Origin: Candidatus Obscuribacterales bacterium
GTDB taxonomy: Bacteria > Cyanobacteriota > Vampirovibrionia > Obscuribacterales > Obscuribacteraceae
Length of the DNA stretch: 64,000 nucleotides
Assembly: GCA_020050835.1 (NCBI GenBank)
Contig: JAGVKB010000102.1
Coordinates: forward strand, 186,001-250,000
Direction of reading: 5' to 3'
Of the stretch, positions 1-64,000 are shown one piece after another (within the stretch, counting starts at the first letter, position 1; each line of letters starts with the position of its first letter). Under the pieces are notes generated by a model, which did no database searches, had not been told where the DNA came from, and was given only the letters and a program-made list of their open reading frames with translations. The position numbers were made by a program, and so were the translations under genes.

Positions 1-929
1 TTAGCGTTTCACGATCGCGCTCTTCGCTTAGTTGGGGAATCCCAGTGCCTGGCGATCCGGATCAAGTTATTTATGTTTGGGTGGATGCTCTGACCAATTA
101 TCTCACCGGCGTCGGTTATCTGACCGACAAGTCGATGCTTGCCCGCTATTGGCCATGCGATCTTCATTTGGTCGGAAAGGATATCACCAAATTTCACGCG
201 ATTTATTGGCCGGCGATGCTCATGTCCGCTGACGTTGCCCTTCCGAAGCGAGTTTTCGGGCATGGGTTCATTACAGTTGAAGGTCAAAAGATCAGTAAAT
301 CGATCGGCAACGTAATCGACCCCAATCAGCTCGTAGAGAGGTACGGCGCTGATGCTGTCCGATTCTTCCTGTTTGCGGCGACTTCGTTCGATCAAGATGG
401 TGATTTCTCGAAAAAGGAATTTCTCACTAAAGTAAATTCAGAGCTGGCCAATAATCTTGGCAATCTGCTTAATCGAACGCTGACGCTCGTGGAGCGCAAT
501 TGTGGTGGCATTGTGCCTGATTGCCAGCCTGAAAATAATCTGCGTGAAGAGGCTAACGAGGTGCACGTAGTTTACTGCAAGCTGATGGAAAGCTTCGAAT
601 TTGCTAAAGCGATCGAAGCTGTCTTTGCGCTGGTCGATCAAGCCAATAAGTACATAAACGACGAAAGACCGTGGGCGCTGTTCAAGGAAGGAAAGAAAAA
701 GGAAGGAGAGCAGGTGCTCTATACGGTGCTAGAGATCTTGCGCCGGACTGCGTTGAAGCTCTATCCAATTACACCCGGGCTGTCTGCGGGCATCTGGAAT
801 CAACTTGGATTCAAGAGTTTGATCGAAGATGTGAGCCAAAATGAAAAGGGCTTCTGGGAGCTTATCCCGGCCGGTCAAGCGATTAATAATGTAGGACCGA
901 TCTTCAAGCGAATTGAAGAGGAAGTTTAG
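1..929 (+). CDS. metG: Methionyl-tRNA synthetase, C-terminal part
   Basis: The 3' part of a class I methionine--tRNA ligase, which charges tRNA(Met) in the cytoplasm. The reading frame is open from base 3, so the gene begins upstream of the window. The visible part starts in the conserved stretch WGIPVPGD and continues with YVWVDALTNY of the catalytic domain. The KMSKS-loop is present as KISKSIGNV, followed by the alpha-helical anticodon-binding domain. The protein stops at IEEEV with no C-terminal EMAP/tRNA-binding extension, as in the shorter bacterial MetG forms. It converges on the next gene with only 18 bases between the stop codons. Identity is certain; only the N-terminus is missing. 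Confidence 0.95.
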   Translation, partial: SVSRSRSSLSWGIPVPGDPDQVIYVWVDALTNYLTGVGYLTDKSMLARYWPCDLHLVGKDITKFHAIYWPAMLMSADVALPKRVFGHGFITVEGQKISKSIGNVIDPNQLVERYGADAVRFFLFAATSFDQDGDFSKKEFLTKVNSELANNLGNLLNRTLTLVERNCGGIVPDCQPENNLREEANEVHVVYCKLMESFEFAKAIEAVFALVDQANKYINDERPWALFKEGKKKEGEQVLYTVLEILRRTALKLYPITPGLSAGIWNQLGFKSLIEDVSQNEKGFWELIPAGQAINNVGPIFKRIEEEV

Positions 930-947
930 GGTTCTAGCGTAACCGGA

Positions 948-3053
948 CTACTTTACTTTTCTGTAAATGAAGACGCTCTTGTATTCAGAGCTGTGGAATT
1001 TATTGACGCTTTCAATGGCGATCTTGCGTTGCTTGCTGCTGTTGTTGGCGATCATGTCGTCGCCTACATAGATTGCCGCATGTCCCGGACTGTCGCCGTA
1101 ACGGTGAGCGATGATTACGTCTCCCGGTTGAGCCTGGCTCAGCGATAGCTTCTTGAAGCCGAATCGGCGCAGATCGTTTTCCAATCCTTCGACGGTTGCA
1201 TCCTTGGTCGGCAGATTATCGGCCTTCTTCAGGACCACACTTACAAAGCGTGCGCAGCCTAAAGTTTCCGGAATCGAACTGTCGTAATCTTGAATCGAAT
1301 GACCGACCATCGACTTGATCACCTTGTCTGTGCGTTGCCAGTGGGCGGCGGAAGCTTTGGTGTAAGGTCCGCTTGGTTTGTCGAACTGATCTCTTTTACG
1401 CTCGGGGCTATCTGGCCTGTCCGGTTCGTTGGGCGGCCAGGGAGCATCCTGACCGGTTACATGGTTGTGAGTATACTGGCGACCATCGGGGCCTACCCGC
1501 AGGCTCATGCCTGCTATTTGCGGAGAGCCGCTGTCTGTCTGCATTTCGGTTGGACGAACGCCCTGGCGATTGAGCGCTGGCCCGGACGGCAGTGGCTCAA
1601 CCGGCGGCCAGGGAGCATCTTGCCCGGTTAGGTGATTGTGAGTGTATTGTCGCCCATCCGGACCAATTCTCAGGCTCATGCCGGACAGCGTCGAGCCGCC
1701 GGGTTGTTCCAGGCAACCCGGCGCATAATCGCCTTGGTCGGGCGGCAGAATCGGTTGCTCGGGCGGGGGAGCCTGATTTCGCCAGTTATAGAACGGATTG
1801 GATTGGTTCGGCCCTGATTCCCAGGCAAAGAGCGAATTGTGGCCCATTCCTGGTTGTTGGGGCGACTGCCAGTTGTAAAACGGGGGTCGATTGCCGTTAA
1901 TCATGCCTGGCATATTTGGGTTGTAGAACGGCGATGCGCCGGAATTGCCCTGCCACGGTGCCTGCATGCTGCTGTAGTAGGAATTGAGAAGCTGTTGTTG
2001 GGCATCCTGCCAGTTGTACAAAGTGTTGTTCTGGCTGGTATTTGGATTTACGAACGGACTTTCAGCGCCGGTAGAAGGCAGCCCGGGATTGTTCCAGTTG
2101 TAGTAGCCGTTGTTGCCACCCTGACCGGGAAAGCCCTGGTTGTTGAAAGGATTGGCGGGCTGAGCCGGATTGTTCCAGTTGTAATACGGACTGTTGCCGC
2201 CTTGACCGGGGAGTCCCTGGTTGCTGAACGGATTATTCGTTCCAGTCATGGGCGGACTAATTTGGTCCCGGTTATTGTAGGCATTGGTGCCATTTTCACC
2301 GGGGAAGCCTTGATTGTCTTGAGGGTTGTTTACCTGATTGCCAGGCAGCGTTGGATTGAAGGGCTGAACCGGATTGCTTGGTTGCGACGGATTGTTCCAG
2401 TTGTAGGGTTGAGGCGAGTTAATCGGCGGACGAACCGGGTTGTAGGCATTGGTGCCATTTTCACCGGGGAAGCCTTGATTGTTTTGAGGGTTGTTGACCT
2501 CATTGACCGGCAGCGTTGGATTGAAGGGCTGAACCGGGTTGCCCGGCTGCGACGGATTGTTCCAGTTGTAGGGTTGAGTCAGGTCGACAGGCGGACGAAC
2601 CGGGTTAAAGGCGTTGGTGCCATTTTGACCGGGGAATTCGCCGTTGTGATTGACCGGCCAGTTAACCGGCTGTGTACCGGGATTCTCGTTGCCCGGCTGC
2701 GGATAGCGAATGATTGGCGTGTAGGGCATCGGCGCCACCGGCATGCTGCGCACCGGATAGTAGTACCCATTGCCTGGCCCGTAGCCTGGATACCAATCTT
2801 TATTCTGTTGACTGCGGCTGTATTGATCTCCCAACCAATTTATATAGCGTCCACGAGCATGCATCGCTTCGACATCGTAGGCCGCTGGCTGCTGAATGGT
2901 ACTTTCGGCCTTGGTTTGAGAGGCGACAACGGCTGGCGGTTGCGGCCGCTCTACCGGCTGGGCCGCATACTGGCGCGCCCACTCAGGTATGACTATTCCG
3001 CCTGAATCCGGCGAATCGGTCGGTCTATTGTTGTTGAAACGTTCCTGTACCAT
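948..3053 (-). CDS. Repeat-rich protein with C-terminal NlpC/P60-like domain
   Basis: About 701 residues. The last ~115 residues look like an NlpC/P60-type cysteine peptidase, a fold that usually cleaves peptidoglycan peptides: Cys in LGCARFVSVV, PGDVIIAH, then His in GHAAIYVG. The middle is low-complexity Asn/Pro/Gln/Gly sequence built from PYNWNNP-type units, including near-identical 55-residue repeats. Two WW-like copies of a GRQYTHNH..W motif precede the enzyme domain. I chose the ATG at 3053 because the open frame further upstream only overlaps the FHA gene out of frame. An AAAAGG stretch lies just before it. No signal peptide is visible at this start, which is odd for a cell-wall enzyme; the export route is unclear. 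The substrate is not known. Confidence 0.72.
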   Translation of the reverse strand: MVQERFNNNRPTDSPDSGGIVIPEWARQYAAQPVERPQPPAVVASQTKAESTIQQPAAYDVEAMHARGRYINWLGDQYSRSQQNKDWYPGYGPGNGYYYPVRSMPVAPMPYTPIIRYPQPGNENPGTQPVNWPVNHNGEFPGQNGTNAFNPVRPPVDLTQPYNWNNPSQPGNPVQPFNPTLPVNEVNNPQNNQGFPGENGTNAYNPVRPPINSPQPYNWNNPSQPSNPVQPFNPTLPGNQVNNPQDNQGFPGENGTNAYNNRDQISPPMTGTNNPFSNQGLPGQGGNSPYYNWNNPAQPANPFNNQGFPGQGGNNGYYNWNNPGLPSTGAESPFVNPNTSQNNTLYNWQDAQQQLLNSYYSSMQAPWQGNSGASPFYNPNMPGMINGNRPPFYNWQSPQQPGMGHNSLFAWESGPNQSNPFYNWRNQAPPPEQPILPPDQGDYAPGCLEQPGGSTLSGMSLRIGPDGRQYTHNHLTGQDAPWPPVEPLPSGPALNRQGVRPTEMQTDSGSPQIAGMSLRVGPDGRQYTHNHVTGQDAPWPPNEPDRPDSPERKRDQFDKPSGPYTKASAAHWQRTDKVIKSMVGHSIQDYDSSIPETLGCARFVSVVLKKADNLPTKDATVEGLENDLRRFGFKKLSLSQAQPGDVIIAHRYGDSPGHAAIYVGDDMIANNSSKQRKIAIESVNKFHSSEYKSVFIYRKVK
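1430..1682 (-). repeat. Two WW-like motif copies in the NlpC/P60 gene
   Basis: Two copies (about 1430-1512 and 1603-1682) encode nearly the same 27-residue block: GMSLR[IV]GPDGRQ, then YTHNH, then TGQDAPWPP. The order G-R-x-Y-x-x-N-H-x-T...W-x-P resembles the second half of a WW domain, although the first Trp is absent and the last spacing is one residue longer. They are separated by a Pro-rich linker. The similarity is by eye only. Confidence 0.5.
2281..2637 (-). repeat. 165-bp (55-codon) tandem repeat
   Basis: Copies start at 2281, 2446 and 2611 (the last partial), an exact 165-base period that keeps the reading frame. The two full copies differ at few positions, so the duplication is recent or is kept alike by recombination. 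They encode Pro/Asn-rich units (NGTNAYNPVRPP, PYNWNNPSQP, NPVQPFNPTLP). Copy number could vary between strains. Confidence 0.85.
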
Positions 3054-3279
3054 GAACCTTTTGGCACCCAGCTCTGTAGTAAATGAATATATGCAGATTC
3101 GTCCGTCCTGACAATCAGCCTCCCCCCGGTTTCTCCCACGTTTTGGGCGCTTTCGGGCAAGAATTAAGGTTGTCGGCCGGTCGACGGTTGGAGAAGAGAG
3201 CCGGGCAAGACTCCTGAATCGGTAGCGTTCATTGCGTTGCAAGCAGACCAGCCAAGCCGGGTGGATGCTGTTAGGCGGC

Positions 3280-3699
3280 TTACTCGACCTTGAAGTCGGT
3301 TCTTCCAATCGTGACCGTGTCGCCGCGATTGAGGATCTCGCGGTCGAGGATATGGGCGTCGTTGACTTTGGTGCCGTTCTTGCTGCCGAGGTCTTCAATC
3401 CAAAACTTACCGTCCTCGAAAGTAATGAATGCGTGTTGTTTCGAGACGTATACGTCATCTATGCAGATGTGATTGCGCGGATCGCGCCCAATTCGAACGC
3501 GAGCCGTATTTACATTAAAGCTGCGCCCGTTATCAAGCGCAACCAGGGTCAGCGCCTCGTTTGCCGGCGGCGGGCTGAGTTGACTATCGGCGACAATCGA
3601 ACGAAGATCAAGGGCGTCAGTGGTAGTGCAATAAAGGCACTGACCGTCTTCCAGCAATTGCCGGTTGCAACGAGAACACAATGTTAGCTTGTCGGTCAT
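3280..3699 (-). CDS. Zinc-ribbon plus FHA domain protein
   Basis: 139 residues. The N-terminus has a small zinc ribbon (CSRC near residue 8, CLYC near residue 21). Residues ~50-139 form a forkhead-associated domain with the phosphothreonine-binding signature: IGRDP, then SKQHAF, then DLGSKNGTKVND. FHA domains bind phosphothreonine peptides and in bacteria often report on Ser/Thr kinases or organise division and secretion complexes. No kinase is visible in the window. The gene sits on the minus strand between PBP2 and the repeat-rich NlpC-like gene, so it may be co-transcribed with the cell-shape operon; this is inference. ATG start at 3699. Confidence 0.88.
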   Translation of the reverse strand: MTDKLTLCSRCNRQLLEDGQCLYCTTTDALDLRSIVADSQLSPPPANEALTLVALDNGRSFNVNTARVRIGRDPRNHICIDDVYVSKQHAFITFEDGKFWIEDLGSKNGTKVNDAHILDREILNRGDTVTIGRTDFKVE

Positions 3700-3775
3700 T
3701 GGCCGAGCCCACCCCTCTAATTCTGGATCAGATTTTACTACAGCAGCGCGTCAGGACTGGAAGAGTAAGCCGAGT

Positions 3776-5593
3776 TCAATGGTGTTTTTTCTTCGGCTTA
3801 GGACTGGCTGGCGCCAATGAACTTGGCTCCGGACCAGCAATTCCGAAGAATTTATCGAGGATTACCTTGGCGATTGGGGCGGCTGCCGACCCGCCGTGCC
3901 CGCCGTGCTCGATCAGCGCACAGATGGCGATTCTTGGTTTGTCGGCCGGTGCGTAGCAAGCAAACCAGGCGTGCGTTTTGCTCCCCAAAGGCGGGGCTTC
4001 GGCGGATCCGGTCTTGCCGGCTACTTCGATGTTTCCGAGCCTGGTGGCGCCGCCGGTACCGCTGGCAACCACTGCTTTGAGACCGGACAGCACGACTTTC
4101 ATGTACTCGTCTTTCACCTTCACATGCTCCGGTCGCGGCGGTGCAATCTGCCGATTGCCAATCTTCATCACAAAATGCAGGTTAGGCACCTGACCGCGCA
4201 TCCCGATGCCGGAGAAGATGCGAACAGCCTGGGCCGGCGTGACTTGCACGAAACTCTGTCCGATTGACATATGCAGCGTATTGCCAGGGTACCACTTTTC
4301 CTTGCAGACCCTGAGCTTCCACGCCGAGTCGGGCACCAGCCCTTGCCCCTCGTGAGCGAGCTCGACTCCGGTCGGTCGTCCGGCTCCGAATTTAACCGCC
4401 CAGTCCTTAATCATCTCCGGCGTCATGTGCAACGCCATCTGATAGAACGCCGAGTCTCTTGACCAGGCTAGACATTTAACCAGGTCAAAGAGACCGGAAG
4501 ACGAGGTCCAATCATGAAAGAAGAAGCCACCAAGAGCGATACCACCTGAGACATGGATCTTGGTATCAGGTTTGACTACCTTGTTTTCCAGGGCCGCAAT
4601 CAAGGTAATCGCCTTCCAGATCGACCCTGGTGGAAAGCCGGACAGAGCTCTATTGTAGAGCGGGTGCTCGGGATCGATAAACAGCTTTACCACGGCTTTG
4701 CGATCGCGATGGCTGAAGACGTTTGGATCGTAGCTCGGGCGTGATACCATGGCTAGTATCTCTCCGGTTTGCGGATCGGCGCAGACCACTGCACCGTGCC
4801 GGCTACCTAAAGCCTGATAGGCTGCTCGCTGGAGGTCGAGGTCGATGCCGAGGACTATCGGTTTGCCGGCCTGAGACTCCTTCGTGATCTGTGGTTTCGA
4901 TGCTTCGGCGGAAAAGGAGTGGCCGGCTGCGTTAACACGCACCCGCTGTTCGCCGTCGACTCCACGCAGCTGATCGTCGAAAACTCGCTCGATTCCTTCT
5001 TGACCGACAATGTCTCCCATCCGGCGGTCTGGACGCTTTTTCAATTGAGTATCGGTTATCTCACCGCAATAGCCGAGAACATGCGCGGTTAGCTCAGCTT
5101 GTGGATAGCTCCTGCTGATATCGGGAAGGATCTCTATCCCAGGCAAGAACAGCTGTTGGTCGACGAATTTGCTTACCACCGTCAGGTCCAGGTCGCGCTC
5201 AATCACTACCGGTATGACCGAACCGGACTCCTTTGCTTTGATGAGCCGGTCGCGAATCTCATCTTCCGGCAGATCCAGGACGCGGGCCAGCCGGGGCGCC
5301 AGGCTGCCTATCTCTTCTAGTTGACCGGGAATTGCGGTGAGTGACAACGATTGCTGATTGGCGGCCAGAAGATTGCCGTGCCGGTCGTAGATAATGCCGC
5401 GCGGTGCGCGCAGGAATGTCACCCGGCTCGAGTTTTCCATCGCCCGCAGTTGATAGTAGGGATGCTGGATTAACTGCAGCCAGACCAGCCGGGCGACTAA
5501 AGTGAGCGCCGCTAACAAGATGACAAAACCCAGACCGAGAGCCTTGAGGCCCGCTCCGTCAAGCTGATATCTGGGGAGCGCTGATTGAGTCAT
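3776..5593 (-). CDS. mrdA: Penicillin-binding protein 2, elongasome transpeptidase
   Basis: 605 residues. A class B PBP that cross-links peptidoglycan during side-wall elongation. One membrane anchor lies near residues 15-37, followed by the dimerisation (pedestal) domain and the transpeptidase domain. Active-site motifs are all present: SxxK as PGSIWKAI, the PBP2-type second motif SRDSAFYQ, and KTG in VAGKTGSAE. The ATG at 5593 lies two bases after the mreD stop, so translation is probably coupled and the longer open frame upstream is not used. The C-terminus ends in a Lys/His-rich tail (KPKKKHH). It belongs to the operon mreB-mreC-mreD-mrdA. No rodA is seen next to it. Confidence 0.95.
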   Translation of the reverse strand: MTQSALPRYQLDGAGLKALGLGFVILLAALTLVARLVWLQLIQHPYYQLRAMENSSRVTFLRAPRGIIYDRHGNLLAANQQSLSLTAIPGQLEEIGSLAPRLARVLDLPEDEIRDRLIKAKESGSVIPVVIERDLDLTVVSKFVDQQLFLPGIEILPDISRSYPQAELTAHVLGYCGEITDTQLKKRPDRRMGDIVGQEGIERVFDDQLRGVDGEQRVRVNAAGHSFSAEASKPQITKESQAGKPIVLGIDLDLQRAAYQALGSRHGAVVCADPQTGEILAMVSRPSYDPNVFSHRDRKAVVKLFIDPEHPLYNRALSGFPPGSIWKAITLIAALENKVVKPDTKIHVSGGIALGGFFFHDWTSSSGLFDLVKCLAWSRDSAFYQMALHMTPEMIKDWAVKFGAGRPTGVELAHEGQGLVPDSAWKLRVCKEKWYPGNTLHMSIGQSFVQVTPAQAVRIFSGIGMRGQVPNLHFVMKIGNRQIAPPRPEHVKVKDEYMKVVLSGLKAVVASGTGGATRLGNIEVAGKTGSAEAPPLGSKTHAWFACYAPADKPRIAICALIEHGGHGGSAAAPIAKVILDKFFGIAGPEPSSLAPASPKPKKKHH

Positions 5594-5595
5594 GG

Positions 5596-6198
5596 TTAGG
5601 TCGCTGAATGTTCTGCACGATTGAAGTCGTGCCAGTGTCGCATCGGAAAGTAAATGAACGGAGCGATTAGCGCATTCAATAACGCTTCGGGAAGGGCAAT
5701 TTGGGAAAGATGAGGGAAGACGTCGGCGTGACCGCAAAGCATCAGTTGAGTGGCGGTAATGAAATCAGCGAAGACTGTAGCTAAGAGCACTAGCGGTATG
5801 CACAAAAGCGTTTCCGGATTGATGTTCCGCATGCAGAAATAACCGGTGATCCAGCCGATTATCGGGTAGCTCACCGGATATAGTGGCAGCACCGATGAGT
5901 AAATTGCCGCGATAAAGGCGCCGAAGATCAGCCCGCTCCATGACCCGGAGGAAAGCTGGTGCAGGAAAATCTCCTTGACCGATCTCGATCGCAGTTCATC
6001 GGGCAAGATCGGAGCCATCCGGGAGCCGAACACGAAACCCCAGAGGATAGTCATGGTAAGCGGCAGATTGCAGAAGGCGCCTTGAAAGGTGAAGTTACTC
6101 AGCACTGCTTGTTGCAGGATCCAGACCAGTGCAGATACGCAGACTGTCAATCCGATGTCCCAAGCCTTTTGTCGCGCTCGCATTGATAAAACTGACAT
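5596..6198 (-). CDS. mreD: Rod shape-determining protein MreD
   Basis: 200 residues with about five hydrophobic segments, matching MreD, the inner-membrane partner of MreC in the elongasome. MreD sequences diverge quickly, so the assignment rests on length, topology and its place between mreC (6 bases away) and PBP2 (2 bases away). The segment IIGWITGYF and the C-terminal region before PMRHWHDF fit the family. There is no enzyme motif. ATG start at 6198. Confidence 0.9.
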   Translation of the reverse strand: MSVLSMRARQKAWDIGLTVCVSALVWILQQAVLSNFTFQGAFCNLPLTMTILWGFVFGSRMAPILPDELRSRSVKEIFLHQLSSGSWSGLIFGAFIAAIYSSVLPLYPVSYPIIGWITGYFCMRNINPETLLCIPLVLLATVFADFITATQLMLCGHADVFPHLSQIALPEALLNALIAPFIYFPMRHWHDFNRAEHSAT

Positions 6199-6204
6199 GA
6201 CGGC

Positions 6205-7011
6205 TTAAATTCCTTCCGGTGGAACAATAAGTACTTGCGAGAGGTCGAAGAAGTTCTCCGAAAGTTTTACTTCAATCGACAGCGTCGTGCCGTTAGCGTC
6301 ACGCCGGACTCCGGCTACCACCCCCACTGGGTGGCCGGCTGGAAAGATGCCGCCATTTCCCAGGCAGACTATCTTGTCGTTCAGCTCGACGCTCGTCCCA
6401 ATCGGAATGTAATCGATGATCGCCGGAGCGCGCCGGCGTCCGGTCAAGACACCGGGCTGACCGAGACGTTCGATTAATACGCCGATCTTCTGATCCGGAT
6501 CTGTCACCAGCCTGACGACGCTGGCCTTAGGGGAGACGCTTACAATCTGGCCAACCACCCCTTTATTGGTAATTACGGCCGAGCCTTTGACGATATTGTC
6601 GAGCGATCCTTTGTCGATTGTGACCTCTTCGAACCAGTTGTCCGGGCTTCTGGTAAGGATCTCGGCGGCGGTTGTCGTTCTTTCCATGCGCGTTTTTAGA
6701 CCGAGCAGCTCTCGCAGGCGATCGGTATCCTTGGCTTGCTGTTTGAGCGTCGTCAGCTCGAGCGCGGTATCAGCCAGCCGTTTTTCCAGAAACTTGATGC
6801 GGGTTGAGGCTTCCAGCAACTCTTTTGCCAGATTGCGAGTAGATTCCACGCCATGAGCGCTTTTGGTCACCACGCCGGTGGTCCAACTTTGGGCAGTTAA
6901 GACCAGACCGCTCAATGGTCCTGCCATCATCCAGATCAATACGAGTAGAAAGAGGAATTCTGCTGCTGATTCGGAGTCGATCGGAAGTCGGCTTTGCCCT
7001 GGAGAAGCCAA
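6205..7011 (-). CDS. mreC: Rod shape-determining protein MreC
   Basis: 268 residues. One N-terminal membrane span (~18-38) is followed by a coiled-coil (~60-100) and the beta-rich periplasmic MreC domain, recognisable in GVVGQIVSVSP, VRLVTDPDQKIGV and LGNGGIFPAGHPVGVV. MreC links cytoplasmic MreB filaments to PBP2 in the periplasm. The start is a TTG, with GAGG about nine bases upstream; no ATG is available before the membrane span. It begins 14 bases after the mreB stop, in the same operon. Confidence 0.94.
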   Translation of the reverse strand: MASPGQSRLPIDSESAAEFLFLLVLIWMMAGPLSGLVLTAQSWTTGVVTKSAHGVESTRNLAKELLEASTRIKFLEKRLADTALELTTLKQQAKDTDRLRELLGLKTRMERTTTAAEILTRSPDNWFEEVTIDKGSLDNIVKGSAVITNKGVVGQIVSVSPKASVVRLVTDPDQKIGVLIERLGQPGVLTGRRRAPAIIDYIPIGTSVELNDKIVCLGNGGIFPAGHPVGVVAGVRRDANGTTLSIEVKLSENFFDLSQVLIVPPEGI

Positions 7012-7025
7012 TGCTTGCGACCTCG

Positions 7026-8057
7026 CTAACTCTCGCAGACCGCTTGTTCGAGCACTCGCCTGAGTGATGGATCGGTCAGCATCTTGCCGGTTCCAATCGC
7101 TACGCAGGACAGCGGGTCTTCAGCGACGAAGACGGGAACCTCCGTTTCGGTGGCGATCAATTCGTCCAAGCCCTGCAGGAATGCTCCGCCACCGGCAAGC
7201 ACAATGCCGCGGTTGAAGATGTCGGCTGCCAGCTCAGGTGGTGTGCGCTCAAGCGTTCGCTTGATGGCCTCGACGATGGATGAGAGCGGCTCTGAGAGAG
7301 CCTCACGCACCTCGCCTCTGCTGATGGTGACGGTGCGAGGCAGCCCGTTAATCAGGTTCAAGCCTCTCACGTCGAATTTGTCATTCTCAACCGTTTTGTA
7401 GGCGGAGCCTAGCCGAAACTTAATCTCTTCGGCGGTGCGCTCTCCAATCGCCAGACTGTGCACCTTCTTCATGTAATTGATCAGAGCTTCGTTGAGTTCA
7501 TCGCCGGCCACTCTGATCGATTCGTTAACGACGATGCCTGACAAGCTAATCACGGCGACTTCGGTGGTACCACCTCCGATATCGACGATCATCGAGCCGG
7601 TCGGCTCGATCACAGGCAGCTGTGCTCCAATTGCGGCTGCCATCGGCTCTTCCGGTAGGTAGGTCTGTCCTGCTCCGGCGTTTCGCGCTGCTTCTCTGAC
7701 TGCTCGGCGCTCGACTCCGGTGATCCCAGATGGGACGCCAATCGCTATATCCGGCTTCATCAAAGACTTCTTGCCGACGACGCGCTCGATGAATTTTTCG
7801 AGCATGAGCTGAGCATACTTAAAATCGGCGATCACACCGTCCCTGAGCGGGCGAGTAGCCTTGATGCCCTGCGGAGTTCGTCCGATCATGGCGCGGGCTT
7901 CCTCTCCAACTGCCAGAACAGTCTTGGTCTCGTCGTCGACGGCCACGACCGAAGGTTCGCGAAGCACGATGCCGCGCGAATCCATGTAAATAAGAGTGTT
8001 GGCCGTTCCCAGGTCGATGCCAATCTCCTGGTAGAAGCAACGTTTAAACCAATCCAT
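7026..8057 (-). CDS. mreB: Cell shape-determining actin homologue MreB
   Basis: 343 residues, full length for the family. The actin-fold ATPase signatures are present: GIDLGTANTLIY (phosphate 1), IVDIGGGTTEVAVISL (phosphate 2) and GIVLAGGGAFLQGL (adenosine loop). MreB forms membrane-bound filaments that guide side-wall synthesis, so a rod-shaped cell or rod-shaped phase is expected. First gene of mreB-mreC-mreD-mrdA. ATG start at 8057. The 91 bases separating it from hfq may hold the operon promoter, but I see no clear -35/-10 pair. Confidence 0.98.
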   Translation of the reverse strand: MDWFKRCFYQEIGIDLGTANTLIYMDSRGIVLREPSVVAVDDETKTVLAVGEEARAMIGRTPQGIKATRPLRDGVIADFKYAQLMLEKFIERVVGKKSLMKPDIAIGVPSGITGVERRAVREAARNAGAGQTYLPEEPMAAAIGAQLPVIEPTGSMIVDIGGGTTEVAVISLSGIVVNESIRVAGDELNEALINYMKKVHSLAIGERTAEEIKFRLGSAYKTVENDKFDVRGLNLINGLPRTVTISRGEVREALSEPLSSIVEAIKRTLERTPPELAADIFNRGIVLAGGGAFLQGLDELIATETEVPVFVAEDPLSCVAIGTGKMLTDPSLRRVLEQAVCES

Positions 8058-8148
8058 TGATTTCGTGCTCCGGTTTTAGCGCGCTGCTAAGGTCGATCCC
8101 AGGCTAAGTTTAGCAGGTATTCAGTGAGAAGTCGCGCTGAAAGTCAAT

Positions 8149-8367
8149 TCAACTCGCCTGCCGATAGGCTAAAACTGCCATGCGCAAGATCGTAATCGGT
8201 TTTTCGCCTTCCTGTGAGACCGAAAATGCTTGCTCGTCAAACCATCTGAGAACGCCGACTAGGCGGTCACCGTTGGACAACAGGAACTCCAGCCTGATCT
8301 TTTCTCTGATAAACCGCTGAAGCTCGGCAATGCTGGGACCTTTATTTGTCTGGTCGGAAATGCTCAT
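8149..8367 (-). CDS. hfq: Hfq-like RNA chaperone, cyanobacterial type
   Basis: 72 residues. Resembles cyanobacterial Hfq rather than the enterobacterial form: a PSIAELQRFIRE helix, a Sm1-like strand block around LLSNGDRLVGVLRWFDEQA, and a closing ITILRMAVLAYRQ segment. The normal Sm2 motif (YKHA in E. coli) is absent, as in cyanobacterial Hfq proteins, where the protein acts through partners such as the pilus ATPase more clearly than as an sRNA matchmaker. I use the ATG at 8367 rather than the TTG two codons earlier. It lies on the minus strand 91 bases upstream of mreB and may share its transcript. Confidence 0.82.
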   Translation of the reverse strand: MSISDQTNKGPSIAELQRFIREKIRLEFLLSNGDRLVGVLRWFDEQAFSVSQEGEKPITILRMAVLAYRQAS

Positions 8368-8485
8368 GGACAATGCAACCTGGTTGGGGCATCAACACGA
8401 GAGATATTGTATCCCGCCGGGCAATTTTGAAACAGGGTCGAAAGCGAAAAGTGGCAGGAGCGCTTCGATTGGTAGACTGCGGCTG

Positions 8486-9721
8486 TCAATCAGTGACTTT
8501 GGTGAGTGCTGCATCAAGCACGGTCTCTCGCTTGGAGTTCGCAGTTGACTCGATTGTTCGAGAAGAGTTGACCGTGTAGCGCCGACCTTTCCAGTTAACC
8601 TGTCCACCTCCCAGCACAAGATAAGCTGAATGCAGGTAAAGCACCGTGACCGATAGACTGCCTAAGGGTACTAAGGCGAAGTGGTGCGGTTTTATACCTT
8701 CGTAGTGATAGCCGGTGCGCCAAAACCAGACCAACAGAACTGAGAACTCAGCTGCCAGGAATATTGTCAGGAGAGAAAAGTCTCCGTCCGTATGTCCAGA
8801 GGCGATCATAGAAGCGACGACTAACAGCTGGACAAAGGGAGCAAGCGCGGCACAGTTAATCAGGACGAGCACGAGAAATAAATTGAATGGCTTGGCTTCG
8901 ATCAGCGAATAAACGTTTTTCGTCCAGCCTAGCCAGAGCGTCCTCAAGTTTGTATACATGCGAACTTTGTAGAGGTCATGCCCGTCGCCGCATAGCACTC
9001 GAAATCCCTTTCGTTTCATCACTCGCGCCAGGGCATGGTCTTCTACGATTTCGTCGCGCACGGATTGATGGCCACCGGCTGAAAGGTAGGCGCTGCGGCG
9101 CACGAGTATGTATTGGCCGTATGCGTAAGCACGCTCTGCTGATTGGTCGTTAATCGTATGAAATGGGTCGCCGCAGAGAAAGGAGCCGAGCAATACCGGC
9201 ATGACTGTTTTCTCCCAGAAGCTTCCCAGCTCTTGCACCGGCACGAAAGAGATCAGGTCCGCTTCGTTGGTGATTGAGTATGTGACGGCATCCCGGAGCG
9301 AATTGGGTTGATGGCAGGTATCGGCGTCAGTGAAGATAATGAATTCGCCGGAGGCGTGAGTTGAGGCATGCACGAGGGCGTTGCACTTTCCGATCCAGCC
9401 ATCGGGAAGATTCTTTCCTTGCACAAACTTGATCCGGGGATAAACCGAAGCAAATCGCTCGATGATTTCGCCCGTACTGTCAGTGGAGCGATCGTCGATC
9501 ACCACTATTTCGTAATGGGGATAGTTCTGGTTGACAAGTGAAGCGAGGCAGCGCGCAACCTTATCTTCTTCATTTCTAGCCGGCACGACCACCGAAATGA
9601 AAGGCAATTCGCTGTCTGCTAACTGCGAGCGTGGAACCCGCCTTAATAGCCCATAAAAAGCGAAGGTCAATCCGGCGAGCGCGATGACCACCAATGTGTT
9701 CAAGAGGAAAAAGGCGATCAA
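8486..9721 (-). CDS. Membrane glycosyltransferase, GT2 family (HpnB/CrtQ-like)
   Basis: 411 residues. One N-terminal membrane helix, a GT-A domain (~40-270) and three or four C-terminal membrane helices. GT2 motifs seen: [10 protein letters not shown], the DDRSTD loop, DADTC (metal-binding DxD) and [13 protein letters not shown] (catalytic ED). The segment [11 protein letters not shown] is typical of hopene-associated and carotenoid-type glycosyltransferases (HpnB, CrtQ), so an isoprenoid or lipid acceptor is possible but unproven. The TTG start overlaps the stop of the upstream dehydrogenase by four bases and has GGAG eight bases before it, implying translational coupling. Confidence 0.85.
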
Positions 9722-10581
9722 GCTGACGCTCCGTATTCATAAAAGCCCCGGCCGGTCTTGCGACCGAGGTGTCCGGCTGCGACCAGCCGCTTGAGAAGCG
9801 GGCACGGTCGATACTTGGGGTCTCCAAAACCTGAGGAGAGAGTTTCCATGACGTGCAAGACAATATCGAGTCCGACAAAGTCTCCCAGAGCCAGCGGGCC
9901 CATCGGGTGGTTGTATCCAAGGGTCATTCCCAGGTCTATCTCCTCCGGCGTAGATAGTCCCTCCATCAGAGCGAAAGCTGCTTCGTTAATGAGTACCAGA
10001 CCAAGCCTGGTTGTGATAAAGCCTGGCATGTCCTTCGAGCCGATCACTACCTTGCCCAGAATCTGACCAAACTGGCGTATCTTTTCGCTGGTATCAACTG
10101 AGGTGTCGAGCGCCGGAATGATCTCCAGCAACTTCATAATGTGCGGTGGTGAAAAGAAATGCATTCCGATGAACTGCTTCGCTCGCTTAGTGACCGAAGC
10201 AAGGGCGGTAATCGAAAGCGATGAGGTGTTGGATGCAAAGATCGTGTGCGGTTTGCATTCTTTATCCAGGATAGCGAACAATTCCTGCTTGTCCTTCAAA
10301 TCTTCGGCGATCGCTTCGATCACCAAGTCGCTTTCGGCGGCGTCCTTATCATTGGCAGTCGTCTTGATCCGTTTCATGGCATTGGTCAAATCCGTTTCCG
10401 AAATAAACCCTTTTGCAACTGAGGTCTTGCCCATCTTCTCTAAAGCTGATTGAGCTTTGTCCAGCGCGCCGGGATATATGTCATAAAGCACTACCTTGGC
10501 AGTCGTCTTGGTGGCTATCAGATATGCGATGCCGGAGCCCATGAAGCCCGCGCCTGCGACAAAAACATTCGAAAACGTCAT
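9718..10581 (-). CDS. 3-hydroxyacyl-CoA (3-hydroxybutyryl-CoA) dehydrogenase
   Basis: 287 residues, the full length of the single-domain enzymes (Hbd/PaaH type). It interconverts 3-hydroxyacyl-CoA and 3-oxoacyl-CoA with NAD(P). Seen: the Rossmann motif [21 protein letters not shown], the catalytic-His segment [26 protein letters not shown], and the C-terminal [15 protein letters not shown] with [11 protein letters not shown]. It is divergent from the biotin carboxylase gene, and its stop overlaps the glycosyltransferase start. It could serve fatty-acid or amino-acid breakdown, including acetoacetyl-CoA steps downstream of tryptophan or lysine; the context does not decide. Confidence 0.93.
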
Positions 10582-10641
10582 CCGTAGTGAGTCTCCTTAA
10601 ATTCCGAAATTAATAAAGGCCCTTGCCAACCGCACGGTTGC

Positions 10642-10669
10642 AAGAGCACGATCCTATCACCCTGCTCTT
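10642..10669. promoter_or_regulatory. Inverted repeat in divergent promoter region, possible operator
   Basis: AAGAGCA (10642-10648) and TGCTCTT (10663-10669) form a perfect 7-bp inverted repeat, with half-site starts 21 bases apart (two helical turns). An AT-rich TATAAA follows immediately at 10671. It lies in the 181-base gap between the divergently transcribed dehydrogenase and carboxylase genes, where a dimeric regulator could control both. No regulator gene is adjacent. Confidence 0.4.
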
Positions 10670-10762
10670 ATATAAATAATGCTAATTTCCGGATGATCAC
10701 ACCGTTCCAGCTGGTAGCGTGATGTTGTTTATCGGGTACGTTGACGACCTAATTTATTTGAA

Positions 10763-12589
10763 ATGTTCAAGAAAATTCTAATTGCTAATCGGGGAGAGAT
10801 TGCCGTCCGAGTGATTCGGGCTTGCCAGGAGCTTGGAGCGGCGGCGGTGGCAATCTTTTCGGAAGCCGACCAGGCTGCCAAACATATCCAAATCGCTGAC
10901 GAAGCCTGGCGTCTGGAAGGGCAGCCGGCTCGCGTTTATCTGGACATCCCGCAAATCATCGAGCTTGCCAAGCGCTCGGGGGCTGAAGCGGTTCATCCTG
11001 GTTACGGATTTCTCGCTGAAAATGGTGATTTCGCAATCGCCTGCGCCGAAGCTGGATTGACCTTTATCGGACCGAGACCGGAAGTGATTCGGAAAATGGG
11101 AAGCAAGGTCGAAGCCCGCCGGATGATGGAAGCTGCCGGGGTTCCGGTTGTGCCTGGCACGATCGATCCGGTCGACTCGGTTGAGTCCGTCAAGGAGCTT
11201 GGCACCAAATACGGTTATCCGATCGCGATTAAGGCTTCGGCTGGCGGTGGCGGTCGAGGAATGCGGGTCGTGCGCCGGGAGGAAGATGTCGAGCAAGCGC
11301 TTAGCGGTGCTCAGCGCGAAGGAGCGAGCTACTTCGGAAATAATCAAGTGTATGTCGAAAAGTACCTCGACCATCCACGGCACATTGAAGTTCAGATACT
11401 GGCCGATCATCACGGCAACACGCTTCATCTGTTCGAGCGTGATTGCTCCAGCCAACGCAGACATCAAAAGCTGTTGGAGGAGTCGCCGGCTACGAACCTC
11501 TCGCCGGAATTAAGGAAGCGATTGCTCGATTCGGCCGTGAAAGGCGCCGCCTCGATCGGCTATACCTCGGCCGGTACGATTGAGTGTCTGGTCTACGGAG
11601 ACGATTTTTACTTCCTGGAAGTCAACACTCGGGTACAGGTAGAGCATCCGGTTACTGAGTACATCACAGGCATAGATATAGTGAAGGAGCAGATCCGAAT
11701 CGCCTGCGGCGAACCGCTCTCGTTTACTCAAGAGCAGGTTATTGCCAGAGGGCATGCGATCGAATGCCGGATCAATGCCGAAGATCCTTTCAAGAACTTC
11801 ATGCCTGCTCCCGGTACTGTCAGCTCTTATCGTGAGCCGCAGATCCCATGGGTGAGGGTGGACAGCGCTTGCTACTCAGGCTATCAGATCCAGCCGTTCT
11901 ATGATTCCCTTTTAGCGAAGTTGGTCGTCTGGGGATCAACCAGAGAGGAGGCGATTGTACGGACGAGGCTGGCGCTCAAGCAATTCGAAATTGTCGGAGT
12001 GCCGACCACCATTGCATTCCATCTGCAACTGCTGGACGATCCGGCCTTTCAGGCGGGAAACGTCTACACGACCTATGTCGAAACCGAGCTCAAGCAGCGG
12101 CTGGTCGCCCCTGCACCAGTGGCGGTGGCAGCGGGGACCGACCTGGGAAAATCCCAGGCGGGCCCACAGACTGATGCAAGTTTAGTGGAGGTAGTGCGAA
12201 AGGGCCCGCGCACTTTTGAGGTGGAAGTAAATCAACGTCAATTCAAGGTTGCCGTAACGGAGCTGGTGGACAGGTCGAATTCAACGGCGGTGCAAAAGGC
12301 AGAACAGGTCAGAGCGAAGACCGGACCAGCTCGAGATCCTCGCCCGCGAGCCAGATCGTCAGAGAGTAACGGTGGTGGCGAGATCAAGGCGGCTATGCAT
12401 GGTGTGGTGAAGGAGCTCCTGGTGGCTGAAGGCGATCGGGTCTCGACCGGTCAAAAACTGCTGATCTTCGAAGCGATGAAGATGGAATCCGAGATTTTGT
12501 CCGGCCGGGACGGCCGCGTAGTCAGTCTCAAAGTTAAACGAGGCGAGACGGTCGAAGCTGCCAGCGTCCTGCTCGTGGTGGGAGACTGA
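10763..12589 (+). CDS. Biotin-dependent acyl-CoA/pyruvate carboxylase, biotin carboxylase plus BCCP subunit
   Basis: 608 residues. Residues 1-~445 form a biotin carboxylase (FKKILIANRGEIAVRVIRA, ATP-grasp glycine loop SAGGGGRGMRVV, HIEVQ, EVNTRVQVEHPVTE). After a linker of ~80 residues, the C-terminal ~70 residues form a biotinyl domain with the lysine in FEAMKMESEI. This BC-BCCP order is that of propionyl-, methylcrotonyl- or acetyl-CoA carboxylase alpha chains; it is shorter than MccA/PccA. No carboxyltransferase beta subunit is in the window, so the substrate cannot be named. ATG start at 10763; no strong ribosome-binding site. ispF follows after eight bases. Confidence 0.92.
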   Translation: MFKKILIANRGEIAVRVIRACQELGAAAVAIFSEADQAAKHIQIADEAWRLEGQPARVYLDIPQIIELAKRSGAEAVHPGYGFLAENGDFAIACAEAGLTFIGPRPEVIRKMGSKVEARRMMEAAGVPVVPGTIDPVDSVESVKELGTKYGYPIAIKASAGGGGRGMRVVRREEDVEQALSGAQREGASYFGNNQVYVEKYLDHPRHIEVQILADHHGNTLHLFERDCSSQRRHQKLLEESPATNLSPELRKRLLDSAVKGAASIGYTSAGTIECLVYGDDFYFLEVNTRVQVEHPVTEYITGIDIVKEQIRIACGEPLSFTQEQVIARGHAIECRINAEDPFKNFMPAPGTVSSYREPQIPWVRVDSACYSGYQIQPFYDSLLAKLVVWGSTREEAIVRTRLALKQFEIVGVPTTIAFHLQLLDDPAFQAGNVYTTYVETELKQRLVAPAPVAVAAGTDLGKSQAGPQTDASLVEVVRKGPRTFEVEVNQRQFKVAVTELVDRSNSTAVQKAEQVRAKTGPARDPRPRARSSESNGGGEIKAAMHGVVKELLVAEGDRVSTGQKLLIFEAMKMESEILSGRDGRVVSLKVKRGETVEAASVLLVVGD

Positions 12590-12597
12590 GCGAATTG

Positions 12598-13071
12598 ATG
12601 CGCATCGGCAACGGTTACGACATTCATAAATTGGTGGTGGGACGACCGCTCATCTTGGGCGGCGTCAACATACCTTTTGAGTTCGGTCTGGAGGGACATT
12701 CCGATGCTGACGTCCTAGCGCACGCCATTACCGATGCCTTGCTGGGTGCGGCCGGCTTAGGTGATATCGGAATGTGGTTTCCTCCCCATGAGCCAAGATG
12801 GGAAAACGCCGACAGCATGAAGTTTGTGCGAACTGCTGTACAGGCGCTGGCCGATCGAAGCTATCGAGTAATCAACGTCGATTCCGTGATTATCTGCGAA
12901 AGACCGAAGCTGGCTAAGTACTTTCCGCAGATCCGTGCGCGGTTGTCAGAGGTCATGCGCATCTCGGACGACCAGATAAGCGTGAAGGCCGCCACAAATG
13001 AAGGGCTCGGACACATCGGCCGTGGTGAGGCGATCGCTGCTCAAGCAGTGGTCTTGATTGGACAGTCGTAA
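12598..13071 (+). CDS. ispF: 2-C-methyl-D-erythritol 2,4-cyclodiphosphate synthase
   Basis: 157 residues. Catalyses ring closure to MEcPP in the non-mevalonate isoprenoid pathway. Typical motifs: RIGNGYDIHKL (Asp/His metal ligands), FGLEGHSDADVLAHAITDALLGAAGLGDIG, FPPHEPRW, and VKAATNEGLGHIGRGEAIAAQAVVL. I use the ATG at 12598 and not the TTG one codon before it. It directly follows the carboxylase subunit and is followed without a gap by the esterase gene, so the three are likely one transcript although their functions are unrelated. Confidence 0.97.
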   Translation: MRIGNGYDIHKLVVGRPLILGGVNIPFEFGLEGHSDADVLAHAITDALLGAAGLGDIGMWFPPHEPRWENADSMKFVRTAVQALADRSYRVINVDSVIICERPKLAKYFPQIRARLSEVMRISDDQISVKAATNEGLGHIGRGEAIAAQAVVLIGQS

Positions 13072-14601
13072 ATGTTGTTGCTTACCATCCGTTTCTGTCT
13101 CTTAACAGCGCTGTTGCTTCTGCCAGCGGCAGCCAAAGCCGACGTCAAGCTGCCGGCCCTTTTGGGCGACCACATGGTCTTGCAAAGAGGGCGGTCGGTA
13201 CCTGTCTGGGGAAAGGCCGCTCCCGGTGAGAAGGTTGTCGTTAAGTTTGCTGGTCAGACTCTCAATGCCGTCGCTGATGGTAAAGGCGATTGGTCGGTTA
13301 AGTTGGCACCGCTGGTGGTTGGAGAGCCGCAAGACTTGCAAGTGATCGCCGGCAATCGGGTAACTGTTCGCAATGTAGTCGTCGGCGATGTCTGGCTCTG
13401 CGCCGGCCAGTCGAACATGGGACTGACGGTGGCACAGGCAAACAATGCCAAACAGACAATTGCGGCGGCGAACAACAGCTCGATCAGATTGTTCAGGGTC
13501 GGTCGGTTGATTGCATCCGAGCCCAGTCAGGACACTCGAGGGAGCTGGTCTGTCTGTTCCTCCAAGTCCGTCGCTGACTTTTCGGCTGCCGGATATTACT
13601 TTGGGCGGAAGATCAATCAAGCTCTCAAGGTTCCAGTTGGGTTGATTGATTGCTCGTTCGGCGGCACTCCAATCGATGCCTGGGTAAGCAGACCGGTGCT
13701 GGAGCCTTTGTTTAACTACCGGAAAGAACTTGCGAAATGGGACAAAATAGTGGCTGACTATCCGCAAGTGAAGCGGGCTTATGTCGAAAAGCTAGTCGAT
13801 TGGCGCGAGCAGGAGCGTGCGGCAAAGGCAGCTGGAAGACCGCCGACGCCGCCACCACAAGCACCACCCGCTCTCGCTATGATGGGAAGACCAGCCAGCC
13901 TGTTCAACGGTATGATTGCGCCGCTGGTGCCATTTGCAGTCAGGGGTGTCATTTGGAATCAGGGCGAAGCGGACATCGGCTTGGCTCCCAAGTACCGGGT
14001 TTTATTTCCGGCCATGATCTCCGATTGGCGTAAGCGCTGGCTTGGCGGTGATTGTCCGTTTTACTTTGTACAGCTCCATAATTTTGTGTTGCCTGGACAG
14101 CAGTCCGGACGGAGCCATTTGGCGGAGCTGAGAGAAGCTCAAACGGCGGCGCTCGGATTGTCTCATACCGGCATGATAGTGGCGCTAGATATGGGCGGCA
14201 GCGATTTGAGTATCCATTACACGAATAAGCAGGGTGTCGGCGATCGTCTGGCTGAAGCGGTGCTGTCCGCCGAATTTGGCAGCGGTAAAGCAGCTTGCTC
14301 GCCGACGTTTGATTCTGCCACGGTCGAATCCGACAAAATCTGTTTGCGATTCAAACATGCCGACGGTGGATTGGCTGGCAAGGGTGGACAGGTTTTGAAT
14401 GGTTTTGCCGTGGCCGGACCGGACGGCAGGTTCACTGCGGCCAATGCGGTCGTAAACGCGGATACGGTGATGGTGAGCAGCCCCAGTGTTCCTCGTCCGA
14501 CGTTCGTACGATATGCCTGGGCCGACAATCCCAATGGCAATCTTGTAAATGGTCTCGGTCTTCCGGCTGCGCCGTTTCGAACGGACAACCTGGCGCGTTG
14601 A
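13072..14601 (+). CDS. Secreted sialate O-acetylesterase-like (SASA/DUF303) hydrolase
   Basis: 509 residues. A signal peptide (LLLTIRFCLLTALLLLPAAAKA) is followed directly by VKLPALLGDHMVLQRG, the usual N-terminus of this esterase family. The nucleophile Ser lies in WLCAGQSNMGL; further family blocks are VGLIDCSFGGTPIDAWVS and GVIWNQGEADIG. Family members remove O-acetyl groups from sialic acid or other carbohydrates, usually outside the cytoplasm. The ATG follows the ispF stop with no spacer, so translation is probably coupled. No sialic-acid genes are nearby; the real substrate may be an acetylated polysaccharide. Confidence 0.88.
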   Translation: MLLLTIRFCLLTALLLLPAAAKADVKLPALLGDHMVLQRGRSVPVWGKAAPGEKVVVKFAGQTLNAVADGKGDWSVKLAPLVVGEPQDLQVIAGNRVTVRNVVVGDVWLCAGQSNMGLTVAQANNAKQTIAAANNSSIRLFRVGRLIASEPSQDTRGSWSVCSSKSVADFSAAGYYFGRKINQALKVPVGLIDCSFGGTPIDAWVSRPVLEPLFNYRKELAKWDKIVADYPQVKRAYVEKLVDWREQERAAKAAGRPPTPPPQAPPALAMMGRPASLFNGMIAPLVPFAVRGVIWNQGEADIGLAPKYRVLFPAMISDWRKRWLGGDCPFYFVQLHNFVLPGQQSGRSHLAELREAQTAALGLSHTGMIVALDMGGSDLSIHYTNKQGVGDRLAEAVLSAEFGSGKAACSPTFDSATVESDKICLRFKHADGGLAGKGGQVLNGFAVAGPDGRFTAANAVVNADTVMVSSPSVPRPTFVRYAWADNPNGNLVNGLGLPAAPFRTDNLAR

Positions 14602-14825
14602 TTAGATTGTCCGGCGGTCGCTGGCGGTTGAAATTCCGATCGGTTAGGGACAATCCCGACAAGCGTTCGTTCGAACATCGCCTGGTTCTGGCTCTTCTTA
14701 AGCGGTTGGACGGTGTTTGAAACTTAACAGAGGCTGGAGGCGGTTTTTAAAAGTTTTTGAACGAGGGCATATAAACTGATGGTCTCGTGGCGTTAATGTA
14801 GCGCTGTACCTGGGAGGAAGCCGAG

Positions 14826-15416
14826 ATGAGTAATCTTGAAGAAGACAAAGGCAGTATCGAAAGCGCGGCACTCAAGAGCACGGACAGTAAGGTAGACGTC
14901 GGGACCGGTGAGACAGATTTCTTTAAGGAGCTTGGCGAGCGTCAACGCACGGCGAAGGCTTACCAGGAAAATACCGACGGTCGACCGACCGGTCCGGCGA
15001 CAGATAATTTCGGGCGTGTCGAGATATCGGACGGTGACGAAGTCTTGGTTAAAGGTGCGGACCAAACCTCCAAAGTGATGAAAGAGGGGCAAGCAGCCGA
15101 CAGAGATATTGCCGGCAATCAGGACCGGGATTGGGTTGACAAGTTGCGCAACGGAGAGCGAGTTGCTCCGGTCGATGAGCGAGCAGCCGAATGCGTGCAA
15201 TTGGTCGATAAGGATAAGAGTCAAGTCGGTACGCTGATCAAGCAAGACTTTGATAAATGGCTCAAAGTCGTCACTGATAAGGACAGCGAAGAATTGGGTC
15301 TAGTCGGCAAGACACCGCTTCAGTTGCGTGAAATGTTCGAGGCAGAGTTGGATACAAAGCCGAATACGAATGCCCGTAAGCTGGCTACCATCATGCACGA
15401 GCTTAAGAAGCAGTAA
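14826..15416 (+). CDS. Hydrophilic protein of unknown function
   Basis: 196 residues, not recognised. Highly charged (Asp, Glu, Lys), with no signal peptide, membrane segment or Cys-rich motif. Repeated acidic/basic alternation suggests a soluble, partly disordered helical protein. The final ~50 residues (DKDSEELGLVGKTPLQLREMFEAELD) look most ordered. It has a good ribosome-binding site (GGGAGGAAG, seven bases before the ATG) and an AT-rich TATAAA about 55 bases upstream, so it is probably expressed alone. The 224 bases before it hold no other gene. Confidence 0.7.
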   Translation: MSNLEEDKGSIESAALKSTDSKVDVGTGETDFFKELGERQRTAKAYQENTDGRPTGPATDNFGRVEISDGDEVLVKGADQTSKVMKEGQAADRDIAGNQDRDWVDKLRNGERVAPVDERAAECVQLVDKDKSQVGTLIKQDFDKWLKVVTDKDSEELGLVGKTPLQLREMFEAELDTKPNTNARKLATIMHELKKQ

Positions 15417-15548
15417 GGAGAGATCAGGCGATGCTCGGCTTGCTTCCGGGAGGGTACACCGTCATGCCTGGCATGCGCTGAAGTAGCGACCAGACCGAAC
15501 TTGGTTCGCAATGGCGAACTGAGTTCGATTCGGCTCCGGGAGCCGAGG

Positions 15549-16586
15549 TTAATTCGCATGAGTTCTACTGTTCTGCCGGAGCGCTTCTTGGTCGACTGCG
15601 TTGGCTTTGATTGCTGTAACCGGGCGGTGACTGCTGCATTCAGTGTCAAGCCAATCGACAAGCGCGGCAATTACCGGCACTTTGAGGTAGGCGGTCCCCA
15701 GAAGCAGATGCCCGCAATGCGGAATGACGATCATTTTCTTGTTTGCTGTCGGCAGATTGTGCATGATCGCCTTCAAAGTAGAGCCACGCACGATGTGGTC
15801 ATCTTGACCTTGAAGCAATAAAACAGCAGTGTCGGGCGGCAGGCAACGTGCCGACTGTGGAGTTGACCTGATGAAGGCGGCTGTTTTTAAGATCTCCCGG
15901 CCGGTTAAGGTCGTACGCGAAAGGCTATCTGTAACCATCTCATGGGTGATGCGGGGATCTTCCGAGGAGTAATGAACGATGTACCAGCTTACGTCGAGCT
16001 GGCGATCGAGATTGACTATCCCTTTGAGGAAATCGCGTACCACCTTATATGGGTTGAAAAAATTCGGTGACGTTCCGGGGCTGGCCAGGATAATACCGTC
16101 GAATAGACGGCGATCGAAACTGGCTGCCAGCGTCGTTACACCGGCGCCTACGCTTTCACCGATGCAATAGAGCGGTGTATCCGGATAAGCTCTCCTGACT
16201 GCTTGCGCCAGCTTCTCGAGATCGTGAGCGCTCTCTCGATAATTGAGCCTGCGTTTTGCCTGGCTGTCATCGGCGTGAAACCATCTGCCGTGACCGCGCA
16301 AATCCATGCCAATTAATGAATAACCCGCTTCATTGAGATGTCGCGCCAATGAGGAGAAACACCCTGATTGCTGAGTTGTCCCATGCACTGCAATCACGAT
16401 CGCCTTTTGGTTGGCTGCCGGCCAAAGTCGCGCATCGCTGTTGGCGATCGCCAGATTGAAAGTCGGCTCCGGAGTCTGTTGGCTGGTTGCCGCTGATGTT
16501 TCAAGTGGTAGGCAGGACATCATGGCTGTTTGAAGTGAGAGCAGCGCTCCGGTAACGGGCAGCCTCATTCGGCAAATTTTCGCCAT
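15549..16586 (-). CDS. Secreted alpha/beta hydrolase (serine aminopeptidase/lysophospholipase-like)
   Basis: 345 residues from the chosen ATG. N-terminal signal-like segment MRLPVTGALLSLQTAMMSCLP. The alpha/beta-hydrolase fold is shown by IVIAVHGTTQQSG (oxyanion), MDLRGHGRW, nucleophile Ser in CIGESVGAGVT, acid Asp in LLLQGQDDHIV and His in IPHCGHLLLG. Closest in pattern to the Hydrolase_4/monoacylglycerol-lipase group; the substrate is unknown. A GTG 39 bases upstream (16625) is an alternative start. Isolated gene, convergent with the unknown charged protein and followed upstream by 270 bases without a gene. Confidence 0.8.
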   Translation of the reverse strand: MAKICRMRLPVTGALLSLQTAMMSCLPLETSAATSQQTPEPTFNLAIANSDARLWPAANQKAIVIAVHGTTQQSGCFSSLARHLNEAGYSLIGMDLRGHGRWFHADDSQAKRRLNYRESAHDLEKLAQAVRRAYPDTPLYCIGESVGAGVTTLAASFDRRLFDGIILASPGTSPNFFNPYKVVRDFLKGIVNLDRQLDVSWYIVHYSSEDPRITHEMVTDSLSRTTLTGREILKTAAFIRSTPQSARCLPPDTAVLLLQGQDDHIVRGSTLKAIMHNLPTANKKMIVIPHCGHLLLGTAYLKVPVIAALVDWLDTECSSHRPVTAIKANAVDQEALRQNSRTHAN

Positions 16587-16856
16587 CAAACCGTTTTGTT
16601 TCCCTAATCTCAAGCTGTCCCCCACCGTGCAGCTGCTTTGAAGTCGAGTCAGGTTTCTGTCTGGCGAAAATGTAATCTACTTAAATCGCTTCCAGCCGAC
16701 CAATCGTTCAACTTATCTCCACTCTGCTACTCTTGATTGTTCTCAATTTAGGAAGCAGATCAAGTCGATAGATGTCATTATATTCGTGACTGGAAACAAA
16801 AGAACAAAGTTCCAGGAATTTTTCATTTAATGTTTATCAGACCGCCTAACCGGTCC

Positions 16857-18401
16857 TTACTTCTTCATTTCGGACAAGAGTGAAAAGTAACGAGCGAACA
16901 TTTTCAGCCCGCCTGATGCTTGCTGCCAGTCGTAGTTTTCGTTGACCGAATGATAGCCGTGCTCGGGCAATGAGAGCCCCAGGAAGACGATCGGAACGGC
17001 CAGAATGTCATGCATGCTCACAACCGGACCGATCGACCCGCCTTCCCGGATGAAGGCCGGTTCTACTCCGAAGGCATCAAACACCGCTTTTTTTGCGGCC
17101 TTCGAAAATGGGCCGCTGATGTCTCCCAGGTACGGACGCAAGGTTCCTTCCTTGATCACTTCCACGTCCGGATTCTTGCTTTTGACAAAGGCGGTCACTT
17201 TCTCCATCAGCTTGTCGGGATCTTGATCCGGAACGAGCCGCATGCTTATCTTTGCTTCCACTTGATGCGGAACAATCGTTTTAACGCCCGGACCGCTGTA
17301 ACCACCGACGATACCATGTACCTCGAAGGTAGGCTTTGCCCAGATGCGCTGAGCGGCGTCTTTCGGATCGCTGGATCGCACCGATTTTAGCTCGTAGTCC
17401 TTCATGAAGCCCTCGACTGTGAATCCTGACTTCACAAAATCGTCCTTCTCTTGTTCAGACGGTTCGCGTACCCCGTCGTAGAAGCCGGGGATCTTGACCT
17501 CGCCGGTGGATGCGTCGTAGCACTGCGAGATTAATTGACTCATCTCTCCAATCGGATTGCGGGCCAGACCGCCAGCCAGACCGGAGTGAATGTCCTTGGC
17601 CCCGGTTTTAAGCCTGAGCAACATTGCCTGCAGCCCGCGCAGACCATAAGGGATGGCCGGTCGTTCGCGCGAGACCCAGATCGTGTCCGATACTACAACG
17701 GAGTCGCAGCTTAGCTTCTCAGGATGGGACTTGAGAAATTGTTCGAAGGAGGGGCTGCCTATCTCTTCTTCCAGCTCCCAGATCAACTTGATGTTGACAG
17801 GAATTTTTTGGTCCATCGCATAACGGGCGGCATAAAGCACGGTCAAGGCCGGTCCCTTGTCATCCGTTGTGCCGCGACCGCGATAAACACCGTGGTCTAC
17901 GGTCATCGAAAACGGCGCGCTGTTCCACTCCGAGCCGTCGGCCGGTTGCACGTCCAGATGGTTGTAGACAGCGACGGTTGGATTGGCAGGATTCGACCCG
18001 AATTGACCGACAACGACCGGATTGCCGTTTGTAGAAATGATTTCGGCGGTCGCTCCCAGCTTGCGCAAGAGCGCCGAGGCGGCTTCGGCGCAGCGCAGGA
18101 TATCTGGCTTGCGAGCGGGGTCCATGCTCACGCTGGGGATATCCACCAGCGCCTTCAGGTTCGATTCAAACTCGGCTCTGATGCTCTCTGCATACTGACC
18201 GGCCTGGCTGACTGCTGTCTCGACTTTCACTTTCTCCTCCTTCTGGAGCCGAGGCTCGTTGGCCAGGGCGTGATTCGGCTGGCGGACCAACAGCCAGGAA
18301 CATGCTACGACGGTCAAAACGCCTGTTGCTAACCAGCCGGTGCGAGTCTTCATAGACTGAGTATGTTGAGCCATTGCGAGACTCAATTCAATCTTTGACA
18401 T
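16857..18401 (-). CDS. Exported M20 family metallopeptidase (dipeptidase-like)
   Basis: About 514 residues. An N-terminal hydrophobic segment ([19 protein letters not shown]) suggests export or membrane anchoring. M20 zinc-site residues are all visible: His and Asp in [10 protein letters not shown], bridging Asp in RGTTDDKGP, catalytic Glu and ligand Glu in ELEEEIGSP, Asp in [11 protein letters not shown], and His in [10 protein letters not shown]. Family members cleave dipeptides or N-acyl amino acids; this architecture is closest to the dipeptidase/CNDP-type group. The ATG at 18374 is an equally good start. It is a single-gene unit. The bases from 16587 to 16856 show no gene. Confidence 0.9.
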
Positions 18402-18531
18402 TCTCGGCAAGCGGTCATTACTGAAGGTAATAGTTCGTCTCCGAAATGACGCACCACTGTAGCGACTGGACTATGCCCAGCCCGGGCGATGCATGGCCCA
18501 GTCCACGGGTCGTTAACTCGGAATTGCTCTA

Positions 18532-19215
18532 CTAGGCTGCCATCGTATGCTGTTGGGAGGTCTTTGCGGCCTTTCCATAGAGGCTTTCCACCGAGCCGCA
18601 GTCGAGCACGAAGCAGGAGTTTTCCTGGGAATTAGCCTCGTTTTGTGCGACCGTATCTTCGCTTGCCGGCAAGAACTTGATCAATTGCTTGTAAAAATCA
18701 TCGGCTGCCATATAGCCGACTACGCGTCCGATCTCATCAATCGCATCCGGCCTGGCATCCAGCACAGATACGGTTGGATAACCGGTGACGTTCAAGGCAT
18801 CGGCCATCGTGGCTGCTTGCGGGTCTTTCTCGGGAGTGGCGATCAAGAATACCGCCCGATTGGCCAGCGCCTGAATTCGCGTATCCTTGAGCGTCTCAAT
18901 TTGGAGTCGGCGGCAATGTCCGCAGCTGTCGTCGGAGAAAAGGACAATCATCGGCTTCTCGCTGTCCCGAGCTTCATGATAGGCGTCGAGCACATTCGTG
19001 CGCCAGGCAATCTCGTGGCCGGTGTTGTCTGTCGATTGAAGAGTGCGGTCTGCTGGCAGTTGACCGGGGATGCGGTCGGCCACCGTGTACTGGGCTTGGA
19101 CGTGTTCGGTTACAGCCTTCAGGTCTCCCGAGAGATCTTGCAAGACACTGTCCAGTAGATTGGCCGACCAGCCCGAAGCGCTTTGCGTTGGTCGCGCTGC
19201 CGTTTCTAGCGACAT
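18532..19215 (-). CDS. Thioredoxin-fold protein with CGHC motif
   Basis: 227 residues. The thioredoxin-like domain (~75-185) has the redox motif CGHC in FSDDSCGHCRRLQ and a cis-proline in TGYPTVSVLD. CGHC is the motif of protein disulfide isomerases and some DsbD-like or thiol:disulfide proteins. No signal peptide or membrane anchor is visible, so a cytoplasmic location is likely. The first 60 residues and the Cys-containing tail (SCFVLDCGS) are not recognised; the two tail cysteines could exchange with the active site. Probably transcribed alone. Confidence 0.78.
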   Translation of the reverse strand: MSLETAARPTQSASGWSANLLDSVLQDLSGDLKAVTEHVQAQYTVADRIPGQLPADRTLQSTDNTGHEIAWRTNVLDAYHEARDSEKPMIVLFSDDSCGHCRRLQIETLKDTRIQALANRAVFLIATPEKDPQAATMADALNVTGYPTVSVLDARPDAIDEIGRVVGYMAADDFYKQLIKFLPASEDTVAQNEANSQENSCFVLDCGSVESLYGKAAKTSQQHTMAA

Positions 19216-19345
19216 AGAGTATCTCCTTGGTAATTGAGAAAGCCGCGCCTAAATCTCCCGGCAACCTTTAAATCCAAGTAATTGCCTGGGGGAGCAATCA
19301 GTTCTACCCGACTGTCGCAAAAGTTGGACAGCAGTTCGGCTAAAC

Positions 19346-19945
19346 TTACAGATTAATTCCGTTGACGATGATTGCGCCTCCGCCTGAGCGACTCGCCTTT
19401 TCTAAAGCAAGCTCGGCTCGTGATAAAAGTTCCTTTCCGGCGCAATCGAATTCCGGTAGCTGATCGGCTGCTCCGAAGTTGGCTGCTAGCACAAGACTAC
19501 TGTCGCGCCCGTCAAACGGGTGGTGGGCGATCAGATCCCTCACCCGTTTGCAGACGATCTCTGCGCCCAGTCTGTTTGCATGCAGAAGCAATAAGGCGAA
19601 GGACTCGCTTCCGAAGCGTACGAGCAGGTCCGAGGACCTGACTCGAGATTTTATTGTCTTGGCTGTTTCAGCCAAGATTTTATCTGCGATCTTATCGCCG
19701 AAGGTAAATCGAATCTGCCTGAAATGCGCAATCTCTATCAACGCCACGCTCAATGGAAAGTTAAACATACGGCTAGCCTCTATTTGCGGCTCTAGCACTT
19801 CCAGCAAGTACTGTCTGGTATGGCAGCCGGTTGTTTTGTCGGTATAGCCGTCGTCGAGCAAGCGTGACAGAATTATCTGGTGCTCGATCATGGCTGGCCA
19901 TGCGCGCCGCTCGCTTCGTTTAGTCAAACCTGAAGAGCTGGACAA
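19346..19945 (-). CDS. Degenerate GGDEF-domain protein
   Basis: 199 residues. The fold of a diguanylate cyclase domain is recognisable (TGCHTRQYLLEVLEPQIEA, SVALIEIAHFRQIRFTFGDKIADKIL, VRSSDLLVRFG, ALEKASRSGGGAII). The active-site GGDEF is replaced by GSESF, so cyclase activity is unlikely; it may be a c-di-GMP or protein-binding relic. No sensor domain is attached. I chose the TTG at 19945 because an AGGAAGGAGA ribosome-binding site lies six bases before it; the ATG at 19891 is the alternative. The 206 bases upstream contain no gene. Confidence 0.75.
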   Translation of the reverse strand: MSSSSGLTKRSERRAWPAMIEHQIILSRLLDDGYTDKTTGCHTRQYLLEVLEPQIEASRMFNFPLSVALIEIAHFRQIRFTFGDKIADKILAETAKTIKSRVRSSDLLVRFGSESFALLLLHANRLGAEIVCKRVRDLIAHHPFDGRDSSLVLAANFGAADQLPEFDCAGKELLSRAELALEKASRSGGGAIIVNGINL

Positions 19946-20151
19946 TGTTTTCTCCTTCCTGGATGCCAATTTGAAAACAATTGCTGATTGTCGCTGCCTG
20001 GATTCCGGCTGGATGGATGTCTAATCTGTAGATGCGGTCTTCTTTGTCAAGGCGCTGAAATAAACCAGCCGATCTCTCCTTCAGCTTCGTTATACCCAGC
20101 TGAAGCGAAGACAGTCGCCGCTCTCGGATTTACTACCGAGCGGCTGACTGC

Positions 20152-21375
20152 TTAGCTTTCAAATTTGAGCGTCTCTGGATTGAGGTCGATCAGCGGAGCG
20201 ATCCAGGCGATAAAGTCCGAGTCTTGATCGAGATCGTCCTCGCATTCGCTCAAAGCGGTCAGATCAAACTCCTTGATTATTTTCTTACCACGCTTGCGCC
20301 GAAACTGCAGGAAATGACCACCATATACGGTGCAACTGTAATCGATCAGCAATTTCTTCAGGCGTTCACCGGTTTCGCGCGCCTGCTCCCAGGATTCTAG
20401 AACAGGCTCGACGAATCTGAGCGCACCCCAATAGCTGTACCCCTTGATCATGGCGTTGATCAAGTATTCGCGATAATCGAAACTGACGTAATAGTCATCA
20501 TCGCCCAGGAAGGCGATTTGATTGGTATCCCCGTCTCGGCGCAACCAGCAGCTGAAAGTTCTGAGCTCGTTTTCGATTACGCTGTAAAATTGCTGAGGGC
20601 TAGCCAGGACACCGGCTATAACGTCCGAGTCTTCGAGATCGGCTTCGAAATCATTTAGCCACTGGTGGTAGGTATTCTCTTCGAAACTCCAGGTGTCCGC
20701 CCAGGAAAGATCGGCAAATTCATATTGATTGTTGTTGCTGGTCGACTTCCCGACCAGCTTTACGCAGTTTTCTTTGAATGACTGCAACTCCTTGTCTGAA
20801 TCGACCGGTGGATTTACGACCAGGTAATAGCCGTCAGAGATCTCGAGGGCCGCGAACCCAGCGACTGGCCACTGCTCGCTAAGAAAGTCTTTCCAGGCCT
20901 GCCGTACCGAAAAGAAACAGCCGGTCCTGCCGCGGAAATCTGACTCGGCCATCGGTACGGAAAGGGGAGTAATCTCGCCGGCTTCGTTGACAAGCATCCC
21001 TTCGACCCAGGATGTATTGCCATTCTTGCGGTGGATCAAGAGTTGCAAATCTTGTCTGACCTCCGGCAGGAAATGTGAATGCCACAACCAATACTCGAAG
21101 TCGGACTTGTCTGCCGGCATGTCGAATGCGCCTTTGCATGAGGTGCAAACTATTTGACCGGAGCGGGATTCCAGGAAGGTTTCCAGCACAGAAAGCAGAT
21201 GCGGAACCGAATTCCAATCAGAATCCGGAAAGGCTGAATTGATAGCGGACAAAACATTGCAACTCGGGCAACGAATCAGAGCGACGCCGTGGTCCATTAC
21301 TGTGAAGCCGAAATTGCGCACCATCTGCGAGCGAAACTGCTGGCGATCGCGCACTTCGTGTTCCCAGCTAGTCAT
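20152..21375 (-). CDS. Unknown protein with N-terminal zinc-ribbon-like cysteines
   Basis: 407 residues, not recognised. Two CxxC pairs (RCPSCN and VCTSCK, about 50 residues apart) probably bind zinc. The rest is soluble, acidic and Trp/Tyr-rich, with no signal peptide or membrane segment. The start at 21375 has GGAG eight bases upstream; the open frame continues further but without a better start. It lies 88 bases downstream of the saccharopine-dehydrogenase-like gene on the same strand and could be the last gene of that transcript. I assign no function. Confidence 0.65.
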   Translation of the reverse strand: MTSWEHEVRDRQQFRSQMVRNFGFTVMDHGVALIRCPSCNVLSAINSAFPDSDWNSVPHLLSVLETFLESRSGQIVCTSCKGAFDMPADKSDFEYWLWHSHFLPEVRQDLQLLIHRKNGNTSWVEGMLVNEAGEITPLSVPMAESDFRGRTGCFFSVRQAWKDFLSEQWPVAGFAALEISDGYYLVVNPPVDSDKELQSFKENCVKLVGKSTSNNNQYEFADLSWADTWSFEENTYHQWLNDFEADLEDSDVIAGVLASPQQFYSVIENELRTFSCWLRRDGDTNQIAFLGDDDYYVSFDYREYLINAMIKGYSYWGALRFVEPVLESWEQARETGERLKKLLIDYSCTVYGGHFLQFRRKRGKKIIKEFDLTALSECEDDLDQDSDFIAWIAPLIDLNPETLKFES

Positions 21376-21463
21376 CGGCTCTCCGGTCGAGGATTGCAGC
21401 AAATGCAACGCTCTCTTTGATACTAGTGGTTCCCGGCACTTCTTCCCTCTGCTCAATCCTGCA

Positions 21464-22627
21464 TCAATGTCGTCTGTCCGGCGCTCGCTCTGCCATTACG
21501 AGATTGATCCCGCGTCCAGACATCTCGGCCAGGAAGAGGGCGGTAGGTACGCTTCCCTCTTGGGTCAGCACGCCTTTGTCGGTGATGTCGCCGCGGGCGA
21601 TCAATTGGGCGATGATGGATGCTGGAAAGGCGGTCATCCTCATCATGGCGGAAAGACCATCCGCTTCGTCGCCATAATCGACGCCGTCCCAGATGATCTG
21701 AGTCGGCTTTTCGTTCTTGATGCCGGTTACCGTCACCCGGAGCAATACCACGTCGGGCTCGTCCTTGGGCAGTTTTGAACGCAACAGCTCCTGCATGAGA
21801 GCGCGCGGCGCAATTGTGGTGGCGTCAACTCTTAACTCTTCTTGGTCAAACAATCCCAGATCACGCAGCAGAGCGATTTGATCACAATGACCGCGATAGC
21901 GAATCGTCTTGTAGTCGAGATGCTGAACCTTGCCGTCAAAGGACTTGGGCAGGGTGGATATTCCACCGGAAGTAGTGAATGCTTCCATGATATGAAAAGG
22001 AGCAGGGAAATGAATCGGCTCCAAGTCTCCTAGCGATGGTACGCGGGTTAACTTTCCATCCCGAATGACGGTTGCATCTTCGATATACTCGTTGATCAAT
22101 CCGTCGACCGAAAAACAGAGAGAATAATTGAGTGGTGGTTGTGGTTGCACCGGCAATCCGCCCACGCGCAAGCGAATTTCATAGATCTCTTCCATCGATT
22201 CTGCACCGGCTGCCGCCAAAATTGATACCAGCCCCGGTGCCAGCCCGGTATCCGGCATAATGGCTATGCCGCGTTCTTTGGCTAATTCATCCAGCAGGAA
22301 CTCTTTGGCGACTATCTCTTCGTTGCCGCCGAGGTCGATGAAGTTTGCCCCGGCCTTAAGCGCACATTTTGCCAATTCATAGTTGTGCTTGTAGGTAACG
22401 CAGCTAATCACGACGCTGAAGTCGGACATCAAATTGGTGACTTCTTCGTGATTGGTGATGTCGAGCTGGCAGGGAATGATTCGATCATCGGCTAAGCGGT
22501 CGACCGCTCTTTCCAATGTCTCAGGGCATTTGTCTGCCAGAGCCACCTTTTCGACTCTCGGGCTGCGAATCAGGTCGAAGACCACCGCATAACCCATTTG
22601 GCCGGCGCCAAGGACCAGGAATTTCAC
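21464..22627 (-). CDS. Saccharopine dehydrogenase-like oxidoreductase
   Basis: 387 residues. N-terminal Rossmann fold (LVLGAGQMGYAVVFDL) and the family segments VISCVTYKHNYELAKCALKAGANFIDLGGN and PDTGLAPGLVSILAA. Related enzymes are saccharopine reductase/dehydrogenase and lysine 6-dehydrogenase, which handle alpha-amino acids linked to 2-aminoadipate. Here it follows the aminomuconate genes with a 63-base gap, so an amino- or oxo-adipate-like substrate is an attractive but unproven idea. The start is GTG at 22627, with GAGG ten bases before it. It could also be an independent lysine-metabolism gene. Confidence 0.8.
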   Translation of the reverse strand: MKFLVLGAGQMGYAVVFDLIRSPRVEKVALADKCPETLERAVDRLADDRIIPCQLDITNHEEVTNLMSDFSVVISCVTYKHNYELAKCALKAGANFIDLGGNEEIVAKEFLLDELAKERGIAIMPDTGLAPGLVSILAAAGAESMEEIYEIRLRVGGLPVQPQPPLNYSLCFSVDGLINEYIEDATVIRDGKLTRVPSLGDLEPIHFPAPFHIMEAFTTSGGISTLPKSFDGKVQHLDYKTIRYRGHCDQIALLRDLGLFDQEELRVDATTIAPRALMQELLRSKLPKDEPDVVLLRVTVTGIKNEKPTQIIWDGVDYGDEADGLSAMMRMTAFPASIIAQLIARGDITDKGVLTQEGSVPTALFLAEMSGRGINLVMAERAPDRRH

Positions 22628-22690
22628 CTTGTCTACCTCGTGTTTGCCCTACCGGGCACCAATCATAGCAGTTATTTGCCGGGAGCAACT

Positions 22691-23482
22691 TCAATAGGTA
22701 GAACGACGCCGGCCGCCGTCGACGGCTATTGTTGAGCCGGTGATGTACGACGCTCTTTGAGAGCACAAGAAAGCGACGGTGCTGGCAAATTCGTCCACCC
22801 GGCCCAAGCGACCGGCAGGAATCGTGCGGGTCCAGTCCGTCAAGACCGTCTCTTGCGAACAATTCGCGCGCTCGACCGTCGCCTTGAGGCGTTCCTCTGT
22901 CCGGTCGGTGAGAATCATTCCCGGTGCGACACAATTGACCGTGATGTTGTATTGCGCCACTTCATCCGAGAGTGTTTTCAACATACTGGTGACCGCCGAG
23001 CGGATTGAATTCGAAATCGCCAGCGCTGGAATTGGCTCGTAGACGCTCGAGGAGGTAATGGCTACCACCCTTCCCCAACTCTGCTCAATCATCGCCGGCA
23101 GGAAGGCCCGATTTAAATCGGCGATGCTTTGAAAGAGCTGCTGGAAACCTTTCTCCCAATCCGGGAGTTCGGTTTCTTGAACTGTGGATGATTTTGGTCC
23201 TCCGACATTGTGGACGAGAATATCCACGCTCTTGAAGACCCGGCGAACTTCCGCTATCAGAACATCCCGAGAGCTTTTGTCAGAGAGATCGGCCGCCTGG
23301 TAGTAGACCGGTCCGCCGTTTTTGCTTTCAATCTCTTCTGCCACCACTTGCAAGGTTGCTTTGTCCCGCGCGCACAGAAACAAGTTAACCCCTTCCTCTG
23401 CCAGTGCGGAGGCGATCGCCTTTCCCAGTCCCTTCGAGGCTGCGCAGACAACGGCATGCTTACCGGAAATTCCGAGATCCAT
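22691..23482 (-). CDS. Short-chain dehydrogenase/reductase lacking the usual Tyr-Lys pair
   Basis: 263 residues. NAD(P)-binding SDR fold: AASKGLGKAIA, VHNVGGP in place of NNAG, and the C-terminal TGSTIAVDGG. The normal catalytic YxxxK is absent: the aligned segment reads ALAISNSIRSAV, although the preceding Ser (ITSSSVYEP) is kept. A subgroup of SDR proteins shares this SNxxR pattern, so it is a family trait and not random decay. Whether it is an active reductase is open. The ATG at 23482 follows the aldehyde dehydrogenase stop by 16 bases, the same spacing as the pair before it, indicating a tight operon of RidA, ALDH and SDR. Confidence 0.85.
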   Translation of the reverse strand: MDLGISGKHAVVCAASKGLGKAIASALAEEGVNLFLCARDKATLQVVAEEIESKNGGPVYYQAADLSDKSSRDVLIAEVRRVFKSVDILVHNVGGPKSSTVQETELPDWEKGFQQLFQSIADLNRAFLPAMIEQSWGRVVAITSSSVYEPIPALAISNSIRSAVTSMLKTLSDEVAQYNITVNCVAPGMILTDRTEERLKATVERANCSQETVLTDWTRTIPAGRLGRVDEFASTVAFLCSQRASYITGSTIAVDGGRRRSTY

Positions 23483-23498
23483 ATTGGTATTCGCGCTC

Positions 23499-24968
23499 CT
23501 ATCCTTTGTATCTGTAACAGATAGTCTTTTCTTCCGAGAAGAATTCGAGACTCTTCCGGCCACCTTCTCTACCGATACCGCTTGATTTTTGTCCACCAAA
23601 CGGCGTTCGCAAATCTCGAGCGAACCAGCAATTAACCCAGACTATCCCTGTTTTTAACTGCTGAGAAACCCGATGGCAGCGGTTTACATCCGACGACCAC
23701 AAGCTGGCAGACAAGCCGTACGGCGTCTCATTTGCCAGTGCGATTGCTTCCTCCTCAAATTTGAATGGTATCACCGGTAGGGCCGGTCCGAAGATCTCCT
23801 CCTGACAGAATTTTGAGCTGTTCGATATGCCGGTAAAGACAGCCGGAGACAGGAAGTTACCGTCGGCGAATTCGGCCAGTCTTTCGCCGCCGGTCAAAAG
23901 CTTTCCTTCCTTCCGCCCGATCTTGATGTAGCTCTCAACCTTTTCGAGCTGCTCTTTGCTGATGAGCGCGCCCATCTCTGTCCTGGCGTCAAGCGGATCT
24001 CCAACCACAATCCTTTGTACACGTTTTACCAGGGCGTCGACGACTTGATCAAAAACCTTTTCATGCACGAAAAGGCGGGAGCCGGCCAGGCAAATCTCTC
24101 CTTGATTTCGGAATGCCGCCCTGGTCGAAGTCGCAACGGCTTCGTCCAGGTCCGCATCCTCGAAGATTAGATTGGCGCCTTTGCCACCGAGCTCAAAAGA
24201 TACTTTCTTGAGGGTGGCGGCGGCGGCCGTCATAATCGCCCTGCCGGTGCTTGTCTCGCCTGTAAATGAGATGCAGTCAACTTCGGGATGTTTAGTCAGC
24301 GCTTCTCCGGCTCCGCCTGCGCCAAAGCCGTGCACAACGTTCAAAACACCGGCAGGCAGCCCAGCTTGTTTGGCGATCTGAGCGAGCAGCGTGGCGGTGT
24401 ATGGGGTCCATTCTGCCGGTTTGAGAACGCAGGTGTTTCCCATCGCTAAACATGGTGCAAGTTTCCAGGTGGCCAAATAGAGCGGCAAATTCCAGGGAGT
24501 AATCAAAGCAGCCACTCCAAGCGGTTCTCTCACCGAAAGGTGTCGCTCCAATTGATTGACTGTGAAACACTCTTCGCCGGCTGCTGATGCATAATCGGCG
24601 AAAAAGTGGAAGTTAAGCGCCGCTCTGGGAATATCTCCGTCGAAACTTTCATTAATGGGTTTGCCTGTGTCCATCGTCTCGGCGATCGCCAGCTGCTCTC
24701 GGCGCTCGAGGATGAGGTCGCCTATCTTGCGTAGAATCGCGCCCCGCTCGCGGGCGCTCATTTTCGGCCAGGGACCAGTTTTGAAGGCCGTGCGCGCGGC
24801 AGTGACAGCGCGGTCTACATCTTGAGATGTTCCCAGTGAAACAGTAGCCAGCACCTGACCGGTAGCTGGATTTACGGTCTCGAATCTCTCCCCGGAGGTC
24901 GATGGGCTGTACTCGCCGTCGATGAAATGATCTAGATGCCTTGTTCTTGCTGCTGTTTCGACGCTCAT
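23499..24968 (-). CDS. 2-aminomuconate/2-hydroxymuconate semialdehyde dehydrogenase
   Basis: 489 residues, an NAD-dependent aldehyde dehydrogenase. Catalytic Cys in QGEICLAGSR and general base Glu in FELGGKGAN are present, with the NAD site ITPWNLPL and the C-terminal PFGGQKSSGIGREGG. Pattern and length fit the ALDH8/HMSD group that oxidises 2-aminomuconate semialdehyde, the product of ACMSD, to 2-aminomuconate. It is 16 bases downstream of a 2-aminomuconate-deaminase-like gene, which supports that role; the other kynurenine genes are in the same window. The start at 24968 has AGGAG nine bases upstream, so the longer open frame is not used. Confidence 0.87.
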   Translation of the reverse strand: MSVETAARTRHLDHFIDGEYSPSTSGERFETVNPATGQVLATVSLGTSQDVDRAVTAARTAFKTGPWPKMSARERGAILRKIGDLILERREQLAIAETMDTGKPINESFDGDIPRAALNFHFFADYASAAGEECFTVNQLERHLSVREPLGVAALITPWNLPLYLATWKLAPCLAMGNTCVLKPAEWTPYTATLLAQIAKQAGLPAGVLNVVHGFGAGGAGEALTKHPEVDCISFTGETSTGRAIMTAAAATLKKVSFELGGKGANLIFEDADLDEAVATSTRAAFRNQGEICLAGSRLFVHEKVFDQVVDALVKRVQRIVVGDPLDARTEMGALISKEQLEKVESYIKIGRKEGKLLTGGERLAEFADGNFLSPAVFTGISNSSKFCQEEIFGPALPVIPFKFEEEAIALANETPYGLSASLWSSDVNRCHRVSQQLKTGIVWVNCWFARDLRTPFGGQKSSGIGREGGRKSLEFFSEEKTICYRYKG

Positions 24969-24984
24969 AGTGTTGCGCTCCTGA

Positions 24985-25443
24985 TTATGGACAAAGGGCG
25001 ATCGCTTTGATTTCAATGAAGTTCTTTCCGGGCAATCGGGCAGCTTGAATGGTGGTGCGCGCCGGCGGCTCGTCAAATGAGAAGTATTCCGCATAAACTT
25101 GATTGAATCTTTGGAAATCATCCATGTTCGCCAAAAAGACGCTGACGTCGACCAGATTCTCGAGTCCGCAACCGGCAGCCCGTAAAACAGTAGTCATGTT
25201 CGCGATTACTGCTCTGGTTTGGGCTTCGATATCATAGGATGTGACATTGCCTTGCAGGTCGAGGCTAACTCCCACCTCCATTCCGGTCTCCGCATCGCGT
25301 GCTCCCTGCCCGGACAAGTACAGTAGATTGCCGGCTCTCACTGCATGTGAGTAGGATCCGAGAGGGTGTGGAGCCTTCTCCTTGACTTGAATTGCAATTC
25401 TGCCGGTCGGTTCCGAACGCTTGACGCTATTGTCTGTGCCCAT
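24985..25443 (-). CDS. RidA/YjgF-family protein, probable 2-aminomuconate deaminase
   Basis: 152 residues, longer than the ~128 of standard RidA because of an N-terminal extension. Family signs: PLGSYSHAVRAGNLLYLSGQ and the carboxylate-binding Arg in PPARTTIQAARLPG. Bacterial 2-aminomuconate deaminases of the 2-aminophenol and 3-hydroxyanthranilate pathways belong to this family. First gene of a three-gene operon with the semialdehyde dehydrogenase and the SDR, so deamination of 2-aminomuconate to 4-oxalocrotonate (2-hydroxymuconate) is the likely reaction. A general enamine deaminase remains possible. ATG start at 25443. Confidence 0.82.
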   Translation of the reverse strand: MGTDNSVKRSEPTGRIAIQVKEKAPHPLGSYSHAVRAGNLLYLSGQGARDAETGMEVGVSLDLQGNVTSYDIEAQTRAVIANMTTVLRAAGCGLENLVDVSVFLANMDDFQRFNQVYAEYFSFDEPPARTTIQAARLPGKNFIEIKAIALCP

Positions 25444-25518
25444 TGCATCTATCTCGTGATGGGATAATTAACGAACAATAGTAGCAAGTTATTTGGCTTA
25501 GAACCTGGTGAATAGTCT

Positions 25519-27897
25519 CTACTTTACTGCGGCGCGGCGGACAAATCTTGCGCTGACGACTTGAATTTTGTCGTCTGCCGTCATCGCCGGTGGCAGGTTG
25601 GTCGAAATTGTCAAACTCGAATACTTCGCTTGATTATCCAGCGGCAAAAGCTTGAGATCATATGAGTACGAATGGGCCTTGCTGTCCGCCAGCAAGGGGA
25701 TCTGAAAGCTGAGCGGAGTCGAATCCGCTTGCCGGGTGAGCGTAATGGTCACCACCCGCGGTACTATTGACTGATCTGCTGACAGTTTGATCACGAAATG
25801 GCTGAATGCGCTCAGTCCGTCATTGAGGCTGATTGGCTGGCTTCTCAGCTGTCCATTGCCGCAGTTTTGCAGCGTGATCGGCTGGGCGTCCAAGAGCAGA
25901 TCGTTGTCCGTCACCTTAACGAAATCGGTCGACCGGTCGGTATTAGATGGTGTGGTCGAGCTTGATGCGATCGCTGGCAACGGCTTGTTTAGCTCGAGCT
26001 CAATGAACGGATATCGAAAGACGGCTGCCGCGCCGGTGGACCGAAGCTGCTGGCGCGAAGACAGACGAATTGTTACGGACTGACCAGCAAAGGGCGATAG
26101 CGGTACGGTGAAATCGTGCCAGGAGCGTTTGCTCAGTGAAGTCGTAAATGTATATGCCAGCTGCTCGGCCTCAGCCTCGCCTTTCAAGTGCACCATAAAT
26201 GTGATCGGTGCGTTTGGAACGGTCTCCTGGTCGGTTCTTGCTGGGATCGCAGAAGCATGCAGCGCTGCCTGTGTGACACCTTTGGGCAGCGAGACTTTCC
26301 ATGTTATGGCATCACCGCAAGGCATAAGCAGGTTGAGATGCCGGTAGTCTGACCAGGGCAAACGCTCGGCGCTTGAGATGCCGGTTGTCCAGATTGCGAC
26401 TGGTAGGCTCTCTTTTCCGGCTTTGCTCCGGACCGTTACCGTATCGAGACCAAAATCGCCCTGCAGGCTCCAGATCTGGCGAGGAGCAAAGACAGACAGC
26501 GCATGCCGTTCCAAGGGGGCTGCTAAAAGGTCGACCAAGCCTGGATTGCCGGCTCCCCATTGAAACAGGAGCGATTCGCCATAGGTCGGGCCGGTGCGAT
26601 AATGCCTGAGCGCGGATGCAGAGGCAGGGCTGCGCGAGTACAACATGTCTGTCTTGTCGTCATAGGTCAGGTTGGTTGTCACATATAATGCTGTCAAAAC
26701 GATCGCAAGCGCAGCGCTCCAGATTCGAGCGGCGTTTCTCAAGGCGGTCGAAGACTGTTCGTTGCGGACCAATTGTTGGTAGAAACAGCCGGCCAATCCG
26801 AGCAATCCGAGCCAAAAGGTGATTGAGACTGCCGTATACCAACCGGCCAGCAGACTTCTAAATACTCCGATCTGCCAGATGCTGATCAGACCATGGCCAA
26901 CCAGCAACAAGGCCGGAGCACATTTTCGCCAGAGGTCTGCTTTCCTGGCCAGCGAAAGCAGTAAGACTGCGGTCGCCGCGAAGCCCAGACCTACCCAGCC
27001 GACGGCTCGGGCTGCCGGTAGTCCCTGGGCGTGATTGACGATATCGCAGGTAAAGGGCCAACCGATCATATTGATCAAAAAGCGAGAGTTGAAGAGGGAG
27101 ACGATTGTAGTTCCTGATCTGGCCGAACCGGCATTAAGAAGCGGAGCGATCACCAACGCTTGTATGTAGGGTAGCAAGGAGAGAGACAAGCCGATGGCCC
27201 AGGTGATGTATTCAACCGGTTTGCGATAATCGAGAGCGAGCAGTGCCAGTAGTAAGACAAGCCAAGTAACCAGTCCGTTACCCCAGGAGAACGAGGAGAT
27301 CAATCCGCCTGCGAGCATGGCGACGATTGCCAGATTTCGATTATTCTTTCTGGTCAGACCCCAGAGCCCAAGCGCGAATCCAAATAGAGACATTTCGATC
27401 GTTAAGGCGCCGTCTCCATAACAAAAGACCGACATCTGAGAGTTGGAGAAGATTAAGAGTGACAAGGCCGGACAGAGGAGCAATTTTTGTCTGGTCGTCA
27501 AGTCGGAGCTCAGAGCAAAAAACAAAAGGGTCAATCGCGCAAAGGCGAAGAAAATTCCGGCAAGTAGCTCTAAATAGATGTTCCAGTGAAAGAATTGGGC
27601 GTTGGCGATATGCAGCAATACTGGTAGAGCAACGGAATGTGTCCGGTAGAACGTGTCAGGGATATAGTTCAACCAGTTGTAGCCGCCATTGAGAACCTTG
27701 TCGACCAATCCGACATACTGCAAATAGTCATTGGAGAGATTGTCCGCTCCGGTAGTGGTTACAACCGATATGATGTTGGCGATTGGAAGAAGAGTAAAGA
27801 CGACGGACAAAAATCCGAAGAGGATGTTTACTGCCTTGCTGGCGCCATTGGATTGCGCTCTAGGTGTAGTAGTGCTGAGTTGTTTGGTTGGCAGCAT
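25519..27897 (-). CDS. Large polytopic membrane protein, unknown
   Basis: 792 residues. About ten hydrophobic segments occupy residues ~20-430; the remaining ~360 residues form a soluble, probably extracytoplasmic beta-rich region. The early part (NDYLQYVGLVDKVLNGGYNW, then HSVALPVLLHIANAQFF) recalls GT-C glycosyltransferase or oligosaccharide-polymerase-like proteins, where an acidic loop follows the first helix, but I see no decisive motif. It may act in surface polysaccharide or lipid modification. Monocistronic, 75 bases downstream of nothing on this strand and followed by the RidA operon's promoter area. Confidence 0.7.
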   Translation of the reverse strand: MLPTKQLSTTTPRAQSNGASKAVNILFGFLSVVFTLLPIANIISVVTTTGADNLSNDYLQYVGLVDKVLNGGYNWLNYIPDTFYRTHSVALPVLLHIANAQFFHWNIYLELLAGIFFAFARLTLLFFALSSDLTTRQKLLLCPALSLLIFSNSQMSVFCYGDGALTIEMSLFGFALGLWGLTRKNNRNLAIVAMLAGGLISSFSWGNGLVTWLVLLLALLALDYRKPVEYITWAIGLSLSLLPYIQALVIAPLLNAGSARSGTTIVSLFNSRFLINMIGWPFTCDIVNHAQGLPAARAVGWVGLGFAATAVLLLSLARKADLWRKCAPALLLVGHGLISIWQIGVFRSLLAGWYTAVSITFWLGLLGLAGCFYQQLVRNEQSSTALRNAARIWSAALAIVLTALYVTTNLTYDDKTDMLYSRSPASASALRHYRTGPTYGESLLFQWGAGNPGLVDLLAAPLERHALSVFAPRQIWSLQGDFGLDTVTVRSKAGKESLPVAIWTTGISSAERLPWSDYRHLNLLMPCGDAITWKVSLPKGVTQAALHASAIPARTDQETVPNAPITFMVHLKGEAEAEQLAYTFTTSLSKRSWHDFTVPLSPFAGQSVTIRLSSRQQLRSTGAAAVFRYPFIELELNKPLPAIASSSTTPSNTDRSTDFVKVTDNDLLLDAQPITLQNCGNGQLRSQPISLNDGLSAFSHFVIKLSADQSIVPRVVTITLTRQADSTPLSFQIPLLADSKAHSYSYDLKLLPLDNQAKYSSLTISTNLPPAMTADDKIQVVSARFVRRAAVK

Positions 27898-28340
27898 CGA
27901 TAATTTGAGTTTTGCAAAGATCGAAAGTTAGTTTATAACGGCGGCGGCCAGCATATGCGCCTGGATGCAAAGAACATCTTTAGTGTTAGTTCATAGTCAA
28001 CAAGAAGGCTGTGATTGTGCCGTGTGATTGGAGCGCCGGTGGATCCTTCGTGACGGTACTGTCGATTTGCATTGAGCCGGTGCGCTGGAATCCTTGCCTG
28101 CTTTGGTCTTTAAGATTGCTTCGCTCAACTTTTACAGCGAAAGCGTTGCCGGGAAGAATCGGCTAGAACTCTTTACTGGATGCAGAAGTTGCCGGCGACA
28201 AACTCGATTTTTGGCCCGAATTTTCGTTTGCATTTGGAAAGATTTGTGTCATACTTTCCGAACGCCTATGAGAATGGGTGCGCCGGTCTGGCTTTAGACC
28301 CAGAGCGGCAATCTAATTTGACCTTTAGTTAAGTGAGTTA
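27898..28340 (+). other. 443-base non-coding leader upstream of the RRM gene
   Basis: No convincing gene on either strand. It separates the divergent membrane-protein gene and RRM gene. Cold- or stress-regulated RRM genes of cyanobacteria often carry long 5' regions, so regulatory RNA structure is possible, but I can point only to the promoter-like pair reported separately. Confidence 0.4.
28228..28255 (+). promoter_or_regulatory. Candidate sigma-70-type promoter for the RRM gene
   Basis: TTGCAT (28228-28233) and CATACT (28250-28255) are separated by 16 bases, a reasonable -35/-10 pair. It would give an RNA starting near 28262 with an untranslated leader of about 80 bases. Confidence 0.35.
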
Positions 28341-28628
28341 ATGATGAGTACAAAATTGTTCGTGGGCAACCTGCCCTTCAGCCTCTCCGAAGCCAACCTG
28401 GAAGAGATCTTTTCTCAAACAGGCAAGGTAGTGTCAGTATCTATTCCAGTTGACCGTGATACAGGTCGCAAAAGAGGCTTTGCCTTTGTTGAGATGGAAA
28501 ACCAGTCCGAAGCCGAGCAAGCTGTTAAAGAGCTCAACGGCACGAACGTGGATGGACGTCAGATCGTCGTCAATCCGTCTCGCCCTCGCGAACAAGGTGG
28601 CGCGCCGAGAAAGCGCAACTCCTGGTAG
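28341..28628 (+). CDS. RRM RNA-binding protein, cyanobacterial Rbp type
   Basis: 95 residues: one RNA recognition motif with RNP2 as LFVGNLPF and RNP1 as RGFAFVEM, then a short basic tail (RPREQGGAPRKRNSW). This single-RRM layout is typical of cyanobacterial Rbp proteins, many of which are cold-induced and influence RNA stability or localisation. The tail is short and lacks the long glycine-rich region of some Rbp proteins. Two ATGs in a row (28341, 28344) follow an AAGTGAG element. It is convergent with the TPR gene, with 42 bases between the stops. Confidence 0.92.
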   Translation: MMSTKLFVGNLPFSLSEANLEEIFSQTGKVVSVSIPVDRDTGRKRGFAFVEMENQSEAEQAVKELNGTNVDGRQIVVNPSRPREQGGAPRKRNSW

Positions 28629-28670
28629 ATTCACCAAGCAGTTCAATCACTGAATAACAGCCAGGGGCAC

Positions 28671-29486
28671 TCAGGAAGGCTCTCCGTTACAGATTGCCTT
28701 GATCCTGGTTTGCAGTCGAGTGGCCTCGGCTCTCTGTCCCTGGCTGTTATAGATCTTGACGAGCTTTCTGAGCTCGGGTACCAGGTATTGACTGTTATCG
28801 CCGTAAGTCGATTCTTCGAGCATCAAAGCTCGACGATAGAGAATCTCAGAGTCATAGAACCGTCCCTGAGCATTGTAGGCGTCAGCTAAATTGCTCATAG
28901 CGTGTGCTGTGTTGAGCATCATCGGATCGGAACCACCGTCGAAGCCGCCTTCATCGCCCAGCCAGTAGGCCAGGGCGCTGGTGTAATAGCGTTCGGCGTA
29001 TTGATATTCACCGACGGACAGATAAAGCTGCCCGAGCGATGAATAAATGCGCGCGGCCAGACCCGACGAAGGCATTCCCATCGACGGTTGATTGATCAGC
29101 CGGTAGTCAGCCGAGACCGTACCGAGATCTTGGGTCTGCTGGGTGGGCGTATCGTGCAACGCAGCCAGCGCTGCGTTGTACCAGTATTGGGAATCGTTGA
29201 AGTTGTTAGTTCGGCGATAACCTTCACCGAGTTGATAGAGCGTGAGCGCGGTATTGGTTGAGTTCGGATTTGCCGCCTGGTCCTCGATCGCCTGTTGCCT
29301 CAGCATCGTGAGGTCGGCTTGTCCTTCTTCGGTGGAGGATGAGGGACCCTCTCTGGGCTGATCTGAATCGACAGCTCCCATTTCGTCGGTTGGTGCGTCA
29401 TCGTCTGTCTTGGAAAGACCGGGATTGTTTGCGCTCAACATACAGACGATCAACAACGCAATCAAAGCGTTTTGTTCTCTCGCCAT
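28671..29486 (-). CDS. Exported TPR-repeat protein
   Basis: 271 residues. A signal peptide (NALIALLIVCMLSANNPGLS) precedes an acidic linker and four or five tetratricopeptide-like helical pairs from ~70 to the end (TALTLYQLGEGYRR, AARIYSSLGQLYLSVGEYQYAERYY, AMSNLADAYNAQGRFYDSEILYRRAL). TPR domains mediate protein-protein contact; no enzyme motif is seen. The start at 29486 has GAAGAGG five bases upstream. Several similar TPR proteins occur in this window, so they form a family in this genome. Partner unknown. Confidence 0.85.
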   Translation of the reverse strand: MAREQNALIALLIVCMLSANNPGLSKTDDDAPTDEMGAVDSDQPREGPSSSTEEGQADLTMLRQQAIEDQAANPNSTNTALTLYQLGEGYRRTNNFNDSQYWYNAALAALHDTPTQQTQDLGTVSADYRLINQPSMGMPSSGLAARIYSSLGQLYLSVGEYQYAERYYTSALAYWLGDEGGFDGGSDPMMLNTAHAMSNLADAYNAQGRFYDSEILYRRALMLEESTYGDNSQYLVPELRKLVKIYNSQGQRAEATRLQTRIKAICNGEPS

Positions 29487-29606
29487 CTTTGCCTCTTCCG
29501 GTATTTGCAAATAGTATCTTGCAGACGGGAAATTCCCTCTGTAATACTTTACCCGTGTACCGGAACTCTAACCGGAAAGTTGTGCTGTCTTGTGCCTCCG
29601 AAGTGA

Positions 29607-30803
29607 TTACCTCGGGCTCTGGCGCTTGACTGAGGCGACCTGAAAGTCGGCCCTTAGGTTATCGGACAATAGCTCCAGAAATCGCTCGGCTCCCAAACCG
29701 TTGACGTGAACGGAATCGGCAAACTGCGAGTGCGGAAAGATGCCTGGTTTGTTGAAGTCGACCAACTTGACGTCGTATTGCTGAGCAAGTCGTGCGACAT
29801 CCAAACTGTAGCGGCGGTAGATGCCGTCCGGAAGAATTGCCATATTCTCGGCGGTAATCGGCATGTTGACCAGGACGACGTTGATGCCGGTGTCCCGGCA
29901 GTATTTTAGAAATCGCTCGAAGTAGGCAATCTGTGTTTGATACACCTTCGGTTTAAAAAGGCTGTAACGCTGCTTGTATTCAGGTAGGTTGTCGCGGAAA
30001 GTGGAACGGTGCGGATCGTATGGGCTTGCCAGCCATTGGTTTGGACCAGCTTCTTCCGGCTGATTGACCTTGGCGATCAGTTTCAATTCAGGCGGTGCAT
30101 TGACCGTGTCGAAGTCTTGAATGTTTAGAATGGCAGAGAGAAAGGTGCGCGCCCAGCGTTGTCCAATCGCTACGAAGTCCAAGCGTCTATCGTATAAAAA
30201 GCATGCATGTTCGGCGGCACTATTAGTCTTGTTCCAGAAGGAGTTGTGACCAGCCGTCGCGGTGAGGCTGCGATTGCCTGCTTTGGTCATGAATCGGTAA
30301 GTCTCAGTGCTGGCCGGGTCGAGGAACATACTGTCGATGAAGTCGCGCGGAGCGATACCATATACGATAACCTTCGGCCGATCTGCGCTGTTGAAAAGGG
30401 TCGACACGATTGCGAAGGCGTCGGAGGCCATCTGTCCGCCGATCGCCATAGAAAACGTGCTCAGATCGCCAAGCGATCTCTGTTTGAGCAGATGTTCGAG
30501 GTAATAGGAGCGATGATGATAGACCGCATCTTGTGATTTCTTGAGATAGGTTGCATCGCCGTCATGCACTACCGACAGCATCAAAGATGATCCCAAAAGC
30601 AAGATGTCCGGCGTGTGCTGCTGCCTTTGCATGTCTTGGACCGCCCACCAGGCCCAGCTTCGGTTCGGCGAGCTGAACCGGTCGTGGTGCCAGTGAGAAT
30701 AGGTCGATCTGATTCCGAAGTCTAAGAGTAGGAACGCTAGAATCGCCAGCGCTATGTAGCTCCGGCGCAAGACCCCAAGGAGTTGTTGAAACGCTTGCAG
30801 CAT
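29607..30803 (-). CDS. Membrane-anchored SGNH-hydrolase-like protein (paralogue of 46325-47602)
   Basis: 398 residues. One membrane span near the N-terminus (SYIALAILAFLLLDFG), then an SGNH-like domain: Ser in LLLGSSLM, PKVIVYGIAPRDFID, NVVLVNMPIT, and a C-terminal Asp-His pair in FADSVHVNGLGAERF. The layout resembles DUF1574-type and AlgX/DltD-like proteins that modify surface polymers with acyl groups, but no acyltransferase partner (MBOAT) is in the window. The ATG at 30803 is preferred to the TTG at 30833. It shares length and motifs with the gene at 46325-47602, so the two are paralogues. Divergent from the asparaginase operon. Confidence 0.75.
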   Translation of the reverse strand: MLQAFQQLLGVLRRSYIALAILAFLLLDFGIRSTYSHWHHDRFSSPNRSWAWWAVQDMQRQQHTPDILLLGSSLMLSVVHDGDATYLKKSQDAVYHHRSYYLEHLLKQRSLGDLSTFSMAIGGQMASDAFAIVSTLFNSADRPKVIVYGIAPRDFIDSMFLDPASTETYRFMTKAGNRSLTATAGHNSFWNKTNSAAEHACFLYDRRLDFVAIGQRWARTFLSAILNIQDFDTVNAPPELKLIAKVNQPEEAGPNQWLASPYDPHRSTFRDNLPEYKQRYSLFKPKVYQTQIAYFERFLKYCRDTGINVVLVNMPITAENMAILPDGIYRRYSLDVARLAQQYDVKLVDFNKPGIFPHSQFADSVHVNGLGAERFLELLSDNLRADFQVASVKRQSPR

Positions 30804-30914
30804 GGACAGTTTGGTTATCAACAGGTCTGCCAATGATAGCGCTCGGACGTCTCAAAAGTCCAGAATCCGAGCTTAGCTGGGTCTCATGACGAAATCTAAA
30901 ATGCTTCACACAAT

Positions 30915-30958
30915 TGCCATGCATTTGACAAATGCCATGGGATGAGGGCTCATGCCAT
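30915..30958 (+). repeat. Three evenly spaced TGCCAT hexamers in divergent promoter region
   Basis: TGCCAT occurs at 30915-30920, 30933-30938 and 30953-30958, 18-20 bases apart and so roughly on one face of the helix. The first two flank a small hairpin-forming palindrome (GCATTTGACAAATGC). They lie just upstream of the asparaginase-kynB-btpA operon and could be operator half-sites. A fourth copy lies inside the coding start. Confidence 0.3.
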
Positions 30959-30997
30959 TGAATTTTTGACGGCAGTGGTCGATCATTACTCCTTACT

Positions 30998-32047
30998 ATG
31001 AAATTGCCATGGCAGCCATTATTCACAATCGAGCGCAGCGGTAAACCCGAGGTAACTATCTCGGGGATCATTTCGGTCGTTGACGGCTCCGGTCGCCCGC
31101 TGCTATCGGTCGGTGATGTGGACTATGAAGTCTGGGGCCGATCCTGTTTGAAACCGTGGCAATTGCTCGGACATTATCAGGACCTCAAGACTTCGTATCG
31201 GGAGCTTAAATCGGATCATTTAGCCATGATGCAATCTTCCCACAACGGTGAAGCTTTTCATTTACAGCGGCTGAGGGAGATCATGACGATCGGCCAGGTC
31301 GACCCCTCTATGCTTAAATGCCCAGCCTGGCATTCCGGGGACGCCTTTACGCGCATGGATCAAATCCGAGCGGGCGAAGCGCCGAGCTCTCTCTACAATG
31401 GTTGCAGCGGCAAGCATTTCGGACTCTTAATGGCCATGAACTTGAAAGGGCTTGACGTCGGCAATTATACAAATCCGTCCGGCGAGCAGTTCGTTCGAAT
31501 GCGCCAATTGCTCGCCTGGCTCTTGAACAGGCCGTCGAATCAATTTGCCACCACGATTGATGGTTGCCGATTGCCAAACTATGCTTTGAGCGTCCGGGAG
31601 CTAGCTTTGCTCTATTGCGGTCTTCTGCAAGGCGTATCTGTACCGGACCAGCAAGCTGCGCCGAAGGAGCTGCGAGATGCACTTAAGAGCCTGCCGGAAG
31701 TAGGGATGCTCATGCGGCAATTCCCGGAATTGATCGGGGGCAGTGAGCGCCTTGATACCAGAATAATGACTGGAGCCTTGACTGATGACAAAGAGATAGC
31801 CGTCGTGGCCAAGGAAGGCGCCGAAGGGCTCTTGTCAGTTGGGATAGGCTCCTGCAAGGATTATCCAAAAGGTCTTGGTATTGTTATCAAATTGGGCTCA
31901 GGGTTCGATACTCTTAGATTTGAAACAGTGATCAAGTACTTGCTGGAGAGACTGGGATTGCGAACCCCGGAAAATTTTGTCGATCTCGCCTTTACGCATA
32001 TCAAGACTAAGTACCATTTTGAAGTGCTTCAACGACTGACTGTTTGA
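30998..32047 (+). CDS. L-asparaginase II family (Rhizobium etli type)
   Basis: 349 residues. Matches the third asparaginase class, unrelated to the E. coli enzymes: GRSCLKPWQ (Ser-Lys pair), QSSHNGE, and YNGCSGKHFGLLMAM with the zinc-linked Cys and Lys. It would hydrolyse asparagine to aspartate and ammonia in the cytoplasm. It heads a plus-strand operon with kynurenine formamidase nine bases later, so a related amide or formamide substrate is worth considering. ATG start at 30998 with no clear ribosome-binding site. Confidence 0.87.
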   Translation: MKLPWQPLFTIERSGKPEVTISGIISVVDGSGRPLLSVGDVDYEVWGRSCLKPWQLLGHYQDLKTSYRELKSDHLAMMQSSHNGEAFHLQRLREIMTIGQVDPSMLKCPAWHSGDAFTRMDQIRAGEAPSSLYNGCSGKHFGLLMAMNLKGLDVGNYTNPSGEQFVRMRQLLAWLLNRPSNQFATTIDGCRLPNYALSVRELALLYCGLLQGVSVPDQQAAPKELRDALKSLPEVGMLMRQFPELIGGSERLDTRIMTGALTDDKEIAVVAKEGAEGLLSVGIGSCKDYPKGLGIVIKLGSGFDTLRFETVIKYLLERLGLRTPENFVDLAFTHIKTKYHFEVLQRLTV

Positions 32048-32056
32048 GGTCAAGCC

Positions 32057-32731
32057 ATGCCCGGACCCTTCAAAATCATCGATATCTCGCAGCCGGTTAC
32101 CTCTAGAACAGCTTGTTTCCCTGGCGATGTGCCGTTTAGCAAGAGAGTCACCGTAACTTATAAAGAGAGCAAGGTTGTCAATCTCACAGCCTTAACAATG
32201 AGCCCGCATGTTGGTACGCATGCAGATGCCCCCATTCACTGCTACGGCGATTTAGGCGAAGGCCGCGACACCGCCGGCGATATGCCGTTGCAGCCGTTTA
32301 TCGGACCGGCAGTAGTTGTGGATCTCTCGCCGATTACGACCGGCATTTCCCCCGAACACTTTCGCGAGACGATCGAAAAGTTGTCGGACTTTCCTCATCG
32401 TGTCTTGTTCAAAACTGCCAAGCTCATACGCTATGAAGTCTTCGAAGAACACTACGCATTTTGCACGGTTGAAGCAGTTAAGTATCTCGCTGATCGCGGT
32501 GTCGGCTTGATTGGAATTGACACGCCTTCCGTCGACAATGTCGGTTCGAAGGCACTCGATGCGCATGCTGCTTTGATTGAAGCGAAAATGTGTTGGTTGG
32601 AGAATCTGGACCTGACAAACGTTGAGACAGGAGAATACTTTCTCGTCGCTCCGCCGCTGAAGTTTATGGAATTGGAAGCTTCTCCCGTCCGAGCAATTTT
32701 GATAGACAGCGATGCCGGTGTACTTCGATAG
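32057..32731 (+). CDS. kynB: Kynurenine formamidase (cyclase family)
   Basis: 224 residues. A metal-dependent cyclase-family hydrolase with the zinc-binding motif SPHVGTHADAP near residue 53 and family blocks DISQPVTSRTACFPGD and IGIDTPSVDNVGS. KynB converts N-formylkynurenine to kynurenine plus formate, step two of tryptophan breakdown. The family also contains other cyclases, but TDO and all later steps are present in the window, which favours this role. It sits between asparaginase II and a BtpA-family gene, away from the main kynurenine operon at 52-60 kb. Confidence 0.88.
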   Translation: MPGPFKIIDISQPVTSRTACFPGDVPFSKRVTVTYKESKVVNLTALTMSPHVGTHADAPIHCYGDLGEGRDTAGDMPLQPFIGPAVVVDLSPITTGISPEHFRETIEKLSDFPHRVLFKTAKLIRYEVFEEHYAFCTVEAVKYLADRGVGLIGIDTPSVDNVGSKALDAHAALIEAKMCWLENLDLTNVETGEYFLVAPPLKFMELEASPVRAILIDSDAGVLR

Positions 32732-32911
32732 CGCCATGCAAACAATCGATCAAGTGTCGTTAGATACCGTTTGTTTGGGCAAGAAAGTTGTCGCTATTGC
32801 TGCGGTTGTGGCTGCTGTATAGGTGGCTCTGGCAGCCGCCCCAGTAGTCAATTATTTTTCACTTTGGGAATAGTCGGCGTTAGAAGTTCTGGAGGCAGGA
32901 GGCAACAAGAG

Positions 32912-33703
32912 ATGTTTGGACGGAAGTGCTCGGTAATCGGCGTAGTTCACGTCTTGCCGCTGCCCGGGTCGGCTGGTTGGAATGGCAGTATCGATCAAGT
33001 GCTGGATGCCGCGCTCAAGGATGCCTATATCTACAAGTCGCAAGGAATCGATGCACTAATTCTGGAAAATATGCATGATGCTCCGTATCTGGTTGGTCGA
33101 GTGGATCCCGAAACGACTGCCGCGATGACGATGATTGCTCATGCCGTGAAAGTAGAGATGGAACTGCCGCTGGGCATTCAGCTTCTGGCCGGGGCGAATT
33201 TGGAAGCGCTTGGTGTGGCGCTGGCCGCTGGAGCGGATTTTATTCGCGTCGAGGGATTCGTCTTCGCGCATGTCGGTGATGAAGGTATTCATGAATCGTG
33301 CGCCGCCCAGTTGATCAGGCGCAGAGCAAATCTGAAGGCAGACCAGATCAAGATTTTTGCCGATCTGAAAAAGAAGCATTCCGCTCATGCCATTACCGGT
33401 GATGTCTCGCTTGCGGAGACGGTGCAGGCAGCCGAGTTCTTCAAAGCAGATGGAGTGGTCATCACCGGAATCGCCACCGGCAAAGCGACCGATGCCAATG
33501 ACGTCAGGGTCGCGCGAGAATCAAGCTCGATTCGTGTAATGGTTGGTTCTGGCGTTACGCCGAAGAATGTGGGGCAGTACATTCCCTACAGCGATGCCTT
33601 AATTGTAGGCTCGGCATGCAAGTTTGAAGATGACTGGCGCAACCATGTCGATCCCGATCGTGTGAAAGTTCTGATGAACAGCGTGCTTACGTTCCGCCGA
33701 TAG
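32912..33703 (+). CDS. BtpA/SgcQ family TIM-barrel protein
   Basis: 263 residues. Starts with FGRKCSVIGVVHVLPLPGS and continues with a TIM-barrel pattern (DALILENMHDAPY, GIQLLAGANLEALGVALAAGADFIRVEGF, SDALIVGSACK) typical of the BtpA family. In Synechocystis BtpA is needed for photosystem I stability; SgcQ in enterobacteria belongs to a sugar operon, so the family is not confined to photosynthesis. The start has AGGAGG ten bases upstream, so an upstream in-frame extension is rejected. Last gene of the asparaginase-kynB operon. The reaction is unknown. Confidence 0.88.
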   Translation: MFGRKCSVIGVVHVLPLPGSAGWNGSIDQVLDAALKDAYIYKSQGIDALILENMHDAPYLVGRVDPETTAAMTMIAHAVKVEMELPLGIQLLAGANLEALGVALAAGADFIRVEGFVFAHVGDEGIHESCAAQLIRRRANLKADQIKIFADLKKKHSAHAITGDVSLAETVQAAEFFKADGVVITGIATGKATDANDVRVARESSSIRVMVGSGVTPKNVGQYIPYSDALIVGSACKFEDDWRNHVDPDRVKVLMNSVLTFRR

Positions 33704-33760
33704 TCCGATAAAGCCGGATCGATCGCTCTGCAGTTCTGGACATAGCATCCCATTGGTCAA

Positions 33761-33778
33761 TCCAATCATTGGATTGGA
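33761..33778. terminator. Weak hairpin between convergent genes
   Basis: TCCAATC and GATTGGA form a 7-bp stem with a 4-base loop between the btpA-like and Nudix stop codons. There is no T-tract, so it is at best a weak bidirectional terminator. Confidence 0.3.
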
Positions 33779-33789
33779 AGGAATGTTGC

Positions 33790-34191
33790 TTACTGATTGA
33801 GCCGTTCGGCAAAGAGCTTGTCGCATGGAGCCAATGGAATGGCGAGCAGTTCGGGAGCTGCGAGCCACTGAAATGCTTCGTGCTCGAATAGTTGCGGCTC
33901 GCCGTCTGCCTCAACTTCGACGAAGTTTATGACGAGTCGGGAGTCAGCCTCCCGGAGCGAAGCTCTGGTCCTTCCCACGCTAGTCACGTGCAGACCTAAT
34001 TCTTCCGCCAGTTCGCGTTTGGCTGCCATCAATAGCGTCTCGCCAGACTCAAGCTTGCCGCCCGGGAACTCCCAGAGGGAACCATGCTGCTTGTGCCTTG
34101 GGCGCTGGCAAACGAGGAACTGTCCGTTGCGTTCGATGACAGCAGCCAGTACAACTATTGCGGCAGAAGAATAATCTTTGCGATTGGACAT
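33790..34191 (-). CDS. Nudix hydrolase, MutT-like (8-oxo-dGTP pyrophosphatase)
   Basis: 133 residues. A complete Nudix box spans residues ~41-63 (GGKLESGET...RELAEELG), preceded by LVCQRPRHKQHGSLWEFPGG, the usual MutT context. Such proteins remove oxidised nucleotides or other nucleoside diphosphate derivatives; the W-E-F-P-G-G block favours the mutT subgroup. It lies 16 bases downstream of ppk1 on the same strand and is probably co-transcribed with it. Confidence 0.9.
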   Translation of the reverse strand: MSNRKDYSSAAIVVLAAVIERNGQFLVCQRPRHKQHGSLWEFPGGKLESGETLLMAAKRELAEELGLHVTSVGRTRASLREADSRLVINFVEVEADGEPQLFEHEAFQWLAAPELLAIPLAPCDKLFAERLNQ

Positions 34192-34207
34192 CCGTCTTCC
34201 AATAGTT

Positions 34208-36406
34208 TCACTTCTGTTTATTGGCGGTGGCGTTGGCCAAGAACCAGGCTTGACTGCAGAATGGTTCTGCCGGTGCAGGTTGGCGTAAGTAGGTTGTATC
34301 AGCTTGCATCTTGCGTGCCTTTACGTTGTCCGCGAGCAAGATTCCTAGCACATCGCGGTGAATGTAATCGGCCAAACGATCATCATCAATTGGGAAGATT
34401 ACTTCGACGCGGCGATCCAGGTTGCGAGGCATCAGATCCGCGCTGCCGCAATAGATACATTCTTCACCACCATTGCGGAAATAATAAATGCGGCTGTGTT
34501 CCAGGAAGCGACCGACTACGCTGGTGACTCGGATATTCTCGCTGACTCCGGGAATACCCGGGCGAAGGCAGCAGATGCCTCTGACAATTAAGTCAATTGA
34601 AACACCGGCCTGCGACGCCTCATACAAAAGTTTGATGATGCGTTCATCAACTAGAGAATTCATTTTGAAGATGATACGACCGTCTCTGCCGGCGCGTTGA
34701 TGCTCGATCTCCCGTTTGATCAAATCCTCGAATCGTTTCCTTAGATTGATTGGTGCCACCAGCAGCTTTTCGTACTCTTTCTTGTCGGAGTACCCGGTCA
34801 AGTAATTGAATATGTCCGACACATCAGTGCCGATCTGCTGATCTCTCGTGAACAGACCGAGATCGGTGTAGACTTGCGCGGTGCCGGGATTATAATTGCC
34901 GGTGCCGAGATGTACGTATCGGACGATACTGTCTCCTTCTCGTCGTACGACCAAGGCTAGCTTGCTGTGGCATTTTAGTCCGGGCAGTCCATACACTACG
35001 TGCACGCCTTCCGCTTCCAGAGCGCGTGCCCATTCGACATTACTTTCTTCATCGAAGCGTGCTTTGAGTTCAACTAATACGGCCACCTGCTTGCCTTTTC
35101 TGCTGGCTCGCAAAAGCGCTTCGACCACCGGTGAATTCTTGCCGACCCGGTAGAGCGTCATCTTGATGGCCATTACGTTTGCGTCGTCAGCCGCTTGGTT
35201 CAAGAAGTTCACAACCGGCTGAAAGGAATCGAATGGATGATGAAGCAGAATATCTCGCTTCGAAATTGCGCTGAACACAATTTCGTCGGAGAGTCGCTGA
35301 TTGAACACAGAAGGTACGGAGGGCAAGAACGGCGGGTATTTCAAGTCCGGACGATCGATCGATGCGATGTGCTTGAAAGCGCTGAGCGGCACTCTGCCAT
35401 CAATTTGATAAACATCTGACGGCTGAATTTGCAGATTCTCAATCAAGATTTCCAGGGTCGGTGCCGGCATAAGGGACTGGACCTGAAGGCCAACCACGTC
35501 GCCAAATCGTCTTTGCCTGATTCCCTCTTCCGTCTTTTCGAGAAGATCACCTGCTTCCAATTCCTGGATCTCCACTTCGGCATCGCGAATAATGTGAAAT
35601 GGATGAGCGCCAAGTATCTCCATACCAGGGAACAATTCAGACAGATTGGCCTTGATCAAGTCATCAAGCCAGATGAAGCGTTCTACTTCTTCGAACAGTT
35701 CGGGCAGATCGTCTCCGGTTTCGCTCGAATCGATTGAAATGAGCTGCGGAAGTGAATCTGGTACTTTCAGTCTGGCAAAACGCTCCTGCCCCTGTCCGTC
35801 GCGAATCTGAATGGCGAGGTTGAGGCATAGATTTGAGATATGGGGGAAAGGATGACCAGGGTCGAAAGCAAGCGGCGTCAGCACCGGGAAGATCTTTTTT
35901 AAGAAGTACAAGCGAAGCCGCTCTTTCTGCTCATCGTCGAGGTCGCTAAAACTGACGAGCAGGATACCGTTTTGTCTGAGTGCTGGCAGTAATGACGTTT
36001 CCAGGCATTCCTGCGCGGAGGCCAATAACGTCGCCACCTCAGAACTGATGGCATGGAGCTGCTGGCTCGGGCTGAGCCCATCAGGACCTGCGGAGGTAGA
36101 GGCTGATTCAATCTGACGCTTCAGACCGGCCACGCGAACCATGAAAAATTCTTCCAGATTCGCTCCGAGGATGGAGATAAATCGGACCCGCTCCAGAATT
36201 GGGTTGGACTCGTCCTTTGCTTCCTCGAATACTCGCCATTGAAATGCCAAAAGGCTCAGTTCTCGATTGATGAACAAAGTCGAATCGGGATCTGCCGGGC
36301 CGGAGATTTCAGCCGAAACGAACGGTTGAAAGTCTTCTGCCGCGCCGAAGGAAGCAGGCAGGACGAATTCAGCGGTTCTCCTGTCATTTCTAATATCTGG
36401 CTGCAT
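34208..36406 (-). CDS. ppk1: Polyphosphate kinase 1
   Basis: 732 residues. Polymerises the gamma-phosphate of ATP into inorganic polyphosphate, reversibly. The N-terminal domain opens with FINRELSLLAFQWRVFEEA. The autophosphorylated His lies in GLKCHSKLALV and the second catalytic His in GRFLEHSRIYYF; LGTGNYNP is also present. The ATG at 36406 is used and the TTG six codons upstream rejected. Polyphosphate storage has been proposed for Obscuribacter-like Melainabacteria, so this gene agrees with the suggested lineage but does not prove it. Confidence 0.97.
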   Translation of the reverse strand: MQPDIRNDRRTAEFVLPASFGAAEDFQPFVSAEISGPADPDSTLFINRELSLLAFQWRVFEEAKDESNPILERVRFISILGANLEEFFMVRVAGLKRQIESASTSAGPDGLSPSQQLHAISSEVATLLASAQECLETSLLPALRQNGILLVSFSDLDDEQKERLRLYFLKKIFPVLTPLAFDPGHPFPHISNLCLNLAIQIRDGQGQERFARLKVPDSLPQLISIDSSETGDDLPELFEEVERFIWLDDLIKANLSELFPGMEILGAHPFHIIRDAEVEIQELEAGDLLEKTEEGIRQRRFGDVVGLQVQSLMPAPTLEILIENLQIQPSDVYQIDGRVPLSAFKHIASIDRPDLKYPPFLPSVPSVFNQRLSDEIVFSAISKRDILLHHPFDSFQPVVNFLNQAADDANVMAIKMTLYRVGKNSPVVEALLRASRKGKQVAVLVELKARFDEESNVEWARALEAEGVHVVYGLPGLKCHSKLALVVRREGDSIVRYVHLGTGNYNPGTAQVYTDLGLFTRDQQIGTDVSDIFNYLTGYSDKKEYEKLLVAPINLRKRFEDLIKREIEHQRAGRDGRIIFKMNSLVDERIIKLLYEASQAGVSIDLIVRGICCLRPGIPGVSENIRVTSVVGRFLEHSRIYYFRNGGEECIYCGSADLMPRNLDRRVEVIFPIDDDRLADYIHRDVLGILLADNVKARKMQADTTYLRQPAPAEPFCSQAWFLANATANKQK

Positions 36407-36510
36407 GGGGCTATTGTAGACCAAATTAGGTCTCTATCACCGATGGTGAACAAACTGTTAATTTCTGCTTGTATTCCCTCGGACGCATGCAGGCTTGGAC
36501 GTTTCGATGC

Positions 36511-37359
36511 CTATTTTTCTCGGATGATCCGATGAGCGTGTGCGAAGCTCTTGTAGTACCAGCTATCTTTCAGAAATGGACGCAGATGAATTCCAATCGG
36601 AATGTCCACGCCGTTGCTGTCCTTATGCCCGGTTCCAGTGGAGTCGATTATCAATGGTGCGCCGTCCGGTGACCTGCCATACTCACCAACCCACATGATG
36701 ACGTGGGCGAGGATTCCCTTATTGTTGCAAATGTAGAGCAAATCACCGGCTTTCAGTTTGTGCACAAGCTCGTCATAATCGCCGTTATCACGAATTACTC
36801 GGACTTCGACCGTACCTTGTCCGCCCGGACCGCTGATCTGAGTGGTCTGTGCTTGTTTTTTGATCGCAGAACTGAATTTGATTCCCAAACCGTAGTTGTA
36901 CATCCACGAAGTGAAATCGCTGCAATCGACGCCTTTCGAGTTGCGACCGTAAGCAACTTTCTTCCAAGGCCAGGAAGGCGGTGGGTCCCAGTCGGGAATG
37001 TGATGATGTTGGTAGGGCAAGCCGATCATTTTGTACCCGACCGCCAATACTCGCTGGCGTTTCCAGTCGGCCGGAATTCGCTCATTATTGGCCAAGGCAG
37101 GGTAGTGGCGCGGTTCCGGACCCCACGCACCGTACTTGGATTTGATCCGGCGCGAGTACCACTGTCCATGCGGTGTGGTTGATTCGAGATGCCGATTGTT
37201 GCGCGGAGGATACTGGTCCGGCGCCAACAACTCGTCGATTGGATAACTGAACACCATCTGATACGGAGACTGATAATTGTCCCCGTCGAATGCGCGAGCT
37301 TGGCCGGAAAGTACGACTGTGGTTATCGCAAGCAGAATTACAAGTAGTTTAAAGCGCAT
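36511..37359 (-). CDS. Secreted NlpC/P60 family cell-wall peptidase
   Basis: 282 residues. Signal peptide (LLVILLAITTVVLSGQARA), then ~80 residues of unknown sequence, then an NlpC/P60 domain with catalytic Cys in SKGVDCSDFTSWMYN, His in ILAHVIMWVG and a third polar residue near GIHLRPF. Expected to cleave peptide bonds in peptidoglycan in the periplasm. It is divergent from the transglutaminase-like gene, with 120 bases between them. It is unlike the repeat-rich NlpC-like protein at the start of the window, which lacks an export signal. Confidence 0.88.
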   Translation of the reverse strand: MRFKLLVILLAITTVVLSGQARAFDGDNYQSPYQMVFSYPIDELLAPDQYPPRNNRHLESTTPHGQWYSRRIKSKYGAWGPEPRHYPALANNERIPADWKRQRVLAVGYKMIGLPYQHHHIPDWDPPPSWPWKKVAYGRNSKGVDCSDFTSWMYNYGLGIKFSSAIKKQAQTTQISGPGGQGTVEVRVIRDNGDYDELVHKLKAGDLLYICNNKGILAHVIMWVGEYGRSPDGAPLIIDSTGTGHKDSNGVDIPIGIHLRPFLKDSWYYKSFAHAHRIIREK

Positions 37360-37479
37360 GAAAAAATGCTATCACTTACTAACAGTATGACCCTAAGTCT
37401 ACCGAATAATGAAGCTCGGTTTCGGTCGAGAGTAAAATTGGTCTCGTCCAGCTCTGGAAGATAGGGGAGTGTAGTAGCT

Positions 37480-38652
37480 ATGAGCAATGCGAATCGCGTA
37501 TCCAGGTTGATTTTGGTGCTGGCAATTCTGCAGGCGACACTCTTTGCCGCGCCAGCATGCAGGGCAGATTTGCTATCAGACCATTGGCCGGCCACCGTTT
37601 ATGGAGGCAGCGCGTTTGCTGATATCGGCAAGGCAATCGCGCTGGAGCCTGACTTTCCCACTCATGGCACGGAGTTGGACAAGGCCCGCTATGCATATTC
37701 TCGTCTACCGGAAATTCAAAAAAAGTACAACTTGGAGGCCGGTACGGGAACCAAGGTCAGCGACGCGACGGTTTGGCTGGGACGCAAAGGCGATTTCCGT
37801 GATCCTGAAGATGTCAATGCGCTGAAGTCGTTGAGCAAGGGCAACTGCGCCGAATGGTCCGAGGCATTTCAAATGGTGCTTCACGGAGTCGGAGTGAACA
37901 GCACAGTCATCTACGCTGATAAATCAGCAGAGCCGGGATACAGCGGTGGATTCACTGGCACTGACACTTCATTGATGGTTGAGGAGGTGCTACCTGACGG
38001 ACGCAAGGTTCGCCGAGTTTTCGATGCCTTTCGTGCGGTTTACCATGCTCAAGAGGACGGCACTCCGATCGAAGAGATGTTGAAAGAATTTGGAGACGTT
38101 CCGATGGAAGAATTGGATCGCCTCCCGCGGGACAAGGATCGCAAGCTTACCTGGAGGGAGAATCTGCAAAAGCCTTTCGTCAAGGCGCAGCAGACCGAAG
38201 CGCTGCTACCACCGACAACAACCATTCGCATTCCCAAAACTACTGTTGCTACTGTAATTCCCCACCTTGTGGGTAAATGGCGCTCGGAGGCTGGCAGCAT
38301 CTTCTTCATCTACGAAGAGAACAATATGCTAACTGCTCGCATCGTAAAACCATCCGCGCGTAGTCATGCAATGGGGATTCCGGATGGCGCATATCTGTTT
38401 AGAAATGGAATCTTATCGATCGCACCGCCGGTAACGATTAAATCGAAGAATGCCTACAATTTTGCAGCGAAGTCGGATTGTGAGAGTCTCGCCCCTTATA
38501 CCGCGGCCCTAGCGACGGCACAGCTTCACCAGAATATGGATATCTTGTCAGTCGAAGTCAAAGCTCCGCAATACTACCCGAAAGGCTGTCGATGGGCGCC
38601 GCAACAACCGTGGGCATTAGAGAAGCTGACGCTAACAAAGATTCCCGAATGA
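37480..38652 (+). CDS. Secreted protein with transglutaminase-like Cys motif
   Basis: 390 residues. Signal peptide (LILVLAILQATLFAAPACRA). Residues ~95-190 contain LSKGNCAEWSEAFQMVLHGVGVNSTVIYAD and later RRVFDAFRAVYH, an arrangement resembling a transglutaminase-like fold (Cys in G-N-C-x-E/D-W, then His/Asp strands), but the His-Asp pair is not clear. The last ~130 residues look like a separate beta-rich domain (HLVGKWRSEAGSIFFIYEEN). I give no firm function. Ribosome-binding GGGGAG lies 14 bases before the ATG. Confidence 0.65.
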   Translation: MSNANRVSRLILVLAILQATLFAAPACRADLLSDHWPATVYGGSAFADIGKAIALEPDFPTHGTELDKARYAYSRLPEIQKKYNLEAGTGTKVSDATVWLGRKGDFRDPEDVNALKSLSKGNCAEWSEAFQMVLHGVGVNSTVIYADKSAEPGYSGGFTGTDTSLMVEEVLPDGRKVRRVFDAFRAVYHAQEDGTPIEEMLKEFGDVPMEELDRLPRDKDRKLTWRENLQKPFVKAQQTEALLPPTTTIRIPKTTVATVIPHLVGKWRSEAGSIFFIYEENNMLTARIVKPSARSHAMGIPDGAYLFRNGILSIAPPVTIKSKNAYNFAAKSDCESLAPYTAALATAQLHQNMDILSVEVKAPQYYPKGCRWAPQQPWALEKLTLTKIPE

Positions 38653-38765
38653 ACTTGATCGGCGCCACAGTTAATCCTTCAGTACAGTGGCAGTAGCTGT
38701 TGTACACTGGGGATGCGGCAAGATTGTTGGCAAATTCCGTTCAGCTACTACCTCGGAGTCTTTTT

Positions 38766-39356
38766 ATGCGCAGATGCGATTTGATGATTCTCGTTTTAAT
38801 TGTGTTGGTATCTTGCACGATTTTGGGTTCTGTATTTGAAGCCTGCGCGGCAAATAACCACAAGACTGGCCAGGCGAATCTAATTGCCTCCAAGACCCAT
38901 CGGTATGAGTCTAAGCAAGGTTTTGAGCGGGACCCGAAAGATATCGTCAACACTCTCAAAGATAATGATGTCGCTCAGTTTCAAACACTTCTGGATGGAT
39001 TGAGTAGATCTTTCGGACTGGACAAAATTCTCAAAGGCAAGGGACCATTTACTTTACTTGCGCCTACAGATCGAGCGTTCAAGCAGATACCGGCTGACGA
39101 TTTGTCTGTACTTTTTGCTAATCCAAAAAAGCTGAAAGAAGTTCTCTCATATCATGCAATTGAGCAAGAGCTATCTGCTGCGGACTTGCTGAAGCTCAAG
39201 ACAGTCAAGACGATGGAAGGGCATGACCTGACCTTCAGTCAGTACAGTGGAGATCTCTATGCAGACAAAGCGCTAGTAAGAGTCACCGATATTCGCTGCT
39301 CCAATGGTGTCATTCACGTTCTCGATGGTGTTGTTATGCCACCACTAAGCCAGTAA
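38766..39356 (+). CDS. Secreted fasciclin-domain protein
   Basis: 196 residues. N-terminal signal or anchor (LMILVLIVLVSCTILGSVFEACA), then one fasciclin (FAS1) domain: FQTLLDGLSRSFGLDKILKGKGPFTLLAPTDRAFK (cut here by family blocks), LKEVLSYHAIE and NGVIHVLDGVVMPP. FAS1 domains mediate adhesion or ligand binding at the cell surface. The ATG at 38766 has CGGAGT eight bases before it. Independent gene. Confidence 0.9.
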   Translation: MRRCDLMILVLIVLVSCTILGSVFEACAANNHKTGQANLIASKTHRYESKQGFERDPKDIVNTLKDNDVAQFQTLLDGLSRSFGLDKILKGKGPFTLLAPTDRAFKQIPADDLSVLFANPKKLKEVLSYHAIEQELSAADLLKLKTVKTMEGHDLTFSQYSGDLYADKALVRVTDIRCSNGVIHVLDGVVMPPLSQ

Positions 39357-39467
39357 CTTGAAGTTGCTCGCCCGACGTTGCCTAGAGTACTCGGCTCAGA
39401 TGCAGGATTCTTCAATACCGTGGCACATACATAGTAAGATTAGCTTGTCTGAACAGGAGTGAAGCTC

Positions 39468-41519
39468 ATGCCTAAGCGAGTGATTGTCATAGGCGGTGGA
39501 TTTGGCGGTGTAAAGTGTGCTCGCACGCTGCGAAAGGAGCTGCCTAAAGACGAGTTTCAGATTGTCGTCTTTAATCATGAGAACCACATGGTTTTTCACC
39601 CGCTCTTAGCGGAAGTTGTCAGCGCGTCGGTTCAGCCCAAGGATGTTGGCGCTCCGCTCAGGCAATTGTTGAAAGATGTCCAGTGCCGGACTGAGGACGT
39701 AACTAACATCGATCTCGACGCTAACCAGGTGTTCTTTGAATCTGACGACGGGCAGATCAGGTCGATGTCTTACGACTATCTGTTCCTTACTTGTGGCAAC
39801 ACGGTTAATCTTTCGCTCGTTCCTGGAATGGATGAGCATGCCTTTCCGCTCAAGACGATTGGTGATGCACTTACATTGCAGGCTCACGTGATGGAACAGC
39901 TGGAAAAGGCTGAAGTCTGCGAAAGCCCCGAGCGCAAGCGTCGTTATCTAAGCTTTGTGATCGTCGGTGGTGGCTTTAGCGGTGTGGAGGTTGCTGGCGA
40001 GATAAACGATCTTGTTCGCAGTAGTTTGAAGTTCTTCTCTAATATTCAAGAGAGCGACGTCAAAGTAGTCATCGTTCATTCGCGGGATGAGTTGTTGCCG
40101 GAAGTATCTCCTACGCTCAGACAGTTTGCGCGGAAGAAGATGGAACAGGCCGGTGTAACCGTTATGTTGGAGGCAAAAGCCAGCATGACTACACCGGAAG
40201 GATTGCGGCTCGCAGATGGTACCTTCCTTCACGCTGCTACGGTGGTGTGTACGATTGGCACTACCATTCAACCTTTGATTCAACGAATAGACGCGCAGAA
40301 GCAGGGTGGGCGTGTTGTGACCGATCCTGATATGCGCATTGCCGGTCGCAAGAATGCATTTGCGTTCGGCGATTGCGCAGCAGTGACGAATAGTTTGGAT
40401 GGAAAGCTCTGTCCTCCGGTCGCTCAATTTGCCGAGCGTCAAGGTGTGCAAGCCGCTCTCAATGCAGTCGCTTGTATCAAGGGTCTGCCAACCAAGCCGT
40501 TTCGATATCAGATGCAAGGGCAGCTTTGCGCTATTGGTGGGCATTCAGCGGTAGCAGAGCTGATGGGGGTGCGCGTGTCCGGTTTCCTTGCCTGGTTTCT
40601 CTGGCGCGGCATCTACCTGATGAAATTGCCTTCTCTACCCCAGAAGTTGAAGGTCGGGCTCGAGTGGGGATGTGACTTGCTGTTTCCACGCACGCTTGCG
40701 CATCTGCGTGCTGATCGCACTAAACGAGTCGGGCGTGCCTACTACGCCTCAGGTGATTTCGTGTTTAAGCGAGGTGACACTGCCACGGAGTTCTACGTCA
40801 TTGAAAAAGGTGAAGTCGAGGTGTTGCGGCACAAAGATGAAACCTGCACTGATTGCATAGCGGTGATCGGCAGTGGCGATTTCTTTGGCGAGTCTTCGCT
40901 GCTAGATAGCACCAATCGTAACCATAGCGTCAGAGCAAGAACAGAATTGATCTGTACTGTACTGGGCCGCAATGTATTTACTCAAATCTCCTCAGCGCTC
41001 AAACCTGTGAAAGACGCTGTTGCCAGCGCGGCTCGCCGGCGAGTCAGTATGTGGCAAAATGTTCCTGACGTGAGGGAGCTATTGGATACCTTGGAGATTC
41101 GAGCGGTGCTCGAGCCGTTGCCGATGGAATGCGTCGGTCTGAGCTCATCGGTCGAGCACGTAATCGAGCGGATGAACGAAACCGGTGCTGATTTGTGCTG
41201 TATCCTCGATGACCAGCAACAACTAGCCGGTGTAATTACGCGATCTGATCTCTTGAGAGCGCTGGAAATTGCCGCTCTTGCCGACCCTGATGTCGACGTG
41301 CCTGTGATTGACATTATGGTGCGAGAGCCAGTGGCAATCAGTGTTAACGAGCCGCTGGCGATTGCTCTGTCTACCATGCGAGACCATGGATTGAAACAGA
41401 TTCCGGTGCTCGAGGGGCAGAAGCAGAAGACCCCGATCGGCTGTATCCGGATCGAGAAAATCGTCGGGCTGGTGTTGAAAGAGACTCTGGCTAGACGGAA
41501 GAAAGTACCGACAGCCTGA
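39468..41519 (+). CDS. Type II NADH dehydrogenase fused to cNMP-binding and CBS domains
   Basis: 683 residues. Residues 1-~400 are an NDH-2: first dinucleotide site VIGGGFGGVKCAR, second site IVGGGFSGVEVAGEI, and FGDCAAV. NDH-2 moves electrons from NADH to quinone without pumping protons. Residues ~425-525 form a cyclic-nucleotide-binding domain (FKRGDTATEFYVIEKGEVEV, GDFFGESSLLD), and ~550-675 a pair of CBS motifs (GVITRSDLLRAL, DIMVREPVAISV) that usually bind adenine nucleotides. The frame is uninterrupted, so this is a true fusion. The start has GGAG eight bases upstream. Membrane association is likely peripheral. Confidence 0.92.
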   Translation: MPKRVIVIGGGFGGVKCARTLRKELPKDEFQIVVFNHENHMVFHPLLAEVVSASVQPKDVGAPLRQLLKDVQCRTEDVTNIDLDANQVFFESDDGQIRSMSYDYLFLTCGNTVNLSLVPGMDEHAFPLKTIGDALTLQAHVMEQLEKAEVCESPERKRRYLSFVIVGGGFSGVEVAGEINDLVRSSLKFFSNIQESDVKVVIVHSRDELLPEVSPTLRQFARKKMEQAGVTVMLEAKASMTTPEGLRLADGTFLHAATVVCTIGTTIQPLIQRIDAQKQGGRVVTDPDMRIAGRKNAFAFGDCAAVTNSLDGKLCPPVAQFAERQGVQAALNAVACIKGLPTKPFRYQMQGQLCAIGGHSAVAELMGVRVSGFLAWFLWRGIYLMKLPSLPQKLKVGLEWGCDLLFPRTLAHLRADRTKRVGRAYYASGDFVFKRGDTATEFYVIEKGEVEVLRHKDETCTDCIAVIGSGDFFGESSLLDSTNRNHSVRARTELICTVLGRNVFTQISSALKPVKDAVASAARRRVSMWQNVPDVRELLDTLEIRAVLEPLPMECVGLSSSVEHVIERMNETGADLCCILDDQQQLAGVITRSDLLRALEIAALADPDVDVPVIDIMVREPVAISVNEPLAIALSTMRDHGLKQIPVLEGQKQKTPIGCIRIEKIVGLVLKETLARRKKVPTA

Positions 41520-41708
41520 TAGACAGTTCGGATGTAGATCTTCTCGTTTGTGTCATGGAAACAAGACCACAAGCGCGCCAGGGAGTGTTTCGCGTGCTGC
41601 GGGGCGATGACATTTCGGATAGTTTCAATGCACGGGCTCTGGACGAAAGCGGCTCCTTACTGCTGGAATTGTGAGAAACTATGACTGGGCGGTCGGAGCA
41701 GCAGTAAG

Positions 41709-42215
41709 ATGGTCAATGCTGAAGGAAATCCAGTCCGAACACGGAGAATTTTCGCTGTCCTCGATAAAGTCTACGGCTCCCTATTCTTGATTGCGACGAT
41801 CGGTACTGTCATCTCGCTGGTTTGCGTCAGCGATCTGCTGACAAACGCAACCCATGTCAACGGACAGGTGGTATACATCACCTATGGCGCCAAAGGGGCA
41901 CGAGCACCAGTTGTTCGATTCAAAACCGCCAATGGTGAGATGCTCCAGCTTCAGTCCGATCTCTACACGTCACCGGCCCCGAAGATGGGAGATACTGTAA
42001 AAGTGGTGTACCGCACCGCCAATCCACGAGACTGGCGGATTGACGATTGGATCCACTTGTACTTCTGGACTCTCATGGGATTGATCTTCATGTTCGCCTG
42101 GGCTATGGCTATCATAATCACCAAGCTAATAGGACACTTTCAGATCCGCAAGCTAGAACGTGCTGGAGACAGCCCCGCACAACTTCAAGGAGATCAAACA
42201 TCGCCAAGCCGTTGA
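41709..42215 (+). CDS. DUF3592-like membrane protein
   Basis: 168 residues. Two membrane spans (~20-42 and ~112-138) enclose a small extracytoplasmic beta domain (VNGQVVYITYGAKGARAPVVRF, GDTVKVVYRTANPRDWRIDDW), the pattern of DUF3592 proteins. Function unknown. GGAG lies ten bases before the ATG. Its 3' end borders the mobile-element scar. Confidence 0.75.
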   Translation: MVNAEGNPVRTRRIFAVLDKVYGSLFLIATIGTVISLVCVSDLLTNATHVNGQVVYITYGAKGARAPVVRFKTANGEMLQLQSDLYTSPAPKMGDTVKVVYRTANPRDWRIDDWIHLYFWTLMGLIFMFAWAMAIIITKLIGHFQIRKLERAGDSPAQLQGDQTSPSR

Positions 42216-42251
42216 CCGCTTCGATGAGGAGTTGCGATCCTGCTTCTGTGC

Positions 42252-42491
42252 TTGCATCTTGACGGAACCTCCTATTATGCGCAGTTTGACATAACAAGGA
42301 AAAACTGGCTCTTTGCCGGCAGCTACGAAGGCGGCACTAACGCGGCCGTTAGCGCTAGTTTTGTCCAGACCCCCAACCAGCACGGATTGAATCACCGTAC
42401 TTACTTGAAAGACATCATCACCAGGCTAACTTCCGGTAACGAAATCGACTTAGATGCGCTTCTGCCAGGCAAATGGATCCCGTCACTGTAG
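42252..42491 (+). pseudogene. IS66-family transposase, C-terminal remnant
   Basis: 79 open codons. ITRKNWLFAGSYEGG, HGLNHRTYLKDIITRL and LDALLPGKWIP match the end of IS66 TnpC transposases (RKNWLFAGS...NG..P..YL.D.L.R...LLP). The catalytic region is gone. Just before the match, the +1 frame reads MRSLT, as expected upstream of ITRKNW, so a frameshift has also occurred. No terminal inverted repeat or accessory gene is visible. Confidence 0.8.
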
Positions 42492-42652
42492 CTGACTGGA
42501 CGCATACAGACGTCCAGACTCCACTTCTCCGCATACAACCCTTTGGTAGTCTGGCCCGATCGAACTTGTGTAGTGGTCACCGAATAAGCTACAACGCACT
42601 TGGGTATAAAAGCTGTAAGCTGTTGCACCCAGTTACACGGTGAAACTAAGCC

Positions 42653-42970
42653 ATGAAATGGACGATGTTTTATATGCTAAACGCTGGAATGATTGGTGCA
42701 ATCGTCGGATTCTTGTATCTGTGTGGTGTGAGCTTTGTCCATGCGTATTATTGGATGGCGGGCTGGACTGTTGTGGACATCCCGGGTCTACAAATGAAAT
42801 TGGTTATAGAAGGAGGCAAATTACTAATTCTGGGAGATTTACTCGAACACGGTCCAACATACGTCCTAGTGGGAATGACAGTAGCTGTACTCTGCATGTA
42901 CATAGTTGAACGTGTAATTGTCTGGATTTTAGCGATGAAAAGGAAACGAAAAAGTGCAGCAGAGCAGTAG
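42653..42970 (+). CDS. Small membrane protein, unknown
   Basis: 105 residues with two or three hydrophobic segments (MLNAGMIGAIVGFLYLCGVSF, TYVLVGMTVAVLCMYIVERVIVWIL) and a basic C-terminus (KRKRKS). Not recognised. The region is more AT-rich than its neighbours, in keeping with transfer. Ribosome-binding site is weak. Confidence 0.5.
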   Translation: MKWTMFYMLNAGMIGAIVGFLYLCGVSFVHAYYWMAGWTVVDIPGLQMKLVIEGGKLLILGDLLEHGPTYVLVGMTVAVLCMYIVERVIVWILAMKRKRKSAAEQ

Positions 42971-43252
42971 ATCAGCCCTAGTCACTCTGATCCTTCTCTT
43001 TGCACCAAACACCCAGCGATCTTGTCGAGTAATGCTTGCTTCTGCTTGGTCCAGCCGACCATCGGAAAGCCAATCACCAAGGGATATTATCTTGCCGAAG
43101 TGTCTGTTGGTTACTCTCCAGAATCTGATGCGTTGACCACCTGTGTCAGTAACCTTGATCTTAAGCAGTATCTTGCCGCCCGTTGCTTGCAGAGCGGAGC
43201 TTTCCTCAAGGGCGTGATAGAGCCAGTATATTTAAATTCCGACTCTAGATAA
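42954..43252 (+). pseudogene. Possible frameshifted secreted ORF
   Basis: A GTG at 42954 begins a short frame with a signal-like stretch (ALVTLILLFAPNT) that ends at 43136. From about 43022 the +2 frame stays open to 43252 and looks protein-like (GKPITKGYYLAEVSVGYSPE, LKQYLAARCLQSGAFLKGVI). One frameshift near 43050 would join them. This may be a broken gene in the transferred region or chance. Confidence 0.25.
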
Positions 43253-43394
43253 CACCAGCCCTGTGAGACCGCTGCCGTAGATCTCGAAAGCGTTGCAGGA
43301 ACCGCACCATTGAAGTAAGCGCGCGTGCGAGACTATTGATTTTGTTTGATGGTGCGGGTCTCAGCGTTTTTGTCACTCGCGCGAAGTGGCGCTA

Positions 43395-43474
43395 ATGGTC
43401 CCGAATGGACACATGACGGGCCACAAAATGGGCCACGGATATTGCTGGATTTTTGGGGTATCCAGTGGGACCAT
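43395..43474. repeat. Nested inverted repeats next to the Fic gene
   Basis: ATGGTCCC (43395-43402) and GGGACCAT (43467-43474) form an 8-bp inverted repeat. Inside it are a CTGGAT/ATCCAG hairpin (43445-43465) and a GGGCCAC direct repeat. The gene-free stretch 43253-43524 shows nothing else. It could be an attachment site or element end; this is speculative. Confidence 0.3.
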
Positions 43475-43524
43475 TTTCAATCGTTTTTCTGCACACTTGC
43501 ATAGAAAGAGCAGCAATCATCAGA

Positions 43525-44751
43525 TTACTTAGGCGGAAAGAGGCCAGGAAGCCAGCTCGATGCCGCCTGAACCGGAAACGACAGGCAGACCGGCTCCCGA
43601 TCACCAGCAGAAAACAATACTCCTCTTTCTAAGAGCGCTGAGACGACTCTTCGCGCTTGGCGATCAACCACGCCAAGCAACGCGGGAATCTCCGACCGCG
43701 GAATTAGCCCTCTGTATAAGACCGCTTCGAGTAACTTCGGTGCACCCGGCAACAGTTCGCCTTTTGCTCGTTCCGCGTCAGCCCAATTGAGAACCCGTTT
43801 ATGCAGTCCAGATGGCTCGATGACCTGCTGCATATATTCGATCTGATCGATGCAAATCCTCAAGAAGAACTGCGTGAACTCCAAAAGCGCGCGTTGACTC
43901 AAGTTACCTCGTCCGTCAAGATCATTCCGTTGCTGTTGGTCACAGTTGGCCAAATGTTCTTTGTATTGATCGACGTTCCGCGCGAGGCCTCTCGCGATAG
44001 ACCAAATCCCGGATGTATCGGCAGCTGTGAGCAACTGTCCATACGACATCAGACGAGCTACGCGGCCATTTCCGTCCAGAAATGGATGGATAAATAGCAA
44101 CCGGTGATGAGCTGCGGGAGTCGCGATGACTCGCTCAATGCGATTAAGACCCGAATAAGCACTATGAAAGCGATCCATAAATCTGGGAACGGCACCACGG
44201 CTCACCGGCACATGTCGACCGACAATAACATCGCGCCGGCGAAATTCACCCGGGATCACTTGGACAGTTTCACCTGATTTGGGATCTTCAACAACGAGTA
44301 AGGCGTCAGGCAACAGCTCGCAGAATCGTCGATGGATCTCGCGAATCACAACTGCGTCAGAGATGTCCAAACCGGGCGACTCATCAATCCATTTTTGAAC
44401 CGCGATATGCGCTTCGGCTTCGAGCTGCAGATTGCGTTTTCTCGGATCGTTGCTGTAATCCTTCTTTTGAGCCCGCTCAATGTCATAGGGATGAGTGTCG
44501 TGCCCCTCAATCAGGTTGCTGTAATAACAATTCATCACCCGAACAAGATCAGCAAGCGCACCAACGATAGCGCTTGGGATTGAACTTTTGAGGGCGGCTG
44601 ATTTAACTGCTATTTCCAAGGCCATATCTTGGAGCTCAGGTCTTGTAGGAACTTCCTGACCCAGTACTAAAGGTTCAAGTAGCGCTAACGGCTCACTCCG
44701 ATCGATGTCCGGCAAAAAGTCCGCTTTGTTGTCCGGTTTCTTTTTTCCCAT
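43525..44751 (-). CDS. Fic-domain protein (class II, probable AMP transferase)
   Basis: 408 residues. The Fic core is HPFLDGNGRVARL, the complete HxFx(D/E)GNGRxxR motif with catalytic His. Upstream, SNLIEG fits the autoinhibitory (S/T)xxxE(G/N) helix of class II Fic proteins, so the enzyme should be held inactive until relieved. A C-terminal winged-helix-like region (SEIPALLGVVDRQARRVVSALLERG) may bind DNA, as in other Fic/DOC-type proteins. Targets are unknown; many act in stress or toxin-like modules, and no antitoxin is seen beside it. It sits between an IS66 remnant and an integrase remnant. Confidence 0.92.
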   Translation of the reverse strand: MGKKKPDNKADFLPDIDRSEPLALLEPLVLGQEVPTRPELQDMALEIAVKSAALKSSIPSAIVGALADLVRVMNCYYSNLIEGHDTHPYDIERAQKKDYSNDPRKRNLQLEAEAHIAVQKWIDESPGLDISDAVVIREIHRRFCELLPDALLVVEDPKSGETVQVIPGEFRRRDVIVGRHVPVSRGAVPRFMDRFHSAYSGLNRIERVIATPAAHHRLLFIHPFLDGNGRVARLMSYGQLLTAADTSGIWSIARGLARNVDQYKEHLANCDQQQRNDLDGRGNLSQRALLEFTQFFLRICIDQIEYMQQVIEPSGLHKRVLNWADAERAKGELLPGAPKLLEAVLYRGLIPRSEIPALLGVVDRQARRVVSALLERGVLFSAGDREPVCLSFPVQAASSWLPGLFPPK

Positions 44752-44795
44752 AAAGTCAATATTAGCAGCCTTTACGCTCGCTGAACACCCTTAAC

Positions 44796-44831
44796 AAAGT
44801 CCGGTAAAAAGTCCGGTAAAAAGTCCGGCAG
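44796..44831 (+). repeat. 12-bp tandem repeat, three copies, upstream of Fic
   Basis: AAAGTCCGGTAA occurs at 44796-44807 and 44808-44819, with a variant ending CAG at 44820-44831. It lies 45 bases upstream of the Fic start codon, so it overlaps the likely promoter and could be an operator or a slippage-prone repeat. Confidence 0.8.
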
Positions 44832-44855
44832 AAACAATCGAGATTTAACGTTTGA

Positions 44856-45278
44856 TTGAAGGATTGGCACCGGCGGTTTCCAAGGAATTGTGCAACGTCG
44901 GAAACCAATCGTGGGGAAATTCGCATTAACAAGGGCCGCGTGCGCGGGTCAGAAGACTTACCGAAGACCGCTTCGAGTTCTAGAATTGTGCCAATGTTAT
45001 CTATCGTGCGGGACGCACTAGAGCAGATGAAACTGCGCGGAACCGTAAGTCTTGATGGTTATGTGTTCACCACCAAGAACGGACAGCCCATCGACAAACA
45101 TCTGGATCACGTCTGGCGGACAGCCCTTCGCAAAGCGGGACTGCGGCGAGAGCCGCCCCTGGCGAACAGGACTAGCCGGTCGGTTGCGGCAATATGCGAC
45201 CAGGATTGCTCAATTGCACAGTGCAATCTCCGATCAGCGCTCTTAGAATTGGGCTTAACCCTTCAACGGAGTAACTAG
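44856..45278 (+). pseudogene. Tyrosine recombinase (integrase) remnant
   Basis: The open stretch contains IRINKGRVRG, PKTASSSRIVPML and VFTTKNGQPIDKHLDHVWRTALRKAGLR, which match the central catalytic region of phage-type integrases. The N-terminal arm-binding and core-binding domains are missing, and after GLRREPP the expected HxLRH box and catalytic Tyr are lost. No intact integrase is nearby, so the element is immobile. The first ~20 codons are probably not original. Confidence 0.7.
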
Positions 45279-45280
45279 CC

Positions 45281-46297
45281 ATGAGCAGGCTGGAGCATTG
45301 CGACTTAAGTACCGGCACGGCAGATCTGGCTGTAGCAGCCAGGCTATTTGAATGCGCAAGCGGCAGGACAGCAGAACTAGCATCCAAGCTCAGTCGCGAA
45401 GCGGCATTAATTGGAGTGGGACTGGCCGGAGGAACCGTCGCCGAGATCAAGAAAGATCCGCTCAAGGCGACAGTGCAACTGGCCGGAACAGCTCTGGCCG
45501 GAAGTTTAATAGCCGGTATGGCACTGGCTGAAGCACCGGTTTTAGCTCGAACTGGACTGATTGTTGGAGCTGGATTGACCGGCAAATGGGTGTGGGATCA
45601 AATTGACCCGAACAGCACTAAAAATCAGATTCGAAACCATGATGTTATGGAAGCGGTTACTGCTGTGTGGAACAAATCGGATTCCGCAACGTTTGGTAAG
45701 AGCGAACGACTGATGGAAAGGGACCTCGGCAGTTTAGGGCTTGATGTTACAACTTTTGCCATCGGCGGTGCTGTGGCCGGAAAGCTAGCACCACAGATCG
45801 GTTCCGAAATGAGCTTGGCATATAAGGAGATTGTTGGTAGCGGTAAACAGCTGTCTACATTTGCAGCTGAACTCATGCCCGCTTTCAATGCACCTAAGTT
45901 GGCACCGGTACTGGCTCATAGCGCTGAAGGTTCCGGCGGTGCCGGGCTGGTTTCCGAATCGCCGTTGGGTGATTTTACCTTTCTAATGGCCAAACCTCGC
46001 CACGGGCGGGTCGAATCAAGACCAATTGATGAGTTCGATCTCAATCCTGTCAAGGAGTCGATCCCCGAGAATGGCAAATTGACTGAGAAAGCCAATCGCA
46101 CTGAGCTGGAATTCCCCGATGGGTCCCGGATAGTTGAGGACTTCATTGGCAATTGGTGGATCTACGAGGCAAATGGAAAGATGTATCGCTGCGGACTCGA
46201 TGGCGATCCAGCATTACCGCCGGCAGAAGCGCTCGGTGGCAACGGCTTTAATTTTGGAGCAAAAGGCTGGCGGGAGCGCCAGACCGCCAAAAGGTAA
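45281..46297 (+). CDS. Unknown protein with glycine-zipper-like helices
   Basis: 338 residues, not recognised. Residues ~40-105 contain Gly/Ala-rich hydrophobic helices (LIGVGLAGGTVAEI, LAGTALAGSLIAGMALA, LIVGAGLTGKWVW) like glycine zippers or pre-toxin regions, and a second such helix is at ~145-165. The C-terminal third is soluble and ends in a compact beta-like segment (TELEFPDGSRIVEDFIGNWWIYEANGK, broken here at its core). No catalytic motif. The ATG lies two bases after the integrase-remnant stop, so the gene may have arrived with the mobile DNA. Confidence 0.6.
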   Translation: MSRLEHCDLSTGTADLAVAARLFECASGRTAELASKLSREAALIGVGLAGGTVAEIKKDPLKATVQLAGTALAGSLIAGMALAEAPVLARTGLIVGAGLTGKWVWDQIDPNSTKNQIRNHDVMEAVTAVWNKSDSATFGKSERLMERDLGSLGLDVTTFAIGGAVAGKLAPQIGSEMSLAYKEIVGSGKQLSTFAAELMPAFNAPKLAPVLAHSAEGSGGAGLVSESPLGDFTFLMAKPRHGRVESRPIDEFDLNPVKESIPENGKLTEKANRTELEFPDGSRIVEDFIGNWWIYEANGKMYRCGLDGDPALPPAEALGGNGFNFGAKGWRERQTAKR

Positions 46298-46324
46298 CTA
46301 ACCGAGCGCAATCGCAGTCAGCTG

Positions 46325-47602
46325 CTAATTGGCAGCGCTCTTTGCTGTCGATTGAGCCGTTTTATTTTCAGCGCTAAGATTTCTGGACAGGGAGCGATCG
46401 CCGCAAATCGCATTACAGATCTCGGTTGCCAGTTTGCGACCGCCGATACCGTTCATGTGAGCCGTGTCGTTGAAGTACTCCTGTGGAAACTCAGGCGATC
46501 GGTTGAGATCGATTACCGTTGTTCGATGCGCGCTGGCTGTCGCCATCAAAGATTGTTTGTATTCACTGTACGACCCGGGCGGCATGAGATTCATGTTCTG
46601 CTGGGTAAGCGGCATGTTGACGATGATGGTCGTTATGCCGGCAGCATCGGTAAGCTCAAGCAGGCGATTGAGGAAGATCTTCTGGCAGTCGAAAAGCTGA
46701 CGATTGGATGTGCGATAGCGATTCTTGTACTCGCGGGAGTTGTCTTGAAACGGCACTCTCAAATTCGCTGCGATTAAGAAGGTTCCTCTGCGTACCTCCT
46801 TGGCGGCTAGCTGATTGCTGTTGACGTTTTGGCTTGGTGCTTCAATGGTGGCTGAATCGGCGAACTCCGGTCTGCCATTGCTGGTGATACCAGGCATTAG
46901 TGAGCTGAGCGTATCTTGCAGCTGAGCTGCGGCTAGTGCCTGCAGCTCCATCCGCTTGTTCCACAAAAAAATAAGCTGGTTTTGCCAGTATTCGAGGCGA
47001 GCTCCCAGGGTATTGACGGCCAGGTCCTGAACGTCGTCCAGCGGAAGAAAGTGCCGGAAAAATTGATAGGTTGGAGTATCGGCCGCGCAACCGACGCCGT
47101 TATCGATAAAGTCGCGCAGGGCCAGTCCGAGCACTATCACTTTCGGCTTCTGACCGGTTGTTAGCAAAGACTTCGCGATCAAGTAGTCGTCTGAGATCAT
47201 GCCGCCGGGCAGGGCAAAGTTGAAGCAGCTGATTCCGCTCCTACCGAGCTGTTTCTCAAGCAGCTGCTCCAGATAGACGGATTGTGGGTGATCGACTGCA
47301 TCGAGCGTTTGTCCGGAGAAATCGGCGTCAACGAGCGTCAAGGGGATCATCATCAAGGACGAACCCATTAAAACGACATCGGGCGTTTTCTCAGCGGTCA
47401 GATATGAATTTGTACGCAGCCATTCCCAGGTGGTTCTGGTCGGAAACTTGCCGGGTGAGATAACAACTGGCGGGTTGACAGCTGCGGCCACCAGGTTGAT
47501 TGTGCAGAAAATCACAGCAGCCCAGAGCACCGGGCTTGCTAATAGCGCCCGCGAAAAGACCTTTCCGGAGATGTTCTTTCTGTCCATGATTCCTTGAGAC
47601 AT
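46325..47602 (-). CDS. Membrane-anchored SGNH-hydrolase-like protein (second paralogue)
   Basis: 425 residues. Membrane span near ~20-42 (ALLASPVLWAAVIFCTINLVAA at its core), then VVLMGSSLM (Ser), PKVIVLGLALRDFIDNG, TTIIVNMPLTQQNMNLMPPGSY and the Asp-His end FNDTAHMNGIGGRKL. All blocks correspond to those of 29607-30803 in the same order, so they are paralogues with probably the same surface-polymer-related job. It is 89 bases downstream of the DUF1989-GcvT gene and could be the last gene of that transcript. The ATG at 47587 has a better ribosome-binding site and is an alternative start. Confidence 0.75.
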   Translation of the reverse strand: MSQGIMDRKNISGKVFSRALLASPVLWAAVIFCTINLVAAAVNPPVVISPGKFPTRTTWEWLRTNSYLTAEKTPDVVLMGSSLMMIPLTLVDADFSGQTLDAVDHPQSVYLEQLLEKQLGRSGISCFNFALPGGMISDDYLIAKSLLTTGQKPKVIVLGLALRDFIDNGVGCAADTPTYQFFRHFLPLDDVQDLAVNTLGARLEYWQNQLIFLWNKRMELQALAAAQLQDTLSSLMPGITSNGRPEFADSATIEAPSQNVNSNQLAAKEVRRGTFLIAANLRVPFQDNSREYKNRYRTSNRQLFDCQKIFLNRLLELTDAAGITTIIVNMPLTQQNMNLMPPGSYSEYKQSLMATASAHRTTVIDLNRSPEFPQEYFNDTAHMNGIGGRKLATEICNAICGDRSLSRNLSAENKTAQSTAKSAAN

Positions 47603-47691
47603 TAGCCGGAGATCCGACAGAGCCCAAAGCGTCTACCTTGTAAAGAACAATTGTCTCAAAAAACTGACCGTCAACCTTAGAACGGCATCAT

Positions 47692-50034
47692 CTAAGAGCG
47701 TGGTCGCCTTTTCTCTGGGTCATAAAATGGAAACTTCACGACTCGGGCCGGGATGCGCTTCTGGTGCCCGTCGAGCTTGCCGACTTCAACTTCGGTTGCC
47801 AGCGTCGAGTATTCTATATTCATTCGGCAAAGCGCAATGTTTTTGCGCAGAAGTGGAGAGCGAGTGCCGCTGGTGACCACCCCAACTTGCATGCGACCGA
47901 CATGGACGCAGTCTCCGTGCGCTGCCGGCTCATTGCCTTCTAGCTCCAAGCCGACCAGAGTACGCTGCGGATGCTCTTTCCGTCGGATGAGCGCTTCCTT
48001 GCCGATGAAATCTTCTTCCTTGTTTAAGGCGACGCAGAAGCCGATGCCGGCTTCAAATGGGTCGATCTGATCGTTGAATTCGAAACCGGAGAACACCAGT
48101 CCGGATTCGATTCTAAGCAGATCAAGCGCTGCCATTCCGAGTGGTTTGAGATTATGTTTTTGACCGGCAGCCCAGATTCTGTCCCAAACTGCAGCGGCAT
48201 CCTTGGGATGGCACCATACTTCATAACCCAATTCGCCGGTGTAACCGGTGCGCGATACCAACACCGGAATACCTTGCGCACTATCCAGCCTGCCGACTGT
48301 GAAGCGAAACCAGGTCAACTCTTCGAGCGTCGGTTGAACCGGAGGCGTCCAGATGATCTGCTTCAAGATATCTCGGCTATTGGGTCCTTGAACTGCCAAA
48401 TTGTGTAGTTGGTCAGTGGAAGACTTTACCCATGCTCTGAGATTCAATTTCTCAGCTTGCTCTCTCAACCAAACGCCGTCGAAATCTTCTCCGCCGACGA
48501 AGCGGAAATTGTTTTCTCCGAGCCGAAAGATTGTGCCATCGTCGATGATACCACCAGATTCGTTGCAAATGGCGGTATACACGACCTGCCCGGTGGCCAG
48601 CTTGCGAATATTGCGAGTGGTGGTCGCCTGCAGCAGCGCTTCGGAATCGGGCCCGAGGATCTCGAACTTGCGCAGCGGAGAGAGATCCATTACTACAGCT
48701 GCTTCGCGGCAAGCATGATACTCTTCGAGCGTGCCGAACTGCGGGTAACAATTCGGGATCCAAAATCCTCGGTACTCTACAAAGTTGCGGGTCAGGCCGG
48801 CAGTACGAGAATGGAAGGCTGTCTCCCTGCTTAAAACCGGTGGTGCGTCTGGTGTCATACGGTGTGCAATACCTTTAGAGAAGCTGTGTTTCTGAGGATA
48901 TACTCTGACGTGAATGTCGGTCGGATTCCAGGCGTTAGCTGCGTCAATATCATCCGGGCAAGCCGATGACGCGCAAACTAGATCAGTTAGCGCTCTGAGC
49001 AGCACGTAATCCCCCGGGCGGGACCAGGGCTCGTCCAGATAGAGCGCATTACTGCTATTGATGCCGGTGTTGTAAAAGAAGTTGATAGCCGGCCAGCCTG
49101 CTCTAGAGCTGATTCCATAACCGCCCAGGACCAGGTTGAAATTGTCCGAGCAGTTGGCGTGTCCGGGATAACCGCTGTCTTCGTAGTATTTTGCAGTACA
49201 TGCCAGCGCGAAGGTGTCGTGCCGACCGACTGTGTCTCTAATCACTTCCACCAGCGGTTGCATGTCTTGACAGTAAAATTTGGAATAGAGTCCCGGCTGA
49301 GGGTAAGTGTTGCCCATGATTGTTCGGGTGGTGGTGGCATCGAGACCACGCTCGACGCCGTCTTGCAATCTGCGAGCATCAAAGGCGAGAAAATCGGAGC
49401 ACTGCCGGCCCGCAACATCAATAATTTGGATGAATTCACCGGCGGCAACTTCGTATGATCTGGCTGTTGCCTTCTCAACCCGCAGGTCCATCTTTGGTTC
49501 AGCTAGAGGTAATGGCAATTGCGGCGACTCAGCTCGGTGGATTGTCTGACGCTCGACTATGACATCAAGCTCGGTCGGTGGCATCTGCTCGTCAACGAGC
49601 ATCGGCTTGCCCGGCGCCGAGATCAGGCAAACTACTTTGGACTGCGCCTGGAAGCTTTCACTTTCTCCGGCTCGAGAGCCGTCGCCGAAAATTACTTTCG
49701 CTCGCGCCTGTGTGAGGTCGATGCCGTAACGAGTCAGGGTATCCGTCAGATGTCTGACGTCTTCTTCCTGTCCGCTCAAGCCTAGTTCCAAGCTCTCCCG
49801 GTCAGCGACAGTTCCCAACACTGCCAGTGCCTCGCTGCCGGTTTCTGAAAATGCCGCGAGATGGCATATCTGCAAACCTTCGCGATCCCTTACTGTTAAG
49901 CGATCGCCGGCAAAGAGCAGTAAGGCCAGAGCGCCATTTGCGCGTATGCGATAACGCTCGGTGCCAGGCGGCAGGTTGAGCAAACCGGGTTCTCGCAAGC
50001 GAGCAGTGGTAGTAGCGGTTAACGATTGGTTCAT
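47692..50034 (-). CDS. DUF1989-GcvT fusion protein
   Basis: 780 residues. Residues ~190-390 match DUF1989 (VAAGEFIQIIDVAGRQCSDFLAF, CSDNFNLVLGGYGI), the fold of carboxyguanidine-deiminase/urea-carboxylase-associated proteins. Residues ~410-770 are an aminomethyltransferase (GcvT)-type folate enzyme: VVMDLSPLRKFEILGPDSEAL (split family block), GGIIDDGTIFRL with the folate-binding Asp, SRTGYTGELGYEVW, PLGMAALDLLRIESGL. The first ~170 residues resemble a diverged copy of the DUF1989 start. GcvT-like enzymes pass one-carbon units to tetrahydrofolate during demethylation. It follows the flavoenzyme gene by 107 bases on the same strand. Substrate unknown. Confidence 0.85.
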   Translation of the reverse strand: MNQSLTATTTARLREPGLLNLPPGTERYRIRANGALALLLFAGDRLTVRDREGLQICHLAAFSETGSEALAVLGTVADRESLELGLSGQEEDVRHLTDTLTRYGIDLTQARAKVIFGDGSRAGESESFQAQSKVVCLISAPGKPMLVDEQMPPTELDVIVERQTIHRAESPQLPLPLAEPKMDLRVEKATARSYEVAAGEFIQIIDVAGRQCSDFLAFDARRLQDGVERGLDATTTRTIMGNTYPQPGLYSKFYCQDMQPLVEVIRDTVGRHDTFALACTAKYYEDSGYPGHANCSDNFNLVLGGYGISSRAGWPAINFFYNTGINSSNALYLDEPWSRPGDYVLLRALTDLVCASSACPDDIDAANAWNPTDIHVRVYPQKHSFSKGIAHRMTPDAPPVLSRETAFHSRTAGLTRNFVEYRGFWIPNCYPQFGTLEEYHACREAAVVMDLSPLRKFEILGPDSEALLQATTTRNIRKLATGQVVYTAICNESGGIIDDGTIFRLGENNFRFVGGEDFDGVWLREQAEKLNLRAWVKSSTDQLHNLAVQGPNSRDILKQIIWTPPVQPTLEELTWFRFTVGRLDSAQGIPVLVSRTGYTGELGYEVWCHPKDAAAVWDRIWAAGQKHNLKPLGMAALDLLRIESGLVFSGFEFNDQIDPFEAGIGFCVALNKEEDFIGKEALIRRKEHPQRTLVGLELEGNEPAAHGDCVHVGRMQVGVVTSGTRSPLLRKNIALCRMNIEYSTLATEVEVGKLDGHQKRIPARVVKFPFYDPEKRRPRS

Positions 50035-50141
50035 GGCCTCGTTCTACTGTCTGTGTATCGGGGCGGTTCGCAAGCTAAGTTTGAATGCGCGTAGGGACCG
50101 CTCCGGCAGCCTGCGATTGTGGCACCGTCGGTGGTGATTGA

Positions 50142-51602
50142 CTATGATACCGTGGCTAGTGCCTTGGCTTGAGAGGGCTGCGCTGAAGTCGTGCTGTCGC
50201 TGGATTTCGATGCGACTTCGGACATCAACCGCTCCGCCAGAGCGCGCTTGCTCTCCAGGTCCATCTTCTTGAGCTCGTTGTCGATTGCACGTTCGTTTAC
50301 AACCTGGTTCCAGTAGTCGAGCGACTCGAATCCTAGAAGCGCTGATTTGCCGACGAACTGGCGGATTACTTCATTAGTCGGGCCCATTACCCATCCAGCC
50401 TTTCCGTCACGCAGATAGCGCTCGATGCCGAGCGCCGGTTTGAATCCTGTTCCGCCGCAGGCATGCAACATCTTGTCACCGACATGAGCGACGTTTTTCG
50501 CAGCCAGGAATTTTACCTGCCACATCCAATGCAGGAGCGCCGAGCGCGGTAAGGCGGAAATGTCGTTGTGCATGCTCCAGTCGCAATTGCCGGTCGTGTT
50601 GTCCATTGCTCTTGCCATCTGGAATACAAACGAGCGCGAAGCGTTCGTGTCGATGATCGCTTCACCGACGTAGTCCTGAATCGTCGGGTAATCGCAGACG
50701 CGCATGCCGACGTCAACGTGCTTCCTGGTGGTGGTGTGTCTCTTGGTGATGTCGATCAAGCCCAGTGCGATGCCGTTCCAGCAGGCAGATGAGCAAAGCA
50801 GAAAGAAGGGATCGACCGCCTCGTCATTGGAGCGAGCACCGTCACCGACCGGCCCTACCAAGCGGTCGAGCGGGACGATCACATTGTCGACCACCAGTCC
50901 ACCAGATTGATTACCCCTGAGCCCAAGCCCATCCCATTGCGATGGATCTGTTTTGACTTCATCCTTGTAGACAAGGAAGCAGGAGAGATCGGAGTAGTTG
51001 CCTGCAAAGTCCGGACTGGTAGTTTGAATGACATACCAGTCGGCGAAACCGCCGGAAGTTGTCCAGGAGGCTTTCTTCAACAGTTTCCAGCTGTCTTCGA
51101 GGCGCTCTGCTTTCGACGAGACCGGATACCAGAAGTGAGAACCGGTCTCCGGGTCGGAATAAGAGAGCGTGCCGACAAGCACTTCTTTATCCAGCCGTGA
51201 AAGGATACTTTCAATGGCAGCGCTCGGCTGCGCTTTCATGCCAAGTAATGAGGCGGCGACCGCGCTCAAGTGCATGGTATAGCACATCGCTGTCGATGCG
51301 CAGCCGTAGCGAGCGATCGTCTCTACCACCATGGCAGCACAGGTGTGATTCTCTCCTTGCCCGCCCAATTCCTTGGGAACAATCAATCCCAAAAGACCAA
51401 GCGAAGCAAGAGCTTCGAAATTCTTACGCGGGAAAATCAGTCCTTTGTCCGACTCAACGGCGTTGGTTCTGAGAGTGGTCCGAGCCAATTCAATTAGTTT
51501 TGACTGCAGCTCCTTCTGTTGGTCGGTGAGCAGCCATTGCGGATCAAACTCAAACCCCAGGCCCCAAAACTCTTCGGCGCCCCATAACTTTCTCTCTTTC
51601 AT
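50142..51602 (-). CDS. Acyl-CoA dehydrogenase-fold flavoprotein, possible flavin-dependent monooxygenase
   Basis: 486 residues with the acyl-CoA dehydrogenase fold (LGLLGLIVPKELGGQG, SDPETGSHFWYPVSSKAE, LHACGGTGF). In dehydrogenases the catalytic Glu precedes a G-T in YEGT; here the matching segment is GWVMGPTNEV, with Met (codon at 50385-50387) in that place. Loss of that base and a flavin reductase gene seven bases upstream point to the two-component monooxygenases (DszC/HsaA-like) of this fold. The substrate is not predictable. The ATG at 51602 has GAGGTG close upstream. Lies downstream of the kynurenine genes. Confidence 0.8.
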   Translation of the reverse strand: MKERKLWGAEEFWGLGFEFDPQWLLTDQQKELQSKLIELARTTLRTNAVESDKGLIFPRKNFEALASLGLLGLIVPKELGGQGENHTCAAMVVETIARYGCASTAMCYTMHLSAVAASLLGMKAQPSAAIESILSRLDKEVLVGTLSYSDPETGSHFWYPVSSKAERLEDSWKLLKKASWTTSGGFADWYVIQTTSPDFAGNYSDLSCFLVYKDEVKTDPSQWDGLGLRGNQSGGLVVDNVIVPLDRLVGPVGDGARSNDEAVDPFFLLCSSACWNGIALGLIDITKRHTTTRKHVDVGMRVCDYPTIQDYVGEAIIDTNASRSFVFQMARAMDNTTGNCDWSMHNDISALPRSALLHWMWQVKFLAAKNVAHVGDKMLHACGGTGFKPALGIERYLRDGKAGWVMGPTNEVIRQFVGKSALLGFESLDYWNQVVNERAIDNELKKMDLESKRALAERLMSEVASKSSDSTTSAQPSQAKALATVS

Positions 51603-51609
51603 GATCACC

Positions 51610-52149
51610 TCAGTATCCGAAGCCGTTCTTGCGCATGTGAACCATCGGTTGCGGCTCATCGTTCAACAGTCTGCCGCCTACAACTTCAGCGATCACAATC
51701 ACGTGATCTCCAGCCTCGACCACTTTGCTTACTTTGCAGTCTAGAAAGCTGACTGCTTCTGAGAAAACTGGTCCGGGTGCCTGCGATGTCTCTTCCAATG
51801 CCAAGCCATCGAAGCGGTCGACTCCTTCGGCAGCCGGTCCGGCAAATTTCTTGAAAATGTCCATATTCTTGCCGGACAGAACGTTTAATGTCAACCTTGC
51901 ATCAGGAACGATGTTTGCAAGGAGCGGTCTTTCCTTATTGACTGCCAATGTCACGGTCGGAGGATTGAAGGCTGCCTGCGCTACCCAGGTAGCCATCATG
52001 CCCTGGCGCTGCCCGTCGGCGCTCAATGTGACGATGTAGACGCCGCTGGGAATTCTACCCAACGCCTTGCCGATGTTGTCCTTAACTTCTTGAACTGAAG
52101 AGTCAAGAGCTACCGCAGAGATGCCAGGAGTAACTGTTGCCGAAGACAT
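51610..52149 (-). CDS. Flavin reductase-like protein
   Basis: 179 residues. A flavin-reductase domain (FMN-binding split barrel): LGRIPSGVYIVTL, MMATWVAQAAFNPPTVTLAV, LTLNVL, VIVIAEVVGG and a C-terminal HMRKNGFGY. The AxWVxQAxFxPP block resembles the C-terminal reductase domain of cyanobacterial flavodiiron proteins. It would supply reduced FMN/FAD to the oxygenase-like protein encoded seven bases downstream. ATG start at 52149; 110 bases separate it from the TPR gene. Confidence 0.88.
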   Translation of the reverse strand: MSSATVTPGISAVALDSSVQEVKDNIGKALGRIPSGVYIVTLSADGQRQGMMATWVAQAAFNPPTVTLAVNKERPLLANIVPDARLTLNVLSGKNMDIFKKFAGPAAEGVDRFDGLALEETSQAPGPVFSEAVSFLDCKVSKVVEAGDHVIVIAEVVGGRLLNDEPQPMVHMRKNGFGY

Positions 52150-52259
52150 TTTCTCTCCCCCGTGTCGAGCTTTGTACTGCTAATGATAGATTCAACAGTG
52201 GTTCTGTTGAAACAATATTTTTTAAGAAAGACAGGTAACCAGGTTCGGATCGGAGCTGA

Positions 52260-53054
52260 TTATTTCATCTTAAGAGTAGCCTTGGCTGTCGCGCTGGTCT
52301 GGATGATCGTATTTGCTTCTTCCAGAACTTTCTTTCTCTTCTCGACCTCGGCCTTGTAAGGCGCGATGAAGCCGTCATAACGAGCTTTGCCTCGTTCTCT
52401 TCTCTTTTGAAACTGCTCGGCGCTCTCGCCGTATCTGGCTTGAGTGGGCAGGCAGGATGAAAGCAACGATTCGACTTTTGTGAGACATTCTTCGGCTTGC
52501 TGCAATTGCTCCTCCACGCGTTCCTTTCTCGATTGCGCTTCGGTTAGAAATATTGCCTGGTCGTAAAGCTCCCATTCGAGAAAGGCGGTGATTGTCGGAG
52601 ACTCCGGCGGGGCAGTCGGTATGGACGGTAGGCTTGGTGCTCTTTCATCGGTTTCTTCCGGCGCCGGCGCGGCTGAATGGGCAGGCGGAGCCGGCGTGGC
52701 AGCGGCAGAGGACGAATGGGTGGGCGAATGAGGCTTTACGCTGCCGAATTGTCTGATTGCTTGTAAGCAAAGCGGCGCCGTACTGGCGCTGGGAGCCATT
52801 TTGTAACATTGACGAAATTCTTGCATCGCCTCATCAACTAATTTGAGTTGCAGGCAGGTGTTGGCAAGATAATAGTGCGCGGTTGGATTCTTGGCGTCTG
52901 CTCCCTTGACCGCCGCCATCAAGAACGAAGCCGCTGCCGCGTAATCGCCCTTCGAGTAGAGACTGATACCGATATCTAGATCAGCACCGGCCAGGCAGGC
53001 ATCGGCGTTTAGCGTTGTGATAGTCAACAGTGCCAGCAATCGGTGCATCTGCAT
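52260..53054 (-). CDS. Exported TPR protein with Pro/Ala-rich linker and coiled coil
   Basis: 264 residues. Signal peptide (MHRLLALLTITTLNADACLAG), two or three TPR units (~30-100), a Pro/Ala/Ser linker (~120-170) and a charged helical C-terminus likely to form a coiled coil (QSRKERVEEQLQQAEECL, YKAEVEKRKKVLEEAN). Not an enzyme. It interrupts the kynurenine array between KMO and the flavin reductase, with 117 bases on one side and 110 on the other. ATGs at 53054 and 53048 are both possible starts. Confidence 0.78.
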   Translation of the reverse strand: MQMHRLLALLTITTLNADACLAGADLDIGISLYSKGDYAAAASFLMAAVKGADAKNPTAHYYLANTCLQLKLVDEAMQEFRQCYKMAPSASTAPLCLQAIRQFGSVKPHSPTHSSSAAATPAPPAHSAAPAPEETDERAPSLPSIPTAPPESPTITAFLEWELYDQAIFLTEAQSRKERVEEQLQQAEECLTKVESLLSSCLPTQARYGESAEQFQKRRERGKARYDGFIAPYKAEVEKRKKVLEEANTIIQTSATAKATLKMK

Positions 53055-53171
53055 TCTGACTGTACCTGTCTTGAGAGGCGATTTTATTATCGTATACCAC
53101 GTCAAACTGCTTAGCTCGCTCGGCCGGAGCGGTTTGATCTTGAGATTGCGGACGGAATCTTCTCAGGCGAT

Positions 53172-54605
53172 TCAGCGCAGCTCGGAGACTAGCTCTTGGT
53201 CGTGCTGATTCAGGAATGGAGTTAGTTTAGCGTTGATCAGTCTTTCCGCCAGTTTGAGGTCTACCCGGTCGGGGCTGGAAAGGTCAGCACAAAGTTCAGC
53301 AAGAATCTCATCCAGAATGAATCCTGCCTCCATCGCCACTTTATATGGAATCCGGCTGAACGTCACCAGTGAGTAGCGCGAAAAATATCTACCGGGAAAG
53401 GCGTTTTGCAGAATCTGCTCGACGGCCTTTTGCTGGATAAATTGTGAATTGCCGACTTTGTCGCGCATTTCGATAAAGTTTTCCAATGCCAGATCGGCGA
53501 TTGCGTCAGTATTCTCTTTGCGTTGCTCGTAGAAATCCTGGAAGAGCCCGGACCAATTCAGCCGGCTGCCGGAGAGCTGAGCGCTCAGACATTGCGATAA
53601 AACCGAACAATCCTCGAAGCCACAATTCATTCCCTGACCGAAGAACGGAACGATGCCGTGCGCGGCATCTCCCAGTAAGAGCGTGTTTCCTCCGGCATGC
53701 CACGGCTGGCATTTGATAGTAGACATATGTCCGGTCGGATTGGAGAAGAAAGTGTCGGTCAGGTTCTCGATCAGATGAACTGTGTCGGCAAAATATTCTG
53801 TAAAAAAGGCAGAAACTCTATCGGGCGAGGTCAGCTGTTCGAAGCTGATTGGACCTTCAAACGGCAGAAAGAGAGTGCAGGTATAACTACCTTCGAAGTT
53901 CGGAAGGGCGATCAGCATGAAAGAACCGCGCGGCCATATGTGCAGTGCGTTTTTCTCCAGAAGGAATTTGCCTTTCGGTCCCGGCGGAATATGAAGCTCT
54001 TTGTAGCCGTAGTCTAAGAATTTCTCCTTAGACTGATGTCTGGGCAACTTCATCATGGCATGGCGAATCGCTGATGCTGAGCCGTCCGTTCCAATGAGCA
54101 CCGACGGTGTTAGCTTGAGTGTCTCGTCGTTCTCTTCGTCGAAAATCTCCAGTTGTCCGCTTCCAAAGTCGACAGCAGTCGCTCTTTGGTGAAACGATAT
54201 GCGTACTTTCTGCGTGCTCTCCGCTGCTGTCATGAGAGCCTTATTGAGACCGCCCCGCGAGATTGAGTTGATGTATTGTGAATCGTCCTTACCGTAAGCT
54301 TGAAAGGACAATTCGCCTGCGAGCGAATGAATCATCCGTCCGCGCATCGGCACGGCTTGCTCCAGGATGGCTTCGGCGAGTCCAATCTGTTTGAGCGCAT
54401 GGATGCCACGGGTGGAAACGGCCAGATTGATAGATCGACCGGCGCTAATCTGCTCGCTGCGCATGTCCGCTCGGCGTTCGATTAGCTCCACCTGAAAACC
54501 GTGTTGTGCCAGATACACCGACAATAATGAGCCGACAGGACCGGCTCCAATCAAGGTGATCTTGGGCGAGTTGTCAGACTGATTGCTCACATCACCGAAT
54601 GTCAA
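53172..54605 (-). CDS. kmo: Kynurenine 3-monooxygenase
   Basis: 477 residues. An FAD- and NADPH-dependent hydroxylase that makes 3-hydroxykynurenine. Seen: FAD motif LIGAGPVGSLLSVYLA, AGRSINLAVSTRGIHAL (KMO-specific), TDGSASAIR, and LLGDAAHGIVPFFGQGMNCGFEDC (read as two family blocks). The start is TTG at 54605: a GGAGG element inside the end of kynU lies eight bases before it, and only three bases separate the kynU stop and this start. Some bacterial KMOs have a C-terminal membrane-associated region; the tail here has no clear span. Confidence 0.95.
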   Translation of the reverse strand: MTFGDVSNQSDNSPKITLIGAGPVGSLLSVYLAQHGFQVELIERRADMRSEQISAGRSINLAVSTRGIHALKQIGLAEAILEQAVPMRGRMIHSLAGELSFQAYGKDDSQYINSISRGGLNKALMTAAESTQKVRISFHQRATAVDFGSGQLEIFDEENDETLKLTPSVLIGTDGSASAIRHAMMKLPRHQSKEKFLDYGYKELHIPPGPKGKFLLEKNALHIWPRGSFMLIALPNFEGSYTCTLFLPFEGPISFEQLTSPDRVSAFFTEYFADTVHLIENLTDTFFSNPTGHMSTIKCQPWHAGGNTLLLGDAAHGIVPFFGQGMNCGFEDCSVLSQCLSAQLSGSRLNWSGLFQDFYEQRKENTDAIADLALENFIEMRDKVGNSQFIQQKAVEQILQNAFPGRYFSRYSLVTFSRIPYKVAMEAGFILDEILAELCADLSSPDRVDLKLAERLINAKLTPFLNQHDQELVSELR

Positions 54606-54608
54606 ACT

Positions 54609-55916
54609 TCAATCCTCCGTGCATCTTTGCACCAGTTGGGCGAATCTATATACTTCGGAAAACGTGTTGAAGAGCGGGGCCGGCGCTACTCTGATTATGT
54701 CAGGCTCGCGAAAGTCGCAGATCGCTCCGGCCGTGTTCAGGGTATTCAACAGTTGCTTGGGATCGCCCTTTACTCGGACTGAGAGCTGGCAGCCGCGTTG
54801 GGATTGCTCTCTCGGAGTGATGATCCTACAAAACTGATTGGGAATTCTTTCGAGCAGATATTCAAGATAACCGGTAAGCAGGTCTCCTTTGCGGCGGATC
54901 GCCACCATTCCCGCCCGGTCGAAAAGCTCCATTGAAGCTCTCAATGCCGCCAATTGAAGGATCGGTGGATTGCTCAGTTGCCAGCCTTCTGCACCAGGAA
55001 TGGGGTCGAAGGTAGGAGCCATTTTGAATCTGGTCGCTTTATTGTGTCCCCACCAACCACAGAATCTTGGCAGACTGGCATCGTTTGCATGTCTTTCGTG
55101 CACAAAGCAACCAGCCAATCCGCCAGGACCGGCGTTAAGATACTTATAACTGCACCAGACTGCAAAATCTACTGTCCAATCGTGCAGGTCTAGCAAGAGA
55201 TTGCCGGCTCCGTGAGCGAGATTGAGCCCGATCAGGCAGCCTTTCTCGTGCGCCAGCTTTGCGATGGTGGCAATGTCGAAAGCTTGACCGGTCAAGTAAT
55301 TGACATCGCCGAGCATCACTAACGCGATTGAATCTCCCTCTCTTTCAATCAGCTCGAGAATGTCTCCCGGTCTGATTAACGATTCACCTTTGCGCGGAGC
55401 AATTTCGACGACTGCTTGGGCGGGATCGAATCCATGAAATTTGGCCTGTGAATTTACTGCGTATTGGTCAGAGGGAAAGGCGTTGCTTTCAATCAAGATT
55501 TTGTAGCGGGTCTTAGTCGGTCGATAGAACGACACCATCATCAAGTGCAAATTAGTGGTCAGCGTGTTCATTACGACCACCTCGCCTGACTTGGCACCGA
55601 CCAGCCGGGCAGTAGAATCGGTCAGATTCTCGTGATAGGAAAGCCACGGTTTACGAGCTGCCCAATGCCCTTCGACGCCGAGGCGCGCCCAATCATCAAG
55701 CTCTTCTGCTACGTATTGCTTGGTCTTCCTTGGTTGAAGCCCGAGCGAGTTGCCCGCGAAGTAAATGCAGTCACTGCCCCCTTCAGTCTGGGGGATGTGG
55801 AAATGAGAGCGAAACTCGGCAATTGGATCGTCCTTATCTAAGGCGGCCGCAAATTGCTCGTTTGCCTGGTAAGTCATTTCTGCGTTGGTCCCTGCAATTG
55901 AATTAGGTGGTCTCAC
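54609..55916 (-). CDS. kynU: Kynureninase with Asp-to-Asn change at the PLP pyridine-nitrogen position
   Basis: 435 residues. A PLP-dependent hydrolase that splits 3-hydroxykynurenine into 3-hydroxyanthranilate and alanine. The PLP lysine is in VWCSYKYLNAGPGG (residue ~258). The Asp that normally pairs with the PLP ring nitrogen (FDLAHA in relatives, Asp250 in the human enzyme) is Asn here: the segment reads GLNLAHGAGN (residue ~232, codon 55221-55223). All other family blocks look intact. The start is GTG at 55916 with GAGGAA seven bases upstream; the ATG at 55877 is less well supported. Second-last of the tight kynurenine block. Confidence 0.95.
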   Translation of the reverse strand: MRPPNSIAGTNAEMTYQANEQFAAALDKDDPIAEFRSHFHIPQTEGGSDCIYFAGNSLGLQPRKTKQYVAEELDDWARLGVEGHWAARKPWLSYHENLTDSTARLVGAKSGEVVVMNTLTTNLHLMMVSFYRPTKTRYKILIESNAFPSDQYAVNSQAKFHGFDPAQAVVEIAPRKGESLIRPGDILELIEREGDSIALVMLGDVNYLTGQAFDIATIAKLAHEKGCLIGLNLAHGAGNLLLDLHDWTVDFAVWCSYKYLNAGPGGLAGCFVHERHANDASLPRFCGWWGHNKATRFKMAPTFDPIPGAEGWQLSNPPILQLAALRASMELFDRAGMVAIRRKGDLLTGYLEYLLERIPNQFCRIITPREQSQRGCQLSVRVKGDPKQLLNTLNTAGAICDFREPDIIRVAPAPLFNTFSEVYRFAQLVQRCTED

Positions 55917-55945
55917 CGATTATTCCTCAAATAAGCAAGTTTTGA

Positions 55946-56974
55946 CTATTGTCTGGCAACCTGGAAATCGGTCGTCTCTTTTTTCAACCAGTCGAGCGCG
56001 GTTTTCCACAGAAGCTGGTCCTTGGTACTCTGGGGGAGGTCTGTTATGGACTCGATCAACTTTCCGGGCTCGTCTTCGCCAAGCGGAAACGGATAGTCGG
56101 AGCCTAGCGCAATCCGTCTTTCTCCAATCACTTCGATTAGATATGACAATGCGCGCTGATCGTGCACTAAGGAATCGACATAGAAGTGACCGAGATATGA
56201 GCTTGGATTGACTTTGTTGTCGACGGCGCATAAGTCAGGACGGCATTTAAAGCCGTGCTCGATCCGTCCGACGGTGGCTGGAAACGAACCGCCACCATGC
56301 GCGAAGCAGACTCTCAAATTTGGAAATCGCGCGAATACACCGCCGAAGATCATCGAAGAGATTGCCAGCGTCGTCTCAGCCGGCATGCCGATAAGCCATG
56401 GTAGCCAATACTTCTCCATGCGCTCTTGCCCCATCATATCCCAGGGATGAACGAAAATCGCCGCGTCCAAGTCTTGCGCAGCGCTGAAGACAGGTATTAG
56501 GCTTTCGTCGCTGAGGTTCCATTCGTTTATGTGCGAGCCGATCTGTACTCCGGCCAGTCCGAGAGAGCGCATGCAACGCTCTAGTTCGCGCACTGCCAAT
56601 TCCGGAGATTGCATCGGAAGAGTTCCCAGCCCGACGAATCTGTTTGGATTGCCGGCTACGACCGACGCGATATGATCGTTGAGAAAACGGGACAAGTCAT
56701 AGCAATCTTGGGCCTTGGCCCAATAACTGAACATGACCGGCACGGTGGAGATGACTTGCACATCCACTCCAGAGCGGTCAAGATCGATGATGCGGGCCGG
56801 CGCGTCCCAGCAATTGCTTTCAATTTCGCGAAAGAATTTACCATCGTCTCTAAGCATTCTTGCGCAGTTCGGCTTGTGATGATCGAGACAGATGAAACCG
56901 CCATAGCCAAACCGCTCCTTCCAGTTAGGAATATCAGGCGGCAGGATATGAGTGTGAATATCAATCTTTCGCAT
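55946..56974 (-). CDS. 2-amino-3-carboxymuconate-6-semialdehyde decarboxylase (ACMSD)
   Basis: 342 residues, amidohydrolase-fold zinc enzyme. Removes CO2 from ACMS to give 2-aminomuconate semialdehyde, taking carbon away from quinolinate and NAD. Metal ligands are visible: His-His in DIHTHILP, His in IFVHPWDM and Asp in [10 protein letters not shown]; the catalytic His is in [10 protein letters not shown]. It overlaps the HAO gene by 14 bases, so the two are translated in a coupled way. The ACMSD step is strong evidence that this pathway is catabolic. Confidence 0.96.
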
Positions 56975-57485
56975 CTGGTTTCTCTAATTTAGAGCCGCAT
57001 TTTTTGCAGGTGTAGTGCTCTGCTCTTGAGTAAAACCGCTCAAAGATCGCCGGCAACTCGCTGACGATGCTCTTAAGCTGAAAGAACTCTTCATACAACC
57101 TTTCAGAGCAAACCGGGCAATACCAAGCGAAACCATCAAGCTCACCGGCGAGGCGTTTGCGTTCGATTACAAGACCGACTGAATTCGCCGGGCGCTGCGG
57201 CGAATGAGGAATGTTCGATGGCAAAAGGAAGATCTCACCAGCCTTGATGGCGATATCACGTGGTTTGCCATCATCTATGACTTTGAGAATCATGTCGCCT
57301 TCTACTTGGTAGAAGAACTCTTCACCTGGGTCTATATGATAGTCGGTTCGGGAATTGGGACCGCCGACAACCATCACGATAAGCTCGGCGTCTTCATAAA
57401 CCAGCTTGTTGCCAACGGGAGGCTTGAGCAGGTGCCGGTGTTCGGCTATCCAAGCCTGAAAGTTGATCGGTGCGAGCAATGCCAT
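56961..57485 (-). CDS. 3-hydroxyanthranilate 3,4-dioxygenase
   Basis: 174 residues. A cupin-fold, non-haem iron dioxygenase that opens the ring of 3-hydroxyanthranilate to ACMS. Iron ligands: His and Glu in [13 protein letters not shown], and His in SNIPHSPQR. The C-terminal rubredoxin-like iron site with two CxxC pairs (YCPVCSE and TCKKCGS), typical of the bacterial enzymes, is present. ATG start at 57485 with GAGAGGAAA upstream. It lies between the TPR gene (13 bases away) and ACMSD (overlap). Confidence 0.96.
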
Positions 57486-57498
57486 TAGAAGTTTCCTC

Positions 57499-58779
57499 TC
57501 AAGTTCCGCGAATTGCGCGCGATCTAGCAGAAATTTTTGCTGCTTCTGCTTCGCGATGAATTCGTTTCAATACGTCGGCGTATGCGTCCAGAATCGGAGA
57601 TAGCGAACAGTGCTGAGGACCATTGGACCGCTCGGCAATGGCAATCGCTCGCTTCAATAGCGGCTCCGCTTGAGCGAATTTCCCTTCCTGAATGTAGGTT
57701 TGTGCGAGCGCTGTCAGGTACTTCCCAGTGTCGGGGCCATTTGCCGAACCTGATTTGTCAGCATTTGCTAGCAGCCGCAGGTAGAGCTCTTCAGCCGACG
57801 AGCGATCTCCGAGATTGGTATAGCATTGTGCAAGTCCGTCGATCTTAGTAAACAAGTCGCGACCGCCGCCGACCTTCTCGCAGATCTGCAGCGACTTTTT
57901 AAACAGCGGCTCGGCCTGGGCGAATTTCGCTTGCGCCAGCAATACACTGGCCAGGTTCTCATAGCTGGCTGATAGCGCTAAATGTTCTGACTTTAGCGAC
58001 CTTTCTCTAATTGCCAGAGCGAGTTTAAAGAGCTGTTCGGCTTGTGGAAGTTTGTTTCTTTGCTGATAAGTTGTGCCGAGTCGATCCAGACCAACAGCCA
58101 ATTCCGGATACTGATCGTTGAGTGAATTGGCGGTCATCTGCTGAGCTTGTTTGATCAACGGTCGGGCGGCTTCTAATTGCGGGCGAGTGGCAAAGAAGGC
58201 GGCCAGCTCTTGGAGATTGGCAATAGCCTTCTGTTCACGCTGAAACTTTCGCTCGGTAAACTCCACTAACTTGTTGTAGAGTCGCTCCGATTTTACGGTC
58301 TTTCCATGCGCCAGATAAAATTGTCCAAGTCTTGCCAAACTGATCAGGACTTCGGGATCTTCGACACCCAAAAGTTTGCCTCGAGCGCTCATCGCCTTTT
58401 CCATCAGCGGCTCCGATTTAGCAAACTGTCCGCGCGCTTGATAAAGGGCGGCCAGGTTCTCGTAGCTCTCAGCCAATCGCCGATCTTGCTTGCTGGTTTT
58501 CTGCGCTTCTTTAAGCGCGGAGTTGTAGAAGCGCTCAGCGTCGCCGAATTTCCCGGCTTTCAAAGCAATCTCGCCTTGTTTCGCGAATCGCTCCCAGACA
58601 GTTTCAGGAATCGGACAGGTTTGATCTTCTGCTTTGGCTGAGCTGATTACCGGGCCGTCGGTGCCTTTGATGGCCTCCGTTTGCTTGCAAACTGCCATCT
58701 CCGCACGACTGCCGAGATGGCAGTTTGCAAGCAATGTCGCAACTAATGTTGCCCCAACAAGTGAACAGCGTGAATTCAT
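57499..58779 (-). CDS. Exported TPR-repeat protein inside the kynurenine operon
   Basis: 426 residues. Signal peptide ([14 protein letters not shown]), then eight or more TPR units of the kinesin-light-chain style ([60 protein letters not shown]). Such repeats bind partner proteins. The ATG overlaps the TDO stop (ATGA), so it is translationally coupled to TDO, an unexpected place for an exported scaffold. Codons ~16-33 contain a perfect 21-bp inverted repeat. Role in tryptophan use is unknown. Confidence 0.85.
58681..58734 (-). repeat. Perfect 21-bp inverted repeat, 12-base loop
   Basis: Arms 58681-58701 and 58714-58734 are exact reverse complements, separated by a 12-base loop. In RNA of either strand it forms a very stable hairpin. 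It sits inside the TPR coding region, 42 bases after the TDO stop codon in transcript sense, where it encodes the signal-peptide junction (ANCHLGS, AEMAVCK). There is no T-tract, so it is not a standard terminator. A processing, attenuation or insertion origin is possible. Confidence 0.9.
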
Positions 58780-59708
58780 AGTTCTAGATATGTTCTTAAT
58801 TTCCAGAGATCCGGAAAGCAACGCTTGGTCATTGTCGAGCGCAGGTAATTTACTCCTTCACTGCCGCCGGTACCACGCTTGAAACCGATCATCCTTTCGA
58901 CGACAGTAACATGGTGGGTGCGCCAGAGAAAGATCAGCTCGTCGATGTCGAACAGGGTCTCGGCCAATTCGTGGAGATCAAAGTATTTTTCCGGATCGTT
59001 GTAGATCTTCAACAGTTCGCTAATGCGCTTTTCCTGGAGGCTGTCGGTCTCTTCCTCGACAGCATGGCCGGCATTTCTCAACAGAGCCTTTTCTTTCAGA
59101 AGCTCTTGCATCGAACCCAATTCCGGCTTGGCGGGTGGTGTGCTTTCAACTGGAATTGCAAATCCTCTCACTTTCAGGACTTTGTAGAATGACTCCGGCA
59201 AAGAGGGTGCCGCATATCGCTCCCAGAGCCTTTTGAAAGCCACGGAATCTGCTTCGAAGTGAGCTAACAATCGCTCGTCCTTCAGTCCGCAGGCAAATTC
59301 AATCTCTCTAAATTGACTGGACTGAAATCCGCTGGCTGGGTTCAAGTTGTAACGGAAGCCGAGAAAGTCTTTTGGTGTCATCGTCTCCAAAATGTGGATT
59401 TGCTGGACAAGTAGCTTCATGATCGCCACTATCCGCTTGAGATAAAAGGTTGCTTTCAGCGCTCTGTCTGCTTCCAAGAGTTCGAAAACCGTATCGATCT
59501 CGTGGAGAATTTGCTTGAACCAGAGTTCGTAAGATTGGTGAATGATGATGAAGAGCGTTTCGTCATGGTGCGCGGGATCGGACTGGCAATGTTGCAAGCT
59601 CTTCAGCTCCTCTACTTTCAAATATGAGTTGTAGTTGAGCGGAGAGCTACCTCCCTTCGGAGCAGGATTGCTCTGATTAGTGGTCCGGCTGGACATTTCG
59701 TTTGGCAT
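58776..59708 (-). CDS. kynA: Tryptophan 2,3-dioxygenase
   Basis: 310 residues. A haem dioxygenase that starts the pathway by converting tryptophan to N-formylkynurenine. Family blocks: IIIHQSYELWFKQILHE (active-site His), LGFRYNLNPASGFQSSQFR, and the haem-His region RTHHVTVVERMIG with GTGGSEGVNYL. I use the ATG at 59708, preceded by GGAG six bases upstream; a GTG 90 bases upstream would add an unconserved tail. First gene of the kynurenine block, 136 bases downstream of the metallophosphatase stop. Confidence 0.96.
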   Translation of the reverse strand: MPNEMSSRTTNQSNPAPKGGSSPLNYNSYLKVEELKSLQHCQSDPAHHDETLFIIIHQSYELWFKQILHEIDTVFELLEADRALKATFYLKRIVAIMKLLVQQIHILETMTPKDFLGFRYNLNPASGFQSSQFREIEFACGLKDERLLAHFEADSVAFKRLWERYAAPSLPESFYKVLKVRGFAIPVESTPPAKPELGSMQELLKEKALLRNAGHAVEEETDSLQEKRISELLKIYNDPEKYFDLHELAETLFDIDELIFLWRTHHVTVVERMIGFKRGTGGSEGVNYLRSTMTKRCFPDLWKLRTYLEL

Positions 59709-59844
59709 CGGTGCTCCGGTGTTTTGCTTGACATTTGAGGGCAACGGTGTGCGCGCCGGAATTCGGCTATCGACAGCTGGCGCTATGAATTGATGCACGA
59801 GGGTAGTATGTCAGAGGCATATTGAATCAACCTATTAAAGATAT

Positions 59845-61266
59845 CTATTTGTCTGGCTTCGACCGCTCTAATTTTGGTACGGGTGATGGGTCAGGCAGCG
59901 TCTCCGGACCCGGCTGCGCCTGTTTGTCTGGTCCGCTTGCTTTGCCCGAAGGTGGTCTTTCTGGCATCTGTCTTTCAAACGATGGCTTGTCAGGAGCCGT
60001 GTCTTCGGCTCCTGGTGGGCTTACTTTGCCGGGACCGATCTTGCTTTCCGAATCGGTCGAGCCATTGGTCTGCCCTTGCTTGTCCGAGCTTTCGGATCCG
60101 TCGTCGCCTTTGGACCTTTTAGATTTCTTCTCCTTCTTCTCCTTTTTCTTTTTTGCCGCCTTGGGCGGTTTTGATTTGGGGAGTGCCTGTGCCTCTTTGC
60201 CGCTCGGAAGAGGTAAAAGCGCATCGTTGTCGACGCGAGCTCCTTCGAGCACCGGCACGAAACTCTCTGGATCTGAACTGCTGTACTTGTAGGCTGGAGA
60301 CGAGCCGATCAAGAGCTTCTTGGCTTTCTTGACCAGAGCGGGAAAGGCAATTTGGCGGGTTTCCATCGTGATCGCGTCAGGCGTTACTTTGAAAATGCGA
60401 TAAGCGCAAGGATAGACAACCAGACCTGGGCAGGAGACATACCAGATATCCTTTTCCCGCTGCACCTTACTAGCGTAAACATGACCGCTAATAGCCAGTT
60501 TCACATAAGGTGAACTGCCCAGGACCTCCCGCACCACTGGCCCTGGTGGCAGGATGTAATCATCCCAGGGCGGTCCGCCATCGTAGGGTGGAGGAGGCAG
60601 CAGCGGGTGGTGGCTGAAGACGATTGTAAATTTGCGTTTATTGGCCGTGAGATCGCCCTTCAACCATTCGAGCTGTCTGGTGCCCATGTCACCAGTCGGC
60701 GAGTTTGGACGGCTAGTATCGAGTCCGATGATATGCACGCCAGGAAGTGGAGACTGTGACCAATAAGATTTGTCCGTTTCGATGCCGCGACTTTTCCAGT
60801 CCGGGCCATAAGTCCTAATCTTGTCGACTGGTAGGTCGTCGGCTAGATCGCGTTCTCCCAACACGAAAGACCACGGTGCGTTAATACTCTGGGCGATGTC
60901 TTGAAAAAGTTGCCAATTTGCCTGATTCCGGCCCAACACTTCTACCTGATCGCCGGTAAAGATAACGAAATCCAGCTTCTCCTCATTGAGCCTCCCGACA
61001 ACTTCCTGCAAGAAGAGCTGACTCTCTCTTAAAAGCATGAATGTGTCTGCCCGGTCGTTGCAGAGATGTACGTCCGAGATGACGGCAAAAGAGAACGGCT
61101 CAAACAATCCGACCGTCGAATCTGCAGGCAAAGGCAGAGTTAAACAAGTGATGCCTGCCAGACCGAGCAAAAATGATCGGCGGCTGATTTCGGAGTCGCT
61201 GCGATCATTATTAGGTACTTCTGGTTTCAACTGTTCAACTCCCGGCCTCTGGCTTCCTGCACTCAA
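59845..61266 (-). CDS. Tat-exported calcineurin-like metallophosphatase with Lys-rich tail
   Basis: 473 residues. Twin-arginine signal SRRSFLLGLAGITCL near residue 29. Metallophosphatase motifs: AVISDVHL, IFTGDQVE, LGERD (in place of GNHD), SHHP and SGHVYAS, so a two-metal phosphoesterase active outside the cytoplasm is expected. After ~residue 360 the protein becomes low complexity: a Lys-rich block (AAKKKKEKKEKKSKRSK) and then a Pro/Ser/Asp-rich tail, probably disordered. The start is TTG at 61266, or a second TTG at 61230 with GGGAG eight bases before it. Substrate unknown. Confidence 0.85.
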   Translation of the reverse strand: MSAGSQRPGVEQLKPEVPNNDRSDSEISRRSFLLGLAGITCLTLPLPADSTVGLFEPFSFAVISDVHLCNDRADTFMLLRESQLFLQEVVGRLNEEKLDFVIFTGDQVEVLGRNQANWQLFQDIAQSINAPWSFVLGERDLADDLPVDKIRTYGPDWKSRGIETDKSYWSQSPLPGVHIIGLDTSRPNSPTGDMGTRQLEWLKGDLTANKRKFTIVFSHHPLLPPPPYDGGPPWDDYILPPGPVVREVLGSSPYVKLAISGHVYASKVQREKDIWYVSCPGLVVYPCAYRIFKVTPDAITMETRQIAFPALVKKAKKLLIGSSPAYKYSSSDPESFVPVLEGARVDNDALLPLPSGKEAQALPKSKPPKAAKKKKEKKEKKSKRSKGDDGSESSDKQGQTNGSTDSESKIGPGKVSPPGAEDTAPDKPSFERQMPERPPSGKASGPDKQAQPGPETLPDPSPVPKLERSKPDK

Positions 61267-61312
61267 CGCCCGATCTTTCTAATCTGAACCCCAAATTCTG
61301 AATGCGTAAAAT

Positions 61313-61978
61313 TTACCGGGTCTCTTTGATGAGAGACATGATCTCCGCGCGGGCTGCACTGTCCTGCTTAAATGAACCGCGTGCTGCTGATGTAACAGTT
61401 TTACTGCCTGGCTTCTTTACACCCCTGATGGACATGCACATATGCTCGGCTTCGAGCACAACCAGGGCTCCTTGCGGTTGCAATTCCTGAACAATCGCTT
61501 CGACTACCTGCTTGGTCATTCGCTCTTGAACCTGCGGTCTGCGTGCGGCTATCTCCACAACGCGGGCTAACTTGGAAAGCCCGGTAATCCGTCCTTGGCT
61601 TGGCAGATAAGCTACATGCGCAACACCGATGAAGGGAACGAGATGGTGCTCGCAAATGCTGGCGAATGGTATGTCCTTAACGAGCACCAGGTCCTCCGTC
61701 TCTTCGTTGAAGGTGACGGTGACTTCGGAGGCCGGTTGAACATTGATGCCGTAACAAAGCTCTTCGTATAATCTAGCGACCCGAGCCGGCGTATCGAGCA
61801 ATCCTTCCCGATTTACGTCTTCGCCTATCCCTTCCAGGATCATGCGAACGCCCAGAGCAACCTTTTCCAAATCCATCGCCTGCGGGGCGGAAGTTTGCGG
61901 TTTTGTCTTCTGCCCGGCTTTTCGGGTGGCGCTATCGGCGCAGGGGCCATAGACGGTGATGTTGGTCGTTGTTGTCAT
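61313..61978 (-). CDS. folE: GTP cyclohydrolase I
   Basis: 221 residues. Converts GTP to dihydroneopterin triphosphate, the first step of folate and pterin synthesis. Zinc and catalytic residues lie in SICEHHLVPFIGVAHVAY and AEHMCMSIRGVKK; RPQVQERMTKQ is also typical. The N-terminal ~35 residues are a Thr/Ala-rich extension. Divergent from fabZ; 266 bases lie between them. Folate supply would also serve the GcvT-type protein in this window, but no direct link is shown. Confidence 0.97.
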   Translation of the reverse strand: MTTTTNITVYGPCADSATRKAGQKTKPQTSAPQAMDLEKVALGVRMILEGIGEDVNREGLLDTPARVARLYEELCYGINVQPASEVTVTFNEETEDLVLVKDIPFASICEHHLVPFIGVAHVAYLPSQGRITGLSKLARVVEIAARRPQVQERMTKQVVEAIVQELQPQGALVVLEAEHMCMSIRGVKKPGSKTVTSAARGSFKQDSAARAEIMSLIKETR

Positions 61979-62244
61979 AAGGGTACCTCAGCTCGGTGGT
62001 TCAGCCGGCCGACTTGAACCGAGGTAAATGGTAAACGGTTAACTCTACTTTGAATTGAAATCCGCCACATAATACAGAGCTTGTCGGCGAGATCTGAATG
62101 AGATTTTAGGGAAGAAGTCGCAGTCAAGCAAAGACGTTATACTTATCAGTCTCAATTTCCGGCAGTCATGCCCGAATTGTGATTGGGAGAAGTTAGCTCT
62201 CAGCAGCCGTTAGTACTATAGTCGCAAAAGACGAGGTTAGAAGG
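61979..62244. promoter_or_regulatory. Divergent intergenic region between folE and fabZ
   Basis: 266 bases without a gene. A TATACT at 62138-62143 could be a -10 box for fabZ, but no good -35 is spaced from it. AT-rich patches near 62040-62075 may serve folE. No repeat or riboswitch is evident. Confidence 0.3.
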
Positions 62245-62718
62245 ATGACCGCTACGATCGATGGTTTGGACATCATGGCGATTAAGGAGCTGTTGCCCCA
62301 CCGATATCCGTTCTTGCTGGTTGACAGGGTTACTTACGTAGAGCCTGGCCAGAAGGCTGTCGGCTACAAAAACCTGACGGCAAACGAACAATTCTTTGAA
62401 GGTCATTTCCCCTTCAAGCCGATTATGCCCGGTGTATTGATGGTCGAAGCGCTGGCACAACTTGGCTGCGTAGCGCTTTTGATGAAAGAAGAATTCAAAG
62501 GTCAGCTTGGTGTTTTTACTGGCATCGAGAATTTGAAGTTTCGCACGATGGTAACTCCTGGCGACAGGCTGGATCTCGAAGTCGAGCTGATTAAAATGAA
62601 GGGACCGATCGGCAAGTTAAGAGGGATAGCCAAAGTAGGCGATAAGGTCGCCTGTGAAGGTGAGATTAGCTTTGCCATGATCAAGCAAGTCCAAGGCGAG
62701 CCGGCGGCTGCCCGCTAA
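62245..62718 (+). CDS. fabZ: 3-hydroxyacyl-[acyl-carrier-protein] dehydratase FabZ
   Basis: 157 residues. Dehydrates 3-hydroxyacyl-ACP in fatty-acid synthesis. Hot-dog fold motifs [11 protein letters not shown] and [22 protein letters not shown] contain the active-site His and Glu. ATG start at 62245, directly after AGAAGG. It is followed by lpxA after 33 bases, the usual order in lipid A gene clusters (lpxD-fabZ-lpxA or lpxC-fabZ-lpxA), but lpxC is not upstream here. Confidence 0.97.
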
Positions 62719-62751
62719 AGTCAAACTAATTTCACAGGCAGGAAAATTCAT

Positions 62752-63570
62752 ATGGCTATACATCCAACTGCCATCATTGGTGATGGCGCAACAATTCATG
62801 AATCTGTCGAAGTCGGACCGTATGCGGTAATTGGGCCGAGTGTCGAGATTCTTGATGGTACTAAGATTGGTGCACATGCCATTATCGATGGTGTCACCAG
62901 GATCGGGCGAGACTGCGTGATCTACGCCGGCGCTTCTGTCGGGTTGGAACCGCAAGATTTGCGCTATAAGGGCGAACCGACCGGAGTCGTAATCGGTGAC
63001 AGATGTCATATCCGCGAGTACGTCACTATCCATCGAGCCACGGGCGAGGGATTTACCGAAATCGGTGATGAATGTTTCTTGATGAACTACGTTCACATAG
63101 CGCATAACTGCAAGCTGGGCAAGGGCGTTATTCTGGCCAACGGCACCATGATGGCTGGCCACGTAACAATCGGTGACAATGTCGTCATGTCCGGTATGTG
63201 TATCTTTCACCAATTCGTTCGGGTCGGGCGACTGGTCATGGTCAGCGGTTTGACCGGTACACGCCAGGATTTGCCGCCGTTTTCTACCTGTGATGGCCGA
63301 CCGGCTTCCGTACGCGGAGTTAATTCAGTCGGACTGAAGCGGCAGGGTGTAGGTCCGAAGGTCCGCTCAGCGATCAAGGAAGCTTATCGCCTGCTCTATC
63401 GTTCCGGGATGAATCTGTCTCAGGCTATCCCAATCGTCGAAGAGCAGATTGAGCCATATCCGGAAGTGAAGGAGTTGATCGACTTCATTAAGTCCAGCAA
63501 GCGTGGCGTCACAGGCGATGTTGGGCAGCTCGAAGGAGTGATGGATGAAGCTCCGGCTGACGTTTTGTAA
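62752..63570 (+). CDS. lpxA: UDP-N-acetylglucosamine acyltransferase LpxA
   Basis: 272 residues. Adds the first acyl chain to UDP-GlcNAc for lipid A, so the cell has an LPS-type outer membrane. The left-handed beta-helix hexapeptide repeats start at once (HPTAIIGDGATIHESVEVGPYAVIG, read as short I-G-x units), with the catalytic-His region NYVHIAHNCKLG and the GLKRQGV segment of the C-terminal helical domain. Start preceded by CAGGAAAA. Co-transcribed with fabZ. Confidence 0.97.
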   Translation: MAIHPTAIIGDGATIHESVEVGPYAVIGPSVEILDGTKIGAHAIIDGVTRIGRDCVIYAGASVGLEPQDLRYKGEPTGVVIGDRCHIREYVTIHRATGEGFTEIGDECFLMNYVHIAHNCKLGKGVILANGTMMAGHVTIGDNVVMSGMCIFHQFVRVGRLVMVSGLTGTRQDLPPFSTCDGRPASVRGVNSVGLKRQGVGPKVRSAIKEAYRLLYRSGMNLSQAIPIVEEQIEPYPEVKELIDFIKSSKRGVTGDVGQLEGVMDEAPADVL

Positions 63571-63696
63571 TCAATCGAAGCTGAGCGGTCGGTCAGATAT
63601 GTGCCAGTTCGAATAGTGTTTGGTCAAACGTTCGGGATCGCTCCTGAGTGCTAGAGTATGCTCAGTAATCATGTGGTAACCCTGGGATAGTTCAAG

Positions 63697-64000
63697 TTGC
63701 ATACCGAGGAACCAGTTCTTACCGAGCATCAGGAGATTAGATCCGGATACGGATCTTTATTTCAAAACAAGCAATTCATGAGGCTGTGGATTGCGCAGAT
63801 TTTCTCGCAACTGGCTGACAGAGCAGTATTCGTTTTGTTCGTCGCGTTATTGACCGCTCAGCAGGTTCAATCTGGTACCGAAAGTGGTTCGGGCGCCGCT
63901 GAGCTAACCAGCCTGCTTTATGTAGCATTTACGATTCCGGCCATCCTGTTGAGCCCGGTGGCTGGCGTTTATGTCGACCGCTGGTCGAACCGGTCGGTGT
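63697..64000 (+). CDS. MFS transporter, N-terminal part
   Basis: Open to the window end. After a polar leader (HTEEPVLTEHQEIRSGYGSL), the frame shows FMRLWIAQIFSQLADRAVFVLFVALLTAQ (one family block split by a short gap) and FTIPAILLSPVAGVYVDRWSNR, the first two helices and the D-R-x-x-R loop of major facilitator proteins. The best start is a TTG at 63697, since a stop lies two codons before it; an ATG at 63778 would cut the conserved start. Substrate cannot be judged. The 126 bases after lpxA hold no gene. Confidence 0.75.
   Translation, partial: MHTEEPVLTEHQEIRSGYGSLFQNKQFMRLWIAQIFSQLADRAVFVLFVALLTAQQVQSGTESGSGAAELTSLLYVAFTIPAILLSPVAGVYVDRWSNRSV

Follow-up and report, generated by a model that had tools for sequence, protein, structure and literature searches.

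The window, that is, the whole 64,000-nucleotide stretch of Candidatus Obscuribacterales DNA that was analysed, contains a kynurenine operon on its minus strand. A gene encoding a secreted TPR protein lies within this operon, directly after the gene for tryptophan 2,3-dioxygenase (TDO), and it is host to a long, perfect inverted repeat. The genes and features of the locus are listed here in the order in which they are met on the operon strand.

58776..59708, minus strand: tryptophan 2,3-dioxygenase (TDO), the upstream gene, assigned by family match.
58776..58779, minus strand: ATGA overlap formed by the TPR start codon and the TDO stop codon; the nearest orthologue has a similar overlap with a different upstream gene.
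57499..58779, minus strand: gene of the secreted TPR protein (426 aa), the host of the hairpin; relatives of the protein carry signal peptides.
58714..58734, minus strand: 5' arm of the hairpin on the mRNA, TTGCTTGCAAACTGCCATCTC, codons 16-22 (LLANCHL), at the end of the hydrophobic region of the signal peptide.
58702..58713, minus strand: 12-nt loop, GGCAGTCGTGCG (GSRA), the ends of which give 3 further pairs past a mismatch so that a 4-nt tip remains.
58681..58701, minus strand: 3' arm, GAGATGGCAGTTTGCAAGCAA, codons 27-33 (EMAVCKQ), at the start of the mature protein; probably an inverted copy of the 5' arm, if the proposed direction is correct.
56961..57485, minus strand: 3-hydroxyanthranilate 3,4-dioxygenase, the downstream gene, assigned by family match.
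55946..56974, minus strand: amidohydrolase, probably ACMSD, judged from the operon context (no NCBIfam match).
54609..55916, minus strand: kynureninase, assigned by family match.
53172..54605, minus strand: FAD monooxygenase, probably kynurenine 3-monooxygenase, judged from the operon context.

Beyond the probable kynurenine monooxygenase gene, the operon strand encodes a second small TPR protein, a flavin reductase and an acyl-CoA-dehydrogenase-like protein (50142-53105 of the window). This stretch possibly includes a two-component flavin monooxygenase that acts in a later step.

Comparison of the two 21-base arms (58681-58701 and 58714-58734) determined that they are exact reverse complements set 12 bases apart, as a first-pass annotation of this DNA had claimed. 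Past one mismatch the pairing extends inward by 3 more pairs, giving arms of 25 bases and a 4-nt tip. When the 141 nt of operon-strand RNA around the hairpin were folded, an energy of -60.4 kcal/mol was obtained compared with -34.8 kcal/mol (sd 3.4) for shuffled sequences; the z score was about -7.6 to -7.7 and none of the shuffles was equally stable. A perfect stem of this length with a loop of at most 40 bases is expected only ~5e-7 times in 64 kb (64,000 x 38 x 4^-21), and the hairpin is therefore not a product of chance. Short-range inverted repeats of comparable quality were absent from the rest of the 64-kb window.

The hairpin lies wholly within the TPR gene, in codons 16-33, and the reading frame is open across both arms. 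These codons run from the last part of the hydrophobic stretch across the probable cleavage site into the beginning of the mature protein. The earlier annotation was right to place the hairpin within coding sequence and in the signal peptide of the gene after TDO in the kynurenine operon. The title of the same annotation had set the hairpin between TDO and the remainder of the operon, which does not hold, as the two genes overlap in the ATGA and there is no spacer. It had also put the hairpin 42 bases after the TDO stop; the hairpin does follow the stop, and the distance from the stop to the outer arm is 41 bases. A hairpin located in the 5'-UTR of a TPR gene with a later start was rejected because the ATGA start yields the signal peptide of the family and the nearest orthologue has a similar overlap start. 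The stem begins at nt +46 of the TPR gene and the start codon is thus left uncovered. In the register of the two arms each codon faces its complementary codon, so that hydrophobic signal-peptide codons have hydrophilic codons as their mirror images (LLANCHL versus EMAVCKQ). It would appear that a signal-peptide boundary can tolerate this mirroring.

Comparison of the signal-peptide region across orthologues, which had been proposed as a check, revealed that the hairpin is absent from every orthologue examined. Among 29 orthologous or paralogous TPR loci, not one has a perfect stem of at least 11 bp at the equivalent place; 20 of the loci were folded, and the corresponding stretch was ordinary in each (z -3.0 to +1.1). 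The closest protein relative is 58% identical. The nearest orthologue (genome G017, locus L009) is without the hairpin (z -1.2), and its TPR gene overlaps the upstream neighbour through the same ATGA, the neighbour being a metallophosphoesterase gene rather than TDO. The leader up to a shared GE motif is 69 residues long here compared with 66 in G017, lengths so close that they call for no net gain of a 54-bp element. Only 9 of 60 aligned leader positions are identical between the two proteins, against roughly 60% in the rest of the protein, and on this alignment the leader appears as the fastest-changing part of the TPR protein. The G017 leader has diverged too far to stand in as the ancestor of the hairpin. 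The TPR proteins of the relatives also start with signal peptides.

The gene neighbourhood varies as well. In G017 the TPR orthologue directly follows the metallophosphoesterase gene, and TDO was not found in that genome, which is 85% complete. Other relatives have the metallophosphoesterase gene followed by TDO, with no TPR gene between them. A TPR gene adjoining TDO was seen in no relative among the matches listed.

Perfect stems were surveyed in sampled contigs together with the window, which amount to 2.29 Mb of the 7.0-Mb genome. Ten perfect stems of at least 18 bp with loops of 3-40 bases were found, of which nine are intergenic and only the TPR hairpin is located in a gene. At a threshold of at least 12 bp there were 33 in-gene perfect stems in the 2.29 Mb, a number based on simple open-frame gene calls, so that some of these stems may precede the true start. 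An earlier count over 976 genes gave 18 close in-gene inverted repeats of at least 12 bp, compared with 4 in each of two controls with distant spacing and 2.6 in codon shuffles. Inverted repeats of this local, in-gene kind are thus mildly over-represented in the genome, and the TPR hairpin is the extreme of the sample. This excess is what would be expected if local templating recurs, and an excess of local in-gene inverted repeats has been reported for bacteria generally (PMC4060949). Two further in-gene perfect stems of the same genome are located at or near apparent signal-peptide ends (L260:6009-6044, 16 bp, and L254:6891-6926, 14 bp). A widespread class of signal-peptide hairpins is not claimed, since the cases returned by a systematic test were too few.

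The leading alternative to a mutational origin is that the hairpin regulates the mRNA, in that the stem of 21-25 bp would be cut by RNase III or would slow ribosomes early in the TPR gene and so uncouple TDO from the downstream kynurenine genes. The stem is very stable and amounts to about two helical turns, and its 21 pairs plus 3 past the mismatch provide the ~20 bp or more of double-stranded RNA that an RNase III site requires; RNase III is encoded in the genome. Inverted repeats in E. coli show some enrichment at ~25-60 bp downstream of start codons, and it has been proposed that some of them act as riboregulators (PMC6060812). Against this, a conserved cis-regulatory RNA is kept in orthologues, and this structure occurs in none of those examined; among the matches listed, no relative has the TPR gene next to TDO. 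The blocked ribosomes, RNase III cutting and raised TDO that had been suggested earlier thus find no comparative support. A stem that begins at nt +46 also covers neither the start codon nor the stretch occupied by a ribosome that terminates on TDO, and stems within translated regions are normally unwound. A regulatory role is therefore unlikely, and the hairpin is probably without one. Its more specific form, in which an in-frame, lineage-specific coding hairpin at the signal-peptide boundary would pause ribosomes or be cut by RNase III and so set the ratio of TDO to the downstream products, is less likely still. If it were true, one stretch of sequence would double as leader peptide and expression divider, and if the mRNA were processed there this would be an unusual way of setting ratios within one operon. 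The hairpin is not an intrinsic terminator, as no U-run follows the stem: it is followed by ACGGAGGCC on the operon strand, there is no T-run on the other strand, and the site is absent from the listed terminator-like sites.

It was also considered whether the palindrome could be an assembly or library artefact, such as a fold-back chimera in a metagenome-derived draft. The draft consists of 154 contigs with 4% contamination, which leaves some room for such an error. However, a single short read can hold the entire 54-bp structure, no stop interrupts the frame in either arm, the length of the leader is within 3 residues of that of the nearest orthologue, and the structure is compact, unlike a long inverted duplication. 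An artefact is accordingly unlikely.

The idea that a mobile palindromic element, REP-like or MITE-like, was captured by the TPR gene is harder still to sustain. Such elements occur in several copies and outside genes. The hairpin is palindromic in form, and another family of palindromic hairpins does exist in the genome, but the check for further copies, allowing up to 2 mismatches over 17 bases and by BLAST, returned no second copy in its own genome, so the TPR hairpin is not a dispersed element. No copies were found in 49 other genomes of the family or in a 386-genome sample of the phylum, and there were no matches in the viral-contig, plasmid and phage sets searched. No Rfam family matched above threshold; the sole match, to a microRNA model, was sub-threshold and was set aside as a chance match. 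Together with a leader just 3 residues longer than that of the nearest orthologue, these results speak against the recently inserted palindromic element that had been proposed.

The other palindrome family, TCAACCGNNNNCGGTTGA, is unrelated in sequence to the TPR hairpin. It is present in five copies in the genome (C2:32291, C57:1778, C73:186263, C73:201768 and C100:52200; position 1501 of loci L270-L274) and is found in 25 of 50 family genomes, with loci in relatives represented by L275-L298. Copy numbers reach 90 in G023 and 40 in G007, and a reversed control pattern gave 0. In many of the copies the outer arms vary from copy to copy yet pair perfectly, forming stems of up to 29 bp. The copies are often A-rich before and T-rich after the palindrome, and some may therefore be bidirectional terminators. 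In G023 several copies are arrayed at a spacing of 37 or ~66 bp.

A site acting at the DNA level is as improbable as a captured element: in principle a dimeric regulator could use a perfect inverted repeat as its operator, or the repeat could extrude a cruciform under supercoiling, but the arms are much longer than an operator requires, and the site is in a gene and not at a promoter, single copy and unconserved.

An ordinary mutational origin is the most likely, and the hairpin is probably the product of a local, lineage-specific template switch in a weakly constrained leader. It has the close, perfect or near-perfect inverted repeat and the short tip of such products. During DNA synthesis, on reaching a short inverted repeat already present in the TPR leader, the growing strand would have folded back on itself or changed template, an event that may also be described as the completion of a quasipalindrome. 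About 21-25 nt of the adjoining arm would have been copied in inverted orientation, and the previous sequence would have given way to a perfect palindrome. Copying would have proceeded from the 5' arm to the 3' arm. The alignment with G017 weakly suggests that the 5' arm is the original, and a comparison of codon usage between the arms gave no indication of which came first. The inverted copy may have survived for three reasons: constraint is weak across the last signal-peptide residues and the beginning of the mature protein, the frame was kept without a stop, and complementary codons swap hydrophobic for hydrophilic residues, which fits a signal-peptide boundary. We infer the template-switch event, the direction of copying and the lack of function, and several points weigh against this origin. 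The relatives are too distant for ancestral reconstruction (the nearest protein is 58% identical), so that the event is itself a deduction; the excess of in-gene repeats could equally reflect selection for mRNA structure; and the continued perfection of the arms could also be explained by selection.

Template switches at quasipalindromes, which make them perfect, have been documented in E. coli (PMC7202029), and template switching has been documented as a source of RNA hairpins (PMC8794818). Such events leave a perfect inverted repeat of short range and with a small tip, and the TPR hairpin has this form. It differs from the E. coli quasipalindrome reporters, which have an 18-bp repeat, in that the copied tract is longer (21-25 nt) and the event is proposed without an ancestral sequence. 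Like the close in-gene inverted repeats that have been surveyed, it is close, perfect and within a gene, and an excess of such repeats was measured in this genome too; unlike them, with their arms of 6-9 bp, it is extreme in length. The palindromes in the coding regions of Nematomorpha mitochondria (PMC6649704) are likewise perfect inverted repeats in which both arms encode protein, but they are numerous, reach 284 bp and fall in conserved regions of proteins, whereas here a single 21-bp repeat is found in a variable leader. REP/BIME-like palindromic repeats also form hairpins of tens of bases, but they occur in many copies between genes, and the TPR hairpin is single copy and intragenic. The TPR hairpin is a long example of an already known type.

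As such, the hairpin provides a clear example that long, perfect in-gene stems can arise without being regulators. It also suggests that an inverted copy that keeps the frame may be accepted at a fast-changing signal-peptide boundary, since antisense codons put hydrophilic residues in place of hydrophobic ones.
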